NCBI GenBank assembly: GCA_015709715.1 | Contig: CP054184.1 | Coordinates: 3,395,001 to 3,459,000, forward strand | Direction: 5' to 3' | DNA from: Nitrospira sp. | Lineage (GTDB): Bacteria; Nitrospirota; Nitrospiria; Nitrospirales; Nitrospiraceae | Length of the DNA: 64,000 bases | Shown here: positions 1-64,000 of the stretch, piece by piece | Layout: the number at the start of each line of letters is the position of its first letter | Position numbering within the stretch: position 1 is the stretch's first letter | Notes under the pieces: generated by a model | Told to the model about the DNA's origin: nothing | The model's database searches: none | Seen by the model: only the letters and a program-made list of their open reading frames with translations | Position numbers and translations under genes: made by a program

Positions 1-1
1 C

Positions 2-370
2 TATATCCTTGACAAGGAAATTACCCTGTTGGTCGTGACCGCCCTCTTGACGCTGGCGGGGTATTCCCTCACCGATACCGTCGTGGTCTTCGATCGGATC
101 CGCGAAAATCTGCGTTCCCGTCGGCGAGAAGATGAGGAAACCATCATCAATGGGGCGATCAATCAAGTGCTGAGCCGGACCATCGTCACCAGTCTGACGG
201 TCGTGATCGTGTTGATCCCATTGGTGCTGGCCGGCGCCGAGGTCTTGCATGATTTCTCGCTGGCGTTGCTGGGGGGCGTCATGTTCGGCACCTACTCCTC
301 GGTCTTCGTGGCAAGTCCCCTGTTGCTGCTATGGCCCGGCAGCTCCGGGAACCTCATGAAGCGTCGTTAG
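2..370 (+). CDS. secF: Protein translocase subunit SecF (3' part; gene enters from the left edge)
   Basis: The C-terminal part of SecF, the inner-membrane partner of SecD that uses the proton gradient to complete Sec-dependent export. The reading frame is open from base 2, so the true start lies outside the window. The visible part has the family signature around GYSLTDTVVVFDRIREN, followed by two hydrophobic segments (TSLTVVIVLIPLVLAG and SLALLGGVMFGTYSSVFVASPLLLL) that match the last SecF transmembrane helices. SecD would be expected further left. The gene ends 34 bases before the next gene on the same strand. The family call is firm. Confidence 0.93.
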   Translation, partial: YILDKEITLLVVTALLTLAGYSLTDTVVVFDRIRENLRSRRREDEETIINGAINQVLSRTIVTSLTVVIVLIPLVLAGAEVLHDFSLALLGGVMFGTYSSVFVASPLLLLWPGSSGNLMKRR

Positions 371-404
371 GCATCGACTCCTCCGAGCCGGCGCCGGGGC
401 CTGC

Positions 405-3400
405 ATGAGGACGGACAAGGGCCGTTTGTCGGGGCAAGCCGCATCCATGCTGTTCTGGAGTCGGTCTCACAGCCTCCAACGAAAGATCATCACGGCAATC
501 GTGATGGTCGGGCTCCTCCCACTGGGGCTGTCGCTCGTGTTGACCTACCTGGAAGAGCGGCGGGCGCTTCGGGAAACGATCGGCGCCAACTTCAAAGAAA
601 CCGCAGTGGAAGCCGCGCGGCGGATCGAAATGCAGGTCACCCGCGGCATCAACGAGGCTCAGCAGCTGGCCGCCACGCCGTTCCTCCGCACCTCCGTCAC
701 CGAATCCAACCGCACCTACGTGGACAAGGACGAGAAGACCGTCCAGTCCATGATCAAAGCCTGGCAACAACGCTGGCGGCAGCGGGACAAGCAGAGCGAA
801 TTTCCCCTGTTCATCAATCGTATCGTCACCAACTACCTGATTCGGTGGCATGACATTCGAAAGGCCGACTACGTCGGCATTTTCGTCACCGACAATCGCG
901 GGGCGCTAGTCGTGAGTTCGATCCCGCAGGTCGAATACTATTACGGCAAGACGTCGTGGTGGCAGTCGGTCGTGAAGCATGGGACGGGCAAGGTGTTTGT
1001 CAGCGATATCTTCTTCGACCCTGCATTTGGCACGCACGTCGTCAACGTGTCCGCCCCCCTCATCGACGACGAGCAGCACATGGCGATCGGTGCGGTGACT
1101 ATCCTGTTGCGACGGGATACGTTGTTCCATTCCGTGTCTGAAGTCACCATCGGGCGGACTGGTCATGCCATGCTGTTGAGTTCCGACGGCGCCCCGTTGA
1201 TCTGCCCGATCCTGGCGCCTGAAGAGCATACGGTGAGGCCGGAATTGGTAGCCGCCATCGGGGCGAACCAAGCTGGCTGGACCACTGCGACCAATGATTC
1301 GCACGGCGGGCAGAATTCGCTCGTCGGCTTCGCCCCGGTCCGCCTCGGCGAGCATCTCACGTCGGATAGCCTTGGCGGCAAGCGCTGGGTCACCTTCGTT
1401 CGCCAAGACCCCGAGGAGTCGTTCGCCCCGCTCTCGCGGTTGGTGCTCCAGGTGACGGTCTATGGGCTCGGCGTCTTCGGAGTCCTATGGTTAACCGGGC
1501 TGGCCGTGGCGCGACGCATCGCCCGGCCGATCAGCCTGCTGCATGAAGGAGTGCAGCGGATCGGGAGCGGCCGCCTGGACCAGCAGCTCGACCTGAAGAC
1601 CGGCGATGAGATCGAGCAATTGGCCGACGCCTTCAACAAAATGGCGTCCAATTTGCGCGTTTCCTTCGAACAGATCGAACAACGAATGGACGAGGTCCGT
1701 CGGCTGGAGGCGCGCTACCGCGATCTCATTGAGCACTCCCCCGAGATGATCTATCAGCTCAACAAGGCCGGGCAGTTCGTGCACGTGAACCAGACCGGGT
1801 TGGAAAAACTTGGGTATTCGCTGGAGGAAATGTTGCACATGCGTCTCTGGGATCTGGTGCCCAAGGGGCGGGAGACGGAGGTGCTGGCCTATTTGGAGCG
1901 GCTGGTGTCGCAGGGGCGCAGTACGATGGAAACGGTCTTCGTGGCGGCGGACGGTCATCCTATCGATGTCGAGATCCATGCCACGGCGTTGTTCGAGAGC
2001 GGCGGCGGGTTGGTGCATTCCCGCGCCTTCGTACGCGACGTCACGGAACGGCGGCTGCTCGAAGAGCAGATCCATCGCTACACCACCCAACTCGAACAGG
2101 CGGTGAATGAACGCACCAGACAGTTGGTCGCGTCCCAGGAGCGATACAAGGCGTTGTTCGATCTCGTGGCGGACTCCGTTTTCATGGTGGGGGAGGACGG
2201 GATCATCGTGGCGGTCAACAAGCGAGAGGAACAGGCTCTCGGCTATTCGGAACGGCAGGTGGTCGGAAGCAGTATCTTGAACGTGGTGGAGCCGCAGTAC
2301 CATGACGAGATGGAGTCGCTCTTGGCCAAGATACGCGCCGGTGAGCGGCAGGTGCCGACCCAGGAGATGATGGTGCGCGATGCCGGCGGCAGGGAAACAC
2401 CGGTCGAAATGGACCTGATTCTGGTCCGCGGCAGCGATCACTCGTGGGTGATGGTCCAGTTGCGCGACATTACCGATCGCAAGCGGCTCGAGCGGCAAAT
2501 GCAGACCTATCAGCAGGAATTGGAAGCGCAAGTCACCGAACGGACCCGCGAGATCGAGGAGACGAAACAGTATCTGCAAAACCTGTTGGAGAATGCCAAC
2601 GATGTGATTTACACCCTGGACAGTGAACAGTGTTTTACCTATGTCAACAGCAAGATTCTGTCGTGGGGATATGCTAAGGAAGATCTCCTGGGGCGTCCGT
2701 ACCTCATCCTGTTATCCAAGCGGCATCGGGGCCGTCGGCTGAAATCGACTCTGGATATCGGAGTCAAACAGGTGTATGAGGTCGAGGTGTTGACCAAGTC
2801 GGGCGAGACGCGCTCCGTCATGGTCAGTGTCTCGCCGTTGCATGGGGTGGGCGGAGAGATTCTCGGCGTGCTCGGCATCGCCCGGGACATGACGGAGACG
2901 AAGCGGCTCGAACAACAAATCAGGAACTCGGAAAAACTGGCGTCCGTCGGGAAACTTGCCGCCGGCGTGGCTCACGAGATCAACAACCCGTTGGGCGGCA
3001 TTCTCAACTGCCTGTACAACTTGCGTAAGGGGACGCTTTCGCCGGCGCGGCGTGACGAATATGTCGCCTCGATGGAAGACGGATTGCGGCGGGTTCAGAA
3101 GATCGTGCGGCAGTTGTTGGATTTTTCCCAGCAGCACAATCCCGAATTGGCGCTCGCCGATATGAACCAGGTCGTCAACCGGGTCTTGCTGTTGACCGAT
3201 CATCTGTTCGTTCCTCAAGGTGTGCGGTTAGAGACGGCGTTGGCCGGCGATTTGCCGGACATTATGATCGACCGCCACATGATGGAGCAGGTCTTGATGA
3301 ACCTCGTGCTCAATGCCGTCCAAGCCATGCGAACGGGCGGTGTCTTATCCATTCAGACTGCGGTCGAGGGTGGGGATTGCGTGGTACGCATTCGTGATTC

Positions 3401-3623
3401 GGGCTGCGGGATTTCCCCATCGGTCTTACCGCGCATTTTCGACCCATTCTTTACGACCAAGAACGAGGGGGAGGGGACCGGGCTTGGGTTGTCGGTCAGT
3501 CTGGGTATCGTGGAGCGGCATGGTGGAAAAATCAGCGTTGACAGCGAAGTGGGAAAAGGCACGACGTTCACCGTCTCGATCCCGCTGACGGCCGAACGGT
3601 ACGCCATCGGGAGGTTCTCGTGA
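405..3623 (+). CDS. Membrane multi-PAS sensor histidine kinase
   Basis: A hybrid-free sensor kinase of up to 1072 residues. Transmembrane helix 1 is at about 28-48, then an extracytoplasmic sensor of about 300 residues that looks Cache-like, transmembrane helix 2 at about 347-368, and a HAMP domain. Three PAS domains start near 437, 580 and 723. The HisKA box AHEINNP has the phospho-acceptor His at 857, and the HATPase domain has the N box and a GTGLGLS-type G box near the C-terminus. It overlaps the next regulator gene by 4 bases (GTGA), so the two are translationally coupled and are almost certainly a cognate pair. The ligand is unknown. No clear ribosome binding site precedes 405, and an internal ATG at 447 or nearby is a possible alternative start. 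Confidence 0.9.
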   Translation: MRTDKGRLSGQAASMLFWSRSHSLQRKIITAIVMVGLLPLGLSLVLTYLEERRALRETIGANFKETAVEAARRIEMQVTRGINEAQQLAATPFLRTSVTESNRTYVDKDEKTVQSMIKAWQQRWRQRDKQSEFPLFINRIVTNYLIRWHDIRKADYVGIFVTDNRGALVVSSIPQVEYYYGKTSWWQSVVKHGTGKVFVSDIFFDPAFGTHVVNVSAPLIDDEQHMAIGAVTILLRRDTLFHSVSEVTIGRTGHAMLLSSDGAPLICPILAPEEHTVRPELVAAIGANQAGWTTATNDSHGGQNSLVGFAPVRLGEHLTSDSLGGKRWVTFVRQDPEESFAPLSRLVLQVTVYGLGVFGVLWLTGLAVARRIARPISLLHEGVQRIGSGRLDQQLDLKTGDEIEQLADAFNKMASNLRVSFEQIEQRMDEVRRLEARYRDLIEHSPEMIYQLNKAGQFVHVNQTGLEKLGYSLEEMLHMRLWDLVPKGRETEVLAYLERLVSQGRSTMETVFVAADGHPIDVEIHATALFESGGGLVHSRAFVRDVTERRLLEEQIHRYTTQLEQAVNERTRQLVASQERYKALFDLVADSVFMVGEDGIIVAVNKREEQALGYSERQVVGSSILNVVEPQYHDEMESLLAKIRAGERQVPTQEMMVRDAGGRETPVEMDLILVRGSDHSWVMVQLRDITDRKRLERQMQTYQQELEAQVTERTREIEETKQYLQNLLENANDVIYTLDSEQCFTYVNSKILSWGYAKEDLLGRPYLILLSKRHRGRRLKSTLDIGVKQVYEVEVLTKSGETRSVMVSVSPLHGVGGEILGVLGIARDMTETKRLEQQIRNSEKLASVGKLAAGVAHEINNPLGGILNCLYNLRKGTLSPARRDEYVASMEDGLRRVQKIVRQLLDFSQQHNPELALADMNQVVNRVLLLTDHLFVPQGVRLETALAGDLPDIMIDRHMMEQVLMNLVLNAVQAMRTGGVLSIQTAVEGGDCVVRIRDSGCGISPSVLPRIFDPFFTTKNEGEGTGLGLSVSLGIVERHGGKISVDSEVGKGTTFTVSIPLTAERYAIGRFS

Positions 3624-5071
3624 AGGGGCTCAGTGTACTGATCGTCGATGACGAACCGCTCATGCGGCTTTCGATGGTGGATGCGTTGGAAGAGGTGGGT
3701 TGTGAGGTGACGGCGGCGGCGACCGGGACGGAAGGGATGACCCTGCTCGGGACCAGGCAGTTCGATGTGGTGATTACCGATCTCCGCCTCCCCGGCGCAG
3801 ACGGTCTGGCGATCTTGAAGACCTGCAAGGAGCGCAGCCCCGGCACGGAGGTCATTCTGATCACCGCCCATGCGTCGGTCGATACAGCTGTGGGCGCCAT
3901 CAAGTTGGGCGCGTACGATTACATCACCAAACCCTTCCACATGGACGAATTGCTGGTCATCGTCGAGCGCGTCGGCAAAGTCGTGGGCTTGAGACGAGAG
4001 AATCTCCAGTTGAAGGAGGAACTGGCGGATCGGTTCAGCTTCGGCGGAATCCTGGGGGCTCATCCTCACATGCGGGCGTTGCTCGAAAAGATCAAGGTAG
4101 TCGCCTCGACCGAATCCCCGGTTCTGCTGATCGGGGAGCCGGGCACGGGAAAAGAACTGGTTGCCCATGCCATTCATTTGCACAGTCCTCGGCGAGATCA
4201 ACCCTTGCTCAAGGTGAGCTGTGGCGATTTGCCGGAGCCGTTGCTGGAGGCCGAACTGTTCGGGCATGAAAAGGGCGCATCACCCTCGACGCCGAGACGC
4301 CGACGTGGACGGTTGGAATTGGCCCATCGCGGGACGCTCCTTCTAAAACATATCGAGGCCTTGCCGCTCCGATTGCAGGCGAAGCTGGTGCGGGTTCTGC
4401 AGGAAAAACGCTTCGAGCGTGTCGGCGGACGAGAGCCCGTCGAGGTGGATGTCCGGATCCTCGGCGCTGTGCCGCAGGAGCTGACCGAGGCCGTGGCCGA
4501 CGGGCGGTTCCGTGCGGATTTGCATGCGGTCCTGGGAGCGGTGCAGTTCGTCATGCCGCCTTTGCGCGAGCGCCGGGAGGACGTGCTGATCATCGCCGAA
4601 CAGGTAATGCAGGCGCAGTCGGCGAAGCTCGGCAAGGCCTTGGGCGGGATCGCCCCGTCCAGTCGGGACCTGCTGCTGCGATATTCCTTTCCCGGTAATG
4701 TCGGAGAATTGCAACGGATGATTGAACGCGCGGTCGGGCTGAGTCGCGAAGAGGAAGCTTTGCAGCCGTGGGATCTGTGCGGGTTTCAATCCTGTCCGTA
4801 CCTTGGCGGTGCGCCGCAAGCGGATTGCGGTTTTTGCGCGGAGGGCTTGGCGGTCGAGATGAGAAAGACCGTCGCTCAGGCGCCCGCGACGCTCGCCTCG
4901 GCCCGCGATGAATTCGAGCGAGACTATATTCTTGGCGTCTTAAAGCAGGTGGGCGGCAGCCGTACCAGCGCTGCCGCCGTCCTCGGACTGTCTCGGAAGG
5001 CCTTATGGGATAAGTGTAAGCGCTACGGGATCCCTTCCGCCAAGGGGGAAGCGGAGGAACCCGAGGACTAG
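3620..5071 (+). CDS. NtrC-family response regulator with degenerate AAA+ domain and a Cys4 insertion
   Basis: A 483-residue regulator with a GTG start that overlaps the kinase stop. The receiver domain (about 5-120) keeps D10, D11 and phospho-acceptor D54. The AAA+ domain keeps a Walker A (GEPGTGKE), but the sigma-54 contact loop GAFTGA is replaced by GASPST (219-224). The Walker B acidic pair is replaced by K243-H244 in GTLLLKHI, and the usual FRxDLYYRLN arginine-finger region reads FRADLHAVLG. It ends in a Fis-type helix-turn-helix (about 440-470). Between AAA+ and HTH lies C387-x4-C392-x10-C403-x2-C406, a possible metal or Fe-S site. By family knowledge it should not hydrolyse ATP or open sigma-54 promoters, so a repressor or DNA-binding role is more likely. 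Confidence 0.88.
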   Translation: MKGLSVLIVDDEPLMRLSMVDALEEVGCEVTAAATGTEGMTLLGTRQFDVVITDLRLPGADGLAILKTCKERSPGTEVILITAHASVDTAVGAIKLGAYDYITKPFHMDELLVIVERVGKVVGLRRENLQLKEELADRFSFGGILGAHPHMRALLEKIKVVASTESPVLLIGEPGTGKELVAHAIHLHSPRRDQPLLKVSCGDLPEPLLEAELFGHEKGASPSTPRRRRGRLELAHRGTLLLKHIEALPLRLQAKLVRVLQEKRFERVGGREPVEVDVRILGAVPQELTEAVADGRFRADLHAVLGAVQFVMPPLRERREDVLIIAEQVMQAQSAKLGKALGGIAPSSRDLLLRYSFPGNVGELQRMIERAVGLSREEEALQPWDLCGFQSCPYLGGAPQADCGFCAEGLAVEMRKTVAQAPATLASARDEFERDYILGVLKQVGGSRTSAAAVLGLSRKALWDKCKRYGIPSAKGEAEEPED

Positions 5072-5072
5072 G

Positions 5073-6182
5073 TCATGCGTCTTGCTCGGGACCGCCTTCC
5101 CACAACTTGACGGTACGGTCCCACGAGGCGCTGGCTAGGCGAAGCCCATCCGGCGAAAAGGCGATTCCGCGCACCGCCCCGCCATGGGTCTTGTCGGTTC
5201 GGAAATTCCTTCCGGTCGCAATGTCCCAGAAGCGGATCGAATTATCGTCCCCCGCGCTGACCAATACTTTTCCATCCGGAGACACGGCCAAGGCTCGAAC
5301 CCATCCACCGTGCCCACGCAAAATGCGCAGCTCGTTCATCGTCGGCATTTCGTAGAAGCGGATGGTCGTATCTCGGCTACCGGTGATGAGGATTTTCCCG
5401 TCCGGCGTAAAGGTCATGGCGCCGATCCAGTATTCCATCGGCTTTTGGAACCCGCCGTCATCCTCGATGAAGTAACCTCGGGTTTCGGTGGAGTCCTCCA
5501 TCGACTCCTCCCAGTGCCCGTTGTGAAGGATTTTTTCCTCGCCGCTGGGCAGCACTTCCCAGATCCGGATCTTGCCGATATCGGAGCCGCTGGCCAGATG
5601 GATCCCGTCGGGAGAAAACGCGACGCAGACCGACCAATGGTGATCGTATTGATCCTTGCCGAGAAGCGTCATGAGGTCGGTGCCTGTCGTCACCTCCCAG
5701 ATCTTAATGTCTTTATTGTGGCTACCACGAGCCAGCATTAAGCCATCGGGCGAGAGGGAAAGACTGCAGACATTGTGATCGTAACGGGTAAAGAGCAATT
5801 TGGTCGGTTCGCCGGTTTTAGGGTTCCACAGTCGAATCGTGCGGTCTTCGCTTCCGGAGGCAAGCGTTCGGCCATCCGGTGTGAAGACCAGGGCGCGGAT
5901 GTCGGCGGTGTGGCCGCGCAGCGATCGCAAGAGTCGTCCCGTTTCGATGTCCCACACGCGGATGTAGCGATCGACCCCTCCACTGACGATGGTTTGTCCG
6001 TCCGGCGCGTAGGCAACGGCCCAGACGCCGTGGGAATGGCCGCGGAAGGTCTTCAGCTCGCGCAGGCCCGCCCTCCAATATTCCAGATAATCCACCGTCG
6101 GCGGTGTGGAGGTCGAATTACCCTGCGTCGGCGCCGCGGGGGCGACAGGGGGTGTGGAAGGGATAGTGCCGTGATTGCTCAT
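5073..6182 (-). CDS. Seven-bladed WD40 beta-propeller protein
   Basis: A soluble WD40-repeat protein. Seven repeats are visible, ending in IRVWD, IRLWN, IKIWE, IRIWE, IRFYE, IRFWD and VKLWE, enough for one complete propeller. An acidic insertion of about 40 residues lies between blades 4 and 5. The start is placed at 6182 (MSNHGTIPST) because a GAGG motif lies a suitable distance upstream. The frame stays open to 6317, but that extension has no propeller sequence. No signal peptide is seen. The gene is convergent with the upstream regulator, with one base between the stops. WD40 proteins are usually scaffolds, and no partner can be named. Confidence 0.88.
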   Translation of the reverse strand: MSNHGTIPSTPPVAPAAPTQGNSTSTPPTVDYLEYWRAGLRELKTFRGHSHGVWAVAYAPDGQTIVSGGVDRYIRVWDIETGRLLRSLRGHTADIRALVFTPDGRTLASGSEDRTIRLWNPKTGEPTKLLFTRYDHNVCSLSLSPDGLMLARGSHNKDIKIWEVTTGTDLMTLLGKDQYDHHWSVCVAFSPDGIHLASGSDIGKIRIWEVLPSGEEKILHNGHWEESMEDSTETRGYFIEDDGGFQKPMEYWIGAMTFTPDGKILITGSRDTTIRFYEMPTMNELRILRGHGGWVRALAVSPDGKVLVSAGDDNSIRFWDIATGRNFRTDKTHGGAVRGIAFSPDGLRLASASWDRTVKLWEGGPEQDA

Positions 6183-6376
6183 AGCGTTTGTGCCTCGTGG
6201 AAATGGTCCGCTGGAGCTGCAGGCTCCCGCGGACCCTCGGCTGTTTGCAAAAAACGCCGAGGGGTTTGTATAATCGGCGGTCGTTTCGGGGAATCGTAAG
6301 AGAACGGCGAGGGGCAAGTCAAGCGCAGTAGTGGCGCGGGTTTGAGCTATCCATACATCGGGATATGTGAGGTCTT

Positions 6377-7408
6377 ATGGCAACCGGAGTCGACGCATCC
6401 AAGATATCGATGGAAATCCGTTTTCAGCCAGCCTTACTGCAGGAAGTCATCGATTCGTTCATTGAAAAGACCGAGCGTGAAGGGGATCCGACGTACTACA
6501 AGGAGTTCCATGAACTGGCGGATCCGATCTATGAAAAGTTTACCCTGGACGATCGTGAGGCGGAGTTCAAGAAGCTGTACCAGTATCTGTTTGGCATCTG
6601 GGGCTTTTCGGACATCATTCGCGATGCCTTCAACGAATTCCCCGATCTGAAACAGCGGGTCGGCATCGTGCTGGTCAAGGGGGTACTGAAAGAGGATCAA
6701 GAAGGGGTCGACGTGTTGCGCAAGTGGGGATCTGTCGAGCACGATCTGGCCAAGCAATTCGAGGAAAAGGGGCTGAAGGGAGTCGGGATCAAGCTGATTC
6801 CCCGACGGTTCTATGATCCTGCCCTGACTCGATATTGTCGGCACGAACTCATGCATATCCACGACATGCTGGATCCCGCCTTCGGTTACGATCCCGACAC
6901 ACGCGTCGGACAAAATCCCGGCGAAGAAACCCTCATTTTGCATCGCTATCGTATTCTCTGGAACATCAGCGTCGACAGCCGGTTGGTGGCGGCGGGCAAG
7001 GAACCGATGCTGCCGAAGGAGGATCGCTTCAAGGAGTTTCGGTCGTGGTACCGGAAAATTCCGCCCGCCCAGTTGAAGTCGGTGTTCGAGGGTCTTTGGC
7101 AGACGAGTTATTTCACCCATTCGGAATTGGTCGAGATGGCGACCGACACCCTGCGGATCATGGATCGCGCGGTGGATGTCGAGGGGGGTGAGGTTCCGGA
7201 GACGGCCAACAAGGTCATGCTCATGCCGGGGTTTCCTTGCCCGTTGTGCCGATTCCCGACCTACTCCTGGGTGGAAGATTTGGGCACCAAGGTGGAGGGC
7301 TACGTACTCGACTTTATCCGCGAAAACCATCCCGGCTGGGATGTCGAATATGGCGCCTGTGACCGTTGCGTCGAAGTGTATAAACTTCGAGCCGATGGTG
7401 TGATGTAG
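6377..7408 (+). CDS. Conserved hypothetical protein with HExxH motif and two C-terminal CxxC pairs
   Basis: A 343-residue soluble protein whose family I do not recognise. It carries HELMH (H156-E157-x-x-H160), the core of zincin metalloproteases, in the context RYCRHELMHIHDMLD. The C-terminus has CPLC (C288, C291) and CDRC (C328, C331), which together could bind one zinc. No signal peptide or membrane helix is visible. A GAGG ribosome binding site precedes the ATG. It is the first gene of the plus-strand block that continues with a ferredoxin, a TorD-type chaperone and an NxrC-like subunit, so a role in maturation or quality control of the redox enzymes is possible. Protease activity is only inferred from the motif. 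Confidence 0.75.
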   Translation: MATGVDASKISMEIRFQPALLQEVIDSFIEKTEREGDPTYYKEFHELADPIYEKFTLDDREAEFKKLYQYLFGIWGFSDIIRDAFNEFPDLKQRVGIVLVKGVLKEDQEGVDVLRKWGSVEHDLAKQFEEKGLKGVGIKLIPRRFYDPALTRYCRHELMHIHDMLDPAFGYDPDTRVGQNPGEETLILHRYRILWNISVDSRLVAAGKEPMLPKEDRFKEFRSWYRKIPPAQLKSVFEGLWQTSYFTHSELVEMATDTLRIMDRAVDVEGGEVPETANKVMLMPGFPCPLCRFPTYSWVEDLGTKVEGYVLDFIRENHPGWDVEYGACDRCVEVYKLRADGVM

Positions 7409-7425
7409 CGGCAGGCGATTAAGGC

Positions 7426-8031
7426 ATGGCTGGCGATCCCAAATACGGACGTCGGGACTTCTTGAAGGATTCCGTAGTATCGGTCGTCAAGGCCGCCCGT
7501 GAGTTCTCTATCCACAGAGACGCGCCTCGCGAAGCGCCAGCCGCTCCGGTACGAACGGATTGGCTGCGCCCGCCCGGCGCGGCGGAGGAGGCCCTGTTTT
7601 TAGAACGGTGCACCCGATGCGGCGATTGCATCAAGGCCTGTCCGCCGGGAGCTCTCGTCGCGGAAGTCCAGGGCGGCACCCCCGTGATTTTCTCCAACCA
7701 GGTGGCTTGCGAATTGTGTGAGGATTTCCCCTGCATCGGAGCGTGCGCCACCGATGCCCTGCTGCCCGTCGCAGACCGTGGCGAGGTGCGAATGGGGGTG
7801 GCGGTGGTTTCGCATCGAGCCTGCACGGCCGGGCAGGGGTGCCACGCGTGCGTGTCCAAATGTCCGCTTGAGGCATTGGAAATGGACTTTGATGCGTTGC
7901 GGTTGGTCGTGATGTCGGAGCGTTGTGTCGGATGCGGCCTGTGCGAGCAAGTCTGCAAGACGGTTAATGATCGCCTGGCCATCAAGGTGACGCCGGCGCG
8001 ACAGCTAGCCGCCGGGTCGATGGGGTGGTGA
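7426..8031 (+). CDS. NapG/MauM-like 4Fe-4S ferredoxin-type protein
   Basis: A 201-residue iron-sulfur protein. The Cys groups CTRCGDCIKACP, CELCEDFPCIGAC, CTAGQGCHACVSKCP and CVGCGLCEQVC suggest up to four [4Fe-4S] clusters, as in NapG/MauM-type ferredoxins. The N-terminus contains RRDFLK, a twin-arginine-like motif, but the following stretch (DSVVSVVKAAREFS) is a poor hydrophobic core, so export is uncertain. It follows the HExxH gene by 17 bases and precedes a TorD-type chaperone. Context suggests electron transfer for, or assembly of, nitrite oxidoreductase; this is inference. Confidence 0.85.
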   Translation: MAGDPKYGRRDFLKDSVVSVVKAAREFSIHRDAPREAPAAPVRTDWLRPPGAAEEALFLERCTRCGDCIKACPPGALVAEVQGGTPVIFSNQVACELCEDFPCIGACATDALLPVADRGEVRMGVAVVSHRACTAGQGCHACVSKCPLEALEMDFDALRLVVMSERCVGCGLCEQVCKTVNDRLAIKVTPARQLAAGSMGW

Positions 8032-8134
8032 ACCGCATGGGCCTGTGGCAGACTGGTGCATCCTGTAAGTCGAGCGAATCAATTCATTCGAATGGCGGCA
8101 CGTGGTGTGACGGTGGTGAGGCAAGACTTCATGC

Positions 8135-8163
8135 TTGACATCCCTTCCTCCTTTACCTATCAT
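8135..8163 (+). promoter_or_regulatory. Sigma-70-type promoter for the TorD-like chaperone gene
   Basis: TTGACA (8135-8140), 17 bases, then TATCAT (8158-8163): nearly consensus -35 and -10 boxes with ideal spacing. Transcription would begin near 8170, about 75 bases before the chaperone start. This is one of the clearest promoters in the window and would separate the chaperone from the upstream ferredoxin gene. Confidence 0.7.
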
Positions 8164-8246
8164 ATGCCTCCTGTGCCGCAGGACTCAGGTGTTGCGTGGT
8201 GTGTGAAAACCATGCGCAACATGTTGAGGTGAGGAGCAAAATTCGT

Positions 8247-9224
8247 ATGACATCGAAACAAGTCGTGCAGCCCACCTCCCCGTCCTCCACCGCAGTTGCT
8301 CCCCCCCAAGCGGTTCCCATCAAAGATTCGCCTGCCGTTGAGCGGGCCTTGAACCGCAGCAAAATATATCTCTTGTTCTCGTGGAGTTTGCTGTACCCCG
8401 AGGACGAGGAGTTTTTGGATTATCTGCAATGTGGTGAATTCGTCGAAGATGGACGCGCAGCCCTTGAGGGGTTACGTGTGGCGCTGGACGGGATCGGTGG
8501 AGATCGTGCAGTCCAAAAGATTGCCTTGATGAAAAAGCAGTTCGACCAAATAGAAAAGTTGGTTGCGGCTGAATGCGTCAATTGGCAAATCGGCGACCTT
8601 CAGGCGGAACACCGCCGTGTCTTCACCAATGTCATCACCCTGGATTGTCCGCCCTACGAAACCCTCTTTGGAAACGATCACGTGTTTGCCCAGTCGCACG
8701 TCATGGGGGACATTGCAGGATTCTATAAGGCATTCGGAGTGGAGTTGTCGAAGGATGTGCATGAGCGGCTCGACCATCTCAGCGTTGAGCTGGAATTTAT
8801 GCACTTCCTCACCTACAAAGAGTCGTACTCGCGCTGCCACGATGGTATGGAAAAGACCGATATCGTCGTCGATGCGCAAAAAAAGTTCGTCAAAAACCAT
8901 ATTGGCCGCTGGGTCCCGTTGTTTTGCCGGATGTTGGCCAAAAAGTCAGACACCGGGCTGTTCAAATTGATTGCCGACTGCATGTCGGAGTGGATGGATT
9001 TTGAGGTCGCCTACCTCGGAGTAACCGTGCAGCCCTACTCCGAGGCGGATTACCGACCAGCTACCTTCAATGCTCCGGAAGGTCAAACCTACGAGTGTGG
9101 GGCGCAGGACAAAGGTAATGAGCTCAGCATGTTGCTGAGTGAAGTCGGGGCCCAATCCTTCATGGACCAAAAGACGAAAGAAAAGGACGATGAAGGGGGG
9201 CAGGGTCCCGTTGGAACTGCGTAG
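8247..9224 (+). CDS. TorD/NarJ-type molybdoenzyme chaperone (probable NXR maturation factor)
   Basis: A cytoplasmic chaperone of the TorD/DmsD/NarJ superfamily, whose members bind the apo-catalytic subunit or its Tat signal and help insert the Mo-bisMGD cofactor before export. Family-like segments are FTNVITLDCPPYETLFG, the helical SVELEFMHFLTYKE and a C-terminal helical region. Start 8247 (MTSKQVVQPTSP) is preferred over the longer frame from 8196 because GAGGAG at 8231-8236 is well placed, giving 325 residues. An N-terminal Pro/Ser-rich linker precedes the domain. NxrA here has a Tat signal, so it is the obvious client, though neither nxrA copy is adjacent. Confidence 0.85.
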   Translation: MTSKQVVQPTSPSSTAVAPPQAVPIKDSPAVERALNRSKIYLLFSWSLLYPEDEEFLDYLQCGEFVEDGRAALEGLRVALDGIGGDRAVQKIALMKKQFDQIEKLVAAECVNWQIGDLQAEHRRVFTNVITLDCPPYETLFGNDHVFAQSHVMGDIAGFYKAFGVELSKDVHERLDHLSVELEFMHFLTYKESYSRCHDGMEKTDIVVDAQKKFVKNHIGRWVPLFCRMLAKKSDTGLFKLIADCMSEWMDFEVAYLGVTVQPYSEADYRPATFNAPEGQTYECGAQDKGNELSMLLSEVGAQSFMDQKTKEKDDEGGQGPVGTA

Positions 9225-9325
9225 GGGTTCTTGGGTTGTGGGCCGTGTGGGGATTGGTTTTCGGTAGATGTCATAAGTTCTCAGTTCTTTTTTTCTTATT
9301 AATCTTTCAGAGGAGGGCATACGCA

Positions 9326-10279
9326 ATGAGACTGATGCAGACACGCAACAAGCGTTTGGTGTTTGGCATTCTGTTCTCTGCGCTGATCGTCGGCATTATG
9401 TTGACGATCGGGCAGGTGCCCCTCGCGGTCAGCCAACCGGTGACCATTCCCGTGAAGGCGATCAAGGGGGCAATCCCGATGGACGGTGCAAACCCCATTT
9501 GGGAAGGAGTGCCGGGCGTCATCATCCCATTGAGCGGCCAGACCATCACGACTCCGATGCACCCGAACATCTCGGTGAAGTCGGTGTTTGTGAAGGCGGT
9601 CACCAACGGGAAGGAATTGGGGATGCGCCTTGATTGGGCGGATCAGACCAAGAACGACACCGCGATCGGTCCTCAAGATTTCCGTGACCAAGCGGCTGTC
9701 ATGTTCCCGGTCAACACGGCTGGCGCTCCGCCGTTCCAGTGTATGGGACAGTCCGGCGGTACGGTCAACATTTGGCGATGGAATGCTGAGTGGCAAAAGG
9801 ATATCGGGAAGGACAGCGCCGGTATCTGGGACGTGGACGATCAATATCCCGGCATCTTCTGGGACTACTATTTCGAAGAGCCGGCCGGTGGGGTGACCTA
9901 TCCGGATCGTATCGGTCGCAGCCTTGGGCCATTCAATTCCGGCATTTGGTCCGGAAACATCATGTCTGACCCGACCCTGCGCGTCAGCTCCGTTGAGGAC
10001 TTGAACGCCAATGGGTTCAGCACCTTGACCACCCAGGCCCATCAGGACGTGATCGGCAACGGTGTGTGGGAGCCTTCAGGCTCTGTCAAGGGTGGTTGCT
10101 GTGTCGGCCCGACCTGGCGCATCGTGTTGAAGCGGACGCTCGAGACTGGTGATGCGAATGACACTCAGTTCAAAGCGGGTGCGTCTGTGCCAATCGCTTT
10201 CGCGGTGTGGGATGGTTCGAACATTGAACGAAACGGTATGAAGGCTCTCTCCACGTGGTTCACGCTGAAGATGCCGTGA
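9326..10279 (+). CDS. nxrC: NxrC-like periplasmic haem b subunit candidate (ethylbenzene-dehydrogenase gamma family)
   Basis: A 317-residue exported protein. Start 9326 is set by AGGAGGG at 9311-9317; the frame from 9236 has no support. An N-terminal signal peptide (KRLVFGILFSALIVGIMLTIG) is followed by the ethylbenzene dehydrogenase haem-binding fold (KAIKGAIPMDGANPIWEGVP, LRLDWADQTKND-like, VSSVEDLNANGFSTLTTQ, PIAFAVWDGSNIERNGMKALSTW). In the family, haem b is held by one Met and one Lys; M in QCMGQ and K in NGMKALS are candidates. In NXR-type enzymes this subunit would pass electrons from NxrB to periplasmic cytochromes. The nxrC assignment is by family and context. Confidence 0.8.
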   Translation: MRLMQTRNKRLVFGILFSALIVGIMLTIGQVPLAVSQPVTIPVKAIKGAIPMDGANPIWEGVPGVIIPLSGQTITTPMHPNISVKSVFVKAVTNGKELGMRLDWADQTKNDTAIGPQDFRDQAAVMFPVNTAGAPPFQCMGQSGGTVNIWRWNAEWQKDIGKDSAGIWDVDDQYPGIFWDYYFEEPAGGVTYPDRIGRSLGPFNSGIWSGNIMSDPTLRVSSVEDLNANGFSTLTTQAHQDVIGNGVWEPSGSVKGGCCVGPTWRIVLKRTLETGDANDTQFKAGASVPIAFAVWDGSNIERNGMKALSTWFTLKMP

Positions 10280-10348
10280 TCCGAGTGGCCTGATCAGGCC
10301 TCTTCTGCTCGAAGGTTTGAGTGGAATCCGTTTCGTAGGTAGTACAGG

Positions 10349-10391
10349 AAGGCCCCGAGTCCATGCCCTAGGCATGTTGATTCGGGGCCTT
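10349..10391 (+). terminator. Stacked-hairpin terminator after the NxrC-like gene
   Basis: The outer stem AAGGCCCCGA (10349-10358) pairs perfectly with TCGGGGCCTT (10382-10391). The intervening sequence holds an inner stem CATGCC/GGCATG. A short pyrimidine-rich run follows. It lies 70 bases after the stop codon at 10279, and the symmetry suggests it could act in both directions. Confidence 0.7.
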
Positions 10392-10464
10392 CTTGCATTC
10401 ATCACCCAGTGATCTCGCGATATGGCTTGTAGAGGGAAAGGGTGGTGCCAGAGGCCGGGCAGGG

Positions 10465-10494
10465 TTGCATTTGAGCTGATGTGGAGTGTATAAA
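10465..10494 (+). promoter_or_regulatory. Possible sigma-70 promoter for the radical SAM gene
   Basis: TTGCAT (10465-10470), 18 bases, then TATAAA (10489-10494), about 60 bases upstream of the radical SAM start. The boxes are moderate matches. The position after a terminator supports a new transcription unit. Confidence 0.45.
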
Positions 10495-10554
10495 GCCTGG
10501 TGGGATATTTTGTCTTAATTCTGTGATTTTACGCGGCAAATCTGGGATTTTTGC

Positions 10555-12336
10555 ATGAAAGTTTCACTGCTTTTCCCCCCGACCTGGCATCCTTCCCAAC
10601 CCTATCTTAGCCTCCCCTCCCTCACTGGATTTCTTGCTCAAGCCGGCGTGACGAATGTCTCGCAACGCGATCTGGGCATCGAGTTGCTAGATAGGGTGCT
10701 CACGCAGCAGTTTGCGCATGGCCTCTATCAGCAATTGGTGAATAAGCAGCGGAGTTTGGAGCGTGAACGAACCGGTGAGACGGGGCCCGGCAGTGCCGAG
10801 CAATTGGCGCGAGTCATTGAATCACTCGATCGCTTTCCCTACCTGTTCGATCGAATCGAGCTGTCGAAAGAAACACTCCGTGGCGAAGGTTTCTACGATA
10901 TCGAAGCCTATCGAAACAGTCTCTTTCTGATCGATAAGTGGCTGGAGGTGATCTCCTCGCTCTATTTTCCAACCCGGCTTACCGTCGTCGACAACCAATT
11001 CGGCGACTATTCCCTCTATTCGTCGAAGGATCTCATCAAGGTCATTCGCGATGAGGCGCAGAATCCCTACATCAGTCTGTTTCGGGAACACTTCCTCCCC
11101 TCGATTCTCACGGATCAACCGGACTTGGTCGGCGTCTCAATTACGGCTACCTCCCAAATTATCCCCGGCCTCACGCTGTGTCGGCTGCTCAAGGAGCGCG
11201 CGCCCGATCTGCACATTACCATTGGGGGAAGCATTTTTACTCGCCTGGTCGACAATCTCCGACGTTGTCCATGGCTCTTCGACATCACGGACGATTTTGT
11301 GGTGTTCGAAGGCGAGACTGCGCTCTTGGAATTGGTCAATCAGATGGATGGGAAGCGGGACTTCAGCAAAGTGCCGAATCTCATCTATCGCCAGAATGGA
11401 AAAATTACGGTCAACCAGCCGTTTTACTCCGAGAATATCAATCAACTTACCGCGCCTAACTACGACGGATTTCCGCTCGATCTCTACCTCTCGCCTGAGC
11501 CGGTGCTTCCGGTGCAATTCTCCCGGGGGTGCTACTACAAGGACTGCGCATTTTGCGCCTTGACGTTGGATCACCAGAATTTTCGCCAACGGGATCCGGG
11601 AAAGACGGTTGATGATCTGGAATGGCTCAAGTCGCGGTATGGGGCGCAATTCTTCTTCTTTACGGACGAATGTTTTGCCCTCTCCCCGACCAAACGGTTA
11701 TGCCAGCAGATGATCGATCGTCAGCTCAACGTCAAATGGACGTGTGAATTACGCTTCGAGAAAAACTTGAGTCGTGAACTGCTGACTCAAATGCGTGATG
11801 CCGGCTGCTTGAAGATCGTGTTCGGCTTGGAGTCCTTCAATCAGCGGGTCATGGACTTCATGAAGAAGGGCATCAAGCAGGAATCCGTCCGGCGCATTGT
11901 CGACGACTGTGTGGATCTAGGGATCGCCGTGCATTGTTACGTCATCGTGGGGTTCCCAACAGAGACACAGGATGAGGCGTTGGAAACAATGAATTTTGTC
12001 GTGGACAACAAACGACTCCATGATTCCTATGGCTTCTCTTGCCAGCCGTGCCTTTTCGACCTGGAAAAAGAGGCGCCAATTATGAATGATCCGGGCAGTT
12101 ACGGCATCAGGCGGATCATGCGTCCCGCGACCGAAGATCTGAGCCTCGGCTTTTTCTATGAAGTGCAGGGCGGGATGAGCCCGGCTCAGGCTGAGCAGCT
12201 CTATCAGCACGTTTACGAGAAGATCAGCGAGGTCGTCTGTGAATTGCCGTTCAATTACTCGATGGCCGATGGTTTGTTGTATATCGCCCGCGCCAAGTCA
12301 CAGGCCCTGGAGGTTCCGCAGCCGGCCGGGTCTTAG
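10555..12336 (+). CDS. B12-binding-domain radical SAM protein
   Basis: A 593-residue enzyme. An N-terminal cobalamin-binding Rossmann domain (about 180-260, DLVGVSITATSQIIPGLTLCRLL, HITIGGSIFTR) is followed by a radical SAM barrel. The cluster motif is RGCYYKDCAFCA, a C-x4-C-x2-C spacing rather than classical C-x3-C-x2-C, as found in other B12-radical SAM proteins. Further barrel features are FFFTDECFA, KIVFGLESFNQRVMDFMKKG and YVIVGFPTETQDEA. The N-terminal 170 residues before the B12 domain are poorly conserved. Family members perform methylations or difficult C-C chemistry. The substrate cannot be inferred, and neighbours do not suggest a pathway. Confidence 0.85.
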   Translation: MKVSLLFPPTWHPSQPYLSLPSLTGFLAQAGVTNVSQRDLGIELLDRVLTQQFAHGLYQQLVNKQRSLERERTGETGPGSAEQLARVIESLDRFPYLFDRIELSKETLRGEGFYDIEAYRNSLFLIDKWLEVISSLYFPTRLTVVDNQFGDYSLYSSKDLIKVIRDEAQNPYISLFREHFLPSILTDQPDLVGVSITATSQIIPGLTLCRLLKERAPDLHITIGGSIFTRLVDNLRRCPWLFDITDDFVVFEGETALLELVNQMDGKRDFSKVPNLIYRQNGKITVNQPFYSENINQLTAPNYDGFPLDLYLSPEPVLPVQFSRGCYYKDCAFCALTLDHQNFRQRDPGKTVDDLEWLKSRYGAQFFFFTDECFALSPTKRLCQQMIDRQLNVKWTCELRFEKNLSRELLTQMRDAGCLKIVFGLESFNQRVMDFMKKGIKQESVRRIVDDCVDLGIAVHCYVIVGFPTETQDEALETMNFVVDNKRLHDSYGFSCQPCLFDLEKEAPIMNDPGSYGIRRIMRPATEDLSLGFFYEVQGGMSPAQAEQLYQHVYEKISEVVCELPFNYSMADGLLYIARAKSQALEVPQPAGS

Positions 12337-12374
12337 GCTCCAAAGTCTGAGGCGAGGGAGGGGCGCTTGCGGCG

Positions 12375-12404
12375 TTGACCCCATTTTCTAGAGAGGGCTA
12401 TAAT
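12375..12404 (+). promoter_or_regulatory. Sigma-70-type promoter for the membrane-protein operon
   Basis: TTGACC (12375-12380), 18 bases, then a perfect TATAAT (12399-12404). The predicted start of transcription is near 12411, about 20 bases before the ATG at 12430. It probably drives the membrane protein, the TPR protein and tatA. Confidence 0.65.
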
Positions 12405-12429
12405 CACCGTTCTTCAGAGGGGCAGGGAA

Positions 12430-13551
12430 ATGTCCGCAATAGCCGCCACAGTCGAGCGTTCCACCGGACGGGTGGACGAGCAGGGGTTGCTGTTCGAATA
12501 CACCATCAAATTGGTGCTGTTCGTCGGCCTCTTTGAATTGATCCTGTATCGACTGGTTTCCCGCCTCGGCATGCACATCAGCAAAGTTGCCGCTCAACAT
12601 GAATGGATCGGCACGACCTTTCAGCTGCTCACCTCGGTCGGCTTTGCACTCCTGAATGTGGTCGCCATTTTTGTGTTCCTCGCTCTGGTAGTTTTGCTGT
12701 TGAATCGTATGCGGACCAGGGGATTGACGGGTCTCAACTGGGTGACCATTCCGTCTGTCGGGCTGCTCTTGATCCTCACGTTGGCTTTTTTGGTCGTGCC
12801 GCCGGCCATGTTGGGTTCCATCGCGTACAACGTGATTACCCTCGTGGCTATCACGGCACTGATCGTCGAATACCTGCGGCAGCCTCATGATTGGGCACAG
12901 CGGGTCATGGCGACGATCTATTATTTCGGCATCTCCGGGTGGCTCTACTACCAGATTTTTTCAACCACCTATGGGTGGATGGGCGTGCTGGCGGCGCCGC
13001 CGCTGGTGTATGAGGCGAATCGCGTCGGTGAAGCGCTCATGGTGCTAGCCAGCATCCTGGTGTTCTGGGCTTATGGACGGGGAGTGTCCTTTCGGACGAG
13101 GAATCGGCAACAGCGACGGCGCGCCTTGTGGTTCTGGTCCGTGGCCGGAGTGGTGTTCTTGGGCCTGCTGTTCATGGATTACTTTCTGGGCCGCTACAAT
13201 CCGGCGCTAGCCAACTCCATCCGGAAAGCTGGCGAAGGAATCAGTTGGGTCTTTCAGATGGGCATGGGGTATACCTTCTATCTTCCCTTTGCCTTCTATG
13301 TGGCGGGTTTATTGTGCTGGTCCTATACGGTAATCCGATTGGTCTCGATGGGGCGTGTGGCTGGGTATGGCCTCGCCTTGATGTTCATCGCCGGGTATGC
13401 TCTGTTGCTGTCGAGTTTGACATTGATGGTGATTTTGGGCGTGATGTTGTTGACGCTCGATCGTCCCAAGAGTGCGGCGAGTGAGCAAGCCGCTATTACG
13501 AGGCCGCCGTTGATGGGTACACAAGAGTCCCTGGCCGGCGGACAAGTCTAA
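12430..13551 (+). CDS. Polytopic membrane protein of unknown function
   Basis: A 373-residue protein with about nine or ten hydrophobic segments, the first at TIKLVLFVGLFELILYRL and the last at LALMFIAGYALLLSSLTLMVILGVMLL. A basic cytoplasmic loop (RTRNRQQRRR) lies near the middle. I recognise no family motif and no haem-ligand pattern. It sits between a strong promoter and the TPR/tatA genes, within the NXR accessory block. Its partners and function are unknown. Confidence 0.7.
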   Translation: MSAIAATVERSTGRVDEQGLLFEYTIKLVLFVGLFELILYRLVSRLGMHISKVAAQHEWIGTTFQLLTSVGFALLNVVAIFVFLALVVLLLNRMRTRGLTGLNWVTIPSVGLLLILTLAFLVVPPAMLGSIAYNVITLVAITALIVEYLRQPHDWAQRVMATIYYFGISGWLYYQIFSTTYGWMGVLAAPPLVYEANRVGEALMVLASILVFWAYGRGVSFRTRNRQQRRRALWFWSVAGVVFLGLLFMDYFLGRYNPALANSIRKAGEGISWVFQMGMGYTFYLPFAFYVAGLLCWSYTVIRLVSMGRVAGYGLALMFIAGYALLLSSLTLMVILGVMLLTLDRPKSAASEQAAITRPPLMGTQESLAGGQV

Positions 13552-13584
13552 TTTTGTTGTCACTCAGAAATAGGATAATTGGCT

Positions 13585-14397
13585 ATGGATGAACACACGC
13601 AGGCAGCGGGAGCAGAGCAGGGGAGTGCGGCGATCGATCCGGGCGACCAGGTGCTGAATCCCGACGAGGAAATTGCGGAGATCGAAAAACTTCTGAACAC
13701 TGAGCCGGACGACTTTCAGGCGCGCTGTCGCTTGGGAGAATTGTACTTCAGCAAGGGGCGGCTCGATGACGCACTGACGGAGGTCAAGAAGTCGATCGAG
13801 ATGGCCGAGGGGCTGCGGACCGAGATGAATCGGTCATTGGCCATGTATTACTCGAACCTCGGCACCATCTACGCCACCAAGGGGATGATGGAGGAGGCGG
13901 AAGCCGAATTCAAGCGAGCGCTCGATGTCCATGCCTATGACGTCCTGGCCCTCTTCAATCTCGGTCGGGTCCAGGCGGACAAGCGAAAATACATGGAGTC
14001 GAAGAATTATTACGAGCGTCTTGTGGAGATCACGCCCGATGATCCGATCGCATGGTACAATCTCGCGGGCGTCTACGTGGAACTCGATAACCCGCAGGTG
14101 TCCGACTACAACACCATGGATATGGCGATCCAATGTTACTTGCGAGTCCTGGAGTTAGATCCGAAACACCTGGAGGCGAGCTTCAAATTGATGGAGATCG
14201 CGCTCAATCACAAGAAAACCGATTTGGCCATCAAAGTCATGGAGAGTGCCGTTGAGCACAACCCTGACGAACCGCTGGCCTATTACAATCTGATCAGCGT
14301 GTACGACAAGTGCAAGATGTTCGAGCAGGCTGAGCAGGCCCGCCAACGCCTGAAAGAGCGATTCGCGAAGAAGGCCAAAGAGGGAGCCGCATCTTGA
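13585..14397 (+). CDS. TPR-repeat protein
   Basis: A soluble protein of about 270 residues built almost entirely of tetratricopeptide repeats, for example AMYYSNLGTIYATKGMMEEAEAEFKRAL, VLALFNLGRVQADKRKYMESKNYYERLVEITPDDP and AIQCYLRVLELDPKHLEASFKLMEI. ATG 13585 is preferred to TTG 13579 because an AGGATA motif lies about 8-9 bases upstream. No signal peptide is present. TPR proteins are interaction scaffolds. Lying 24 bases before tatA, it may share a transcript with it. Confidence 0.85.
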   Translation: MDEHTQAAGAEQGSAAIDPGDQVLNPDEEIAEIEKLLNTEPDDFQARCRLGELYFSKGRLDDALTEVKKSIEMAEGLRTEMNRSLAMYYSNLGTIYATKGMMEEAEAEFKRALDVHAYDVLALFNLGRVQADKRKYMESKNYYERLVEITPDDPIAWYNLAGVYVELDNPQVSDYNTMDMAIQCYLRVLELDPKHLEASFKLMEIALNHKKTDLAIKVMESAVEHNPDEPLAYYNLISVYDKCKMFEQAEQARQRLKERFAKKAKEGAAS

Positions 14398-14421
14398 ACG
14401 TGTGAGCAAAGGAGATACACC

Positions 14422-14712
14422 ATGTTTGGCAGTCTAGGCTTTACAGAATTGATCCTGATCCTGTTTATCGTACTGATCATTTTCGGAGCAGGGAAGTTGC
14501 CGCAGCTTGGTGAAGGGATCGGCAAGGCGATTAAGGGCTTCAAGAAGTCCGTGCATGAAGCGGACGCCATTGAGGCGGAGGCTCAGGCGCAAGCGCAACA
14601 GGCCGAACCGGTACAGGCTCAGGCCCTCCCGGCTCAACCGACTGTGTCGGCAGCCGCGCCGGCAGTGGAACAACCGGTGACTGCGGCTGCGCCGCCTCCT
14701 GCGCGCGCTTGA
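14422..14712 (+). CDS. tatA: Twin-arginine translocase subunit TatA
   Basis: A 96-residue TatA/TatE protein: a short N-terminal transmembrane helix ([19 protein letters not shown]), the [22 protein letters not shown] amphipathic helix, and an Ala/Gln/Pro-rich low-complexity tail. TatA forms the pore that exports folded cofactor-containing proteins. AAGGAGAT precedes the ATG. tatB and tatC are not in the window. Its place within the NXR accessory block fits a need to export NxrA, which carries an SRRQFLK Tat signal. Confidence 0.93.
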
Positions 14713-14759
14713 GACGACCACCTCTCTAACCGACGAGCGAGGAACGGACTTACGACGTT

Positions 14760-16013
14760 ATGGAAACAGATGTTCAGTTAGCTGTGGGATATATCGAAAC
14801 GTTTGCGGGCAACGGTAAGGCGCGCAGTACCGGTGATGGAAAGCGTGCTGCCAAGGCGGGTATCCCGCTGCCTCACCACGTAGCCTTGGACCGGGAGGAG
14901 CGCTGGCTCTACTTCGCCGAGTCAGGATCGGATCGCGTACGGCGTGTCAATCTCGGGGAGGGAACCGTTCATAACTTCGCCGGAATCGGCGAGACTTGTT
15001 ATAGCGGCGACGAAGGCCCCTGCGGCGAAGCCGGTTTGTATTTGCCGCTGGATGTGGCGTGCGATTCCAGAAATGATCTGTACATTTGTGATTCCGGCAG
15101 CAATCGGATCCGCAAGGTAGATCACGAAACCGGCATCATCACGACCGTCGTTGGCACCGGCGAGCACGGATACAACGGGGACGGCCCGGCCCTGCAGACT
15201 AATCTCACCTGGCCTGCTGCGATTGCCTTCGACGCTGATGACGTGATGTACATTGCCGATACGCAGGCGCATCGTATTCGCCGGTTCGATCCTCGCACGG
15301 GGCTTGTAGAAACGGTCGCAGGGGCGTGGACAGCGGAGGATGAGGCGAGAGAGCAGCCGTTGGTGGCGCGAAATCTGGTGGTACTGTCCGGTGATGCGAT
15401 TGGGATCGATTTTAGTGACGACAACGGTTGGCTGATGCCGGTTTGTTCGGACGGTCTCGACCTATCGATGTACCTTGATGATGGGAAACCGGCGCGCGAG
15501 GCACGGCTTTATGACATCGTCGGGATCGCCGTCGATCAAGCCGGGGATGTCTATGTGGTCGACAAGGGCAGCAATCGGGTTCGGCGAATCGATCGGCGCA
15601 CAGGCTTGATTTCGACCGTAGCCGGGATTTGTCGGTATGGGTACGATGGGGACGGGAAGCAGGCCGCCAAATCGATGCTGCAGGCGCCCGAGGCGGTCGT
15701 GTTCGATCAACATAACCACGCCTATATCTCCGATACCGGGAACCATCGGGTCCGCCGGGTTGATGCCGACACGGGCGTAATCACGACGGTCGTAGGAAAC
15801 GGCGACAGCGGTTACGAAGACAAAAACATGGGCGGTTGCGGCGCCGCCCGGTTTGTCGCGAAGGATGCCGCCGGCGCGTTGAAGCATGGGGACGGCCTCC
15901 TCGCGGTGGAGGCGGTGGTGAATGCGCCGGTCGGCCTGGCCCTCGATAAACAGGGGTCGCTGTATATTTGTGAGCGGGGTGAAAACAAGATTCGGCGCGC
16001 CAAATTGTGGTAA
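14760..16013 (+). CDS. NHL-repeat beta-propeller protein
   Basis: A 417-residue protein with about six NHL repeats, such as LPHHVALDREERWLYFAESGSDRVRRV, LPLDVACDSRNDLYICDSGSNRIRKV and APEAVVFDQHNHAYISDTGNHRVRRV, alternating with GNG/GTGxxGYxGDG turns. That is enough for a six-bladed propeller. No signal peptide is seen, so a cytoplasmic scaffold or sensing role is likely, but none can be assigned. It follows tatA by about 50 bases. Confidence 0.82.
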   Translation: METDVQLAVGYIETFAGNGKARSTGDGKRAAKAGIPLPHHVALDREERWLYFAESGSDRVRRVNLGEGTVHNFAGIGETCYSGDEGPCGEAGLYLPLDVACDSRNDLYICDSGSNRIRKVDHETGIITTVVGTGEHGYNGDGPALQTNLTWPAAIAFDADDVMYIADTQAHRIRRFDPRTGLVETVAGAWTAEDEAREQPLVARNLVVLSGDAIGIDFSDDNGWLMPVCSDGLDLSMYLDDGKPAREARLYDIVGIAVDQAGDVYVVDKGSNRVRRIDRRTGLISTVAGICRYGYDGDGKQAAKSMLQAPEAVVFDQHNHAYISDTGNHRVRRVDADTGVITTVVGNGDSGYEDKNMGGCGAARFVAKDAAGALKHGDGLLAVEAVVNAPVGLALDKQGSLYICERGENKIRRAKLW

Positions 16014-16032
16014 CGCGGGGCGACCGGATCAC

Positions 16033-16053
16033 GCGTCTCCCACGGTGAGACGC
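16033..16053 (+). terminator. Small hairpin between the NHL and second NxrC-like genes
   Basis: GCGTCTC (16033-16039) pairs with GAGACGC (16047-16053) across a 7-base loop, 20 bases after the NHL stop. There is no T-run, so it may be an RNA-stability hairpin or a weak terminator. Confidence 0.3.
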
Positions 16054-16091
16054 CTGCGCAGTTTCTCGATATAGGACATTCGGACCGGGGC

Positions 16092-16934
16092 ATGAGGCGA
16101 ATGACGGCGGTTCAGACTTCCCGTATCAGGCTTGTGTCCTTTCTGTCCGGTCTCTTCGTCCTCGCCCTGGTGCTGGGTGGCGTTGGTATTCCTATCGTAA
16201 GTTCCGAGGGCATGATTATTCGTGCCCAGGCCGTTCCCGGCGAGATTCCCACCGCCCCCGATGATCCTCTCTGGCAGAAAATTCCCCCGATGACCCTGCC
16301 GCTAAGCGGCCAGATCATCACGAGGCCGGTATGGCCGGAGCCCACCGCGCGAGCCCTTGCCGTACGCGCGGTGCATAACGGGACCGACATCGCGTTTTTG
16401 CTTGAGTGGCAGGACAATACGAAAAACGACCGGTTGACCCCCGGGACTTTCCGGGACGGAGTGGCGCTGGGGCTTCCACTCGGTGACGCACCGGCATTTT
16501 TCTGCATGGGACAATTGGATCACTATATCAATATCTGGCACTGGAAAGCCGATTGGCAGAGCGATATCGATCGGCGTGCCGCCAGGACAACCGAGAAAGA
16601 CAAGGGAGGGAGCGGCGAACCTCGGCGGTTCGAGGTGATTCCACGTCGCGCCTCTTCGGTAGAGGATCTGATCGGCGGCGGTTTCAGCACGCTGACCACC
16701 AAGGAGAAACAGGGACGCGTGCAGGGCAAGGCTACATGGAAAGACGGGACGTGGCATGTCGTGATGCGGCGCCCCTTGTCCAGCGAGGAGCAGGATAACG
16801 AGGCCAAGCTGATTCCCGGACGGATTCAGGCCGTCTCTTTTGCCGTCTGGAATGGTGAGAACAAAGAACGGAACGGTCAGAAAGCGGTGGCGCCGTGGTT
16901 CCAACTGGCCTTGGACCCAGCCACAAAAATGTAA
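16092..16934 (+). CDS. Second NxrC-like haem-subunit candidate
   Basis: A 280-residue paralogue of the protein at 9326. It has a signal peptide (RLVSFLSGLFVLALVLGGVGIPIV) and the same landmarks in the same order: DPLWQKIPPMTLPLSGQIIT, LLEWQDNTKND, FFCMGQ, INIWHWKADWQ, ASSVEDLIGGGFSTLTTK and VSFAVWNGENKERNGQKAVAPWFQL. The candidate Met ligand (CMGQ) and Lys ligand (GQKAV) are both kept. It lacks the segment of about 50 residues between the IWHW and SSVEDL blocks found in the first copy. An internal ATG at 16101 is an alternative start. It may be an alternative gamma subunit or serve another molybdoenzyme. Confidence 0.78.
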   Translation: MRRMTAVQTSRIRLVSFLSGLFVLALVLGGVGIPIVSSEGMIIRAQAVPGEIPTAPDDPLWQKIPPMTLPLSGQIITRPVWPEPTARALAVRAVHNGTDIAFLLEWQDNTKNDRLTPGTFRDGVALGLPLGDAPAFFCMGQLDHYINIWHWKADWQSDIDRRAARTTEKDKGGSGEPRRFEVIPRRASSVEDLIGGGFSTLTTKEKQGRVQGKATWKDGTWHVVMRRPLSSEEQDNEAKLIPGRIQAVSFAVWNGENKERNGQKAVAPWFQLALDPATKM

Positions 16935-16964
16935 TCGCTCTTGATAGGATGAAATCAGTGTCGG

Positions 16965-17486
16965 ATGCGTAGCGATGCATCTGATGCGAATGAGGCGAGC
17001 CCATTGGAGGAGAGATCTCGACAGCATCCACGGTTCTTCACAACAGCCCTTTCGTTCGGAAGGGCTGTTTTTGTGTGCAGCATGATCAGCATGGCCATGG
17101 GAGCGGTGGGACAGGTGGAAGCTGCAAGCCATACGAATGGTGAGATGACGGCCGAGGAAGCCATGCAATTGGGGGAAGAGTTCGGAATTGCCGTGGGAGA
17201 AGTGGACGAAGAGATTCAGAAGGAGTTGAAGCTCCAGCGTCCCGAGGGGGTGGCCGTATTTGAGGTCATCGGCAATTCCCGGGCGGACTACGCCGGGATC
17301 AAGGTCCGGTCTGTGATCAAAGAGATCGATAAGAAGGAAGTCCGCAACCTGCTCGATTTCGGCAAGGCGATCAAGTCGGCCATGAAGGAATGCAACTTTA
17401 CCGTGGGCACCTATGAGCCGGCCGATCCAGGTGATCCGGTCGGGTGGGGCGTCAATTTTCATTTCGTGGGCTGCAAACGCGACTGA
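16965..17486 (+). CDS. Small PDZ-like exported protein
   Basis: Up to 173 residues. A hydrophobic stretch (about residues 33-50, AVFVCSMISMAMGAVGQVEA) looks like a signal peptide with an AxA-type cleavage site, followed by an acidic segment and one PDZ-like domain: RPEGVAVFEVIGNSRADYAGIKVRSVIKEIDKKEVRNLLDFGKAI. PDZ domains bind C-terminal peptides. The start is uncertain: a strong terminator hairpin lies inside the 5' coding region (17042-17069), and GTG 17073 or ATG 17082 are alternatives that would shorten the signal peptide. It is followed closely by the first pentahaem cytochrome. Confidence 0.65.
   Translation: MRSDASDANEASPLEERSRQHPRFFTTALSFGRAVFVCSMISMAMGAVGQVEAASHTNGEMTAEEAMQLGEEFGIAVGEVDEEIQKELKLQRPEGVAVFEVIGNSRADYAGIKVRSVIKEIDKKEVRNLLDFGKAIKSAMKECNFTVGTYEPADPGDPVGWGVNFHFVGCKRD
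17042..17069 (+). terminator. Intrinsic terminator hairpin inside the 5' part of the PDZ-like gene
   Basis: AACAGCCCTT (17042-17051) pairs with AAGGGCTGTT (17060-17069) over an 8-base loop and runs directly into TTTTTG. This is a textbook factor-independent terminator. It would end transcripts from the NxrC-like gene at 16092 and either precede or attenuate the PDZ-like gene. Confidence 0.65.
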
Positions 17487-17508
17487 CCAGAGTGGGGTAC
17501 GACAGGGC

Positions 17509-18816
17509 GTGACTCATCAGGGGCGATTCGTACACAAATTGGCGATGGGGGTGCTGTTGTTCGTGATCGTGATGGTGAACATCACGTTTCATGAACGTGC
17601 GATCGCTCAGAAATCAGATGGCCAGGCGCCGGCCGATTGGGTGACCGAGATCGAGAAGGTGTTCATTCGGTCGGAGGACTGCAAACAATGTCACGATCGG
17701 CATTATGAAGAATGGAAGGGCATGCGGGAGCAAACACCGGACTTGAAGACGTTCGGCCGCGTGGATGCCGCGCTGCTTCACGGCACCTCGTTCGAGTCGC
17801 CGGTGTTCCGCACCGTGTTGGGCCTCTGGATGCAGACCAATCCTTCTCTGGAGGAGCGGCAACGTTGCCTGGCCTGCCATGCGCCGGCCGTGACGGTGTT
17901 TCCGCAACATGCCGAAAAAATTGCGGCCCAGGTGTTGTCGGGCAAACCGCAAATCGAAGGAATCGGATGCGCCTCCTGTCATTTGGTGAATGCGGTTGAA
18001 ACGACGCCCCTTCCACCGCCCACCTACAAACTCCAGCCCGGTGAAGTGCTCTACGGGCCCTATGCCGACCCGGAAGAAAATCTGGTGCATTCAGCCACCC
18101 AGTCCTCGCTGTTCCGCGGAGCGAATTTCTGTGCGTCCTGCCATTTCGATAAGGTGAAGGATGTCACGCAGAAGGACCTGCCGGGTGAAATTCTGCAAGG
18201 GACCATCTGTCAGGATTGCCATATGGAGCCTTCGACCGGGAGTTCCACCTCGAGACGTGGCGCCATGACGCGGGCGATTGGCCGGCATTGGTTTCGCGGG
18301 GTCGTCATTCCAGGGACCTTGTTGAAGAACCGCAATCTGCAGGCTGAGTGGATGCCGCGTATCGACCTGGACGCGACCAAGTCCGGGACGAGTGTCGAGG
18401 GAACAGTGCTGGTCAAGGTGGGCAGCCTCCCGCACAGTTTCCCTGACGGGGATCCTGTTTTGAAACAATTCTTCCTGTCGATCGCGGTCAAAGACGCACA
18501 GGGACAACAGCTGGCAGAAGAGACGAAGCGGTTCGGCCTGGACTATGACAAGATTTTGCGGGGCCCGATTCCAGATCCCTTCATCAAAGGTGGTCATACG
18601 CGGCGGGTGCCCTTCTCGCTGCCGCTGAAGACTCCCGGAGAGGCGGCGACGATCGAGGTCGTCTTGAATTACGCCCTCATCCCGGAACCGGATGCCGCGT
18701 TGAAAGAACGTTACCTAGCGACGCTCGCCACGGATCAGGAACGTGCCGCTGCCAAGCAGGTCATCGACGAATATATTCAGCCTCGTCTGCTGACCTATCG
18801 GGTCAAGCCGCTGTGA
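17509..18816 (+). CDS. Pentahaem c-type cytochrome (first of a tandem pair)
   Basis: An exported cytochrome with five CxxCH haem-attachment motifs: CKQCH, CLACH, CASCH, CASCH and CQDCH. The frame opens upstream at 17413, but that part overlaps the preceding gene. GTG 17509 is chosen because it gives a proper signal peptide (VHKLAMGVLLFVIVMVNITF, then AIAQ). The C-terminal 180 residues carry no haem motif and look like a beta-sandwich (SLPHSFPDGDPVLKQFFLSIAVKDAQGQ). The fold resembles cytochrome c554-type proteins. It and the next gene are paralogues and probably relay electrons in the periplasm. Confidence 0.82.
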   Translation: MTHQGRFVHKLAMGVLLFVIVMVNITFHERAIAQKSDGQAPADWVTEIEKVFIRSEDCKQCHDRHYEEWKGMREQTPDLKTFGRVDAALLHGTSFESPVFRTVLGLWMQTNPSLEERQRCLACHAPAVTVFPQHAEKIAAQVLSGKPQIEGIGCASCHLVNAVETTPLPPPTYKLQPGEVLYGPYADPEENLVHSATQSSLFRGANFCASCHFDKVKDVTQKDLPGEILQGTICQDCHMEPSTGSSTSRRGAMTRAIGRHWFRGVVIPGTLLKNRNLQAEWMPRIDLDATKSGTSVEGTVLVKVGSLPHSFPDGDPVLKQFFLSIAVKDAQGQQLAEETKRFGLDYDKILRGPIPDPFIKGGHTRRVPFSLPLKTPGEAATIEVVLNYALIPEPDAALKERYLATLATDQERAAAKQVIDEYIQPRLLTYRVKPL

Positions 18817-18880
18817 GGAGCCGTTCCGGTGCCGGGTTGCGGCGGCGAGGAGCGTACCATGTCTGGAGGAACGACCGACG

Positions 18881-20119
18881 GTGAAGAATCGAAGAGACGT
18901 ACTGCGGGGTACCGTCATCGCGGTAGTGCTATCGGCGATGGCTCTGCTCAGTTACGGCGTACAGCAGGGATTGGCCCAGGATGCCAAGACCCAGGCGACG
19001 ATCGAAAAGGCGTTCCCCAATTCGAGCAAATGCAAACGTTGCCATGAGCGTGTCTTTGAGGAATGGGAAACTTCGCCTCTTTCACGGTCCATTCACACGC
19101 CCACATTCCGCGCCGCTCTCGATGCCTATCTGAATTCGCCGGCTGGAAAAGACAAGGGACTCTGTTTCCGATGTCATGCGCCGCACATCCGTGAATTTGC
19201 CGAGCAAGCCCAATTGTTCGTGACCCAGGCCCAGTCTGGGGAACCTTCCTTGGACGGCGTGGCTTGTGCTCAGTGCCATCTCATCAAGCAAGTCGATCGC
19301 GAAAAACAGCCGCCGGAGCCGAAGTACGACCTCGGCAGCAAGACGATGTACGGGCCCTACAAGGATGCGGCACAGAACCTTGCTCATCACTCCAATGAGT
19401 TGGGGCTGTTCCGAAAATCGGACCTCTGCTTGAATTGTCACCAGGTGGTTCCTGCCGCGGCCGAGCTCGGCAAAAGTAATGACTTGCTGGGCAACTGGGA
19501 TCAGAGCAAGGCGGTCAAATCAGGCAAGGAATGCCAAACCTGTCATATGCCTGAGCAGGTGGGGGAATCGGCGAACGGGGAACGGAAGCGCAAGGTTGCC
19601 AACCACACCTTTCCGGGACGTATTGGACAACTGCGTCAGGAAGCCGCCAAGCTGGAAGTGGCGACCAAGGTGGAGGGGGAGAAGACCACGGTGACGGTGA
19701 CGGTGCAGAGCCTGGTGCCGCATAATCTGCCTACCACCCATCCTGGATGGGCCAGCGTCCTGCTGGAACTCGACATCAAAGGCAAGAACCTCAAGACCGT
19801 CTTCACCGACAAACGCGTGTACGGCCGTACCTATGCCGATGCCAAGGGACAGAAGACGGTCTTTGATTTCGACGCCGTGAAAGTGCTGGAAGAGACCGTG
19901 CTCAAACCGGAAGAGCAGCGCGTCGAAACCTTCACCTTCCCCACACCGAAGGATACCAAGACGTTCGACGTCGAGGTCGCCCTCAGTTACGCCCCCGTGA
20001 CGGGGCCTGCTTCCTTTCTCCAGCGCATCGAAGCCGAATCCTCCAAGGGTGCGCAGGACCCCGTGTTCCAGCCTATCCCCATCGTGAAGACCAGCGAAAA
20101 TGTTCCGGTGGCCAAGTGA
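18881..20119 (+). CDS. Pentahaem c-type cytochrome (second of a tandem pair)
   Basis: 412 residues, GTG start, GGAGGA upstream. The signal peptide is RRDVLRGTVIAVVLSAMALLSYGVQQGLAQ. There are five CxxCH motifs: CKRCH, CFRCH, CAQCH, CLNCH and CQTCH. Order and spacing match the previous gene, and the haem-free C-terminal domain is shared (SLVPHNLPTTHPGWASVLLELDIKG against SLPHSFPDGDPVLKQFFLSIAVKD). Extra conserved His residues (HHSNE, NHTFPG) are candidate distal ligands. It lies 65 bases after its paralogue and is probably co-transcribed with it. An electron acceptor role for NXR is possible but unproven. Confidence 0.85.
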   Translation: MKNRRDVLRGTVIAVVLSAMALLSYGVQQGLAQDAKTQATIEKAFPNSSKCKRCHERVFEEWETSPLSRSIHTPTFRAALDAYLNSPAGKDKGLCFRCHAPHIREFAEQAQLFVTQAQSGEPSLDGVACAQCHLIKQVDREKQPPEPKYDLGSKTMYGPYKDAAQNLAHHSNELGLFRKSDLCLNCHQVVPAAAELGKSNDLLGNWDQSKAVKSGKECQTCHMPEQVGESANGERKRKVANHTFPGRIGQLRQEAAKLEVATKVEGEKTTVTVTVQSLVPHNLPTTHPGWASVLLELDIKGKNLKTVFTDKRVYGRTYADAKGQKTVFDFDAVKVLEETVLKPEEQRVETFTFPTPKDTKTFDVEVALSYAPVTGPASFLQRIEAESSKGAQDPVFQPIPIVKTSENVPVAK

Positions 20120-20201
20120 CGAGCGGCCACGACGGCACGGCGTAAAGAAGCCTCACGGAACGGCCGCTTCGGTCTCGAATTGGGAGGGAAGCGTCTCGTT
20201 G

Positions 20202-20456
20202 TCAATCGGAGATGATGCGGGAACCCGGCGACTTCGTCTTGAAAATTTGAATCGCGCTGTAGATGCCTTTGGCGGGGTGATTGAGGATCAGGCGCGAGTT
20301 CGTGATGTGGGTGTCGATCAGTTCGTACTGTCCGCCGCTATAATAGATGTCGCAGTCGTCGATCTCGCAGTTCTTGTACGCGTGGTTGTCCAATGACAGC
20401 TTCGCCTTACTGAACTTCTGTTGATCCACCAGAATATACTCAGGCGCGAATCCCAC
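20202..20456 (-). CDS. Small conserved hypothetical protein (YSGG type)
   Basis: 84 residues. The sequence ILVDQQKFSKAKLSLDNHAYKNCEIDDCDIYYSGGQYELIDTHITNSRLILNHPA resembles a small pentapeptide-like family with the pattern NCxxxDCxIxYSGG, which forms short beta-helical turns. GTG 20456 is preferred because GAGGAG lies about 9 bases upstream; the TTG at 20471 overlaps that site. It is convergent with the cytochrome genes. Function unknown. Confidence 0.6.
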   Translation of the reverse strand: MGFAPEYILVDQQKFSKAKLSLDNHAYKNCEIDDCDIYYSGGQYELIDTHITNSRLILNHPAKGIYSAIQIFKTKSPGSRIISD

Positions 20457-20826
20457 CGCAGTGCTCCTCAATGCCGCGCACTATAACAAGTCCGTTACCC
20501 AAGCGCAAACCTTCCTGTGCTTTCTCGGTATGGGCTGCGGACGATCCTCTGGGCGTGGCCCCTTGCCAGGATTTCGTCTTGATCCACCCTGGGGAGCCCG
20601 ATAGAATGGCCCCGGCTTATTCAGATCACCACCTTCGCGTCTATTGTCGAGCGAGACTGCGGTCTTTCCCGCTGCTTCATCTGCTCACGATGGGATGAGG
20701 CCACGGATATTCTGTGAGGGCGCTCACCCGTCGTGAGGCTTGCACCTTCCTCACGGTTCGGATCTGTTCCATCATCGGTCAGCTGGATTCTCAGTTTCAC
20801 CATTCTGCCAACAGGAGGAGAACACT
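20457..20826. other. Intergenic stretch before hppA
   Basis: About 370 bases with no supported gene. It must contain divergent signals for the small minus-strand gene and for hppA. AGGAGGAG at 20813-20820 is the hppA ribosome binding site. I see no convincing promoter or RNA element. Confidence 0.5.
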
Positions 20827-22884
20827 GTGAGTGACTCAGCGATCATCACATTCGCGTTGGTAGCCGCCGCCGCCGGGATTGCCTATGGACTGTATCTGGC
20901 CACGTGGGTCTTTAAGCTGGATGCCGGAAATGCGGCTATGCAGGCCATCGCGAAAGCGATTCAAGAGGGAGCCGGTGCATACATGAATCGGCAGTACAGG
21001 ACCGTCGGTGTCGTGGCGGCGGTGTTGTTCGTGGTGCTCTGGGGCGCCGGGGCCCTGTCCGACAAATTCGGTCTCTTGACTGCAGTCGGTTTTCTGGTCG
21101 GAGCCGGTGCCTCCGCGATCGCCGGGTATGTCGGGATGATTATCGCTGTGCGCGCAAATGTGCGGACTGCCCAGGCCGCGCATGAAGGCATGAACGCGGC
21201 CCTAACGGTGGCCTTCCGGGGCGGAGCCGTGACGGGCCTGCTGCTTATCGGGCTCGGGCTCCTTGCCATCACCGCGTTCTATACGTTGGCGGCGCAGATT
21301 GCGGGGCAGGAAAAGGCCATACATGCCTTGCTGAGTCTGGGATTCGGCGGCAGTTTGATCTCCGTCTTCGCCAGGGTCGGCGGCGGCATTTATACCAAGG
21401 CTGCGGACGTCGGGGCCGACCTGGTCGGAAAAGTGGAGGCCGGGATTCCGGAAGATGATCCTCGCAACCCGGCCGTCATCGCGGATAACGTGGGGGACAA
21501 TGTCGGTGATTGTGCGGGCATGGCGGCGGACCTCTTCGAAACCTACGCGGTTACCACCGTTGCCGCCATGGTGCTGGCCTTTACCCTCTTCAAGGGAGTC
21601 AGTGCGCCGATTCTCTATCCGCTCGCCTTAGGAGCTGTGACCATCTTTGCGACGATTGTTGGCATCACGTTCGTCAAGGTGAGTCCCGGTGGGGATATTA
21701 TGCCGGCGCTGTACAAGGGCTTGTTCGTTGCCGGTGGAATCGCGGCCGTGGCGTTCTTCCCAATCACAACCACCATCATGGATGGTGTGGGCGGCGTCAG
21801 CGGGGTGAGTTATTACATCGCGGCCTTGTTGGGCCTCGCCGTCACCCTGGCCTTGGTGTTCATTACCGATTACTACACGTCGAAGAGTTATGCGCCGGTG
21901 CAGGAAATCGCCAAGGCAAGCGAAACCGGCCACGCGACCAACATCATCGCCGGATTGGCGGTGGGGATGCAATCGACCGCGGCACCGGTGGTTGTGATCG
22001 CCGCGGCCATCCTGGTGAGTTTCTGGGTCTGTGGCGGGGCGGCATCCGGCGGCCTGTACGGCGTGGCGGTGGCGGCAGTGTCTATGCTGTCGATGGCCGG
22101 GATCGTGGTGGCGATCGATGCCTTCGGTCCCATCACCGACAATGCCGGGGGCATTGCGGAGATGTCGCATTTGGGGAAGGCGGTCCGGGATATCACCGAT
22201 CCGCTCGATGCCGTCGGCAACACGACCAAGGCCGTCACCAAGGGGTATGCGATCGGGTCGGCGGGGTTGGCGGCGGTAGTGCTGTTCGCGGAGTATGCGC
22301 GGGAAGTGGCGGCTCACAATCCGGCGTCGGCTGCGTTCGATCTGTCGGATCCCAAGGTGTTGGTGGGTCTCTTCCTGGGCGGCATGTTGCCGTTTCTATT
22401 CGGCGCACTCTGCATGAAGGCGGTCGGGCAGGCCGGCGGGTTAGTCGTGGAAGAAGTGCGACGGCAGTTTCGAACGATCAAGGGCATCATGGAAGGGACG
22501 GGAAAACCCGAGTATGGCACCTGCGTCGATATCGTGACGCAGGCGGCGATTCAGAAGATGATGGTTCCAGGGTTGATTCCGGTCGCTTCGCCCATCATTG
22601 TAGGAGTCGTGCTCGGGCCCCAAGCTTTGGGCGGCATGTTGGTGGGCAGCATCGTGACCGGCCTGTTCGTGGCGATCTCGATGACGAGCGGTGGTGGAGC
22701 ATGGGACAATGCCAAGAAATACATCGAGGAACAGGGCAAGAAGGGCAGCGACACCCACAAGGCGGCGGTCACGGGAGATACGGTCGGCGATCCGTACAAA
22801 GACACGGCGGGTCCAGCCGTGAATCCTATGATCAAGGTGATCAACATCGTCGCGTTGTTGATTGTTTCCTTAATCGCCCGTTGA
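20827..22884 (+). CDS. hppA: K+-independent membrane-bound H+-translocating pyrophosphatase
   Basis: A 685-residue integral membrane enzyme coupling PPi hydrolysis to proton pumping. GTG 20827 is set by AGGAGGAG six bases upstream; the frame from 20740 has no such signal. Catalytic signatures are [45 protein letters not shown] and the C-terminal [21 protein letters not shown]. The K+-dependence determinant reads [17 protein letters not shown] with Lys where K+-dependent enzymes have Ala, so it is predicted to be K+-independent. It would save energy from biosynthetic PPi in an organism growing on a low-energy substrate. Many transmembrane helices are visible, as expected. Confidence 0.95.
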
Positions 22885-23004
22885 AGTGTGCGTCGGTCTG
22901 TTCTTTGCGCAGGGGGCCTTCGGCTTGACGGCTTCGACGACCCTGGAGTAAGGTGGCTAGAGGTTATGGGTTGGAACAATTCCTGAGAGGCTGGAGGTGC
23001 TCCG

Positions 23005-23202
23005 ATGGAGAAACAAGAGAGGAGACCGGAAACCAGGAAAGAGTCCCATTCCAAGGATGAGGTTAAACCGAATCCGAAGGTCGTCGAATCCGGCAAGAAG
23101 TTGAAAGAAGATATCGATAAACTTGTCGATGAAATCGATGATGTACTCGAGAAAAATGCTGAAGAGTTCGTGAAGAACTACGTACAAAAGGGAGGGGAAT
23201 AA
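23005..23202 (+). CDS. pup: Prokaryotic ubiquitin-like protein Pup
   Basis: 65 residues, highly charged and without Cys, starting MEKQERRPETRKES and ending EEFVKNYVQKGGE. The C-terminal Gly-Gly-Glu after a helical coiled-coil region (KKLKEDIDKLVDEIDDVLEKN) is the hallmark of Pup, whose terminal Glu is ligated to lysines of target proteins by PafA. Because it ends in Glu rather than Gln, deamidation by Dop would not be needed before ligation. GGAGG precedes the ATG. No proteasome, Mpa/ARC, PafA or Dop gene lies in the window; the next gene is recJ. Pup-proteasome systems have been reported in Nitrospirae. Confidence 0.88.
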   Translation: MEKQERRPETRKESHSKDEVKPNPKVVESGKKLKEDIDKLVDEIDDVLEKNAEEFVKNYVQKGGE

Positions 23203-23212
23203 CGCCCCTCCC
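23190..23212 (+). terminator. GC-rich hairpin at the end of pup
   Basis: GGGAGGGG (23190-23197) pairs with CCCCTCCC (23205-23212), overlapping the pup stop codon. There is no T-run, so it is a likely 3'-end hairpin rather than a proven terminator. Confidence 0.45.
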
Positions 23213-23391
23213 CTGTCGCCTGTGCCTCTGTGTCGTTCATGCCGGACGGTCCTCTTCTCCGCTCAGAGCCGGTCTGCCTCTTCGTCCAGGCTGACGTGAG
23301 ACGCAGTCCTCCCCTGTTTGACAAAGCTGGGACGAGCCGATAACATTCCCCTTACTTCTCAGCCACTTCCGCCTATTTCGATACGAGACGC

Positions 23392-25104
23392 ATGGCGAAG
23401 CAGGAAAAACTGTGGGTCTTCCAGCAGCCCGATCCGGCCTTGCAGGATAGGTTGTCGAGAGGCCTATCGATCTCGCCGGTGACCGCGTCCGTGTTGTTGG
23501 CACGCGGAATTAAGTCGACTGCAGAGGCTAATCAGTGGCTCTCGATCGATCACGGCGGGCTGCACGACCCATTCCTTCTTCCCGACATGGAGCATGCCGT
23601 GGAGCGGCTGCACCTGGCCCTCTCTCGGCAGGAGCGCGTCTGTTTTTACGGTGACTACGACGTCGATGGCGTCTCGGCCACGAGTCTGTATCTCTCGTTC
23701 TATAAGGGTTTAGGGGGTACTGCTTGTGCCTACATTCCCCATCGTCTACGCGAAGGGTACGGCCTGAATGAGGGGGCCGTCAGGCGCTTGGCTCAGGAGG
23801 GGGTGACACTCTTGGTGACGTCGGATTGCGGCACCACCTCCCACCGTGAAATTGATGTGGCTCGGCAACTCGGGATGGATGTCGTAGTGACCGATCACCA
23901 CCAGACCGATGACAGGATGCCGGCCGCCCTGGCTGTTCTCAACCCCCATCGACAGGACGCTTCCTATCCCTTCAAGGGGCTGTGCTCGGCCGGGTTGGCG
24001 TATAAAGTCGTGTTGGCATATGAGCGACGCTACGGATCGGGGGATGTCGATGCCGCTTCCTGTCTCGACCTTGTGGCGCTGGCGACGGTGGCCGATATCG
24101 TCCCGCTGCAGGATGAGAATCGTGTGCTGGTGCGGGAAGGATTGACGCAGATTTCACGCGGTGCCCGGTGCGGTCTCCGTGCGCTGAAGCAGGTGGCGGG
24201 AATTGCGAAAGATTGCACGAGCGATACCATCGCCTTTCGCCTCGGGCCTCGCTTGAATGCCGCCGGCAGGTTGGACCACGCGATGGCTTGTGTACGCCTC
24301 CTGACGACGGAATCGGACTTGGAGGCGAGGTCCATCGCCGAACAGTTAGAGCAGTTCAACCGGCGTCGTCAGGAGATCGAGGAGGCGATCAGTAGTGAAG
24401 CTGCAGCACGATTGGCGCAGGCCGAGCCGGATGCGGCGATTGTCGTGGGCTCGCGAGACTGGCACTTAGGTGTGGTCGGAATCGTCGCCGCCAGGTTGGT
24501 CGAGCGCTTTCATCGGCCGACTGTGGTGATAGCGGTGGATGCAGAAGGGCTTGGGAAAGGATCGGCACGGACGGTCGACGGCTTCGACCTATATCAAGGC
24601 CTCACCAACTGTCGAGATTTTCTAGAGGCTTACGGCGGGCATCCGAGTGCGGCGGGGCTCACGATTCGGGAATCTCAGTTGGAGGCATTTCGTCGACGAT
24701 TCTGTGAGGTGGCCGAAACCTGGGCGAATGGAACTCGCGTTCAACCGACTCTGCATGTGGATGCGGAAGTCAACCTGGCGGATGTGAATTTCACGTTGAT
24801 CCAGGAATTAGAGTCGTTGCACCCCTTTGGGGCGGGAAATCCAGAACCGACCCTTGCCGTGCGCGGGCTGGATGTGGTGGAGGCGAGGGTCGTCGGTGAA
24901 AAGCACCTCAAGCTCCGCGTTCGACAGGGGCGATCCTTCATTTTCGACAGCATCGGGTTTCGTATGGGGTCCTTCGAAGGGCTTGGACTCAGGGCCGGCC
25001 GACCGATCGACTTGGCGTTTAGCCCGGAGCGCAACCATTGGAATGGATATGATCGGGTTCAGTTGCGGATCAAGGCTCTGCGGATGAGCGGAGAGGTGGC
25101 ATAA
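23392..25104 (+). CDS. recJ: Single-stranded-DNA-specific 5'-3' exonuclease RecJ
   Basis: 570 residues of the DHH superfamily. Motifs include FYGDYDVDGVSATSLYL (motif I, metal-binding Asp), SDCGT, DHHQ (motif III), ATVADIVPL (motif IV), GPRLNAAGRLDHA, the DHHA1 segment GVVGIVAARLVERFHRPTVV, and GGHPSAAG, followed by a C-terminal OB-like domain. RecJ degrades single strands in recombination and mismatch or base-excision repair. The length is normal. One base separates its stop from the relA/spoT start, so the two genes are probably co-transcribed. Confidence 0.95.
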   Translation: MAKQEKLWVFQQPDPALQDRLSRGLSISPVTASVLLARGIKSTAEANQWLSIDHGGLHDPFLLPDMEHAVERLHLALSRQERVCFYGDYDVDGVSATSLYLSFYKGLGGTACAYIPHRLREGYGLNEGAVRRLAQEGVTLLVTSDCGTTSHREIDVARQLGMDVVVTDHHQTDDRMPAALAVLNPHRQDASYPFKGLCSAGLAYKVVLAYERRYGSGDVDAASCLDLVALATVADIVPLQDENRVLVREGLTQISRGARCGLRALKQVAGIAKDCTSDTIAFRLGPRLNAAGRLDHAMACVRLLTTESDLEARSIAEQLEQFNRRRQEIEEAISSEAAARLAQAEPDAAIVVGSRDWHLGVVGIVAARLVERFHRPTVVIAVDAEGLGKGSARTVDGFDLYQGLTNCRDFLEAYGGHPSAAGLTIRESQLEAFRRRFCEVAETWANGTRVQPTLHVDAEVNLADVNFTLIQELESLHPFGAGNPEPTLAVRGLDVVEARVVGEKHLKLRVRQGRSFIFDSIGFRMGSFEGLGLRAGRPIDLAFSPERNHWNGYDRVQLRIKALRMSGEVA

Positions 25105-25105
25105 C

Positions 25106-27289
25106 ATGCCGCACGAAACGGTTACAGAGCTTGGTCAACTCATCGAGCGGGTGAAGAGCTACAACATCGAAGCGGATCTCGATCTCGTTCGGCGCGCGTA
25201 TGATTTCTCTGCCAAGGCCCATGAAGGGCAGACGCGCCGATCCGGCGAGCCCTACCTGCGTCACCCGCTTGCCGTGGCCGGGTTGCTGACCCATCTCAAG
25301 ACCGACGTGACCGCCATCGTGGCGGGATTACTGCACGATACCCTCGAAGATACCTTGGCGACCCCCCATGAATTGGAGCAACGGTTCGGGAAGGACGTCG
25401 TGCACCTGGTCGACGGGGTGACGAAGATCGGCAAGATCACCTTCCGCAATTATGAGGAAAAACAGGCCGAGAATTTCCGCAAGATGGTGTTGTCGATGGC
25501 GGACGACATCCGTGTCGTGCTCATCAAACTCGCCGATCGGCTGCACAATATGCGCACGCTGGAGTACCTCAGCGAACGTAAACGGCAAGAGATTGCACAA
25601 GAGACGCTGGAGATCTATGCGCCGTTAGCGAATCGTCTTGGCATCGGCTGGATCAAGAACGAACTCGAAGATCTCTGTCTCAAGCATCTCAAGCCGGATG
25701 TATACGAATCCTTGCGGGTCTGTGTGGCGAAGCGGGATGAGGACCGACAACAATACATTCTTGAAGTCATTGATCTCGTCAAGAACGCCATTGCGGAGGC
25801 GGGATTGCAGGGAGAGGTCTCAGGACGACCGAAGCATCTCTATGGTATCTACCAAAAGATGGAGAAACAGTCGATTTCCTTTGAAGAGGTCTACGACCTG
25901 GCGGCCCTGCGCATTATCACCGATACCAAAATGAACTGCTATGCCCTGCTGGGGGTGATCCATTCCTTGTGGCGGCCGCTGCCCGGCCGCTTCAAGGATT
26001 ACATCGCCATTCCGAAATCCAACATGTACCAGTCGCTGCATACGACGGTGGTCGGCCCCAAGGGTGAGCACGTGGAATTTCAGATTCGCACGGAAGAGAT
26101 GCACCGCGTGTCGGAGCAGGGGATTGCCGCGCATTGGAAATACAAGGAGCAGGGCCGCATCGATGAGAAAGACGGCAAGGTTTTCAGTTGGCTCCGACAA
26201 TTCGTCGAATGGCATCAAGACTTGCCCGACAACCGGCAGTTCATGGATTCCGTCAAACTGGATCTGTTCCACGATGTGGTGTATGTCTTCACCCCGCAGG
26301 GGATGGTCAAGGAACTCCCCAAGGGCTCCACACCCGTCGACTTTGCCTATTCGATTCATACGGAAATTGGGGATCACTGTGTCGGCGCCAAGGTCAACGG
26401 CAAGATTGTGCCGCTCAAGCACACGTTGGAGAGCGGCGACATGGTGGAGATTCTGACTGCTGCCAACCAGACGCCGCATCGCGATTGGTTGAAGTTCGTG
26501 CGCACCTCCCGGGCCAAAACGAAAATCAAACACTGGATCAAGGCGGAGGAACAATCTCGGAGCATCGAGATTGGCAAGCGCCTGTTGGAGGCCGAATTCC
26601 GACGGCACGGGTTGGCGCCGGCCCAGACGCTGCGCTCGGAACAGCTGTTGGCTGTGGCGAAACAGGTCGGCTACGAAACGGCAGATGAGTTGGCTGCGGC
26701 CGTGGGTTTCGGCCACATCTCAACGTCTCAGATCCTCAGCAAGCTCGCACCTCCTCCTATCGACGAGGGCCAGGTCGCGATTCCCGAGGTGCCTGCTGCT
26801 CCCAAAGTCTCCACTGGACGCGTGGACGAAAAGGCTGTGCTCGTCAAAGGGGCTCGGGACCTGCTGATGCAATTGTCTCGTTGCTGCAACCCGGTGCCGG
26901 GTGACCGTATTCTGGGCTATATCACGCGGGGGCGCGGCTTGACGATCCACACTGTGGACTGTCCCAATCTCGAAGCCCTGGATTACGACAAGAATCGGTT
27001 GGTCGAAGTGGAGTGGGATCAATCTACGCCCAGCACCCATGCCGTGAAGATCTCGGTGATCGCCGTCGATAAAACCGGGGTGCTGGCCCATGTCTCTACG
27101 GCGATTTCGGAGTGTCAGGCCAACATCAGCCGCGCGGAAATTACGACGCGCGAGGATCGCAAGGCCATGTTGGATTTCGTCGTGGAGGTAGCGGATACCA
27201 CCCACCTGGCCCGGGTCTTAAAAACGATCGAGCGGGTGGACGGCGTGATCACGGCTCGGCGGGTGAGGTCGTGGCAGGAGCGATCCTGA
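25106..27289 (+). CDS. Bifunctional (p)ppGpp synthetase/hydrolase (RelA/SpoT homologue)
   Basis: 727 residues. The N-terminal HD hydrolase domain has YLRHPLAV, GLLHDTLEDT and RLHNMRTL. The synthetase domain contains RFKDYIAIPKSNMYQSLHTTV; the RFKD (RxKD) motif is typical of bifunctional enzymes rather than synthetase-only RelA. TGS (about 390-450, VYVFTPQGMVKELPKGSTPVDFAYSIHTEIGDHCVGAKVNG), a conserved-cysteine region (SRCCNPVPGDRI) and a C-terminal ACT domain follow. It makes and degrades the stringent-response alarmone. The gene is tightly linked to recJ. Confidence 0.94.
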   Translation: MPHETVTELGQLIERVKSYNIEADLDLVRRAYDFSAKAHEGQTRRSGEPYLRHPLAVAGLLTHLKTDVTAIVAGLLHDTLEDTLATPHELEQRFGKDVVHLVDGVTKIGKITFRNYEEKQAENFRKMVLSMADDIRVVLIKLADRLHNMRTLEYLSERKRQEIAQETLEIYAPLANRLGIGWIKNELEDLCLKHLKPDVYESLRVCVAKRDEDRQQYILEVIDLVKNAIAEAGLQGEVSGRPKHLYGIYQKMEKQSISFEEVYDLAALRIITDTKMNCYALLGVIHSLWRPLPGRFKDYIAIPKSNMYQSLHTTVVGPKGEHVEFQIRTEEMHRVSEQGIAAHWKYKEQGRIDEKDGKVFSWLRQFVEWHQDLPDNRQFMDSVKLDLFHDVVYVFTPQGMVKELPKGSTPVDFAYSIHTEIGDHCVGAKVNGKIVPLKHTLESGDMVEILTAANQTPHRDWLKFVRTSRAKTKIKHWIKAEEQSRSIEIGKRLLEAEFRRHGLAPAQTLRSEQLLAVAKQVGYETADELAAAVGFGHISTSQILSKLAPPPIDEGQVAIPEVPAAPKVSTGRVDEKAVLVKGARDLLMQLSRCCNPVPGDRILGYITRGRGLTIHTVDCPNLEALDYDKNRLVEVEWDQSTPSTHAVKISVIAVDKTGVLAHVSTAISECQANISRAEITTREDRKAMLDFVVEVADTTHLARVLKTIERVDGVITARRVRSWQERS

Positions 27290-27338
27290 TTAAAAGGTTG
27301 AATGCATTCGGCATGCAACCGCGGCAGGTGACAACGAC

Positions 27339-28850
27339 ATGAGTGTCTGGATGGCGGTCGCAGGGCTTGTCGCGGTGGCCATCATCTTGGCCGGCCTGTC
27401 GGCGCTGATACTTCGCCGCGGTCGCCCCCTTCCTTCCCTTCCCTTTTATGCCGGCGGCATCGCGGCGCTGCTCCTGCTCATGGTCGCAACGGTGACGCAG
27501 AGCGAAGCGGTTGAATCATTCCCTCCTCTCTTCCGATCCGCCCTGGAGGTGCTTGCCTGGTTGGGAGCCTCTTTCTTCATTTTTACGGTTCTCGATGCCG
27601 TCATCATCGGCGAGTGGCTCATTGAGCGGGGGAAGCGGTACATCCCGGATGTTGTTCGACATTTGTTGATCGGCGCCGAAGTAGTCGCCGCAGGGGTGTT
27701 GATCCTCTGGTTAGTCATGGGGGTCAATCTAGTGGCCTTGGTGGCCCTCCCCACTGTGGCGGCGGCTATGGTTGGAGTGGCGCTCAAGGATACGTTGACG
27801 CGATTTTTCTCCGGTATCGAATTGGGGAAGATCGTGAAGGTGGGGGATTGGATCGCGGTCGCCGATCGAGAAGGAATCGTCACGCATATCGGCATGGAGC
27901 ACGTGACGTTGCTCACCCGTACGCAGGACGTTGTCTGCTTACCCAACGATTTGGTGATTCAGAACGGTGTCACTAATTTCTCCAGGCCTTCTCAGTTGCA
28001 TCTCCGCTCTGTCTATGTCGAGGCCGCGTATCGAGCAACTCCTGAACTGGTCTGTGCCGTACTGGAAGAGGCAGCTTCGTCTGTGCCGGGAGTGGCGACC
28101 GAGCCCAGGCCCATTGCCATGGTCACGGCCTTTAACGAATCAGGGATTCAGTATCGCATCAAGTTTCCCATCCTTGATTACGGCCAATACCCGGTCATCG
28201 AGAGTCGGGTGCGGACGTACATCTGGCATGTGTTTTCGCGAAGAGGAATCGAGATTCCGTTCCCACAGCGCGTCGTGCATCAGATGGTTGCGCCGGAATC
28301 GGAGCCCCCCGAGGAGTCTCTCGAGCGTATCGTGCAACAACTGACCGGAGTCGACTTCCTTGCCATGCTGGACCCGAAGCAGTTATCCCTCCTGGCCCAG
28401 GGATCTCGGAAGGAAACGTACCTTCCCGGAGAGCGAGTCGTCCGCCAGGGTGAGGCGGGCGATGTGCTTTATGTCGTGGTGGCAGGACAAGCGGATGTAC
28501 GTGTAGAGACGGAACGGTTGAGCAAAACGGTTGCGACCATCGGTGCTGGACAGTTTTTCGGCGAAATGTCTTTGCTCACCGGGGAACCGAGGTCCGCGAC
28601 GGTGGCGGCGACCACTGGACTCGAGGTAATTGCGGTGGGAAAGGCGGCGTTGATGCGAGTGGTTGAAGCAGACCACCGTTTGCTCGACCGCATCGGAGAA
28701 ATCGTCGCTCGCCGCCAAGCCGTGACGATGTCCGCGAAGGCTCAGCTTTCGCAGGAGGCGGCCTCATTGTCGGCCGCTACGCACACACGTTCGTTGATTG
28801 AACGGATTCAAACGTTCTTCTGGGGAAAGAAGCGGGCGCCGCTACCGTAG
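27339..28850 (+). CDS. MscS-family mechanosensitive channel with C-terminal cyclic-nucleotide-binding domain
   Basis: 503 residues. Four or five N-terminal membrane helices lead into the MscS pore region (LVALVALPTVAAAMVGVALKDTLTRFFSGIEL) and beta domain (VGDWIAV...GIVTHIGMEHVTLLTRTQDVVCLPNDLVIQNGVTNFSRP). A C-terminal domain (about 345-470) carries FFGEMSLLTGEPRSATV, the phosphate-binding cassette of cNMP-binding domains, including the Arg that contacts the cyclic phosphate. Fusions of this type exist as cyclic-nucleotide-gated MscS channels. Which nucleotide binds is unknown. The 3' end converges on the DUF192 gene. Confidence 0.88.
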   Translation: MSVWMAVAGLVAVAIILAGLSALILRRGRPLPSLPFYAGGIAALLLLMVATVTQSEAVESFPPLFRSALEVLAWLGASFFIFTVLDAVIIGEWLIERGKRYIPDVVRHLLIGAEVVAAGVLILWLVMGVNLVALVALPTVAAAMVGVALKDTLTRFFSGIELGKIVKVGDWIAVADREGIVTHIGMEHVTLLTRTQDVVCLPNDLVIQNGVTNFSRPSQLHLRSVYVEAAYRATPELVCAVLEEAASSVPGVATEPRPIAMVTAFNESGIQYRIKFPILDYGQYPVIESRVRTYIWHVFSRRGIEIPFPQRVVHQMVAPESEPPEESLERIVQQLTGVDFLAMLDPKQLSLLAQGSRKETYLPGERVVRQGEAGDVLYVVVAGQADVRVETERLSKTVATIGAGQFFGEMSLLTGEPRSATVAATTGLEVIAVGKAALMRVVEADHRLLDRIGEIVARRQAVTMSAKAQLSQEAASLSAATHTRSLIERIQTFFWGKKRAPLP

Positions 28851-28861
28851 GGCCCGTCTTG

Positions 28862-29356
28862 TTACGGCTGCTTGAAGCTGAGTCGCATGCCGCGCTCAAG
28901 CTGAAGGGCCTTCGCACGTCCCCCGCCGAGTTCCAGGACATATAACGCCCCCTCGTCGGAATGGTATTGCGGGCAGCCGTCGTCCTGCCGCGTGCAGATG
29001 GGGACGTTCCGCTCGATGTGAATGATGGTTTTCTTGGCATCCATCCAGATGATATCGAGGGGAATTTTGGTGTTCTTCATCCAGAATGTCCAAGGTTGGG
29101 CGTCCCCAAAGATAAAGAGCATGCCTCGGTCATCTGCAAGCTGCTCACGGAACATGAGCCCCTGGGCTCGTTTCAGCGCCGTATCGGCGAGTTCGGCCTG
29201 AATGACTGCGCCGTTCGGGGTCTTGACCGCAATAAGGGTTTCAGGAGAATGGTCGGCACCGATGAGGGGAGCGCTCATGGCCAATAAACCGACGAAGCCA
29301 GTGACCAGTGCGCGGATGGTCAGGGAGGACCAGGATGGTTGGAACATGGGGCGCAT
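28862..29356 (-). CDS. Exported DUF192 protein
   Basis: About 164 residues. An N-terminal hydrophobic segment (LTIRALVTGFVGLLAMSAPLIGAD) is consistent with export. The DUF192 signature follows: ELADTALKRAQGLMFREQLADDRGMLFIF, PWTFWMKNTKIPLDIIWMD and YVLELGGGRAKALQLERG. The function of DUF192 is not established. Several starts are possible; 29356 (MRPMFQPSW) is used here, though the frame is open to 29398. Confidence 0.82.
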   Translation of the reverse strand: MRPMFQPSWSSLTIRALVTGFVGLLAMSAPLIGADHSPETLIAVKTPNGAVIQAELADTALKRAQGLMFREQLADDRGMLFIFGDAQPWTFWMKNTKIPLDIIWMDAKKTIIHIERNVPICTRQDDGCPQYHSDEGALYVLELGGGRAKALQLERGMRLSFKQP

Positions 29357-29481
29357 CCTATCGGGCTGGACATGCACCGTCAAGCGGCGTGGAGACAAGC
29401 ATTGGCCATGCAGATGTTCTTGAAATTTCTGCGGCCCCTATGCCATCCTCACGAGGCATCGGTACTGGAGGGAGGAAACTC

Positions 29482-29667
29482 ATGAAAGAAAAGCGTCGAG
29501 TCCTGTATATGAAGGGCGTCTTTGTCTGCCCCAAATGCCGTCAATCCTATGTGCAGGAAAAATGGATCGAGGAGTTCCGGATTCGTTGTCATAAGTGCGA
29601 CTATCGAGGAACCCTAACCCAAGTGTCGGTCGAAGAGCACTTGGATGAGGAAACGATTCGTCGGTAA
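29482..29667 (+). CDS. Small zinc-ribbon protein
   Basis: 61 residues, starting MKEKRRVLYMKG after a good GGGAGGAAA site; longer starts have no such signal. CPKC and CHKC, 19 residues apart, form a four-cysteine zinc ribbon, followed by an acidic tail. Such small ribbons often act as adaptor or nucleic-acid-binding modules. No specific function can be assigned. Confidence 0.72.
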   Translation: MKEKRRVLYMKGVFVCPKCRQSYVQEKWIEEFRIRCHKCDYRGTLTQVSVEEHLDEETIRR

Positions 29668-29794
29668 CAGTTTTCTAGATCGCCGGGGTTCCGACGGTTC
29701 CCTCCGCGGTGCCTACATACGTTGATCCATACGGTCTTGCCTGGGGTGCGATCCTCCCCTCCCATATCTCCCTTCTCCTGTTGTCACGGAGGCT

Positions 29795-30424
29795 ATGATG
29801 ATCAGGTTATGGCTGATGCTTGTATTGTTGGTGGGAGGCCTCTTACTTCCTGCTACTTCGGGGCAGGCGAGAGACGACCAACAGGTGATTCAGGTTTTGG
29901 TGGCCTATCACTCACTCACTGGGCATACCGAGCGTATGGCGAAAGCGGTGGCTGAAGGAGTGGTCATGGTGCCCAATACTCGGGCGACCGTGAAACATGT
30001 GCGACAGGTGACCGCGGAAGAATTGTTTTCCGCGGACGCGATTGTGTTGGGATCGCCGGTTTACTGGTCAAATATGGCCGGTGAGGTCAAGGCCTTTATC
30101 GATGACTGGCAATTTAAGTTTGGTGTGTTTCCAGAGTTCAAACTCAAGAACAAAGTGGGCGCTGCTTTTGTCACTGGTGGCCAAATCTCGAGCGGAAAAG
30201 AGTTGACCCTGCTGTCGATGCTGGCAGCGATGCTGGGGAATTATATGATCGTGGTGAGCGGGGGAGGGGCTTTCGGTGCATCTGCCACGACCGAAGGGGA
30301 AAGCCCTGGTCTTGATGAAAATGAACTCGCCGGAGGGCGCAGTTTGGGGCAGCGAGTCGCCGAAGTGACACTGGCCGTCGCCCATGGATTCGGGCAAGGT
30401 CAGACGCGATCCGTTGTTCGCTAA
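29795..30424 (+). CDS. Flavodoxin/WrbA-like protein with an N-terminal export signal
   Basis: 209 residues. The flavodoxin signature VLVAYHSLTGHTERMAKAVAEG binds the FMN phosphate, and further fold features are ADAIVLGSPVYWSNMAGEVKAFID and GAAFVTGGQISSGKE, as in NAD(P)H:quinone oxidoreductases. Unusually, the protein begins with a signal-peptide-like stretch (MMIRLWLMLVLLVGGLLLPATSGQA), while family members are normally cytoplasmic. CGGAGG lies upstream of the ATG. It could be periplasmic or membrane-anchored, which raises the question of how FMN is supplied. Confidence 0.82.
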   Translation: MMIRLWLMLVLLVGGLLLPATSGQARDDQQVIQVLVAYHSLTGHTERMAKAVAEGVVMVPNTRATVKHVRQVTAEELFSADAIVLGSPVYWSNMAGEVKAFIDDWQFKFGVFPEFKLKNKVGAAFVTGGQISSGKELTLLSMLAAMLGNYMIVVSGGGAFGASATTEGESPGLDENELAGGRSLGQRVAEVTLAVAHGFGQGQTRSVVR

Positions 30425-30475
30425 CGGAGGGGAGGCTGTGGTCCGAGGTGATGTGGTCGATGAGAAAGGAGTGAG

Positions 30476-30682
30476 CTAAGAGGAAATCGGATCTGGACAG
30501 ACACTATCGAGTTGGCTCTTAGCCAAAGTCACCAGTTCATGAATATTTCGCGCACAACGTCCGCAGCACCCATTCTCGCGTAGGCCGAACTCCGCAATTA
30601 ACTGCCGCCTCGTCAGGAACCCCTGACGCCCAGCCGCTCGCACATCCGATTCCGTCAAGCCTTTACACAAGCAGACATACAT
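30476..30682 (-). CDS. bfd: Bacterioferritin-associated ferredoxin-like [2Fe-2S] protein
   Basis: 68 residues. YVCLCKGLTESDVRAA and CCGRCARNI supply the four cysteines (CxC and CxxC) of the BFD-type [2Fe-2S] fold. Bfd releases iron from bacterioferritin by reducing its mineral core; related BFD domains also occur as small assembly factors. AGGAGAT precedes the ATG. No bacterioferritin gene is adjacent, so the partner is uncertain. Confidence 0.85.
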   Translation of the reverse strand: MYVCLCKGLTESDVRAAGRQGFLTRRQLIAEFGLRENGCCGRCARNIHELVTLAKSQLDSVCPDPISS

Positions 30683-30850
30683 GTTTGGTATCTCCTGCTG
30701 ACTTAGCTGGACTAGCCGGGACCAACCGATTTTTGTCGATACTGATAAGCGTTCTCAACTCGAATCTAGAATACCTTGCTCCTTCGATTCTGTCAAGGCT
30801 TCGCAGGGGACGTATTTGCAGGGGACTGTTTCAAGATAGTGGAGAAAAGA

Positions 30851-30884
30851 CAGAGGCAGGAGGTTCTTTCGAGCCTCCTGCCTC
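30851..30884 (-). terminator. Distal terminator of the nxrAB1 operon
   Basis: A 12-base stem, AGAGGCAGGAGG (30851-30862) with CCTCCTGCCTCT (30873-30884). On the minus strand it is followed by GTCTTTTCTCC, a T-rich tail, so it terminates transcripts leaving nxrB1. Confidence 0.75.
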
Positions 30885-30902
30885 TTTGTGCTGTCATCCT
30901 AC

Positions 30903-30931
30903 TGAGGAGAGAGGGGATTCCTCTCTCCTCA
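30903..30931 (-). terminator. Proximal hairpin after nxrB1
   Basis: A perfect 12-base stem, TGAGGAGAGAGG (30903-30914) with CCTCTCTCCTCA (30920-30931), 10 bases after the nxrB1 stop codon. It lacks a T-run. Together with the next hairpin it forms a tandem 3' end, and it may protect the mRNA. Confidence 0.65.
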
Positions 30932-30940
30932 GCGTGCGTC

Positions 30941-32230
30941 TTACAGCCAGTTGACGCGCTCGGCCGGCCGAATGTAGATCGGCTCTTCGACCTGGATGCG
31001 GGCCACTTCCTTGCCCGACTTGTTGAAGCCCAGCACGGTATCGTTGTACATATCGAACCGCTTCCCGTGGATCTGGGTTTCGAACACCTTCGGGCCCGGA
31101 ATGACATCGTACCGGAACACGATCTGCTGGCTGGCGCGCCACAGCTGGAGCACCGCCAACAGTTCCCGGCTCGGCACCAGGTACTTCTCGATCGCGTTGT
31201 CCACCCCCGGCCCGAACATCTGCCGGTTGTAGCCCCGCGGCGCATGCCGCGGCGGAATGTAGTACCCGTTGGGCTCCGTGCCCCACTGCGGGTACAAGGG
31301 CAACGCCACCTGCTCCACGCGGATCGCGTAGTACAGCGGGTGCCATCGGTCTTCCGCCCACAGCCCGTCTTCGCCGATCCGCACCAGGCTCTGCATGCGG
31401 ATCTTCCCCACGCAGGCCGCCATACAGCGCGTTTCCATCGGCTCCCCGCCCGTCAAGGGATCTTTCCCCTCGATCCGCGGATAACAGGCAATACACTTCT
31501 CCGACACCCGGGTCGTGCCCCGGTACATCGGCTTCTTAAACGGGCACTGCTCCACGCACTTCTTGTACCCGCGGCACCGGTTCTGGTCGATCAACACGAT
31601 GCCGTCTTCCGGCCGCTTGTAGATCGCCTTCCGCGGACAGGCCGCCAAGCACCCCGGATACGTGCAGTGGTTGCAGATCCGTTGCAAGTAGAAGAAGTAC
31701 GTCTCATGCTCCGGCAAGGAACTGCCCGTCATCCGCCACGGTTCGTCGCGGCTGAAGCCGGACTTGTCGACGTTCTCGACCAACGCCCGCATCGAGGTCG
31801 CCGTGTCCTCGTAGATGTTCACGAACCGCCATTCCTGGTCCGTCGGGATGTAGCCGATCGCCGCCTGGCCCACCTTGGCCCCCGCGTCGAAAATCGTCAT
31901 CCCTTCGAACACCCCGTACGGCGCATGGTGCTTGCGGCCCACCCGCACGTTCCACACCTGCCCCCCCGGGTTCACCTGCTCGATCAGCTGCGTGATCTTC
32001 ACGTCGTAGAACTGCGGATAGCCGCCGTACGGCTTCGTCTCCACGTTGTTCCACCACATGTACTCCTGCCCCTTCGAGAAGAGCCAGGTCGACTTGTCCG
32101 CCATCGAACAGGTCTGACACGCCAAACACCGATTGATGTTGAACACAAAGGCAAACTGCCACTTCGGATGCCGCTCCTCATACGGATACAGCATCTTCCG
32201 TCCCAGCTGCCAGTTATAGACTTCCGGCAT
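30941..32230 (-). CDS. nxrB: Nitrite oxidoreductase beta subunit NxrB, copy 1
   Basis: A 429-residue Fe-S subunit that passes electrons from the molybdenum site of NxrA. Cys groups are C35/C38/C41, C186/C189/C194/C198, C219/C225/C229, C246/C249 and C269/C273, enough for four clusters as in the DMSO-reductase-family beta subunits. There is no signal peptide, which fits co-export with NxrA. AAGGAGG precedes the ATG. The protein is identical to copy 2 at 61776-63065, and the DNA was identical in every segment compared. It lies 110 bases after nxrA1, against 20 bases in the other operon. Two strong hairpins follow. Confidence 0.96.
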   Translation of the reverse strand: MPEVYNWQLGRKMLYPYEERHPKWQFAFVFNINRCLACQTCSMADKSTWLFSKGQEYMWWNNVETKPYGGYPQFYDVKITQLIEQVNPGGQVWNVRVGRKHHAPYGVFEGMTIFDAGAKVGQAAIGYIPTDQEWRFVNIYEDTATSMRALVENVDKSGFSRDEPWRMTGSSLPEHETYFFYLQRICNHCTYPGCLAACPRKAIYKRPEDGIVLIDQNRCRGYKKCVEQCPFKKPMYRGTTRVSEKCIACYPRIEGKDPLTGGEPMETRCMAACVGKIRMQSLVRIGEDGLWAEDRWHPLYYAIRVEQVALPLYPQWGTEPNGYYIPPRHAPRGYNRQMFGPGVDNAIEKYLVPSRELLAVLQLWRASQQIVFRYDVIPGPKVFETQIHGKRFDMYNDTVLGFNKSGKEVARIQVEEPIYIRPAERVNWL

Positions 32231-32302
32231 TGTGAATCCTCCTTCTGTACATGATCAAATGGTTAAGTCGTTGCCTTCGAGTCAAGTCCCGAGAACGTGC
32301 GT

Positions 32303-32326
32303 GCCGAGAGGCGACCCCTCGTCGGC
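32303..32326 (-). promoter_or_regulatory. Hairpin in the nxrA1-nxrB1 spacer
   Basis: GCCGAGAGG (32303-32311) can pair with CCTCGTCGGC (32317-32326), with one unpaired base. It lies in the 110-base spacer that is missing from the second operon. It could tune the A:B expression ratio by partial termination or RNA processing. Confidence 0.4.
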
Positions 32327-32340
32327 AAGTCGCGTCCGTT

Positions 32341-35300
32341 CTAGACCTTGATCTTGATGTGCTCACCCTTGAGCCACTTGATCATGAACTCGTTTTCCTG
32401 CCCTGGGGTGAAGCCGGTGCGCACCGGTTCCCATGGTCCACGGGCGCCGATACCGCCGTCTTCCGCCTTGGTGATGCGGATCAAGCATTCCTTCGGCACC
32501 GTGTTAATACCGTGGTGATCGATGGCATAGCCCCACTTGAACTTCCAGGCAATCGTGTGTTTGCCCGGAAGTGAGTCGGTTTGGTGCATCGGCATCAACC
32601 AGTTCCGGGTAAAGGACTGTTGGGCCCCGTACCGGAAGTTGGACTGATAGCCGGTGTCCACCGCGATGGCGCGCCCGTCCGGCCGCGTCTCGTGGCCCTT
32701 CACCGATTTCGCCGTCGAGACGTACGGTGCGTGCTTAGCCATCGTGACATGGTAAGGATAGGCAGGGTTGTACTTCGCCCGGATCATCAAGCGGGCGACC
32801 TTGTAGAACGGATCCGACGGTTTCCAGCCGCGATAGGGCCGGTCCACCGGGTTGCCGTCGACAAAGACGTAGTCGCCGTCGTTGATGCCGCGGTCTTTCG
32901 CCGCCTGCGGGTTGATGTGCAACTGATGCTCGCCGACACCCGGCGTCCGCTTGTCCATGCGGTAGGGATCGCCGAAGTTCGACTCGTAAATCTGCACCCA
33001 GTCGTTCACCGACCATTGGCTGTGCACCCGGTGCCGGGTCTTGGGCGTGACGCAGTAGAACTGGTAGCCCTTCTCCCACAACGGGTTCGGATGCCGCTTG
33101 ATCTCCGCCCACGGCAACTTGATGTTGCGCACATGCTTGTCATCATGGTGCTGTGCCGTGATAGGAATACCGTAGTCATCCGGCCGAATGAACGGGTTGT
33201 TCGAGAAAATTGCGTTCGGCAGGTACGGCGTACACTCCGGGCCTTCCCGGTGCACGATGAAGTTTTCCCCGTACTCGATCGCTTCCGGCTCGGTCCGGTA
33301 GGTCTCGATTCGGCCTGTCCGCGTCCACTGGGGTTTGGACTCGTTAGTCTCTTCCCAGAGCGGATGCCGCGGATAGGTACGACCCATGACCATCCAGCCC
33401 TTTTCCGACTTCAACATGACGTCTGCGCTGTAGCCATAGCAGGTCGCGCTGGCGTCCAGCATGCGCTGCGGATACACGTCGACACGGTTCATGTATACGA
33501 AGTGGAAGACGCCGCGGAAGCGCGCATCGCCGGTCATCTCGGCCAACTTGGCCGCGACGCCTGCGAAGGTGTCCGCATCGTTCCGGGTGTCGTACAGCGG
33601 ACGGATGCCGCCCTTCCAGATCTGCAACCACGGATTCGACACCGTGGCGGTCATTTCCGGATAGGTGAATTCCATCCACGAGTTACATGCAAACGCCACG
33701 TCGGCATGGTTGACGTCGGACGTCATCTCGATGTCTTGCGTGACGATCATCTCGATGTTCGGGTCGACGTTCTTCACCATGTCATAGTGGTGTTTGGCAT
33801 TGTTGAGGATGTTCACGTTGGTGACCCAACGCACCTTGCTGGGGCTTGGCATGTGAGTCTTGCCGGTGAACACCTTGCGCCCATACTTCGGCGTGTTGAC
33901 GATCAAGGCCGTATCACCATGGTTCCAGTATCCGACTTCTTCACCATAGTAGTACGACTTGGTCTTGATCTCTTTGCCGTGGGCATTCGGATCCAAGGTC
34001 AGATTGAAGGGATCTTCGCCGGTGTGCACCGCGAGACCCGCGCCTGACCAGGGTACAGCGTTCCAGACACCGGCCTTGTAGTTACCCGACCAGGTGTGGC
34101 ACCCGGTGCCGAACTTGCCGATGTTGCCGGTGATGGTCATGATAAACGCGGCCGCACGACCCATTTCCGTCATGTGGAAGTAGTGACAGACGCCTTCCCC
34201 GTTGTGCATCGAGGCCGGCTTGATCGTGCCCGAATCCCGTGCCCAACGGACGATGAGGTCCTTCGGCGCGCGGGTGATCTGATGCACCGTGTCCAGGTCG
34301 TAATCCTGGAGGTGCACCTGATACATCTGATAGATCGGCATGACGTCGATCTCGCGGCCATTGCTCAGCTTCACGCGGTAGGTTCCGGTCAAAGCGGGAT
34401 CAATGCCGCTCTCCTTGAAGTGGTAGCCGACCTGTTCGCGGTGCAAAGGCACGGCCTTGCCCTTGGCTAGGTCCCACACCATCATGCCGCCGAGCCGTTC
34501 AACCTGCTCGGGCTTCAAGGATTGAATGCGTCCCGAATAGCTCTTCGAGAAATCCGGGAACTTGTAGTCTGCAACCACGTCGCGCGGATCGAGGAACTGA
34601 AGCGTATCGGTCCGAATGAGCAACGGCAGGTCGGTGAACTCCTTGATGTAATCGATATCCTGCAAATTTTCATCGAAGATGATCTTTGCAGCGCCAAGGA
34701 AGTTCGCGCCGTCAGTTTCCGGCCGGAGAGGAATCCAGTAATCGGCGCGGTAGGCCGTTGGATTGTATTCCGGCGTAATGACCACGATGCGGGCGCCGCG
34801 CTCGATCGACTCGAGCTTCCAGTGCGCTTCCGGCATCTTGTTCTCGACGAAGTTCTTGCCCCAGCTGGTGTTCAGCTTGGAGAAGCGCATGTCGGAGAGG
34901 TCGACGTCGCAGTTCTGCGTGCCGTTCCAGAACGGATGGGACGGGTCCTGGTCGCCGTGCCAGGTGTAGTTGGAGTAGTACTTTCCACCCTGGGCCTTGT
35001 CTGGATCGACCTTGCGAATCCAGGTGTCCAGCAATGGCAAACATCCACCGTTGAAGCGGGTGTTCATCATCTTGCCGACGATGCCGAGCACCGGCATGCC
35101 CGCGCGGTGCTTGAAGCAGCGCACGCCCGCGCCCTTCATCATTTCGATCATTTCCGGCGCATACCCCTGCTCGCGCAGGCGGCGGGCTCCGGCTTCACCG
35201 CTGTAGCGGGTCGCGATCACGATGGCTGCTTTCGCAACGTAGGTGAACGCGGTATCCCACGAGACGCGGTTGAGGTCGTCCAGGAAACGGCTGTCAAATT

Positions 35301-35784
35301 TATACTTCCGCTTCACATCGGGGGTCAGCTCCGGAGAGCCATCGTCCATCCACTGCTTCCAACCCTTCCGCATCAACGGGCCCTTCAAACGATAGGGACC
35401 ATAGACGCGGCGGTGGAACGTGAAGCCCTTCAAGCACATGCGCGGGTTGTGTGCGAACGTCCCGCGGTTGCCGTAGAGGTCTTCATAGGTCTGGTGGTCA
35501 TAGTTCTGCTCCACGCGCATCACGACGCCGTTCCGGACGAAGGCCCGGACCCGGCAACCGTGGGTGTCGTTCGGAGAACAGCACCACGTAAAGGACGAGT
35601 CATACCGATACTGATCGTGATAGACGCGCTCCCACGACCGGTCGGGGTACTCGCCCAGCGGGTTTCCCACCTCGATGACCGGTTGCAACGCGGTCAACGC
35701 GAGGACTTTATCCGCCACGGCCACGGCCGCAACGGTTCCCGCCGAGATTTTGAGAAACTGTCTCCGTGAAACGGAAACCTGCAT
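32341..35784 (-). CDS. nxrA: Nitrite oxidoreductase alpha (molybdopterin) subunit NxrA, copy 1
   Basis: 1147 residues; the catalytic subunit that oxidises nitrite to nitrate at a Mo-bisMGD centre. The N-terminus is a Tat signal (SRRQFLKISAGTVAAVAVAD), so the enzyme is periplasmic. A Cys region (CCSPNDTHGC, then RMCLKG) forms the proximal Fe-S site, with three conserved Cys and a probable non-Cys fourth ligand. The long molybdopterin domains and a C-terminal dinucleotide-binding domain follow. Position 68 is Cys-Cys where copy 2 has Val-Cys. AAGGAGGTAG precedes the ATG. The protein differs from copy 2 at many positions in the first 900 residues but almost matches it at the C-terminus. Confidence 0.96.
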   Translation of the reverse strand: MQVSVSRRQFLKISAGTVAAVAVADKVLALTALQPVIEVGNPLGEYPDRSWERVYHDQYRYDSSFTWCCSPNDTHGCRVRAFVRNGVVMRVEQNYDHQTYEDLYGNRGTFAHNPRMCLKGFTFHRRVYGPYRLKGPLMRKGWKQWMDDGSPELTPDVKRKYKFDSRFLDDLNRVSWDTAFTYVAKAAIVIATRYSGEAGARRLREQGYAPEMIEMMKGAGVRCFKHRAGMPVLGIVGKMMNTRFNGGCLPLLDTWIRKVDPDKAQGGKYYSNYTWHGDQDPSHPFWNGTQNCDVDLSDMRFSKLNTSWGKNFVENKMPEAHWKLESIERGARIVVITPEYNPTAYRADYWIPLRPETDGANFLGAAKIIFDENLQDIDYIKEFTDLPLLIRTDTLQFLDPRDVVADYKFPDFSKSYSGRIQSLKPEQVERLGGMMVWDLAKGKAVPLHREQVGYHFKESGIDPALTGTYRVKLSNGREIDVMPIYQMYQVHLQDYDLDTVHQITRAPKDLIVRWARDSGTIKPASMHNGEGVCHYFHMTEMGRAAAFIMTITGNIGKFGTGCHTWSGNYKAGVWNAVPWSGAGLAVHTGEDPFNLTLDPNAHGKEIKTKSYYYGEEVGYWNHGDTALIVNTPKYGRKVFTGKTHMPSPSKVRWVTNVNILNNAKHHYDMVKNVDPNIEMIVTQDIEMTSDVNHADVAFACNSWMEFTYPEMTATVSNPWLQIWKGGIRPLYDTRNDADTFAGVAAKLAEMTGDARFRGVFHFVYMNRVDVYPQRMLDASATCYGYSADVMLKSEKGWMVMGRTYPRHPLWEETNESKPQWTRTGRIETYRTEPEAIEYGENFIVHREGPECTPYLPNAIFSNNPFIRPDDYGIPITAQHHDDKHVRNIKLPWAEIKRHPNPLWEKGYQFYCVTPKTRHRVHSQWSVNDWVQIYESNFGDPYRMDKRTPGVGEHQLHINPQAAKDRGINDGDYVFVDGNPVDRPYRGWKPSDPFYKVARLMIRAKYNPAYPYHVTMAKHAPYVSTAKSVKGHETRPDGRAIAVDTGYQSNFRYGAQQSFTRNWLMPMHQTDSLPGKHTIAWKFKWGYAIDHHGINTVPKECLIRITKAEDGGIGARGPWEPVRTGFTPGQENEFMIKWLKGEHIKIKV

Positions 35785-35932
35785 AGTAGCTACCTCCTTG
35801 TGAGATACATGATCCTCTCATGTATCTGTTCGTACAAACTCACTGCCCAGGCTCAGAATGCAATGTGTCTCGTTCCACCCCCCTTCCAGCGTGTCGAATT
35901 GGAAACGTCAGTCGATTCGCAATTCGGTTTTA

Positions 35933-35952
35933 GCGAGCGGACATTCGCTCGC
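35933..35952 (-). promoter_or_regulatory. Hairpin at the predicted nxrA1 transcript 5' end
   Basis: GCGAGCG (35933-35939) pairs perfectly with CGCTCGC (35946-35952) over a 6-base loop. It begins just past the predicted start of a transcript made from the sigma-54-like element at 35965-35981. A 5' stabilising hairpin or an operator are both possible. Confidence 0.4.
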
Positions 35953-35964
35953 AAGGGAGAGGTA

Positions 35965-35981
35965 TTACAATTCGTGTGCCG
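35965..35981 (-). promoter_or_regulatory. Sigma-54-like -24/-12 promoter candidate for nxrAB1
   Basis: On the minus strand the sequence is CGGCAC-ACGAA-TTGTA. The -24 box (GGCAC) is good and the -12 box (TTG at the right spacing) has T in place of the usual C. The nxrA2 element is TGGCAC-ACGGT-CTGCA, sharing GGCACACG and the TG of the -12 box. It lies about 180 bases before the nxrA1 ATG. Confidence 0.45.
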
Positions 35982-36092
35982 AGAGGCTAGAGAGAGCTGT
36001 TCTGGTTGAGCGGTATAAATATAATTAAATCAATAGCTTGTATGATTTGTTTGAGGTGGGATGGAGAGGGAAATGAACCGATATGTTTCGTG

Positions 36093-36110
36093 AGTCAGGA
36101 AATGCTGACT
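36093..36110. promoter_or_regulatory. Inverted repeat, candidate enhancer site for nxrAB1
   Basis: AGTCAG-N6-CTGACT is a perfect inverted repeat about 110-130 bases upstream of the sigma-54-like element, the usual distance for an activator binding site. The same half-sites recur in the long palindrome at 36233-36264, next to the gene of a sigma-54 activator. Confidence 0.45.
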
Positions 36111-36232
36111 GCAAGGTGATTCGTTTGTGTAAGTGATTGAAAAGTAAGTATAAAGTTGTGTCTGTAAAAGCTGACCATGAAGCAGTTTTGAGCAAATGCT
36201 TCCAAATACAATGCTTTATGTAATCAATGGTC

Positions 36233-36264
36233 CTCTGACTGTCAGTCATGACTGACAGTCAGAG
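36233..36264. repeat. Perfect 32-base palindrome at the end of the sigma-54 regulator gene
   Basis: The arms at 36233-36246 and 36251-36264 are perfect complements around a CATG centre. Each arm contains its own 11-base near-palindrome (GACTGTCAGTC and GACTGACAGTC). It covers the stop codon of the regulator gene at 36259. On the plus strand it is followed by CTTTTC; on the minus strand there is no T-run. It may be a terminator, an operator, or both. Confidence 0.7.
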
Positions 36265-37740
36265 CTTTTCGTCTTTGACGTAGCGGCGCATGATTTCGTG
36301 GAAATAAGAGCGGGGAAGGCCGGCATCCTGGGCGGCATGGGTGACATTGCCGCGATGGATGGTGAGTTTGTTGGAAATGTATCGACGGTTGAAGGCCTCT
36401 AGGATCTGCTCCTTTGCCTTGGCATAGGGGAGGTGGAGATAATCTTCATCGCCGGATTCTTGCTGACGGTCTGACACGGACAGCATGCCTGCCACATCGT
36501 TTAGGCCGATGCGCGTACCCTTTGCCAACATGACGGCTCGTTCCATCACGTTGCGGAGTTCCCGTACATTGCCCGGCCAAGGATAGGCCACCAGCTCTGT
36601 AACAGCTGATGGATGTAAGTCTTCGACATGCTTGGTGAATTCCTTGGCGTACCGCGTGATGAAGTGCCGTGCCAGGACCGGGATATCTTCCGTCCGTTCA
36701 CGAAGCGGGGGGACCCGGATGACCATGACATTAAGGCGGAAAAACAGATCCTTCCGAAACTCGTTGCGTTTGACCTTTTCCGCAAGGTCTTGGTTGGTTG
36801 CGGCGATAAATCGCACGTTCACTTTTCGTTGCTGTGTGCTGCCGACAGCACGGACCTCCCCCTCCTCTAGAACCCGCAAGAGCTTCGCCTGTAAGTTCGC
36901 CGGGAGGTCGCCGATTTCATCGAGGAAGACCGTGCCATGTCGTCCGGACTCAATGAGGCCGGTCTTGTCGGCCACGGCGCCGGTGAAGGCTCCCCGGACA
37001 TGTCCGAACAATTCACTCTCCACCGTGCCCTCGGAAAAGGTCGTGCAGTCGACGACTTGGAACGGGCCGTCACACTCAAGACTTCGCTCGTGAATTGCTT
37101 TCGCAATGAGTTCTTTTCCAGTGCCCGTTTCCCCGATGATCAAGGTAGTGGAAGGGACCTTTGCGACGGCATCGATCATGGCCATTACGTTGCGGATCGG
37201 CGCGCTCACCCCGACAAGGTTTTTGAAGGGAAGGTGGGAGGGCGGCGCGTCCTCCGCGGAAGTCTGTGAAAGGATTTCCGACATCCGCATCGCCCGGTGG
37301 ATGCGGGTCGCGAGGTCCATCGTCTCAAAGGGTTTGACGATGTAGTCGAAGGCCCCGTGCCGCATAGCATCGATGACCGTTTCGATGGCATGGACCCAAC
37401 TCACCATGAGGACGGGAATGCGCCGCTGCATGTCTTGGACGCGTTGCAGGAGTTCGATCCCGCTCATTCCCGGCAGGCGAACGTCGGCAATGATGAGGTC
37501 GATAGACTGTATTCGGAGCCGCTCCAACGCGCCTTCTGCAGTCGCATTGATCACCAACTCTACCTGCTCGTCCTCGTGGCGGGGGAGTTCGTGTTCGACG
37601 GCGCGTAGGAACATGTCCACGTCCTCGGCATTATCCTCGACCAGCAGGATCGTGAAGTTTTTCTGTTTGCTGCCGGACATGGGCGGAATGATGAGTAGTT
37701 CGGAATCGATGCGGTCGTCGTACGGACCGTCCGTTCGCAT
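36259..37740 (-). CDS. Sigma-54-dependent response regulator beside nxrAB1
   Basis: A 493-residue NtrC-family activator. The receiver domain (about 29-150) has EDN and ADVRLPG with the phospho-acceptor Asp, and KPF. The AAA+ domain is intact: GETGTGKE (Walker A), GAFTGA (sigma-54 contact), GTVFLDEIGDLP (Walker B) and FRKDLFFRLNV. The C-terminal Fis-like HTH (GNVTHAAQDAGLPRSYFHEIMRR) binds DNA. No kinase is adjacent. It lies just upstream of nxrAB1 in the same orientation, separated by the 474-base region with candidate enhancer sites, so control of nxrAB1 is likely. The start is uncertain: no clear ribosome binding site is seen, and Met at 37680 is an alternative. Confidence 0.9.
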   Translation of the reverse strand: MRTDGPYDDRIDSELLIIPPMSGSKQKNFTILLVEDNAEDVDMFLRAVEHELPRHEDEQVELVINATAEGALERLRIQSIDLIIADVRLPGMSGIELLQRVQDMQRRIPVLMVSWVHAIETVIDAMRHGAFDYIVKPFETMDLATRIHRAMRMSEILSQTSAEDAPPSHLPFKNLVGVSAPIRNVMAMIDAVAKVPSTTLIIGETGTGKELIAKAIHERSLECDGPFQVVDCTTFSEGTVESELFGHVRGAFTGAVADKTGLIESGRHGTVFLDEIGDLPANLQAKLLRVLEEGEVRAVGSTQQRKVNVRFIAATNQDLAEKVKRNEFRKDLFFRLNVMVIRVPPLRERTEDIPVLARHFITRYAKEFTKHVEDLHPSAVTELVAYPWPGNVRELRNVMERAVMLAKGTRIGLNDVAGMLSVSDRQQESGDEDYLHLPYAKAKEQILEAFNRRYISNKLTIHRGNVTHAAQDAGLPRSYFHEIMRRYVKDEKL

Positions 37741-37788
37741 TGTGGCATGAAGAGCGGGTCGATGCCAACCGAAGGCAGGGGAAGGGGG

Positions 37789-38103
37789 TTATGAGCTGCC
37801 TTTCAGACCAATAATACCGAGCACGATACAGACCAGTGAGATGATCTTCACGGTGGAGGTGGATTCTGCGAAGAGGACTATGCCCAGCAAGGCGGTCCCC
37901 GAGGCACCGATGCCCGTCCAGACAGCATAGCCGGTCCCTACCGGGATGCTCTTGAGGGCTTGTGCGAGACATATGAAACTCGCCGCCATCGCCACGAGCG
38001 TGCCAACCGAGGGCCACAGTCGCGTGAAGCCATCGGTGTATTTCAAACCGATAGCCCAACAAATTTCGAGTAGTCCTGCGATGATCAGATAGGTCCAAGC
38101 CAT
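37789..38103 (-). CDS. gdx: SMR-family guanidinium exporter (Gdx/SugE type)
   Basis: 104 residues with four transmembrane helices. The sequence MAWTYLIIAGLLEICWAIGLKYTDGFTRL and the stretch KSIPVGTGYAVWTGIGASGTALLGIVLF match the SugE/Gdx subclass of small multidrug resistance proteins, which export guanidinium in exchange for protons. The conserved Glu is in GLLEICWAIGLKY. ATG 38103 (GGAG nine bases upstream) gives the family length; GTG 38121 is a less likely start. I looked for a guanidine-I or guanidine-II riboswitch in the 200 bases upstream and did not find one. SMR proteins work as dimers; a single gene suggests a homodimer. Confidence 0.88.
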   Translation of the reverse strand: MAWTYLIIAGLLEICWAIGLKYTDGFTRLWPSVGTLVAMAASFICLAQALKSIPVGTGYAVWTGIGASGTALLGIVLFAESTSTVKIISLVCIVLGIIGLKGSS

Positions 38104-38322
38104 AGTCAAGTTCTCCGACACTCCCTGGCGTGGAATTCGAAGGGAGAAGGGCCATCGCGCGCGATGCGCTCAGCTATGCGAAGGAGCCGCCCCGGATGCA
38201 TCCTATCAGGAGTGTATGTCGATTGAATCCCCGGTATTTCACTAGGTACGAAACCGCTGGACCGACACTCACGGGCAGGGGAGCGTGGAAAAACCGTTTC
38301 GTCGTTGGCCATGAGAGATTCC

Positions 38323-41300
38323 TTAGGAATGGGGAGCTTGAGGAGCGATTGATTGGTCCTGGTTGAACCACCTATACAGTACCGGCAGGACGACCAACGT
38401 CAGAAGCGTGGAACTGACCAAACCTCCGATGACGACCACAGCAAGGGGACGCTGTACCTCCGATCCAATCCCATGGGCAAATGCCAGCGGGATCAGGCCG
38501 AGTAGGGCGACTAAGGCAGTCATAAGGACCGGTCGGAGACGGAGCGTGCAACCTTTGATCACGGCCTCGTCGCACTGAAGGCCGTCTTCGCGCAATTTGT
38601 TGAAGTAAGAGACCAGCACGATGCCGTTGAGCACCGCGACACCGAACAGGTTGATAAAGCCTACCGAGGCGGGTACGCTCAAATACTCTCCCGTTAACCA
38701 TAAAGCGATGATGCCGCCGATCATGGCGAATGGCAGATTCATGATGATCAGTGCTGCGTGGCGGACGGAGTTGAACGAAGCGAACAATAGGATGAAGATC
38801 AGGCCGATCGTAATCGGCAGGATGATTTTCAGTCGTGCCATCGCGCGCTGCATGTTTTCAAAGGAGCCACCCCAGACAAAGTGATAACCGGACGGAAGAT
38901 GGATCTGCTTTGCAATTTTGGCTTGGGCTTCCGCGACGACGCTTTCGATGTCTCGTCCGAGAGTGTTGAAGCCGACATAGATCCGGCGCTGCAACCCCTC
39001 GCGGCTGATCAATGACGGGCCTTCCCGCAGTTCCACTGTCGCAAGGTCGCCGAGAGGAATCAGTGCGCCGTTGGCTGTGGTCAGAAGGATGTTCCGAATG
39101 GTTTCGACGCTGTTGCGATATTTCTCCGGATATCGGAACGTCAGATCGAATCGCTTGTTGCCTTCATAGACGGTGGTTGCCGCTTCTTGGCCGATCGCCG
39201 TCGTAATGATCTCTTGAATATGTGCCACGTTGATGCCATATCGGGAAATCTTGCCACGGTCGATGTCGATGGTCAGGTACGTCTGACCGAAGAGCTGCTC
39301 CACCCGCACATCACCTACCCCCTTGACGGAAGTCATGATGGCTTGAACCTTTTCCGCCGTGGCTCGTAACACCTCCAAATCGTCTCCCAAAATTTTGATG
39401 GTCGCCTCGGAACGGACCCCGGACAGCAGTTCATCCACGCGCTGTTGGATCGGCTGGCTCAGCAGGAAGTTGGCGCCCGGCACCTTTTCGATACGTTTAC
39501 GGACGGCATCGTCGAGTCCGGCTTTGGTTTTGGCGGTGGTCCATTGGTCCATCGGATGCAGACTCACGACCGGGTCGCTGGCATTCGGCTCCTGAGGATC
39601 GTTTCCCATCTCCGAGCGGCCGATTTTTGACACCACCATGCGTACTTCGGGAAACTCCAGCACGGCCCGCTGCATTTCCTTTTCAATTTCGATCGATTTG
39701 TCTAATGCAATGCTGGGATAACGAATGGTTTGGGGCGAAATGGCCGCTTCATTGAGAATAGGGATGAATTCACCTCCAAGAAAGGGGAACAGCGCCAGGC
39801 TGGATCCCAGGAGACCCAGCGCGAGCGCCAGCACTGTGATGCGATGTCCCATGGCCCACTGCAATGTCGGGAGGTAGACCCGTTTGGCCCAGCGGAGCAG
39901 AAAGGTATCCTCTTCGGTTCCGCGTTTCAGGGCGAGCGCACAAAGGACGGGCGAGAGGGTGAGGGACAGAACTAGGGACACCACCAGCGCGATGATGATC
40001 GTGTTGGCCAGCGGTTGAAACATTTTCCCTTCCATGCCCTGTAGCGTCAGAATGGGCAGAAAGACGAGGATGATGATCAGGATGCCGAAGATCACGGGTT
40101 GGCCGACTTCCGCGACGGCATGGAGGATGACCTCGGTCTTGTTGTAATGATCATCGCGTTGCTCGGCTAAGTGCCGATAGACGTTTTCCACCACGACGAC
40201 CGAGCCGTCGACCATCATGCCGATCGCGATAACCAGCCCGCCGAGCGACATCAGATTGGCCGTCAACCCGACTTGATCCATGACGATGAAGGTGACCAGC
40301 GGCGTCACGATTAAGGTGGCGGTCACGATGAGCGCGCTTCGCACGTTTCCGAGGAACAGGAAGAGGATCACGACGACCAGCACGATACCTTCGAGCAGGG
40401 CCTTATAGACGGTGGCGAGCGCCGCAGTAATCAGCTCGATCCGGTCGTAAAAGGGCACGATGCGTAACCCGTCGGGCAGCATGCGCTTTTCATGGATCTC
40501 GTCGATCTTGTCCTTGATGGATTGGACGACGTCCCGGGCATTGCCGCCGCGCAACATGAGGACAATGCCGGTGACCACTTCGTGCTTGCCGTTGATCACG
40601 GCGGCGCCGTGTCGGACGGCGTGCCCGATCCGCACCTCCGCCACATCCCGGACGTACACCGGCGTGCCGCCCACTTCCTTGACGACGATGTGTTCGATGT
40701 CCTCCAGCTTTTTGATCAAGCCGACGCCGCGAATCACATATTTTTCGTCGTCTTTCTCCAGGATGTTCCCGCCGGCATTGGCGTTGTTCTTCGCCACGGC
40801 ATCAAAGACATCGTGCAACGCCAGACCATATTTTCGAAGCAAGCCTGGCTCGACCATCACCTGATACTGCTTGACGAATCCTCCCAGCGAGTTGACGTCC
40901 ACCACATCGGGCAGCCCTTTCAACAGCGGCCTGATCACCCAGTCCTCCAGCGTCCGCCGTTCCATCAAGTCCGTCTCGGTCATGACGAAGCCGGGGTCGT
41001 TGTCGTGCGGCCCTTCCAGGTAGAATTGATAGACCTCGCCCAGCCCGGTCGTATTCGGCACCAATTGTGACGTGGTGCCCGGCGGCAGGGAGCTTTGGAC
41101 TTCGAGTATCCGTTCGAGCACCACCTGTCGAGCCAAATAGATGTCGATGTCGTCCTTGAAGACGACGGTTATCATCGACAGGCCGACTTTCGAGAATGAG
41201 CGGATGTCGGTGAGGCCGGGGGCGCCCATCAACTGCAGTTCCATGGGGAAGGTCACGAACCGTTCCACCTCGGCCGGAGACAGCCCGGGTACCTTGGTCA

Positions 41301-41448
41301 CTACTTGGACGAGCACCGTGGTGACATCGGGGAAGGCGTCGATGGCGATCGTGCGGAAGGCGTAGATGCCGCCGGCGGTGAGGATGCACGCCAGCACCAC
41401 GACCAGGACACGTTGGCGGAGAGCAAAGGCCAGGAAGGAGGATAACAT
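38323..41448 (-). CDS. CzcA/CusA-family RND heavy-metal efflux pump
   Basis: 1041 residues, inner-membrane proton/metal antiporter of the HME-RND family. N-terminal features are the first helix and PDVTTVLVQVVTKVPGLSPAEVERFVTFPME. The helix IV proton-relay motif reads AIGMMVDGSVVVVENVYRHL. It keeps the central Asp and Glu, but the first acidic residue of the zinc/cobalt-type DFG motif is replaced by Ala, so the metal cannot be assigned to Zn/Co by motif. It is the last gene of the outer-membrane, adaptor, pump operon and follows the adaptor by 4 bases. Confidence 0.9.
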   Translation of the reverse strand: MLSSFLAFALRQRVLVVVLACILTAGGIYAFRTIAIDAFPDVTTVLVQVVTKVPGLSPAEVERFVTFPMELQLMGAPGLTDIRSFSKVGLSMITVVFKDDIDIYLARQVVLERILEVQSSLPPGTTSQLVPNTTGLGEVYQFYLEGPHDNDPGFVMTETDLMERRTLEDWVIRPLLKGLPDVVDVNSLGGFVKQYQVMVEPGLLRKYGLALHDVFDAVAKNNANAGGNILEKDDEKYVIRGVGLIKKLEDIEHIVVKEVGGTPVYVRDVAEVRIGHAVRHGAAVINGKHEVVTGIVLMLRGGNARDVVQSIKDKIDEIHEKRMLPDGLRIVPFYDRIELITAALATVYKALLEGIVLVVVILFLFLGNVRSALIVTATLIVTPLVTFIVMDQVGLTANLMSLGGLVIAIGMMVDGSVVVVENVYRHLAEQRDDHYNKTEVILHAVAEVGQPVIFGILIIILVFLPILTLQGMEGKMFQPLANTIIIALVVSLVLSLTLSPVLCALALKRGTEEDTFLLRWAKRVYLPTLQWAMGHRITVLALALGLLGSSLALFPFLGGEFIPILNEAAISPQTIRYPSIALDKSIEIEKEMQRAVLEFPEVRMVVSKIGRSEMGNDPQEPNASDPVVSLHPMDQWTTAKTKAGLDDAVRKRIEKVPGANFLLSQPIQQRVDELLSGVRSEATIKILGDDLEVLRATAEKVQAIMTSVKGVGDVRVEQLFGQTYLTIDIDRGKISRYGINVAHIQEIITTAIGQEAATTVYEGNKRFDLTFRYPEKYRNSVETIRNILLTTANGALIPLGDLATVELREGPSLISREGLQRRIYVGFNTLGRDIESVVAEAQAKIAKQIHLPSGYHFVWGGSFENMQRAMARLKIILPITIGLIFILLFASFNSVRHAALIIMNLPFAMIGGIIALWLTGEYLSVPASVGFINLFGVAVLNGIVLVSYFNKLREDGLQCDEAVIKGCTLRLRPVLMTALVALLGLIPLAFAHGIGSEVQRPLAVVVIGGLVSSTLLTLVVLPVLYRWFNQDQSIAPQAPHS

Positions 41449-41452
41449 CAGG

Positions 41453-42685
41453 CTAGATTTGTTCCCCGAGCAATTCGGACTTCAGGACGAATGCACCGTT
41501 CGTGACAATCGTCTCGCCTTCCAGCAGACCGTCCTGGACCTTGACGTCCTGGCCGTTCGAACTGCCCAGCTTCACGTCGCGGGCTTCGAAGACGGTCGGT
41601 TCACGCTGGACGAAGACAAACTGTCGATCTCGGTCTCGTTGAACGGCGGCCTCGGGGATGAGCAAGACATTCGGTTCCGGCTCGGAATAGACGCGCACCG
41701 TGGCATACATGGCGGGTTTGAGTTTGCGCTCGGGATTCGGAAGTTCTAATCTCAAACGCATGGTCCTGGTTGCAGGATCGAGCACGTCGCCCACATACGT
41801 AATGCGCCCCTTGAACACCTGTCCGGGATAGGCGGCCACCAGAACCTCTACGGATTGTTCGCTCCCTGTTTGGTCGGGGCGAATGTAGGGAATGTCCTTC
41901 TCGGGAATAACGGCGGTGACCCAGACATCGGACAGATCCGCGACCACGAACAGCTTTTCCGCCGTCTCGACGACTTCTCCCTTGGTCAAGTTACGGGCGA
42001 TCACCCGGCCATCGAACGGTGCCACCACCGGCACATGCGAACGAATCGTATGGTTGCGATCCAAATTACGTAAATCGTCGTCGGTGAGCCCAAGGAGCAG
42101 GAGACGGTCCCGGGCTTCTCGCAGCTCGGCCCTCAGGCTGAGCATTTCCCCCTCACGTCGCTGCAATTCGGCTAAGCCGATCACTTTCTCCTTCAGGAGC
42201 AATTCCGCTCGGCGGAATGCGCGGTCGGCCACATTGAGTTTCGCCGTGGCTTTTAAGTAGGCGGATTGAGCCATACCCAGTTCGCTGCTGTAGAGCAGGG
42301 CCAGCAAGTTGCCCCCTTTCACTTCCCTGCCAAGGTCGGCGTAGACGTCAATCACTCGACCGCGAACCAATGTCGTGATTTCCGCCAAGGCATGTTCGTT
42401 GGGCTCGATGGTGCCTGGAAAATCACGGGTGGTGCGGAACTCAGCCCGCCTGACCGGCTGTACGAGAATGCCGGAGGTCTGGATTTCATCGGCGGTCAGG
42501 CGCACCACGCTTTTGTCGACGACGGGCGTGGGGGCGTTGGCGCCGGTTGCGTTTGAGGGCGGACCGTCGCATCCCGCGGAGAGACAAGCGAAGGTGGCGC
42601 CTAGGAGTGCCGTGAGAGCAGACATCCGAAGGCGACTCAGTCGGGCCGGTTGAAATCGCGGAATGATCGGGCAGGGCTGCAGCAT
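41453..42685 (-). CDS. CzcB-like periplasmic adaptor (membrane fusion) lipoprotein
   Basis: 410 residues. The N-terminus has a lipobox (LLGATFACLSAG-C). A lipoyl/barrel-sandwich hybrid follows (TLVRGRVIDVYADLGREVKGGNLLALLYSSELGMAQSAYLKA, HVPVVAPFDGRVIARNLTKGEVVETAEKLFVVADLSDVWVTAVIPEKDI), with a helical hairpin between halves. It links the RND pump to the outer-membrane channel and may deliver metal. It overlaps the upstream gene by one base (TAATG). No N-terminal His-rich metal site is visible. Confidence 0.9.
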   Translation of the reverse strand: MLQPCPIIPRFQPARLSRLRMSALTALLGATFACLSAGCDGPPSNATGANAPTPVVDKSVVRLTADEIQTSGILVQPVRRAEFRTTRDFPGTIEPNEHALAEITTLVRGRVIDVYADLGREVKGGNLLALLYSSELGMAQSAYLKATAKLNVADRAFRRAELLLKEKVIGLAELQRREGEMLSLRAELREARDRLLLLGLTDDDLRNLDRNHTIRSHVPVVAPFDGRVIARNLTKGEVVETAEKLFVVADLSDVWVTAVIPEKDIPYIRPDQTGSEQSVEVLVAAYPGQVFKGRITYVGDVLDPATRTMRLRLELPNPERKLKPAMYATVRVYSEPEPNVLLIPEAAVQRDRDRQFVFVQREPTVFEARDVKLGSSNGQDVKVQDGLLEGETIVTNGAFVLKSELLGEQI

Positions 42686-44085
42686 TAGAGTGGGCCTCCA
42701 ACGGCACGTTCCAGGAGCGCCAATGCGACCGAGAGATCAAATTGGGCCTGTGCATAGTCTAACAGAATCTGGCGTTGCACACGTTGCGCGTCCAGCACTT
42801 CGATCAGGCTGGAGGCGCCTTGTTGAAAACTGAACTTCGCGATCCGTAGCGCTTCATCCGCCTGTTTGAGCATGCCCTTTTCATAGACCTCGATCATGTC
42901 GGCCGTGGTCTTGGCATCTTGAAAGTGCTGATTGACGTTGCGGATCAATTCATTCCGTGCGCGTAGAAATTCGGCTTCCCCTTTGCGTTTGCTTCCGAAG
43001 GCCGAGATGATTTCGCCCTGCCGTCGATCCCACACAGGGGTGGGAAAGGAGACGCCGCCGGTAAAGGCTTCTCGGCCGACTTCCCGCCAGTAGCTGCCGC
43101 CGATGGTGATATTCGGCACCCGCGCCTGGCGTTCGAATTCTAGGCTATGATCGGCCTGCTCCACGAATTTTGCCAGGCGTGTGATAGTCGGATGCTCCGT
43201 CACGGCCCGCTGAGTCAGAATGTCGATGCCGAAGCTTGGGCCCAGGCGATGCAGTTGTCCCTCGATAGCGTAGGCAGAGCCCAGGGAACCGGCCGTCAGG
43301 GTGTCGAGCATGACCCGGTTGACGCGCACACGGTTCGCGGCTCTGGTCACCAGCTGGTTAGCTTTGAGCACCTCGACTCCAGAACGGATGGCCTCGAATT
43401 GCGGACTTTCTCCCAGCCGTACCCTGGTTCGCACTGCCTTGTCCACGTCTTCCACGGTCGCCAGGTTTTGTTGCGCGAGAATCAGTGTGCGCTGAGCGAG
43501 CAGGAGGTCATAAAAGGCCACCTTGACGTCGGCGATTAGATTCAAGCGGGTCTCCGCCAAGCCGGCCGAGGCGCTGGCCACTCCGGCCTCGGTCGCACGT
43601 TGTCGGGCCGCCCGCTTCGACGGCCATTCGATTGGTTGACCGACGGAGAGATTGAATTCCGTCACGGTTTCTCGGACAGCCGGGTCAAACAACCCGAGGT
43701 CTCGCATCCGGCCCCTGCCGCTGTTCGCGCTGATGGATGGATTGGGATAGGTATAGGCTGCTACCTCATGCCCTCGGCTCTGCTCAATCGTGCTCTCCGC
43801 GCTGGCTACGGTCGGATTCTTGGCGAGGGCCAGACTGAGTACGGACTCCAGCGAATACAGGGGCTCAGACGGCCCCGATGGGGTTGCAGCGGCCGGTGGC
43901 ATAGCCGTCGGGGGCGCAGCCAATGCCGGCAGCGGGTGCAACGACAAGCCCGCGTGGAGTACGATCGAGAGGAGTCCTGCGGCGGGGAGAGCCCGGATCG
44001 GGGACACTCTGATCCTCCCAGAGCCGCACACTCCAGTCGACTGGTTCGATATCAGGACGGACTCTGATTGGTTTGTCTGGGTCAT
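42685..44085 (-). CDS. CzcC-like outer-membrane channel (TolC family)
   Basis: 466 residues. A signal peptide (ALPAAGLLSIVLHAGLSLHPLPALAA) and a Pro/Ala-rich linker precede two outer-membrane-efflux repeats (SLALAKNPTVASAESTIEQSRGHEVAAYTYPNPSISANSGRG; ITIGGSYWREVGREAFTGGVSFPTPVWDRRQGE). It is the first gene of the operon. AGGAAAGG precedes the ATG. With the adaptor and the RND pump it forms a complete trans-envelope metal exporter. Confidence 0.9.
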   Translation of the reverse strand: MTQTNQSESVLISNQSTGVCGSGRIRVSPIRALPAAGLLSIVLHAGLSLHPLPALAAPPTAMPPAAATPSGPSEPLYSLESVLSLALAKNPTVASAESTIEQSRGHEVAAYTYPNPSISANSGRGRMRDLGLFDPAVRETVTEFNLSVGQPIEWPSKRAARQRATEAGVASASAGLAETRLNLIADVKVAFYDLLLAQRTLILAQQNLATVEDVDKAVRTRVRLGESPQFEAIRSGVEVLKANQLVTRAANRVRVNRVMLDTLTAGSLGSAYAIEGQLHRLGPSFGIDILTQRAVTEHPTITRLAKFVEQADHSLEFERQARVPNITIGGSYWREVGREAFTGGVSFPTPVWDRRQGEIISAFGSKRKGEAEFLRARNELIRNVNQHFQDAKTTADMIEVYEKGMLKQADEALRIAKFSFQQGASSLIEVLDAQRVQRQILLDYAQAQFDLSVALALLERAVGGPL

Positions 44086-44466
44086 GGTTGCCTTTCCTCC
44101 CTGCAGCCGAGGCGGAGTGATCCCGGGGAACGGTGTGTCACTCGCATCTCAGCGCTATTCCAGCAACCTATCATCTTCACCGATCCAAGTCGATCGCTCG
44201 ACATTTCTAGTGGTGGCCACGGCAACATCTCTACAGGCGCCAGATGAGAATATTCGGCGAACGAACAGGCTGGGTGGTGTGAGGAGGGATTCCCCTGACC
44301 CGCGGCCTTGCGGGTCCAGCCCTGCACGACTCGGTGGTACTGACCTGGCGATGGGATCATCTCGAGGCGCCCGAGCGGTGCGGTGATCCGCGCCAGGGAT
44401 ACCGTCGGTGACGAGGGTGCTGCCGAGACCGTATGATTCCGCGTCTCAGACGGGTGGAGATTGAGC
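44086..44466. other. Intergenic stretch upstream of the metal-efflux operon
   Basis: About 380 bases. Several overlapping frames exist on both strands, but none has a ribosome binding site or recognisable motif. It should contain the promoter of the efflux operon on the minus strand; I could not identify a confident metal-regulator operator or sigma-54 element. Confidence 0.4.
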
Positions 44467-44718
44467 CTAACCCAGCCGAAGCAACGGTTTCCTGGCCCGA
44501 GTGTGATGCATGCGGGGTTGGGGACGCAGGACTTGATGTCGCGCGATCACGGTGTCCACGATGGCGCCGCAGACGATACATCGCCAACCGGAAAAACTGA
44601 CCGGATTCGTATCGGCCTGGAAATCGACGAACGTCTCCTGGACCATGAGGCTGTGGCACCGTGGGCATCCGGTTTCGACCCACGATTTTAGGGGAGAGGC
44701 AATCGAGTGCTTGCTCAC
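44467..44718 (-). CDS. Small zinc-ribbon-like protein B
   Basis: 83 residues with CPRC and CIVC, a four-cysteine pattern (GCPRCHSLMVQETFVDF...GWRCIVCGAIVD). GTG 44718 is chosen because it overlaps the stop of the preceding gene by 4 bases (GTGA), the usual sign of translational coupling. The frame is open further upstream to 44760. Function unknown; it probably works with the next-listed protein. Confidence 0.62.
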   Translation of the reverse strand: MSKHSIASPLKSWVETGCPRCHSLMVQETFVDFQADTNPVSFSGWRCIVCGAIVDTVIARHQVLRPQPRMHHTRARKPLLRLG

Positions 44719-44918
44719 GATCGCAGATCCTGCGTGAGTTGGCCATAAAACCGTTGGCACTGCGGGCAGTACCCTTCGGAAAACGTACGTGCATGTGGCG
44801 TCTCATGGTATTTCTGCAAGAACGCCGGAAGATCGGCCCACACGGCGGGCGAGCACCCATCTACTCCGTTGTCCTGCACGCGCCAGCAGAACTGGCATTG
44901 CATGGCTTCGGGATCCAT
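44715..44918 (-). CDS. Small cysteine-rich protein A
   Basis: 67 residues, starting MDPEAMQCQFCWRVQDNG, with CQFC and CPQC pairs forming a probable zinc-binding site. ATG 44918 has GGAGG eight bases upstream; the frame is open to 44966. It is coupled to the next gene and lies downstream, on the same strand, of a NarL-type two-component pair. I do not recognise the family. Confidence 0.6.
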   Translation of the reverse strand: MDPEAMQCQFCWRVQDNGVDGCSPAVWADLPAFLQKYHETPHARTFSEGYCPQCQRFYGQLTQDLRS

Positions 44919-45080
44919 CGCCCAGGCCTCCTTCGACGAGATGGGGACAGAATCACGGGCACACATGATATTGAGTGCGACGACTGTCGCGTACAGTAGC
45001 GAAGGCGGGGCGCGCCTGACAACTAGGCGACCTCCTAGGTCACCGGGGAAAAATTGCCGGGGGCCGGTAAGGCGAATGGG

Positions 45081-45722
45081 CTAGGTCGATGTCAGGCCGT
45101 GCGACAGCGCATATTTCGTCAACTCGGCCGTGGTGTGCAGGTTGAGGTGAAACATGATTTGGGCTTTATGGAACTCGACGGTCTTGGGCGAGATATTCAG
45201 GAGCGCGGCGATCTCTTTGATGGTACGGCCTTCCGCCACGAGCTGCAGCACCTCACGCTGGCGCGGCGTCAGGTCCTGGCGCTGGGAAAACAAATTCTCA
45301 TGGCCCTCGGAGAGAGAGGCCACGAGATCCTTGGTCAGCAGGGAGGTCACGAAATACTGCCCTTTCAGAACGGAATCGATGGCATGGTCCAATTCGCGGG
45401 CGGCTGAACGTTTGAGGAGATAGGCCGCCGCTCCGGCCTTGAAGGCTTCGCTCACATAGGCAGGATCGGCGTGCATGGTGACAAAAACGAGTTTGACGTC
45501 GGGCAAGACCTTCTTCACCTGGCGCGCGGCGTCGATGCCGTTCAGCAGCGGCATGGAGATGTCCAGCAGGATCAAATCCGGCTGCAACCGCACGGCCGCC
45601 TCTAGCAGCGAGCGCCCATCTTCCACTGTGCCCACGACCTGGCAGCGCTGCTCCACGATGCGCCGGAATCCTTCCAGGACGAGTGTATGGTCGTCCGCAA
45701 GCAACACCCGAGGCGTGGTCAT
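45081..45722 (-). CDS. NarL/LuxR-family response regulator
   Basis: 213 residues from ATG 45722, which overlaps the kinase stop by 4 bases (ATGA). The receiver domain has LADDH, LLDISMP (phospho-acceptor Asp) and LLKRSA. The LuxR-type HTH is LTPRQREVLQLVAEGRTIKEIAALLNISPKTVEFHKAQIMFHLNLHTTAELTKYAL. It is the cognate partner of the kinase gene just upstream. Targets are unknown. Confidence 0.92.
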   Translation of the reverse strand: MTTPRVLLADDHTLVLEGFRRIVEQRCQVVGTVEDGRSLLEAAVRLQPDLILLDISMPLLNGIDAARQVKKVLPDVKLVFVTMHADPAYVSEAFKAGAAAYLLKRSAARELDHAIDSVLKGQYFVTSLLTKDLVASLSEGHENLFSQRQDLTPRQREVLQLVAEGRTIKEIAALLNISPKTVEFHKAQIMFHLNLHTTAELTKYALSHGLTST

Positions 45723-46864
45723 GCCGGAACCTCCGCGTGGGGAACCCGAATGCGCAGGCATGTGCCCTCTCGGGGGGCCGAGTCGATGGTGACCGTACCC
45801 TGAACCAGGCGGACCCGTTCCGCCATACTGACGAGGCCGAGGCCGCGGTGGCTGTCGGTGACACCGTGGAGGTCGAAACCGATTCCGTTGTCCTGCACCG
45901 TCAAGGTCACGGCATCGGTCTCATGGGACAATGTGACCACTACTTCCGTCGCGCGCGCATGTTTCATGACATTGGCTAAACACTCCTGGGCGATGCGATA
46001 GAGGCAGGTTGACACCTCCTGCGGTAGGGGCCGCACAGCCTGTTGCCCTTCAAACCGACCGTGAAGATTCGAGCGGGCCGCGCAGTCATCGACCAGGCGT
46101 TGCAAGGCCACGGTGAGGCCCAAGTCGTCGAGAATGGACGGATGAAATTGGTAGGCCAGGTGCCGGACGTCGTCCGACAGTTCGGTCAACCGGTCCTGGA
46201 TCGAACGCAGCTCCTTGCCGCACCGCTCCGCGCCGGGGGGAAGATTGGCGTCCAATGATTCGACTTGGACCACCAGCATGGCCAAGCGTTGGTTGATGTC
46301 GTCGTGAAGGTCCCGAGAGATGCGCCGGCGTTCCTCCTCCTGAGCCGTAAGCAGGCGGGCGGCCAAATCCTGGAGTTCCTGCCGGCTGCCGGCGAGTGCC
46401 TGTTCGCTCGCGCGGAGCGATTCCTCGGTCGCCACATGCTCCGAAATTTCGTTGAGCAGCGACCGGTTCGCATCGGCCAATTCCTTGGTGCGGGCGGCGA
46501 CGCGTTCCTCCAGCTCGTCCTTGGCCTGGCGCAAACGAATTTCCGCCTCGTGCCGTTGTCGCAGTAACACGGCGGACATCCAGACGATCACCAGGCTGAG
46601 ACTGCGGTTGACCACGCCGACCCAGAGCGGAATGCTGTCGAGGTACGGACCGAATCCTGCTCCGACAATCAGGAGCAGAGTGGAGAGGAAGGCCGTCAGC
46701 ATCGGCAGGCGAGGGTTCGATGACGCTGACGCCAACAACACCAGCCCGGCGTAGAGGACGCCGTTGGCGACGCCCAGCGGCATGAAAAGATCGAGGGCAA
46801 ACAGACCGACGCTCAGCAGCACGAGTGTCGGCAGGATCCACCGATTGTGATGGTCGGTCATCAT
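45719..46864 (-). CDS. NarX/DegS-type membrane histidine kinase
   Basis: 381 residues. Four or five N-terminal membrane helices with very short loops (ILPTLVLLSVGLFALDLFMPLG, GVLYAGLVLLAS, MLTAFLSTLLLIVGAG, WVGVVNRSLSLVIVWMSAVLL) suggest sensing within the membrane. A coiled coil follows, then HisKA_3 (RISRDLHDDINQRLAMLVVQ, phospho-acceptor His) and a HATPase domain with DNGIGFD and GLGLVSMAERV. It is coupled to the NarL-type regulator. The stimulus is unknown. Confidence 0.9.
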   Translation of the reverse strand: MMTDHHNRWILPTLVLLSVGLFALDLFMPLGVANGVLYAGLVLLASASSNPRLPMLTAFLSTLLLIVGAGFGPYLDSIPLWVGVVNRSLSLVIVWMSAVLLRQRHEAEIRLRQAKDELEERVAARTKELADANRSLLNEISEHVATEESLRASEQALAGSRQELQDLAARLLTAQEEERRRISRDLHDDINQRLAMLVVQVESLDANLPPGAERCGKELRSIQDRLTELSDDVRHLAYQFHPSILDDLGLTVALQRLVDDCAARSNLHGRFEGQQAVRPLPQEVSTCLYRIAQECLANVMKHARATEVVVTLSHETDAVTLTVQDNGIGFDLHGVTDSHRGLGLVSMAERVRLVQGTVTIDSAPREGTCLRIRVPHAEVPA

Positions 46865-46944
46865 GGCACAGCCCTATCGTACCATTATCCGTGCTCCCTG
46901 GGCGCTGTTCAACCCATGAATCGCTCGGCAGGTCAACGGCTCGG

Positions 46945-48336
46945 TTATTCGTGCTCCATCTGCTTTTTCAGACGCCGGTCCAAGGCGAAGCGGGTCAGGC
47001 CCAGGTGTTTGGCGGCCAAGGTCTTGTTGTGATCCGAGAGCCGCACAACCTCATCGATGAGGGCCGATTCGATATCCGCCAGAGTCTGTTGGCCGAGCAC
47101 CATTTCGATGCGTAGCGAGGGCTGTGAGCCGGCCGACTTGGCCACCGCGATGTGCGGCGCCTGGTCGTGGAGTTCGCGCGGGAGGCAGCCGGCGGTGAGC
47201 GTCTTATCATGGCAGAGGATCATCGCCCGTTCGATGATGTTCTGCAGCTCGCGAATGTTGCCCGGGTAGTTATAACGCTGGAGCAGTTCCTGGGCGTCGG
47301 GCTCGATGTCGAGCACCTCCTTGCCGAACTCCTTGCCGAACCGCAGGACCGCCTGCATGCAGAGCGGCAGGATGTCTTCCGTGCGCACGCGGAGCGGCGG
47401 CAACTCGAAGGTCACCACGTTCAGGCGGAAGTAGAGGTCTTCGCGAAAGGTGCCCCGCGCGGCTTCCTTCTTGAGGTCGCGGTTGGTGGCGGTCATCAAT
47501 CGGAAGTCGACCGACAAGTCTTCCGTGCCTCCCAAGCGGCGGAACGTGCGCTCCTGCAGGACGCGCAGCAGTTTGGCTTGCATGGCTTGGTCCAGATCAC
47601 CGATTTCGTCGAGGAACAGGGTCCCGCCTTCGGCCTTTTCCAGCAGCCCGCGTTTTCGCTGGTGGGCGCCGGTGAAGGCGCCGCGTTCGTAACCGAACAG
47701 CTCGCTTTCAAACAGTTCCTTGGGAATGGCGGTGCAGTTCACCGCGACGAAGGGGCCTGTGGCGCGGGGGCCGTTACAGTGGATGACGCGGGCCAGGAAT
47801 TCCTTACCGGAGCCCGTTTCCCCTTGGAGCAGCACGGTCGATTTGGCGTTTTGCGCCACGTCGCGCACCTGGCCGAGCAGGAGTTGCATGGCCGGGCTGC
47901 GCGCATCGATGTTGGAGAGGGCGTAGGGGCTGTTCTGGTCCTCCATGGAAAATTCCACCCGATGGCGCAAGGCGAGGAATTCGAGGGCGCGATCGATGAC
48001 CGGGTCCAGGCCTGAAAGGTCGACCGACTTGATGAGAAAATCATAGGCGCCGAGTCGCATCGCCTCGACCGCGTCTTCCACAGTGCCGTAGGCGGTCAAC
48101 ATCACGACCAAAGTCTGTGGAGCGATAGGGCGAATTTGCCGGAGTGTTTCCAGTCCGCCCATGCCGGGCATTTTCAAATCCAGGAGGATGAGATCGGGCA
48201 AATGTTGGGTGACCGCCCTCACCAAGTCTTCACCCGATTCGAATCCCGCCACCGCGTGTTGGCGCCGCGAGAGGCGCTTGACGATGGCGGTGCGTATGGC
48301 TGGTTCGTCATCCGTGACGTAGATCGTGGCCCGCAT
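46945..48336 (-). CDS. Sigma-54-dependent response regulator (second in the NXR island)
   Basis: 463 residues from ATG 48336 (MRATIYVTDDEP; AGGAG upstream); the longer frame to 48531 lies within the kinase gene. Receiver Asp is in LLDLKMPG. The AAA+ domain is intact: GETGSGKE, GAFTGA, GTLFLDEIGDL and FREDLYFRLNVV. The C-terminal Fis-like HTH reads NKTLAAKHLGLTRFALDRRLKKQ. It overlaps the CHASE3 kinase gene by 29 bases, so the two form a two-component system. A sigma-54-like promoter lies across the divergent region in front of the FNT gene, a plausible target. Confidence 0.92.
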   Translation of the reverse strand: MRATIYVTDDEPAIRTAIVKRLSRRQHAVAGFESGEDLVRAVTQHLPDLILLDLKMPGMGGLETLRQIRPIAPQTLVVMLTAYGTVEDAVEAMRLGAYDFLIKSVDLSGLDPVIDRALEFLALRHRVEFSMEDQNSPYALSNIDARSPAMQLLLGQVRDVAQNAKSTVLLQGETGSGKEFLARVIHCNGPRATGPFVAVNCTAIPKELFESELFGYERGAFTGAHQRKRGLLEKAEGGTLFLDEIGDLDQAMQAKLLRVLQERTFRRLGGTEDLSVDFRLMTATNRDLKKEAARGTFREDLYFRLNVVTFELPPLRVRTEDILPLCMQAVLRFGKEFGKEVLDIEPDAQELLQRYNYPGNIRELQNIIERAMILCHDKTLTAGCLPRELHDQAPHIAVAKSAGSQPSLRIEMVLGQQTLADIESALIDEVVRLSDHNKTLAAKHLGLTRFALDRRLKKQMEHE

Positions 48337-50287
48337 GGTACTCCTCTCCCTGCATCCGTTGCAGTTGCAGTTGTTGTCGTAGGGGACACCAGACGCGCAC
48401 GGTAGTCCCGACCCCGAGGTCACTCTCCAGTGCCAAGTCGCCCCCGTGGGCATCGAGGATATTGCGGCAGATGGCGAGCCCCAACCCCGTTCCTCGAGGT
48501 TTGCCGCTCGTGAAGAAGGGTTCGAACACATGCGGCAGGTGGGCGGGGCTGATCCCCTGGCCGCGATCCGTCACCGTGACTTCTACCCCCGCCTCCGTTC
48601 TTCGAGTCTGTAAGCCTAGGGCCAAGCTGATGGTGCCTCCCGGCGGCGTGGCCTCGATGGCGTTTTGAATCACGTTGAGCAGTACCTGCTTGAGCTGATC
48701 CCGATCGGCTTGAATGGGGTACGGCGCGGACGGCGCAGCAACCTTGGCCGTGACCTTCCGGCTGCTTAGGGGTTCATCCAGCACCTTGATGACCTCTTGC
48801 ACCAACTGGGCCATGTCGAACGGCAACGCGACGATTTCGCGCGGACGCGCATAGTCGATGATCTGGTTGACGATGCGATCCAACCGCTTGGTTTCCTGCA
48901 AAATGACTTCCAGGTCGGGACGACGGGGGTCCTGCGGTTCGGTATCGTCGAGGAGGAGCATAGTGGTGGAGCCGATCCCGACGAGCGGGTTTCGGATCTC
49001 ATGGGCGATGCCGGCCGCCACCTGACCGAGCGTCGCCAACCGTTCCGCCCGGCTCAGCCTGGTCTGCATGAGGTCGAGCGCGGTGATGTCCACATTGAAG
49101 CCTTGGTACATCACCACCTGGCCTGTCGCGTCGCGGATCGGAATGCGCCGGCTCAAGACCTTTCGAACCGTACCGTCCGCATGGAGGAACCGAAAGACCG
49201 TTTCGTACGACCGGCCCTCGTTGACCGCTTGCGCGAATTCCGCGATGACACGGTCCCGGTCGTCGGGGTGAATCGCACGCCGCACGGCATCGGGATCCTT
49301 TTCTTCGCTCGGGTCGAGGCCAGCCAAGACGCTGTTGTACCGGTTGCTGAACACGAGCGTCATGCCGCGGGTGGTGAAGATGCCGAACGGGGCATGGTCT
49401 ACGATGCTGCGGTACTTGGCTTCGGAGGCGACCAAGTCCTGGTTGAGCTGGCGCAAGTCGGCTTCCGACTGCTCCACCGTCGCCACGTGCGATTGAATGG
49501 CTGTGCTCATGGCATGGATCACGCGGGAGAGGTTGCCGATTTCATCGGTCCTGGTCATGAGGGGTACCTGGGGAACGAGGTTCGCTTCCGACGGCACCAC
49601 GGCCTTGGCCAGCCGCTTGAGCGGGGTGGTGATCGAGCGGGCGATCAGGTGCAGGCTTCCGACCATGCAGATCAGCGCGAACAGGCCGCCGCCGAGAATG
49701 GTCATGAGCATGTCGTCGCGGTCCTGGGCCAATTTCGCCAGACGTTGATTCAAGGCCGCTTGCGCCAGGTGTTCCAGCCGACCCATGTCCTGCCTGATCT
49801 TCAGCATCAGCGAGCGGCCCTTACCCTCTTCGATATACAACCGCGCCTCTTCCGTATGCTCCGCCTTCACAGCCTCGATCAAGAGTTCCTTTTCTTCGAT
49901 GAATTGCTTCACCAGCTGTTGAATGGATGCGATCAAGTCCCGCTGGTCTTCATAGGGGGACACCTGCGCTTCCAGGGTACGCCCCAGGTTCAGCACGTGG
50001 TCCTGGGCCGTGCGATAGGGAAACAGATAGTGCTCCTGGCTCGTCAGGACGAACCCGCGAAAGCCCGTTTCCAGATCGACGATGAGCCGCAGATATTCCG
50101 ATGCCAGGCGTTGCGAATAGTAGATGTCGTTGAGCTGGCCTTCATCGTCGGAGAAGGTCGTGACGCTGCGATAGGTCAAGACGCTCAAGATCAGGATCGT
50201 CAGCGCAGGAATGACCAACGCAAGAAACAGCTTGCGGGCGATAGGCAGATTGCTTAGCAGGTCGCTCACGTGACCTCGACGATTCAT
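48308..50287 (-). CDS. CHASE3-HAMP-PAS sensor histidine kinase
   Basis: About 659 residues from ATG 50287 (MNRRGHVSDLLSNLPIARK); GTG 50269, with GAGGT upstream, is an alternative. Transmembrane helix 1 is LFLALVIPALTILILSVLTY. A CHASE3-type helical sensor (DLETGFRGFVLTSQEHYLFPYRTA) follows, then transmembrane helix 2 (MLMTILGGGLFALICMVGSLHLI), HAMP, PAS, HisKA (AAGIAHEIRNPLVGIG) and HATPase (NVIQNAIEATPPGGT, GTGLGLAICRNILDAHGG). It is the partner of the sigma-54 regulator it overlaps. The same CHASE3 pattern recurs in the kinase-less protein at 63190. Confidence 0.9.
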   Translation of the reverse strand: MNRRGHVSDLLSNLPIARKLFLALVIPALTILILSVLTYRSVTTFSDDEGQLNDIYYSQRLASEYLRLIVDLETGFRGFVLTSQEHYLFPYRTAQDHVLNLGRTLEAQVSPYEDQRDLIASIQQLVKQFIEEKELLIEAVKAEHTEEARLYIEEGKGRSLMLKIRQDMGRLEHLAQAALNQRLAKLAQDRDDMLMTILGGGLFALICMVGSLHLIARSITTPLKRLAKAVVPSEANLVPQVPLMTRTDEIGNLSRVIHAMSTAIQSHVATVEQSEADLRQLNQDLVASEAKYRSIVDHAPFGIFTTRGMTLVFSNRYNSVLAGLDPSEEKDPDAVRRAIHPDDRDRVIAEFAQAVNEGRSYETVFRFLHADGTVRKVLSRRIPIRDATGQVVMYQGFNVDITALDLMQTRLSRAERLATLGQVAAGIAHEIRNPLVGIGSTTMLLLDDTEPQDPRRPDLEVILQETKRLDRIVNQIIDYARPREIVALPFDMAQLVQEVIKVLDEPLSSRKVTAKVAAPSAPYPIQADRDQLKQVLLNVIQNAIEATPPGGTISLALGLQTRRTEAGVEVTVTDRGQGISPAHLPHVFEPFFTSGKPRGTGLGLAICRNILDAHGGDLALESDLGVGTTVRVWCPLRQQLQLQRMQGEEYHAGHDLRHG

Positions 50288-50379
50288 CGGTATCGTAGTC
50301 TTCAGCCCTATCCTTGTGCAACTTCGAGACCCGGCGCCATGGAGAAGAACGCCAAAGTCGCGCGAGGAAATGAGCGCTT

Positions 50380-50400
50380 TCGCACAATGCGCTCGTGCGA
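50380..50400. promoter_or_regulatory. Inverted repeat, candidate enhancer site for the FNT gene
   Basis: TCGCAC-N9-GTGCGA is a perfect inverted repeat, overlapped by another, GAGCGC/GCGCTC (50372-50394). It lies about 120-140 bases upstream of the sigma-54-like promoter at 50521. The core TTCGCACAATGCGC recurs with one change (TTCGCACAGTGCGC) at 63877-63890. Confidence 0.5.
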
Positions 50401-50520
50401 TCTCGCCCGTGGAGTCGAGGCTCGATTCCCGATCGATCCGGCTGGCGGACGGTCCGAGCGAGGGCAAAGAAGGGGGCTGCCTGTAGGATTCGACGATGTC
50501 GCGACGCAGGAGTCGGACGT

Positions 50521-50536
50521 CGGCATGGGGCTTGCT
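50521..50536 (+). promoter_or_regulatory. Sigma-54 (-24/-12) promoter for the FNT transporter gene
   Basis: CGGCAT-GGGGC-TTGCT, with GG and GC exactly 12 bases apart (first G to first G) as required, and a full TTGCT -12 box. The predicted transcript would start near 50547, 70 bases before the FNT start. Confidence 0.6.
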
Positions 50537-50616
50537 CAATCAGGCTGTCGTCAGAGGATGTGATGACACGGATGGCGGGGAACCTGGAGGAGTGGACGGC
50601 GAACAAGGAGGACGCG

Positions 50617-51498
50617 ATGGACTACGTGAAACCCTATGGCGTGGTGGACAGCATGTTAGCCGGCGGCGCGTTGAAGCTCAGTTTGCCTCCGCGCCAACTC
50701 ATGTTGCGCGGCATGCTCGCCGGAGCCTACTTGGGCATCGGCACGAGTATGGCCGTGACGGCTGCGGTTGAGACGGGCTATTGGATCGTCGGGAGCCTCC
50801 TGTTTCCCTTCGGGTTGGCCCTCGCCATCCTCCTCGGCGCGGAGATCATCACCGGCAGTTTTGCCCTTCTCCCGGTCGCGGCTGCCGACGGCCAACAGAA
50901 TGCCGGCCTGCGCCAGGTGTTCGCGAATTGGAGCTGGGTGTTTCTCGGCAACCTGTTGGGGAGCACGGCCTATGCGGGCCTGTTTGCGATCGCCCTCACT
51001 ACGGCGGGCGACGCGCAGATCAACGCAGTGGGGATCAAGCTCATGGCGATCGCGGAGGCCAAAACGAACTATTACGCTTCGCATGGTGCGTCCGGTCTCT
51101 TGGCCGCTTTCACCAAGGGCATGCTCTGCAACTGGATGGTGAGCCTGGCAGTGGTGGCGGCCTATATGTCCACGTCGTTTTCAGGGAAGATCCTGGCCAT
51201 CTGGGGGCCGACCCTGCTGTTCTTCTCGCAAGGGTTTGAGCATGCGGTGGTGAATATGTTCTTGATTCCCATCGGCATGCTGCTGGGCGCGCCCATTACG
51301 GTGTCCACCTGGTGGCTTTGGAACCAGATTCCGGTGACGTTGGGGAATTTGGTGGGCGGCATGTTGTTCACGGGCTTGGCGATGTATGCGGCGCATCGCG
51401 TCGTTGCCCCAGTTTCGGCACCGCAGCCCCAGGCGACGATGGCGTCTGACGGGGCGGCCGCACGGGCGGATCGCCCGGGGTATTCTCCTTCGTTCTGA
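50617..51498 (+). CDS. Formate/nitrite transporter (FNT) family channel
   Basis: 293 residues, six transmembrane helices. ATG 50617 (MDYVKPYGVVDSML) is set by AAGGAGG five bases upstream. FNT features are LPPRQLMLRGMLAGAYLGIGTSMA, GAEIITGSFALLP, FANWSWVFLGNLLGS, FTKGMLCNWMVSLAVVAAYMS, FFSQGFEHAVVNMFLIPIGM and NLVGGMLF. The family includes NirC and FocA; the substrate is most likely nitrite here given the NXR context, but that is inference. It begins a plus-strand run with the efflux genes and is divergent from the CHASE3 kinase. Confidence 0.9.
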   Translation: MDYVKPYGVVDSMLAGGALKLSLPPRQLMLRGMLAGAYLGIGTSMAVTAAVETGYWIVGSLLFPFGLALAILLGAEIITGSFALLPVAAADGQQNAGLRQVFANWSWVFLGNLLGSTAYAGLFAIALTTAGDAQINAVGIKLMAIAEAKTNYYASHGASGLLAAFTKGMLCNWMVSLAVVAAYMSTSFSGKILAIWGPTLLFFSQGFEHAVVNMFLIPIGMLLGAPITVSTWWLWNQIPVTLGNLVGGMLFTGLAMYAAHRVVAPVSAPQPQATMASDGAAARADRPGYSPSF

Positions 51499-51510
51499 GT
51501 GAGGCCTTTG

Positions 51511-53109
51511 ATGGCGGCGGTGTACTTGAGGCGGTTACGTGGATGGCGGTTCGTGCTGTTCAACGCCGTCCTCGGCCTGTCTCACATCGTGGTGCTGTTC
51601 AACGCGGGGTCGTACATCGCCCTCCTGCCGCACGTGTCGGGAGACTTGGGGGGAGTCTTACCCAGTTTTGTCACATGGGCGCAGACCGACTTCATGGTGG
51701 GGCTGGCACTCGGCTTTCCGCTGGCTCGCTACCTGTCAGGGCGGATCGGCGACTATCGGCTGTTGATCGGCGCCTTCATGGTGTACAGCGTGGCTTCCTA
51801 CCTGTGCGGAGACAGCCAGACCCTCACCCAATTCGTCCCGGCTCGCATCGTCCAAGGCATCGCCGGCGGCATCACCTTGCCGATCGCGCAGACGATGTTG
51901 CTGAACGAATATCCCAAACGGCTGAAGGCGGTGGCGCTCACCGTTTGGGGCCTCTTCAGCATCACGCCCTTCACGATCGGCATGCCGGTCGGCGGCTACA
52001 TCGCGTACATGCTCGGTTGGCGATTCCTGTTCTACCTGGATTTCGTGCTCACGTTGATCATCGTCGGTACCCTGAGCGCGCTCCTCTACGGGCGGGGATT
52101 CCGGCGGAGCTACGGTCGGTTCGACGCGATGGGGTTTCTGCTACTGGCGATGTTGTTGTTGGGGTTGCAGACCCTGCTCAACATGGGGAACGATTTCGAT
52201 TGGCTGGATTCGCCGTTCCTCCAGGCCATCCTGGTGGTGCTAGTCATCGTCTTTCCCTGTTTCATCATTTGGGAGTTGGGCGAGCGGCACCCGATCCTCG
52301 ACCTTCGCCTGTTTCTGCATCGCAATTTCCTGATCGGCGTCATCAGCCTCACGCTTGGCTTCTTTGCCGTTCAGGGATTGTTGTCGTTGTTGATCGTGCA
52401 GATCCAGTTGCTGCTGGGCTATTCGTCCAAATTGGCGGGCTTGGCGTTGCTGCCGTTGGTGTTGTTGGGGGCGCCGGTCATTGCGGTCATGCATTATCTC
52501 TGTAAATACATCGATGCACGCTGGTTGATTTGTTTGAACAGTCTCGGATTTGCCTGGGTTTTTTATTGGATCGGCCTGTACGACGATCCCCATTCATACG
52601 AGGAGTTGTTTTGGCCGATGGTCATGGAGGGGATTTTCCTGGGATCGTTTTTTACACCTGTGACGGTGCTGCTCCTGCATGGACTGTCAGGCCCCCTGGT
52701 CACCCGTGCAGCCGAGGTTGCGAATTTATTGCGTGTTGCTGCCGGCGCATTCGGCATCACGTTCCAGGGCATCGTTCTGTTCCGGAGGAAATATTTTCAC
52801 CAACTGCATTTGGCCGATCATTTCGGTGGACGGCAGTGGACCTCATTCGACCCGCTGGAGCGTCTGGCAGACAAATTCAGCGCTGCCGGGCTCAGTCCGT
52901 CGGAGATCCAGGGTAAATTTGGTGCCCTGATCAAACAACAGGCGGCGATTCTCGGCATGAACGACGCCTTTCTGGTCGCCAGTTTTTTGTTCATTGGTTT
53001 AGGCCTGTTAGTCTGGTTTGCGCATCCGACTCACTTGCCGTTGTCTCCGACCTCTGCCGATGAGTTGCGGGAGATGCGCGCGGAAGAGTTGATCGAGGAG
53101 GTGCCATGA
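51511..53109 (+). CDS. DHA2-family MFS efflux transporter (EmrB-like)
   Basis: 532 residues, about 14 membrane helices, with MFS motifs such as LARYLSGRIGDYRLLIGAF (motif A) and ARIVQGIAGGITLPIAQTMLLNEYP. ATG 51511 (GAGG upstream) is preferred to GTG 51499. It overlaps the outer-membrane factor gene by 4 bases (ATGA). With the channel and the HlyD-type adaptor downstream it forms a tripartite EmrAB-TolC-like exporter. The substrate is unknown. Confidence 0.88.
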   Translation: MAAVYLRRLRGWRFVLFNAVLGLSHIVVLFNAGSYIALLPHVSGDLGGVLPSFVTWAQTDFMVGLALGFPLARYLSGRIGDYRLLIGAFMVYSVASYLCGDSQTLTQFVPARIVQGIAGGITLPIAQTMLLNEYPKRLKAVALTVWGLFSITPFTIGMPVGGYIAYMLGWRFLFYLDFVLTLIIVGTLSALLYGRGFRRSYGRFDAMGFLLLAMLLLGLQTLLNMGNDFDWLDSPFLQAILVVLVIVFPCFIIWELGERHPILDLRLFLHRNFLIGVISLTLGFFAVQGLLSLLIVQIQLLLGYSSKLAGLALLPLVLLGAPVIAVMHYLCKYIDARWLICLNSLGFAWVFYWIGLYDDPHSYEELFWPMVMEGIFLGSFFTPVTVLLLHGLSGPLVTRAAEVANLLRVAAGAFGITFQGIVLFRRKYFHQLHLADHFGGRQWTSFDPLERLADKFSAAGLSPSEIQGKFGALIKQQAAILGMNDAFLVASFLFIGLGLLVWFAHPTHLPLSPTSADELREMRAEELIEEVP

Positions 53110-54605
53110 CCGCCGTGCGACGAAGCGTGTGGTCCGGTTTCGCGCTTGCGGGAGCTCTCTGGTGTGCGAGCTGCGCCTGGATTCCCAAAGGTGATCCCCC
53201 CGCGGAGTACATCGAACCGCCGGAGATGAAGGAGACCCTGGCCGAGGTCACCCATCGCCTGCAGCAGTGGCCCGACGATCGTTGGTGGGAACAGTTCGGG
53301 AACCCGGAATTGAATGACCTGATCGAAACCGCCCTCAAGGACAACCCCGGGCTGAAAGTGGCTTCCGCACGGCTCCGCGAGGCGACGGCGATGGTGAAGG
53401 TGGAAGGCGCGCGGCTGTTGCCGTTCCTGGAAGCCGACGCATCTCTCACCTATGAGCGACTCTCGCAACACGGTGTCTTTGCCGCGTTGAATCCGGAAGT
53501 CGCCGGGGTGCAGTTCATGCTGGGCATCATCAATCCCCTGAGTTTCCGGTATGAATTCGACTTCTGGGGAAAGAATCGGGCCATGCTCGAATCGGCGCTG
53601 GGCCATGCCGCAGCCGAAGAGGCGGAGATGGCGGAAGTGCGCCTGCGGCTGACCACCGGTATTGCGCGGGCCTACTTCCGAGGCCAGGCGCTCCGGCAAC
53701 AGTTCGACATCGTCAAGACCATCGTCGGCATCCGCCGGGATCTGCTCAAGCTGGCGGAAACGCGGTTTCGTCTCGGGCTGGATAACGACCAGCCGGTGAA
53801 GGTGGCCGTGGCGGACTACGAGGCGGCGTTCAAGCGGGAGGCGGCGGTCCGTGACCAGTTGGACGTGCAACGGCACTTGATCGCCCGGTTGGCCGGCAAG
53901 GGGCCCGACGAGGCGATCCATCTGTTTGCCAAACCGGCGGCGGTGATTCCTTCGCAGATTTCGGCGCCCGATCACCTATCCATCGGCCTGTTGGTGCATC
54001 GGCCCGACCTGGCCGCCGCGCTCTACCGTGCCTATGCCGCGTCGAAATTGGTGAAGGTGGCCAAGACCCGGTTCTATCCCACCATCGACCTGACCGGCTT
54101 CGTGGGATTTAACGCGCTGACGCTCACGAAAGGGGCGGATAAACTGGCCAACTTCCTGTTCAGCGGACAGAGTTTCTCTTACGGCCTTGCACCGGGGCTG
54201 CGCATTCCCTGGTTCGAGGGCGGCCGGCTTCGAGGGGAATTGGCGGCACAACGCGCGGAATACGATGCGGCGGTGGAACTCTACAACGACACGCTGTTGG
54301 ACGCCATGCGCGAGGTGGCGGACAGCCTGAGCGCCTGGCAAACGACCGGGGAGATGATGGCCTCGCATAAGCGCTTGCTGGCCTCCTTGAGCGACGACTG
54401 GCGGTTGGCCAAAGTTCGGCTGGTGAGCGGCCTCGATGACGACCGCGAAGTGCTACGGCATCGGCAGCCGGTGCTAGAGCAGGAATATGCCTTGCGGGCG
54501 TTGGAGAGCGACCAGTTGGTCGCCGCGGTCGATCTCATCGAGTCCCTGGGCGGCGGCTATCACAACCCGGACATCACGAAACGGCCGGCACATAACCCGA
54601 GTTGA
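53106..54605 (+). CDS. NodT/OprM-type outer-membrane efflux lipoprotein
   Basis: 499 residues. The N-terminus (SGFALAGALWCASC-A) resembles a lipoprotein signal. Two outer-membrane-efflux repeats are visible, including RWWEQFGNPELNDLIETALKDNPGLKVASARLREA and the second-half LVHRPDLAAALYRAYAASKLVKVAKTRFYPTIDLTG. It provides the outer-membrane duct for the MFS pump and adaptor on either side, and follows the pump gene with a 4-base overlap. Confidence 0.88.
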   Translation: MTAVRRSVWSGFALAGALWCASCAWIPKGDPPAEYIEPPEMKETLAEVTHRLQQWPDDRWWEQFGNPELNDLIETALKDNPGLKVASARLREATAMVKVEGARLLPFLEADASLTYERLSQHGVFAALNPEVAGVQFMLGIINPLSFRYEFDFWGKNRAMLESALGHAAAEEAEMAEVRLRLTTGIARAYFRGQALRQQFDIVKTIVGIRRDLLKLAETRFRLGLDNDQPVKVAVADYEAAFKREAAVRDQLDVQRHLIARLAGKGPDEAIHLFAKPAAVIPSQISAPDHLSIGLLVHRPDLAAALYRAYAASKLVKVAKTRFYPTIDLTGFVGFNALTLTKGADKLANFLFSGQSFSYGLAPGLRIPWFEGGRLRGELAAQRAEYDAAVELYNDTLLDAMREVADSLSAWQTTGEMMASHKRLLASLSDDWRLAKVRLVSGLDDDREVLRHRQPVLEQEYALRALESDQLVAAVDLIESLGGGYHNPDITKRPAHNPS

Positions 54606-54608
54606 ACT

Positions 54609-56156
54609 ATGACGACCAATCAAACCGACACCAGTACCAGTGCTCCTGAACCATCCGGCGGGTCTCCGACGGCGGGGCCCGCTCGGCTCCGCCCCAAGGC
54701 CATTCGCGCCCGCCGCAATCGGCGCCTCTTGATGGTAGCCTTGCTGGTTCTGCTCACCACCATCGGTTATCTCGTCTTTTGGTGGACGCACGACCGTCAT
54801 TGGGTCAAGACCGATAACGCGTATGTCACCGGGAACCTCGTGCCGGTCGCGGCGCAAGCCACCGGCATCGTCACCCACGTACTGGCGGAAGAAACGCAGT
54901 TCGTCAATCGCGGCGACCTGATGATTCGCCTGGACGAACACCTGGCTTACGCAGCGTTAGGCCGGGCGCGCGGACGGCTGGGCGAAGAAGTCCGGCGCAT
55001 CGCCGCGCTGTTCATGACCAGAAAACAGCTGGCGGAAAAACTGGTGTCCCGGACTGCGCGGCTGGAGTTGGCTCGCCACGATATGGATCGCTATCAAAAG
55101 GCCGTGCCGAGCGGCGCGGTGTCGAAGCAAATCGTGCAGAATACGGCGGATAAGATCTTGGCGTTGGAAGCCGAGGTGCGGGAGACGCAGGCCGAACTCG
55201 ACACCCTCGATGCCCAAATCGGCGGCACGACGGTGACGGAACATCCCGCGGTAGAGTTCGCCAAACATCAGCTCATCGAGGCGTATCTCGAGTATACGCG
55301 GCAGCAGATCCGCGCCCCGGTGTCCGGGTATGTGGCCAAACGGAAGGCGCAGGTCGGCGACCGTGTGAGTCCCGGCGCGCCGCTCATGACGATCGTGCCG
55401 TTGGACCACCTGTGGGTGGAGGCGAACCTGCGCGAAACCGAATTGCAGCACGTGCGGCCGGGACAGCCGGCGCTCGTGAACGTGAGCATGTACGGGAGCC
55501 GGCAGACCTTCCATGGCACGGTCGAGGGGTTGGTGCCTGGAAGTGGCAGCCCCTTTGCGCTGCTGCCGCCCGATAATTCCACGGGCAACTTCATTCACAT
55601 CGTTGAGCGGGTGCCGGTGCGGATCGCGTTGCCGGCGGAAGAAATTCGCGAACACCCGATCAGGCCGGGCCTGTCGACCGTGACGAGCATCAATGTGTCC
55701 GAGTCCGGGCAGTCCGTGTGGACATCCCTCGCGACTCCCTCCACGGCGGAATATGAAACGGATGTGTATGCCGACGAGTTGCCCACGGCGGAATCCATCG
55801 CGAACGAAGTGATGGAGACTAATCTGGTGATCGCCGCCTCGGACGCCGCCGGCGGTCTCGCGACGGTCAGATCTGTCGTTCAAGCAGAGCCGCAGAAGCC
55901 GACGGCCGGGGGACTGCGATCCGCTCACGGTGAATTCGGACAAACCGGTTCGGCGCGCAGGCCAGATCAGTTCGATCGGGAACGTGAGACGCTGATTCCA
56001 CCACGGAGTCCGGACCTCGGCCGGTCGACTCACCCGCTGGCGCCCTCCATTGGTCCGGGATCCGGCCTTCTGGGGCCTGAAGGGGGGCGGAGTCCGTCCC
56101 GCTTGCGCTCCGACTTCGAGCGGAGCCAACGCTCGCGCCCCCTCGAATTGCACTGA
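54609..56156 (+). CDS. EmrA/HlyD-type adaptor with an extended C-terminal tail
   Basis: 515 residues. One N-terminal membrane helix (LLMVALLVLLTTIGYLVFWW) leads to the biotinyl-lipoyl-like domain (KTDNAYVTGNLVPVAAQATGIVTHVLAEETQFVNRGDLMIRLDE), a coiled-coil hairpin, and IRAPVSGYVAKRKAQVGDRVSPGAPLMTIVPLDHLWVEANLRET. Homology to EmrA runs to about residue 405 (YETDVYADELPTAESIANEVMETNLV). The last 110 residues are Arg/Pro/Ser-rich, unstructured, and not expected in the family. They may reflect loss of the normal stop codon. The gene is three bases after the channel gene. Confidence 0.87.
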   Translation: MTTNQTDTSTSAPEPSGGSPTAGPARLRPKAIRARRNRRLLMVALLVLLTTIGYLVFWWTHDRHWVKTDNAYVTGNLVPVAAQATGIVTHVLAEETQFVNRGDLMIRLDEHLAYAALGRARGRLGEEVRRIAALFMTRKQLAEKLVSRTARLELARHDMDRYQKAVPSGAVSKQIVQNTADKILALEAEVRETQAELDTLDAQIGGTTVTEHPAVEFAKHQLIEAYLEYTRQQIRAPVSGYVAKRKAQVGDRVSPGAPLMTIVPLDHLWVEANLRETELQHVRPGQPALVNVSMYGSRQTFHGTVEGLVPGSGSPFALLPPDNSTGNFIHIVERVPVRIALPAEEIREHPIRPGLSTVTSINVSESGQSVWTSLATPSTAEYETDVYADELPTAESIANEVMETNLVIAASDAAGGLATVRSVVQAEPQKPTAGGLRSAHGEFGQTGSARRPDQFDRERETLIPPRSPDLGRSTHPLAPSIGPGSGLLGPEGGRSPSRLRSDFERSQRSRPLELH

Positions 56157-56329
56157 AGGGCGGGGCGCCCACGCGCGGATTAAATTTCTCTTAATGAGGC
56201 GGCAACGCTGGATTAAGGATTCCCACCGAACCTATCATGAGACCATGCGGTTCGACGGCGGCGAGGTCGAGCCGATGACGCGTCGCCCATCGTCGCGATC
56301 CTTCTGCGTCCCGCCTTCGAGGTGTAATC

Positions 56330-57850
56330 GTGCGCAACGTCGATCTCAGCTACCGAACGCTGCTGTCGGTCACCAACGTGTTGAACTCCCAACGCGATCG
56401 GCAAAGTCTCTTTCGCGCCGTCGTGGATCAGCTTGCCCACGTCGTTCGGTGGGAACGGGCGGGGATCACGGTCTATGACCTGGAGTCGGATGCGTTTCGG
56501 TTCTATGCCGTTGAAACGAACCTTCCCAAGGTGGTGTTGCGCAGCGACGCCATGATTCCCCGTGCCGACAGTGCCGTAGGATGGGTCTACGATCACCAGC
56601 GTGTTCATGTGCGCCCGCATCTTCAGCGCGAGCGCCTATTCATCGAGGACGAGAGTTACCTCGCCGAGGGATTGGGGCGGATGATCAACTTGCCGATGGT
56701 GGTGCAGGACGATTGCCTGGGCACCTTGAACATCGGCAGCGTCGAGGAGGGCCCGCCCGATCCGGAGGATGTCGAGTTCCTGCAGCAGGTCGCGACGCAG
56801 ATCGGGTACGCCATTGCGCAGGTGAATGCGTATGAGGAGATCAATCGGCTGCGCGAGCAGTTGGCGCAAGAAAATGTATATCTGACGGAAGAACTACGAT
56901 CCAGCCAGGACTATGGCATCGTCGAAGGACGGAGCCGGGCATTCGAGCAGGTACTGACGCTGGCGCACCGGGCCGCGCCGACCACCGCCACCGTGATGCT
57001 GACCGGCGAAACGGGGACGGGGAAGGAGGTCATGGCGCGCGCGATTCATGAATGGAGCGCCCGTCGGACCCGAGCATTTGTTCGGCTGAACTGCGCGGCG
57101 CTCCCTGCCGGCCTCATCGAGAGCGAATTGTTCGGCCACGAACGTGGTGCCTTTACCGGAGCGGACCGGCAGCGCGTGGGCCGTTTCGAACTGGCCGATG
57201 GCGGTACCCTCTTCCTGGACGAAATCGGCGAAATGCCGTTGGAGGCCCAGGCCAAGCTTTTGCGAGTGCTGCAGGACGGGTTGGTGGACCGCGTCGGCGG
57301 TACGAAGCCGGTTCCGGTAGATGTGCGGGTCATTGCCGCGACCAATGCCGATCTGCGGGCGGCGATTGCGCAGGGGCGTTTCCGCAGCGATCTGTACTAT
57401 CGTCTGAATGTGTTTCCGATCCACTTGCCGCCGTTGCGCGAGCGTCCCGAAGACATCCCCTCCCTCGCGCGACATTTTCTCCGCCACCATGCCCAGCGGC
57501 TCAAACGAGTGTGTCACGATGTCGAGGCCGCGTCGATGGAGCGTTTGGTGCAGTACGCCTGGCCCGGCAATGTGCGCGAGTTGGAGAACCTCGTCGAGCG
57601 GGCGTTGATCCTGTGCCACGAGCAGATCCTGCGGATCGACCCGGCGATGGTGACGCTCCCCCTCGCCGCCGAGCCCGCGGCCGGACGGACGCTCCAGGAC
57701 GAAGAGCGGCGTCACATCCTGAAAGTCTTGACCCTCGCCGATTGGCAAATCGAAGGTCCCGGCGCCGCCGCCGAACAACTGGGGTTGGCGCCGAGCACCC
57801 TCCGAAGCCGCATGCAGAAATTGGGGATCCGTCGCCCCGCTCGCCTGTAA
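56330..57850 (+). CDS. GAF-domain sigma-54-dependent activator beside nxrAB2
   Basis: 506 residues, GTG start with GAGGT upstream. An N-terminal GAF sensor domain (about 10-165), typical of NorR/FhlA/NifA-type activators, replaces a receiver. A short coiled coil follows, then an intact AAA+ domain: GETGTGKE, GAFTGA, GTLFLDEIGEMP and FRSDLYYRLNVF. The C-terminal Fis-like HTH reads GAAAEQLGLAPSTLRSRMQKLGI. It senses a ligand directly and needs no kinase. It lies immediately upstream of nxrAB2, across a 467-base region with palindromes and a sigma-54 promoter, and probably controls that operon. The GAF ligand is unknown. Confidence 0.92.
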   Translation: MRNVDLSYRTLLSVTNVLNSQRDRQSLFRAVVDQLAHVVRWERAGITVYDLESDAFRFYAVETNLPKVVLRSDAMIPRADSAVGWVYDHQRVHVRPHLQRERLFIEDESYLAEGLGRMINLPMVVQDDCLGTLNIGSVEEGPPDPEDVEFLQQVATQIGYAIAQVNAYEEINRLREQLAQENVYLTEELRSSQDYGIVEGRSRAFEQVLTLAHRAAPTTATVMLTGETGTGKEVMARAIHEWSARRTRAFVRLNCAALPAGLIESELFGHERGAFTGADRQRVGRFELADGGTLFLDEIGEMPLEAQAKLLRVLQDGLVDRVGGTKPVPVDVRVIAATNADLRAAIAQGRFRSDLYYRLNVFPIHLPPLRERPEDIPSLARHFLRHHAQRLKRVCHDVEAASMERLVQYAWPGNVRELENLVERALILCHEQILRIDPAMVTLPLAAEPAAGRTLQDEERRHILKVLTLADWQIEGPGAAAEQLGLAPSTLRSRMQKLGIRRPARL

Positions 57851-57918
57851 GTCATGCTCGTGATCCGCTGACCTCACGGTTGCCGCTTCCGCCCCATTCT
57901 CCCTTCATCATTCATGTT

Positions 57919-57988
57919 CCACGAATATTCGTGGTGGCGCCGTGTCCAGCCACCACGCGTTGTCGTGGCTTCGCGCTCGTGGCCACGA
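57919..57988. promoter_or_regulatory. Pair of palindromes, candidate enhancer sites for nxrAB2
   Basis: CCACGAATATTCGTGG (57919-57934) and TCGTGGCCACGA (57977-57988) are perfect palindromes sharing the CCACGA/TCGTGG half-site, with a further TCGTGG at 57963-57968. They lie about 75-140 bases upstream of the sigma-54 promoter at 58061, the normal distance for an activator binding region. Confidence 0.55.
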
Positions 57989-58060
57989 CGCGATCCCGCA
58001 CCGACCGATCACAGGCCGATATTTCAATGATCTAGGCGACAGGTCCAGGATCCTCCTTCG

Positions 58061-58076
58061 TGGCACACGGTCTGCA
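58061..58076 (+). promoter_or_regulatory. Sigma-54 (-24/-12) promoter for nxrAB2
   Basis: TGGCAC (58061-58066), 5 bases, CTGCA (58072-58076): a perfect -24 box and a -12 box with the invariant GC at correct spacing. The predicted start near 58088 gives a leader of about 230 bases before nxrA2. Confidence 0.65.
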
Positions 58077-58317
58077 CAGCGGGGGCTCGTGATTTTTTAT
58101 TCATCGCTGTTCATTTCGAGGGCGTGTGGCTCCGGGCGCAGGGACTGCGCCGCGCCGCGTTGCGTCGTGACCGGCTGCCGAGGCGGCGGAGAACCATGCG
58201 TCTGGAAAGGGGTGGGTCGACGGGCTGTGTCTGCCGGTCATTCGCATTCCAGCAAGCGGCGTCCCTTGTGTGTGACGTCGCATATTCGTTCCGTACTTTT
58301 ATGAGGAGGTGTTCAAC

Positions 58318-61300
58318 ATGCAGTTATCCCGCAGGCAGTTTCTGAAGGTCTCGGCGGGGACGGTCGCGGCGGCGGCCATTGCCGACAAGGCATTGGCATT
58401 GACCGCGCTCCAGCCCGTCGTCGAGGTCGACAATCCTCTGGGCGAGTATCCGGACCGGTCGTGGGAGCGCGTCTATCACGATCAGTATCGGTACGATTCG
58501 TCCTTCACCTGGGTCTGTTCACCGAACGACACGCATGCCTGTCGTATTCGGGCCTTCGTTCGGAACGGCGTGGTCATGCGCGTGGAGCAGAACTACGACC
58601 ACCAGACCTATGAAGATCTCTACGGTAACCGCGGGACGTTCGCGCACAACCCGCGCATGTGTCTGAAGGGCTTCACGTTCCACCGCCGCGTGTATGGTCC
58701 CTATCGTTTGAAGGGGCCGTTGATGCGCAAGTCGTGGAAGCAGTGGATGGACGACGGCTCGCCGGAGCTCACTCCCGATGTGAAGCGGAAATATAAGTTT
58801 GATGCCCGGTTCCTGGATGACATGATCCGGGTCTCTTGGGATACGGCCTTTACCTACGTGGCCAAGGCCATGATCGTGATTTCCACCCGGTACAGCGGTG
58901 AAGCCGGAGCCCGCCGCCTGCGCGAGCAGGGGTATGCGCCGGAGATGATCGAAATGATGAAGGGCGCGGGCGTGCGCTGCTTCAAGCACCGCGCGGGCAT
59001 GCCGATCCTGGGTATGATGGGCAAACATGCCAATACGCGATTCAACAATTGCGTGTTGCCGCTGCTGGACAGCTGGGTGCGGAAGATCAACCCCGATCAG
59101 GCCCAGGGCGGACGTTATTGGAACAACTATACGTGGCACGGCGATCAAGACCCCTCGCAACCGTGGTGGAACGGCACGCAGAACTGCGACGTCGATCTGT
59201 CGGACATGCGGTTCACCAAGCTGAATACCAGCTGGGGCAAGAATTTCGTCGAGAACAAGATGCCGGAAGCACACTGGAAGCTGGAGAGCATGGAGCGGGG
59301 CGCACGCCTCGTTATCATTACGCCGGAATACAATCCGACGGCCAGCCGCGCCGATTACTGGATCCCGGTGCGTCCGGAGACGGACGGCGCCTTGTTCCTC
59401 GGCAGTTGCAAAATCATTTTGGACGAGAATCTGCACGACATCGATTTCATCAAGGGGTTCACCGACATGCCGCTGCTGGTGCGGACGGATACCTTGCAGT
59501 ATCTGGATCCGCACGAAGTGGTGAAGGACTATCAGTTGCCGGACTTCTCCAAGTCTTACTCCGGCCGCGTGCAGGGCTTGACCAAGGAGCAGATTCAGCG
59601 CCTCGGCGGCATGATGGTGTGGGATCAGGCCAAGGGCAAGGCCGTGCCTCTGCATCGTGAGCAGGTCGGCCACCATCTGCAGGAGAGCGGCATCGATCCG
59701 GCCTTGACCGGCACCTATCGGGTCAAGTTGCTGAACGGGCGGGAAGTGGACGTGATGCCGATTTTTCAGCTGTACCAGGTGCACCTCCAAGACTACGACC
59801 TGGACACGGTGCATCAGGTGAATCGGTCGCCGAAAGACCTGATCGTCCGCTGGGCGCGGGATTGCGGCACGATCAAGCCGGCGGCCATCCACAACGGCGA
59901 AGGCGTCTGCCACTACTTCCACATGACCTCCATGGGACGGGCGGCGGCCTTGGTCATGATGCTGACCGGCAACATCGGTAAGTTCGGCACCGGATGCCAT
60001 ACCTGGTCGGGCAACTACAAGGTCGGCATTTGGCAGGCAGCGCCGTGGTCCGGCGCGGGCGCCAGCGTGTATCTGGGTGAGGATCCCTGGAATCTGAACC
60101 TCACGACCGATGCGCACGGCAAGGAGATCAAATATCGGAAGTACTATTACGGCGAAGAGCCAGGGTATTGGAACCACGGCGACAACGCGTTGATCGTCAA
60201 CACGCCGAAATACGGGCGCAAGGTGTTCACCGGCAAGACCCACATGCCGAGCCCCAGCAAAGTCCGCTGGGTCGTGAACGTGAACATTTTGAACAATTCG
60301 AAGCACCACTACGACATGGTGAAGAACGTCGATCCGAACATCGAGATGCTGGTGACGCAAGACATCGAGATGACGTCCGACGTCAACCATGCCGACGTGG
60401 CCTTTGCGGTCAACTCCTGGATGGAGTTCACCTATCCGGAGATGACCGCGACGGTGTCGAATCCGTGGATTCAGATTTGGAAGGGCGGCATCCGTCCGCT
60501 GTACGACACCCGGAACGATGCCGACACCTTCGCGGGTGTCTCGGCGAAACTGAAGGAGCTGACCGGGGAAGCCCGCATGGCCGACACCTATCGGTTCGTC
60601 TATCAGAACCGCATGGACATCTACGTACAGCGCATCCTCGATGCGTCGACGACGTTCTACGGCTACAGCGCGGACGTCATGTTGAAGTCGGAAAAGGGCT
60701 GGATGGTCATGTGCCGCACCTATCCGCGGCATCCGCTCTGGGAAGAGACTAACGAGTCCAAACCCCATTGGACACGATCGGGACGTCTGGAGTCCTATCG
60801 GATCGAGCCAGAAGCGATCGAGTACGGGGAAAACTTCATCGTGCACCGGGAAGGCCCGGAGTGTACGCCGTACCTGCCGAACGCTATCATGTCGACCAAT
60901 CCGTACATCCGCCCGGATGACTACGGCATTCCCATCACGGCGCAGCACCATGACGACAAAACGGTGCGCAACATCAAGCTGCCGTGGCAGGAGATCAAGC
61001 GGCATCCGAACCCGTTGTGGGAGAAGGGCTACCAGTTCTACTGCGTCACGCCCAAGACCCGGCACCGGGTGCACAGCCAATGGTCGGTGAACGACTGGGT
61101 GCAGATTTACGAGTCGAACTTCGGCGATCCCTACCGCATGGACAAGCGGACGCCGGGTGTCGGCGAGCATCAGTTGCACATCAACCCGCAGGCGGCGAAA
61201 GACCGCGGCATCAACGACGGCGACTATTGTTTCGTCGACGGCAACCCGGTGGACCGGCCCTATCGCGGCTGGAAACCGTCGGATCCGTTCTACAAGGTCG

Positions 61301-61755
61301 CCCGCTTGATGATCCGGGCGAAGTACAACCCTGCCTATCCTTACCATGTCACGATGGCTAAGCACGCACCGTACGTCTCGACGGCGAAATCGGTGAAGGG
61401 CCACGAGACGCGGCCGGACGGGCGCGCCATCGCGGTGGACACCGGCTATCAGTCCAACTTCCGGTACGGGGCCCAACAGTCCTTTACCCGGAACTGGTTG
61501 ATGCCGATGCACCAGACCGACTCGTTGCCCGGCAAGCAAGCCAACGCGCTGAAGTTCAAGTGGGGATTCGAGATCGATCACCACGCCGTGAACACGGTGC
61601 CGAAGGAATGCTTGATCCGCATCACCAAGGCGGAAGACGGCGGTATCGGCGCCCGTGGACCATGGGAACCGGTGCGCACCGGCTTCACCCCAGGGCAGGA
61701 AAACGAGTTCATGATCAAGTGGCTCAAAGGCGAGCACATCAAAATCAAAGTCTAG
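58318..61755 (+). CDS. nxrA: Nitrite oxidoreductase alpha (molybdopterin) subunit NxrA, copy 2
   Basis: 1145 residues. ATG 58318 follows AGGAGG (58304-58309); GTG 58309 is not favoured. Tat signal SRRQFLKVSAGTVAAAAIAD. The Fe-S region has C67, C75 (VCSPNDTHAC) and C115 (RMCLKGF). The molybdopterin domains and C-terminal dinucleotide-binding domain are complete. Relative to copy 1 it has many substitutions up to about residue 900. It then becomes near-identical from EIKRHPNPLWEKGYQFYC onward, apart from a Val/Cys change (DGDYCFVDG) and a short divergent patch (KQANALKFKWGFEIDHHAVN). It is the first gene of nxrAB2. Confidence 0.96.
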   Translation: MQLSRRQFLKVSAGTVAAAAIADKALALTALQPVVEVDNPLGEYPDRSWERVYHDQYRYDSSFTWVCSPNDTHACRIRAFVRNGVVMRVEQNYDHQTYEDLYGNRGTFAHNPRMCLKGFTFHRRVYGPYRLKGPLMRKSWKQWMDDGSPELTPDVKRKYKFDARFLDDMIRVSWDTAFTYVAKAMIVISTRYSGEAGARRLREQGYAPEMIEMMKGAGVRCFKHRAGMPILGMMGKHANTRFNNCVLPLLDSWVRKINPDQAQGGRYWNNYTWHGDQDPSQPWWNGTQNCDVDLSDMRFTKLNTSWGKNFVENKMPEAHWKLESMERGARLVIITPEYNPTASRADYWIPVRPETDGALFLGSCKIILDENLHDIDFIKGFTDMPLLVRTDTLQYLDPHEVVKDYQLPDFSKSYSGRVQGLTKEQIQRLGGMMVWDQAKGKAVPLHREQVGHHLQESGIDPALTGTYRVKLLNGREVDVMPIFQLYQVHLQDYDLDTVHQVNRSPKDLIVRWARDCGTIKPAAIHNGEGVCHYFHMTSMGRAAALVMMLTGNIGKFGTGCHTWSGNYKVGIWQAAPWSGAGASVYLGEDPWNLNLTTDAHGKEIKYRKYYYGEEPGYWNHGDNALIVNTPKYGRKVFTGKTHMPSPSKVRWVVNVNILNNSKHHYDMVKNVDPNIEMLVTQDIEMTSDVNHADVAFAVNSWMEFTYPEMTATVSNPWIQIWKGGIRPLYDTRNDADTFAGVSAKLKELTGEARMADTYRFVYQNRMDIYVQRILDASTTFYGYSADVMLKSEKGWMVMCRTYPRHPLWEETNESKPHWTRSGRLESYRIEPEAIEYGENFIVHREGPECTPYLPNAIMSTNPYIRPDDYGIPITAQHHDDKTVRNIKLPWQEIKRHPNPLWEKGYQFYCVTPKTRHRVHSQWSVNDWVQIYESNFGDPYRMDKRTPGVGEHQLHINPQAAKDRGINDGDYCFVDGNPVDRPYRGWKPSDPFYKVARLMIRAKYNPAYPYHVTMAKHAPYVSTAKSVKGHETRPDGRAIAVDTGYQSNFRYGAQQSFTRNWLMPMHQTDSLPGKQANALKFKWGFEIDHHAVNTVPKECLIRITKAEDGGIGARGPWEPVRTGFTPGQENEFMIKWLKGEHIKIKV

Positions 61756-61775
61756 CGCCTGAAAGGAGAGAACGA

Positions 61776-63065
61776 ATGCCGGAAGTCTATAACTGGCAGC
61801 TGGGACGGAAGATGCTGTATCCGTATGAGGAGCGGCATCCGAAGTGGCAGTTTGCCTTTGTGTTCAACATCAATCGGTGTTTGGCGTGTCAGACCTGTTC
61901 GATGGCGGACAAGTCGACCTGGCTCTTCTCGAAGGGGCAGGAGTACATGTGGTGGAACAACGTGGAGACGAAGCCGTACGGCGGCTATCCGCAGTTCTAC
62001 GACGTGAAGATCACGCAGCTGATCGAGCAGGTGAACCCGGGGGGGCAGGTGTGGAACGTGCGGGTGGGCCGCAAGCACCATGCGCCGTACGGGGTGTTCG
62101 AAGGGATGACGATTTTCGACGCGGGGGCCAAGGTGGGCCAGGCGGCGATCGGCTACATCCCGACGGACCAGGAATGGCGGTTCGTGAACATCTACGAGGA
62201 CACGGCGACCTCGATGCGGGCGTTGGTCGAGAACGTCGACAAGTCCGGCTTCAGCCGCGACGAACCGTGGCGGATGACGGGCAGTTCCTTGCCGGAGCAT
62301 GAGACGTACTTCTTCTACTTGCAACGGATCTGCAACCACTGCACGTATCCGGGGTGCTTGGCGGCCTGTCCGCGGAAGGCGATCTACAAGCGGCCGGAAG
62401 ACGGCATCGTGTTGATCGACCAGAACCGGTGCCGCGGGTACAAGAAGTGCGTGGAGCAGTGCCCGTTTAAGAAGCCGATGTACCGGGGCACGACCCGGGT
62501 GTCGGAGAAGTGTATTGCCTGTTATCCGCGGATCGAGGGGAAAGATCCCTTGACGGGCGGGGAGCCGATGGAAACGCGCTGTATGGCGGCCTGCGTGGGG
62601 AAGATCCGCATGCAGAGCCTGGTGCGGATCGGCGAAGACGGGCTGTGGGCGGAAGACCGATGGCACCCGCTGTACTACGCGATCCGCGTGGAGCAGGTGG
62701 CGTTGCCCTTGTACCCGCAGTGGGGCACGGAGCCCAACGGGTACTACATTCCGCCGCGGCATGCGCCGCGGGGCTACAACCGGCAGATGTTCGGGCCGGG
62801 GGTGGACAACGCGATCGAGAAGTACCTGGTGCCGAGCCGGGAACTGTTGGCGGTGCTCCAGCTGTGGCGCGCCAGCCAGCAGATCGTGTTCCGGTACGAT
62901 GTCATTCCGGGCCCGAAGGTGTTCGAAACCCAGATCCACGGGAAGCGGTTCGATATGTACAACGATACCGTGCTGGGCTTCAACAAGTCGGGCAAGGAAG
63001 TGGCCCGCATCCAGGTCGAAGAGCCGATCTACATTCGGCCGGCCGAGCGCGTCAACTGGCTGTAA
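61776..63065 (+). CDS. nxrB: Nitrite oxidoreductase beta subunit NxrB, copy 2
   Basis: 429 residues, identical in protein to copy 1, with the same four-cluster cysteine pattern beginning CLACQTC. AAGGAGAG precedes the ATG, 20 bases after nxrA2. The DNA of the two nxrB genes was the same in the 5', middle and 3' segments I compared, so they form a long inverted repeat about 30 kb apart, pointing to recent duplication or continuing gene conversion. Translation is probably coupled to nxrA2. Confidence 0.96.
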   Translation: MPEVYNWQLGRKMLYPYEERHPKWQFAFVFNINRCLACQTCSMADKSTWLFSKGQEYMWWNNVETKPYGGYPQFYDVKITQLIEQVNPGGQVWNVRVGRKHHAPYGVFEGMTIFDAGAKVGQAAIGYIPTDQEWRFVNIYEDTATSMRALVENVDKSGFSRDEPWRMTGSSLPEHETYFFYLQRICNHCTYPGCLAACPRKAIYKRPEDGIVLIDQNRCRGYKKCVEQCPFKKPMYRGTTRVSEKCIACYPRIEGKDPLTGGEPMETRCMAACVGKIRMQSLVRIGEDGLWAEDRWHPLYYAIRVEQVALPLYPQWGTEPNGYYIPPRHAPRGYNRQMFGPGVDNAIEKYLVPSRELLAVLQLWRASQQIVFRYDVIPGPKVFETQIHGKRFDMYNDTVLGFNKSGKEVARIQVEEPIYIRPAERVNWL

Positions 63066-63078
63066 GGCCAGGGCGTGG

Positions 63079-63108
63079 ACGTCGAGGGGGCTGTGGCTCC
63101 CTCGACGT
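63079..63108 (+). terminator. Hairpin after nxrB2
   Basis: ACGTCGAGGG (63079-63088) pairs perfectly with CCCTCGACGT (63099-63108) over a 10-base loop, 13 bases after the stop. The T-run is weak. Its sequence is unrelated to the hairpins after nxrB1. Confidence 0.55.
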
Positions 63109-63189
63109 TCGTGCCTCGGACCGTGGGCCGGAGAGCGGCTCCGATCCCGTGCTTGTGCCCGTCGCCACCGGAGAGTGTCTCACGCATTC

Positions 63190-63846
63190 ATGAAGGTTTC
63201 CGTTCGACCCATCGGGTTGCTTCTCGCCGTTGCGGCTGCGCTCGCGCTGTCCTATCTTGGCCATACCGTATTGTTCGAGCAGTGGCGCATGCAGCAGGAG
63301 CGTCAACTCCAGCGCGCCAAGCTCCTCGAGGAGGTCTTGCGCCTGCAGCGCGTGGTTATGGACGTGGAAACCAACTTTCGCGGGTATCTCCTCGCCGAGC
63401 AACCCTCCTACCTCGAACCGATCAATCAGGCCGAAGCCAGGCTGGAATCGGGGATCGACCGGTTGACCCTCCTCACCGTCGAATCCCCCGGTTTGCAACC
63501 GGGAATCCGCGTCCTCGCGGCACGGTTGCGCGAATTCGTCGACAGCAAGAGGAAGCTGGCGGCTTTGGTCGGAACCGACCAGCAGGAACAGGTTCGCCTG
63601 TATGTGCGCGGCGGGAGCGGTCGGGCGTTGTTTCTCACGATCGAAAAGGCGATCGGTGATTTCGAAATGCGCATCGAGCGCGAGCTGCCGGCCGAACCGT
63701 TGACGTACGACGCCTGGATCGGTCGAGCCCGCTGGCAACTGTTGCTGCTGGAACTGCTGGCCGTGGGCGTCGCGGTGTCCTGCACCAGGGCGTTGGGCCT
63801 CGTGAGGAGGCCGTTGGTCGAGCGGAGCGCCCGCGTTCAGGTCTGA
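63190..63846 (+). CDS. Stand-alone CHASE3-type sensor protein
   Basis: 218 residues. An N-terminal membrane helix (RPIGLLLAVAAALALSYLGHTVLF), a periplasmic helical domain with the CHASE3 pattern VMDVETNFRGYLLAEQPSYLEPINQAEARL, and a second helix near the C-terminus (QLLLLELLAVGVAVSCTRALGL) leave only about 15 cytoplasmic residues. There is no HAMP, kinase or cyclase domain. The same sensor pattern occurs in the kinase at 48308. The ATG has only a weak ribosome binding site. It follows nxrB2 and has no counterpart after nxrB1. It may interact with a kinase, or be a truncated receptor. Confidence 0.68.
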   Translation: MKVSVRPIGLLLAVAAALALSYLGHTVLFEQWRMQQERQLQRAKLLEEVLRLQRVVMDVETNFRGYLLAEQPSYLEPINQAEARLESGIDRLTLLTVESPGLQPGIRVLAARLREFVDSKRKLAALVGTDQQEQVRLYVRGGSGRALFLTIEKAIGDFEMRIERELPAEPLTYDAWIGRARWQLLLLELLAVGVAVSCTRALGLVRRPLVERSARVQV

Positions 63847-63874
63847 TCCCCCCCTCAGCGAAGAAGCCGCAAAA

Positions 63875-63907
63875 GATTCGCACAGTGCGCATAGTGCGGA
63901 TTCGCAC
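63875..63907. promoter_or_regulatory. Repeat cluster resembling the FNT enhancer motif
   Basis: GATTCGCAC occurs at 63875-63883 and 63899-63907, 24 bases apart, with two GTGCG copies (inverted half-sites) between. TTCGCACAGTGCGC (63877-63890) matches the 14-base core upstream of the FNT gene with a single change. The cluster lies about 50-85 bases before a sigma-54-like promoter. Confidence 0.55.
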
Positions 63908-63958
63908 GATTTGCCAGGCCAACCAGTCGTAAATTCAAAAAATAGGGCCTGGTCGTAG

Positions 63959-63974
63959 TGGTACATGATTTGCT
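63959..63974 (+). promoter_or_regulatory. Sigma-54 (-24/-12) promoter candidate at the right edge
   Basis: TGGTAC-ATGAT-TTGCT has correct GG/GC spacing and a full -12 box, with one mismatch in the -24 box. The gene it would drive lies outside the window to the right. Confidence 0.5.
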
Positions 63975-64000
63975 CATTACTCCGTCCGTCACGGGTTGAG

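Follow-up and report, generated by a model that had tools for sequence, protein, structure and literature searches.

The window analyzed here is a 64,000-nucleotide stretch of the single 4.16-Mb contig that makes up the genome of a Nitrospira sp., and its forward strand encodes a 293-aa anion channel of the FNT family (50617..51498; PF01226, 2.8e-61) whose closest solved structure is LCIA (7.4e-31). The start codon is most likely the ATG at 50617, behind the Shine–Dalgarno sequence AAGGAGG (50605..50611, +), with 6 of 7 alignment columns at 50604-50610 invariant. The channel gene is the first of a four-gene operon that also encodes a tripartite MFS efflux pump: 12 nt downstream follows a DHA2/EmrB-type MFS exporter (51511..53109, +; PF07690, 1.9e-25), then an outer-membrane efflux factor (53106..54605, +; family assigned from reading the sequence alone), whose gene overlaps the exporter gene by 4 nt and stands at the same place in relatives, and finally an HlyD/EmrA-type adaptor (54609..56156, +; PF13437, 3.3e-19). 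The exporter fell just short of the cut-off of the DHA2/EmrB permease model (TIGR00711, 229.8 vs 230.2 bits). As in EmrAB-type pumps, a DHA2 MFS exporter (EmrB-like), an HlyD adaptor, and an outer-membrane factor are thus encoded in one operon; unlike in these systems, the Nitrospira pump genes are preceded by an FNT gene and a predicted sigma-54 promoter. Likewise, this channel differs from NirC, FocA, and LCIA in sharing its operon with a tripartite pump. The genus set of 29 genomes yielded 26 full-length FNT orthologues with 86–91% identity, spread over 25 of the genomes, and the order FNT-MFS-OMF-HlyD was observed in the 14 genus loci that extend far enough. The same order was found at 18 of 21 loci outside the genus; two others end at contig ends (L129, L145) and one has no pump nearby (L147). 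Because this order is conserved, channel and exporter would be controlled jointly by the promoter. In one genome (G008, L149:10096-12257), the FNT operon looks eroded: FNT is reduced to an 88-residue fragment and MFS is incomplete, whereas HlyD is matched at full length.

On the reverse strand, a divergent operon encodes a CHASE3-HAMP-PAS histidine kinase (48308..50287; PF05227 3.9e-20, PF02518 1.3e-28; HEIRNPL at 429), whose real start may be a GTG at 50269, and an NtrC-family response regulator (46945..48336), the proposed activator. The regulator combines a receiver, an AAA+ sigma-54 domain, and a Fis-type helix-turn-helix (PF00072, PF00158, PF02954), and displays the motifs LDLKMPG at 52 (receiver), GETGSGKE at 172 (Walker A), and GAFTGA at 219. 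The original prediction of a CHASE3 kinase next to an intact sigma-54 response regulator is therefore borne out by both domains and motifs. Its recognition helix, LG[LMI]TRF[AS]LDRR, was shared by all 49 regulators that were compared. The genome contains one sigma-54 (rpoN) gene.

Upstream of the FNT gene, we located a predicted sigma-54 (−24/−12) promoter at 50521..50536 (+; CGGCATGGGGCTTGCT). Its letters agree with the TTGCT box and correctly spaced GGCAT that had been proposed: GG at 50522-50523 and GC at 50534-50535 lie at the correct 12-bp spacing (10 bp between) in a sequence near TGGCAC-N5-TTGCW, with a full −12 box, and the promoter geometry yields a predicted +1 at ~50547, the same start as in the original prediction. 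The site matches the consensus at 9 of 11 positions and is among the weaker examples, with C for T at consensus position 1 and T for C at position 6. The window by itself is no proof of a promoter, since equally good sites are expected by chance: 9 sites with ≤1 mismatch to TGGCA-N6-TTGCW were found vs 6.97 expected, and 31 of 100 shuffles were as good. Across the genus, all 26 orthologues displayed a site scoring ≥9/11 with GG-N10-GC, 93–112 nt ahead of the start codon, while dinucleotide shuffles gave an expectation of 0.41, these counts coming from related and hence non-independent sequences. Outside the genus, we considered 20 upstream regions (19 of them from family members and one, L082, on a Nitrospirales contig; L146 and L147 were left out), 19 of which scored ≥9 vs 0.49 expected, including eight perfect 11/11 matches. 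These sites were found at −71 to −99, often as a perfect TGGCAC-N5-TTGCT; the best match of L129 (−195), although among the 19, is off position and lends no support, and the one region below the threshold (L136) still reached 8/11 at the expected place. This comparison supports the prediction that the channel gene is likely under sigma-54 control.

The divergent operon has a putative sigma-54 site of its own (50317..50332, −; GGGTCTCGAAGTTGCA; predicted +1 ~50306). The −24 box of the window copy is a poor match (7/11 for the site by our own count) and the commonest form among relatives is AGGCGGCAAAGTTGCA, yet GG-N10-GC ending in TTGCA was kept in 26 of 26 aligned rows. Between the two promoters, the original prediction had placed overlapping inverted repeats at 50372-50400, and these are present (GAGCGC 50372-50377/GCGCTC 50389-50394 and TCGCAC 50380-50385/GTGCGA 50395-50400) within a block conserved in the alignment of 26 regions, TGAGCGATTTCGCACCGTGCGCCTGTGCGATCTCGCCCG. 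We evaluated column conservation in 20 non-redundant rows (near-identical rows removed, median identity 0.53; the alignment row “kinase coding/RBS” was an artefact and was excluded). Invariant columns amounted to 25 of 37 in the upstream footprint, 11 of 16 in the FNT promoter, and 7 of 16 in the kinase-side site, vs 0 of 112 and 0 of 39 in the spacers. The conserved block is best read as two 14-bp dyads of the form GWGCGR-N2-YCGCWC with centers 23 bp apart, i.e., GAGCGC-TT-TCGCAC (50372..50385, no strand) and GTGCGA-TC-TCGCCC (50395..50408, no strand), both found in the alignment and the former also with exact variants in other genera. The dyad centers are located ~145 and ~168 bp upstream of the predicted FNT start and ~72 and ~95 bp upstream of the predicted kinase-operon start, distances at which one enhancer could serve both promoters. 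The conserved site of the kinase operon likewise suggests that the dyads probably serve both.

Dyads with ≤1 mismatch were detected at 24 of 26 genus loci (all except L008 and L013). Outside the genus, 14 of 22 loci displayed exact dyads, one a dyad with one mismatch, and seven none (L082, L127, L129, L141, L145, L146, and L147), the dyad definition, like the composite pattern described below, having been set after part of these sequences had been seen. The longer inverted repeat TCGCAC-NNN-GCG-NNN-GTGCGA has a single exact occurrence in the 4.16-Mb genome, at FNT. Looser matches in this genome (≤3 mismatches) numbered 200 vs 144 in a reversed control, and are therefore mostly chance. Across the genus, the exact 24-mer was found at 21 places in 20 genomes, every one beside FNT; the remaining five FNT places match it with 1–2 mismatches, while most other matches have three.

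A third putative target lies at the edge of the window, where a dyad (GTGCGGATTCGCAC; 63894..63907, no strand), with like sites in relatives, precedes a candidate sigma-54 site (TGGTACATGATTTGCT; 63959..63974, +) and a 33-aa ORF whose start lies immediately beyond the end of the window (L209:4030-4131; genome C1, about 3459028). We searched the family set (175 genomes, genus included) with a composite of a dyad, 50–80 nt, and GGCA-N6-TTGC: matches were obtained in 53 genomes vs 0 of 175 in the reversed control. The pattern was drawn with some of these matches already in view, namely the FNT site in genus g15 and the kinase sites in G042 and G046. The regulator is present in 48 of these 53 genomes. 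Many of the other matches stand before a short ORF whose 33-residue product is of the MVRMIKKVGDRELAWVMLAVAAVALWSTWGLAS kind. Since no long ORF came after these extra sites, a small RNA was considered, but an ORF with codon-position bias explains them better: in eight sequences, variable sites at codon positions 1, 2, and 3 numbered 11, 6, and 26. The encoded single-span membrane protein matched no Pfam or NCBIfam model. It occurs in 36 of the 175 genomes, and FNT is also present in 34 of those.

A few additional dyad-promoter pairs were observed. At L227:1399-1514 of the window genome (C1, about 1129136), an exact dyad and a sigma-54 site without mismatch at any scored position (TGGCACCCCTGTTGCT) stand before a 154-aa exported-looking ORF. 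At L229, the pair is weaker and no 150-aa ORF accompanies it. In the FNT-less genome G035 (L213:6043-6742), the same dyad-promoter pair stands before a 211-aa ORF. Near its start, this ORF has a GDRELFW segment resembling the 33-aa protein, and it then continues into a longer part. In N. defluvii (G001, L208:6751-7384), a second pair faces the small-protein gene from its opposite side and stands before a 151-aa ORF.

Next, we evaluated the linkage between regulator and channel. Full-length regulator orthologues were detected in 24 of the 29 genus genomes, and in both the window genome and G001 the regulator start lies ~2.3 kb from the FNT start. Outside the genus, the regulator was near FNT at 12 of 20 loci (L127-L146), in eight divergently, in one upstream on the same strand, and in three behind the efflux genes; L127 and L145 have a GAF-type activator, not the NtrC-type regulator, near FNT. 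In G046, kinase (L174) and FNT (L136) are unlinked, and the dyad was found at both. Across the family set, the regulator was detected in 41 of the 46 genomes with an FNT orthologue (E ≤ 1e-70) vs 46 of the 129 without, and outside the genus in 18 of 21 vs 45 of 125. In those 46 genomes, the regulator is present although this FNT is absent, and most of the kinase genes examined in FNT-less genomes (20 upstream stretches) show no dyad. Taken together, these comparisons lend good support to the proposal that the neighboring regulator would be the natural activator of the channel gene.

The GAF-type sigma-54 activator of the window (56330..57850, +; PF00158, PF01590) is encoded in the interval that separates the FNT operon from nxrA. 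We considered whether its gene belongs to the FNT operon, which would create a cascade to NXR, but a gap of 250–487 nt before it in 11 relatives and a conserved CCTATGAT-like block speak against this, and with such an upstream region of its own the gene is probably outside the operon. The block itself (56130-56330, ending CCTATGAT-like in 11 relatives) is possibly the promoter of this activator gene. At nxrA, a predicted sigma-54 site (58061..58076, +; TGGCACACGGTCTGCA) displays TGGCA[CT]..TGCA in 12 of 12 sequences and is preceded by an upstream element with CCACGA/TCGTGG repeats (57919..57988, no strand), a candidate site for the neighboring GAF-type activator. Nitrite transport had been proposed to fall under the same class of control as NXR: this holds for the sigma-54 class and the neighborhood, but not for the upstream element, which at nxrA is unlike the FNT dyads, so that the activator is probably not shared. 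Outside the genus, the FNT module was near nxrA at only one of 20 loci. Published work also locates NifA-like regulators, and others that depend on sigma-54, close to nxr in Nitrospira (PMC6606698; PMC7522533).

Several readings compete with activation of the FNT operon by the adjoining regulator. The channel gene could be sigma-54 dependent with another enhancer-binding protein as its activator, chiefly the GAF-type regulator, which lies close upstream of FNT in L127/L075 (the same genome region) and L145 and, at 11 loci of the genus, behind the operon, and a first look yielded 119 regulator relatives in the genome. We consider this improbable: the dyads are located between FNT and the kinase gene, with like dyads before the kinase and small-protein promoters, the element adjoining the GAF-type gene is of a different sequence, and the very loci with a GAF-type activator near FNT (L127, L145) have no dyads. 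Slightly less credible is a scenario in which the regulator controls its own operon only and the FNT site owes its conservation to some unrelated sigma-54 activator. Its retention in 46 of 129 FNT-less genomes does imply duties without FNT; however, FNT operons with no adjoining kinase gene still have the dyad (L136, L139), channel, dyad sites, and regulator co-occur, and the 33-aa gene, with the same kind of site where examined, shares the genome with FNT in 34 of the 36 in which it occurs.

Least credible of all, and very unlikely in our view, is a chance match at the FNT promoter with a real sigma-70 promoter elsewhere. Although such sites are expected by chance in the window alone, conservation at a fixed place in all 26 orthologues against the 0.41 expected, with invariance limited to the site, argues otherwise, and a simple scan of 50200-58400 yielded 0 sigma-70 sites vs a mean of 1.6 in shuffles, which is weak evidence. 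That the regulator encoded at 46945-48336 controls the FNT operon through sigma-54 is the reading we favor and consider probable.

The identity of the channel was evaluated at the level of family and substrate. In addition to the PF01226 match, the pore Thr and His are conserved (motifs GAEIITGS and GFEHAVVNMF), and by motif the protein shares with FocA the pore residues Thr91, His209, Glu208, Asn172, Asn213, Asn262, and Lys156 (FocA numbering), while Glu replaces Asp88 and Ala replaces Ser210. It scored below the cut-offs of both curated equivalogs, with 67.8 bits for NirC (NF008595, cut-off 293) and 115.7 for FocA (TIGR04060, cut-off 290.1); LCIA, the nearest solved structure, is an algal bicarbonate channel. 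Four relatives from other phyla with 48–53% identity adjoin nitrite/sulphite reductase genes (L083, L084, L085, L096), and a tally that took 55 of 87 neighbor ORFs included nine nitrite/sulphite reductase proteins, although these NIR_SIR neighbors could be sulphite reductases. The second FNT of the genome (41% identical) is located behind a molybdopterin oxidoreductase read from its sequence as a formate dehydrogenase. Because of these reductase neighbors and the position of the second FNT, nitrite is the best guess and most likely the substrate, with formate ranked below it since the other FNT stands behind the formate-dehydrogenase-like ORF. A role in assimilation or in nitrous-acid defence would fit better, and the adjoining pump favors defence.

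From the sites, their conservation, the gene order, and the intact domains, all of which can be read directly in the sequences, we infer binding, activation, transport direction, and signal as follows. The CHASE3 kinase would sense an envelope or periplasmic signal and phosphorylate the NtrC-type regulator. The 330-bp region between kinase and FNT genes would act as a shared enhancer between two outward-facing sigma-54 promoters, with the phospho-regulator binding both GWGCGR-N2-YCGCWC dyads and, through looping and ATP hydrolysis, opening the promoter of the kinase-regulator operon, as a feedback, and that of FNT-MFS-OMF-HlyD. It would also activate the gene of the 33-residue single-span membrane protein ~13.5 kb away, and this protein may serve the channel or the pump as a subunit for regulation or assembly. 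The phospho-regulator most likely turns on its own operon, the FNT-efflux operon, and the small protein via the dyads. If the channel carried nitrite or nitrous acid and the pump exported a toxic compound, the whole would amount to a nitrite- or envelope-stress response, a role that we regard as possible and, on balance, doubtful.

This arrangement resembles that of ZraSR/zraP in Escherichia coli, where, according to published reports, the regulator binds the spacer between two divergent units, autoregulates, and has few targets (PMC8249747, PMC7657598). In both systems, the kinase-regulator operon and its target are divergent with sites in the shared spacer, and the Nitrospira locus displays divergent predicted sigma-54 promoters around one shared enhancer, a likeness of architecture only. 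Orthology is not indicated: kinase and regulator do score on the ZraS and ZraR models, but at 188.4 bits vs 479 (ZraS) and 338.8 vs 760 (ZraR), and AtoC/AtoS models score higher. Moreover, the sensor domain is CHASE3, and the target is a channel and efflux operon rather than a periplasmic zinc-binding chaperone. We therefore suggest that the FNT module may work like ZraSR/zraP while, by curated scores, not being a member of that system.

In soils, waters, and treatment plants, nitrite oxidation is driven by Nitrospira, yet few aspects of gene control in these bacteria are known to have been demonstrated experimentally. In titles and abstracts on Nitrospira sigma-54 promoters, enhancer-binding proteins, transporter regulation, and response regulators, we did not find this circuit, which is no proof of its absence in print. 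Overall, the finding appears to grow into a small conserved regulon with a known architecture and unusual contents. Tentatively, and as a serious candidate, it may represent a dedicated and undescribed sigma-54 regulon of the Nitrospiraceae, in which a CHASE3 kinase and NtrC-type regulator would drive their own expression, a nitrite-type channel with a tripartite pump, and 33-residue proteins of a new family, and which would serve nitrite oxidisers as a nitrite/nitrous-acid defence circuit, apart from but beside the NXR switch. A conserved and well-defined enhancer-promoter module, together with the regulator that probably activates it, a channel, a pump, and a tiny new protein, would provide a concrete and testable circuit in bacteria whose genetics are difficult, and one in which the control of nitrite transport would be separated from the control of nitrite oxidation.
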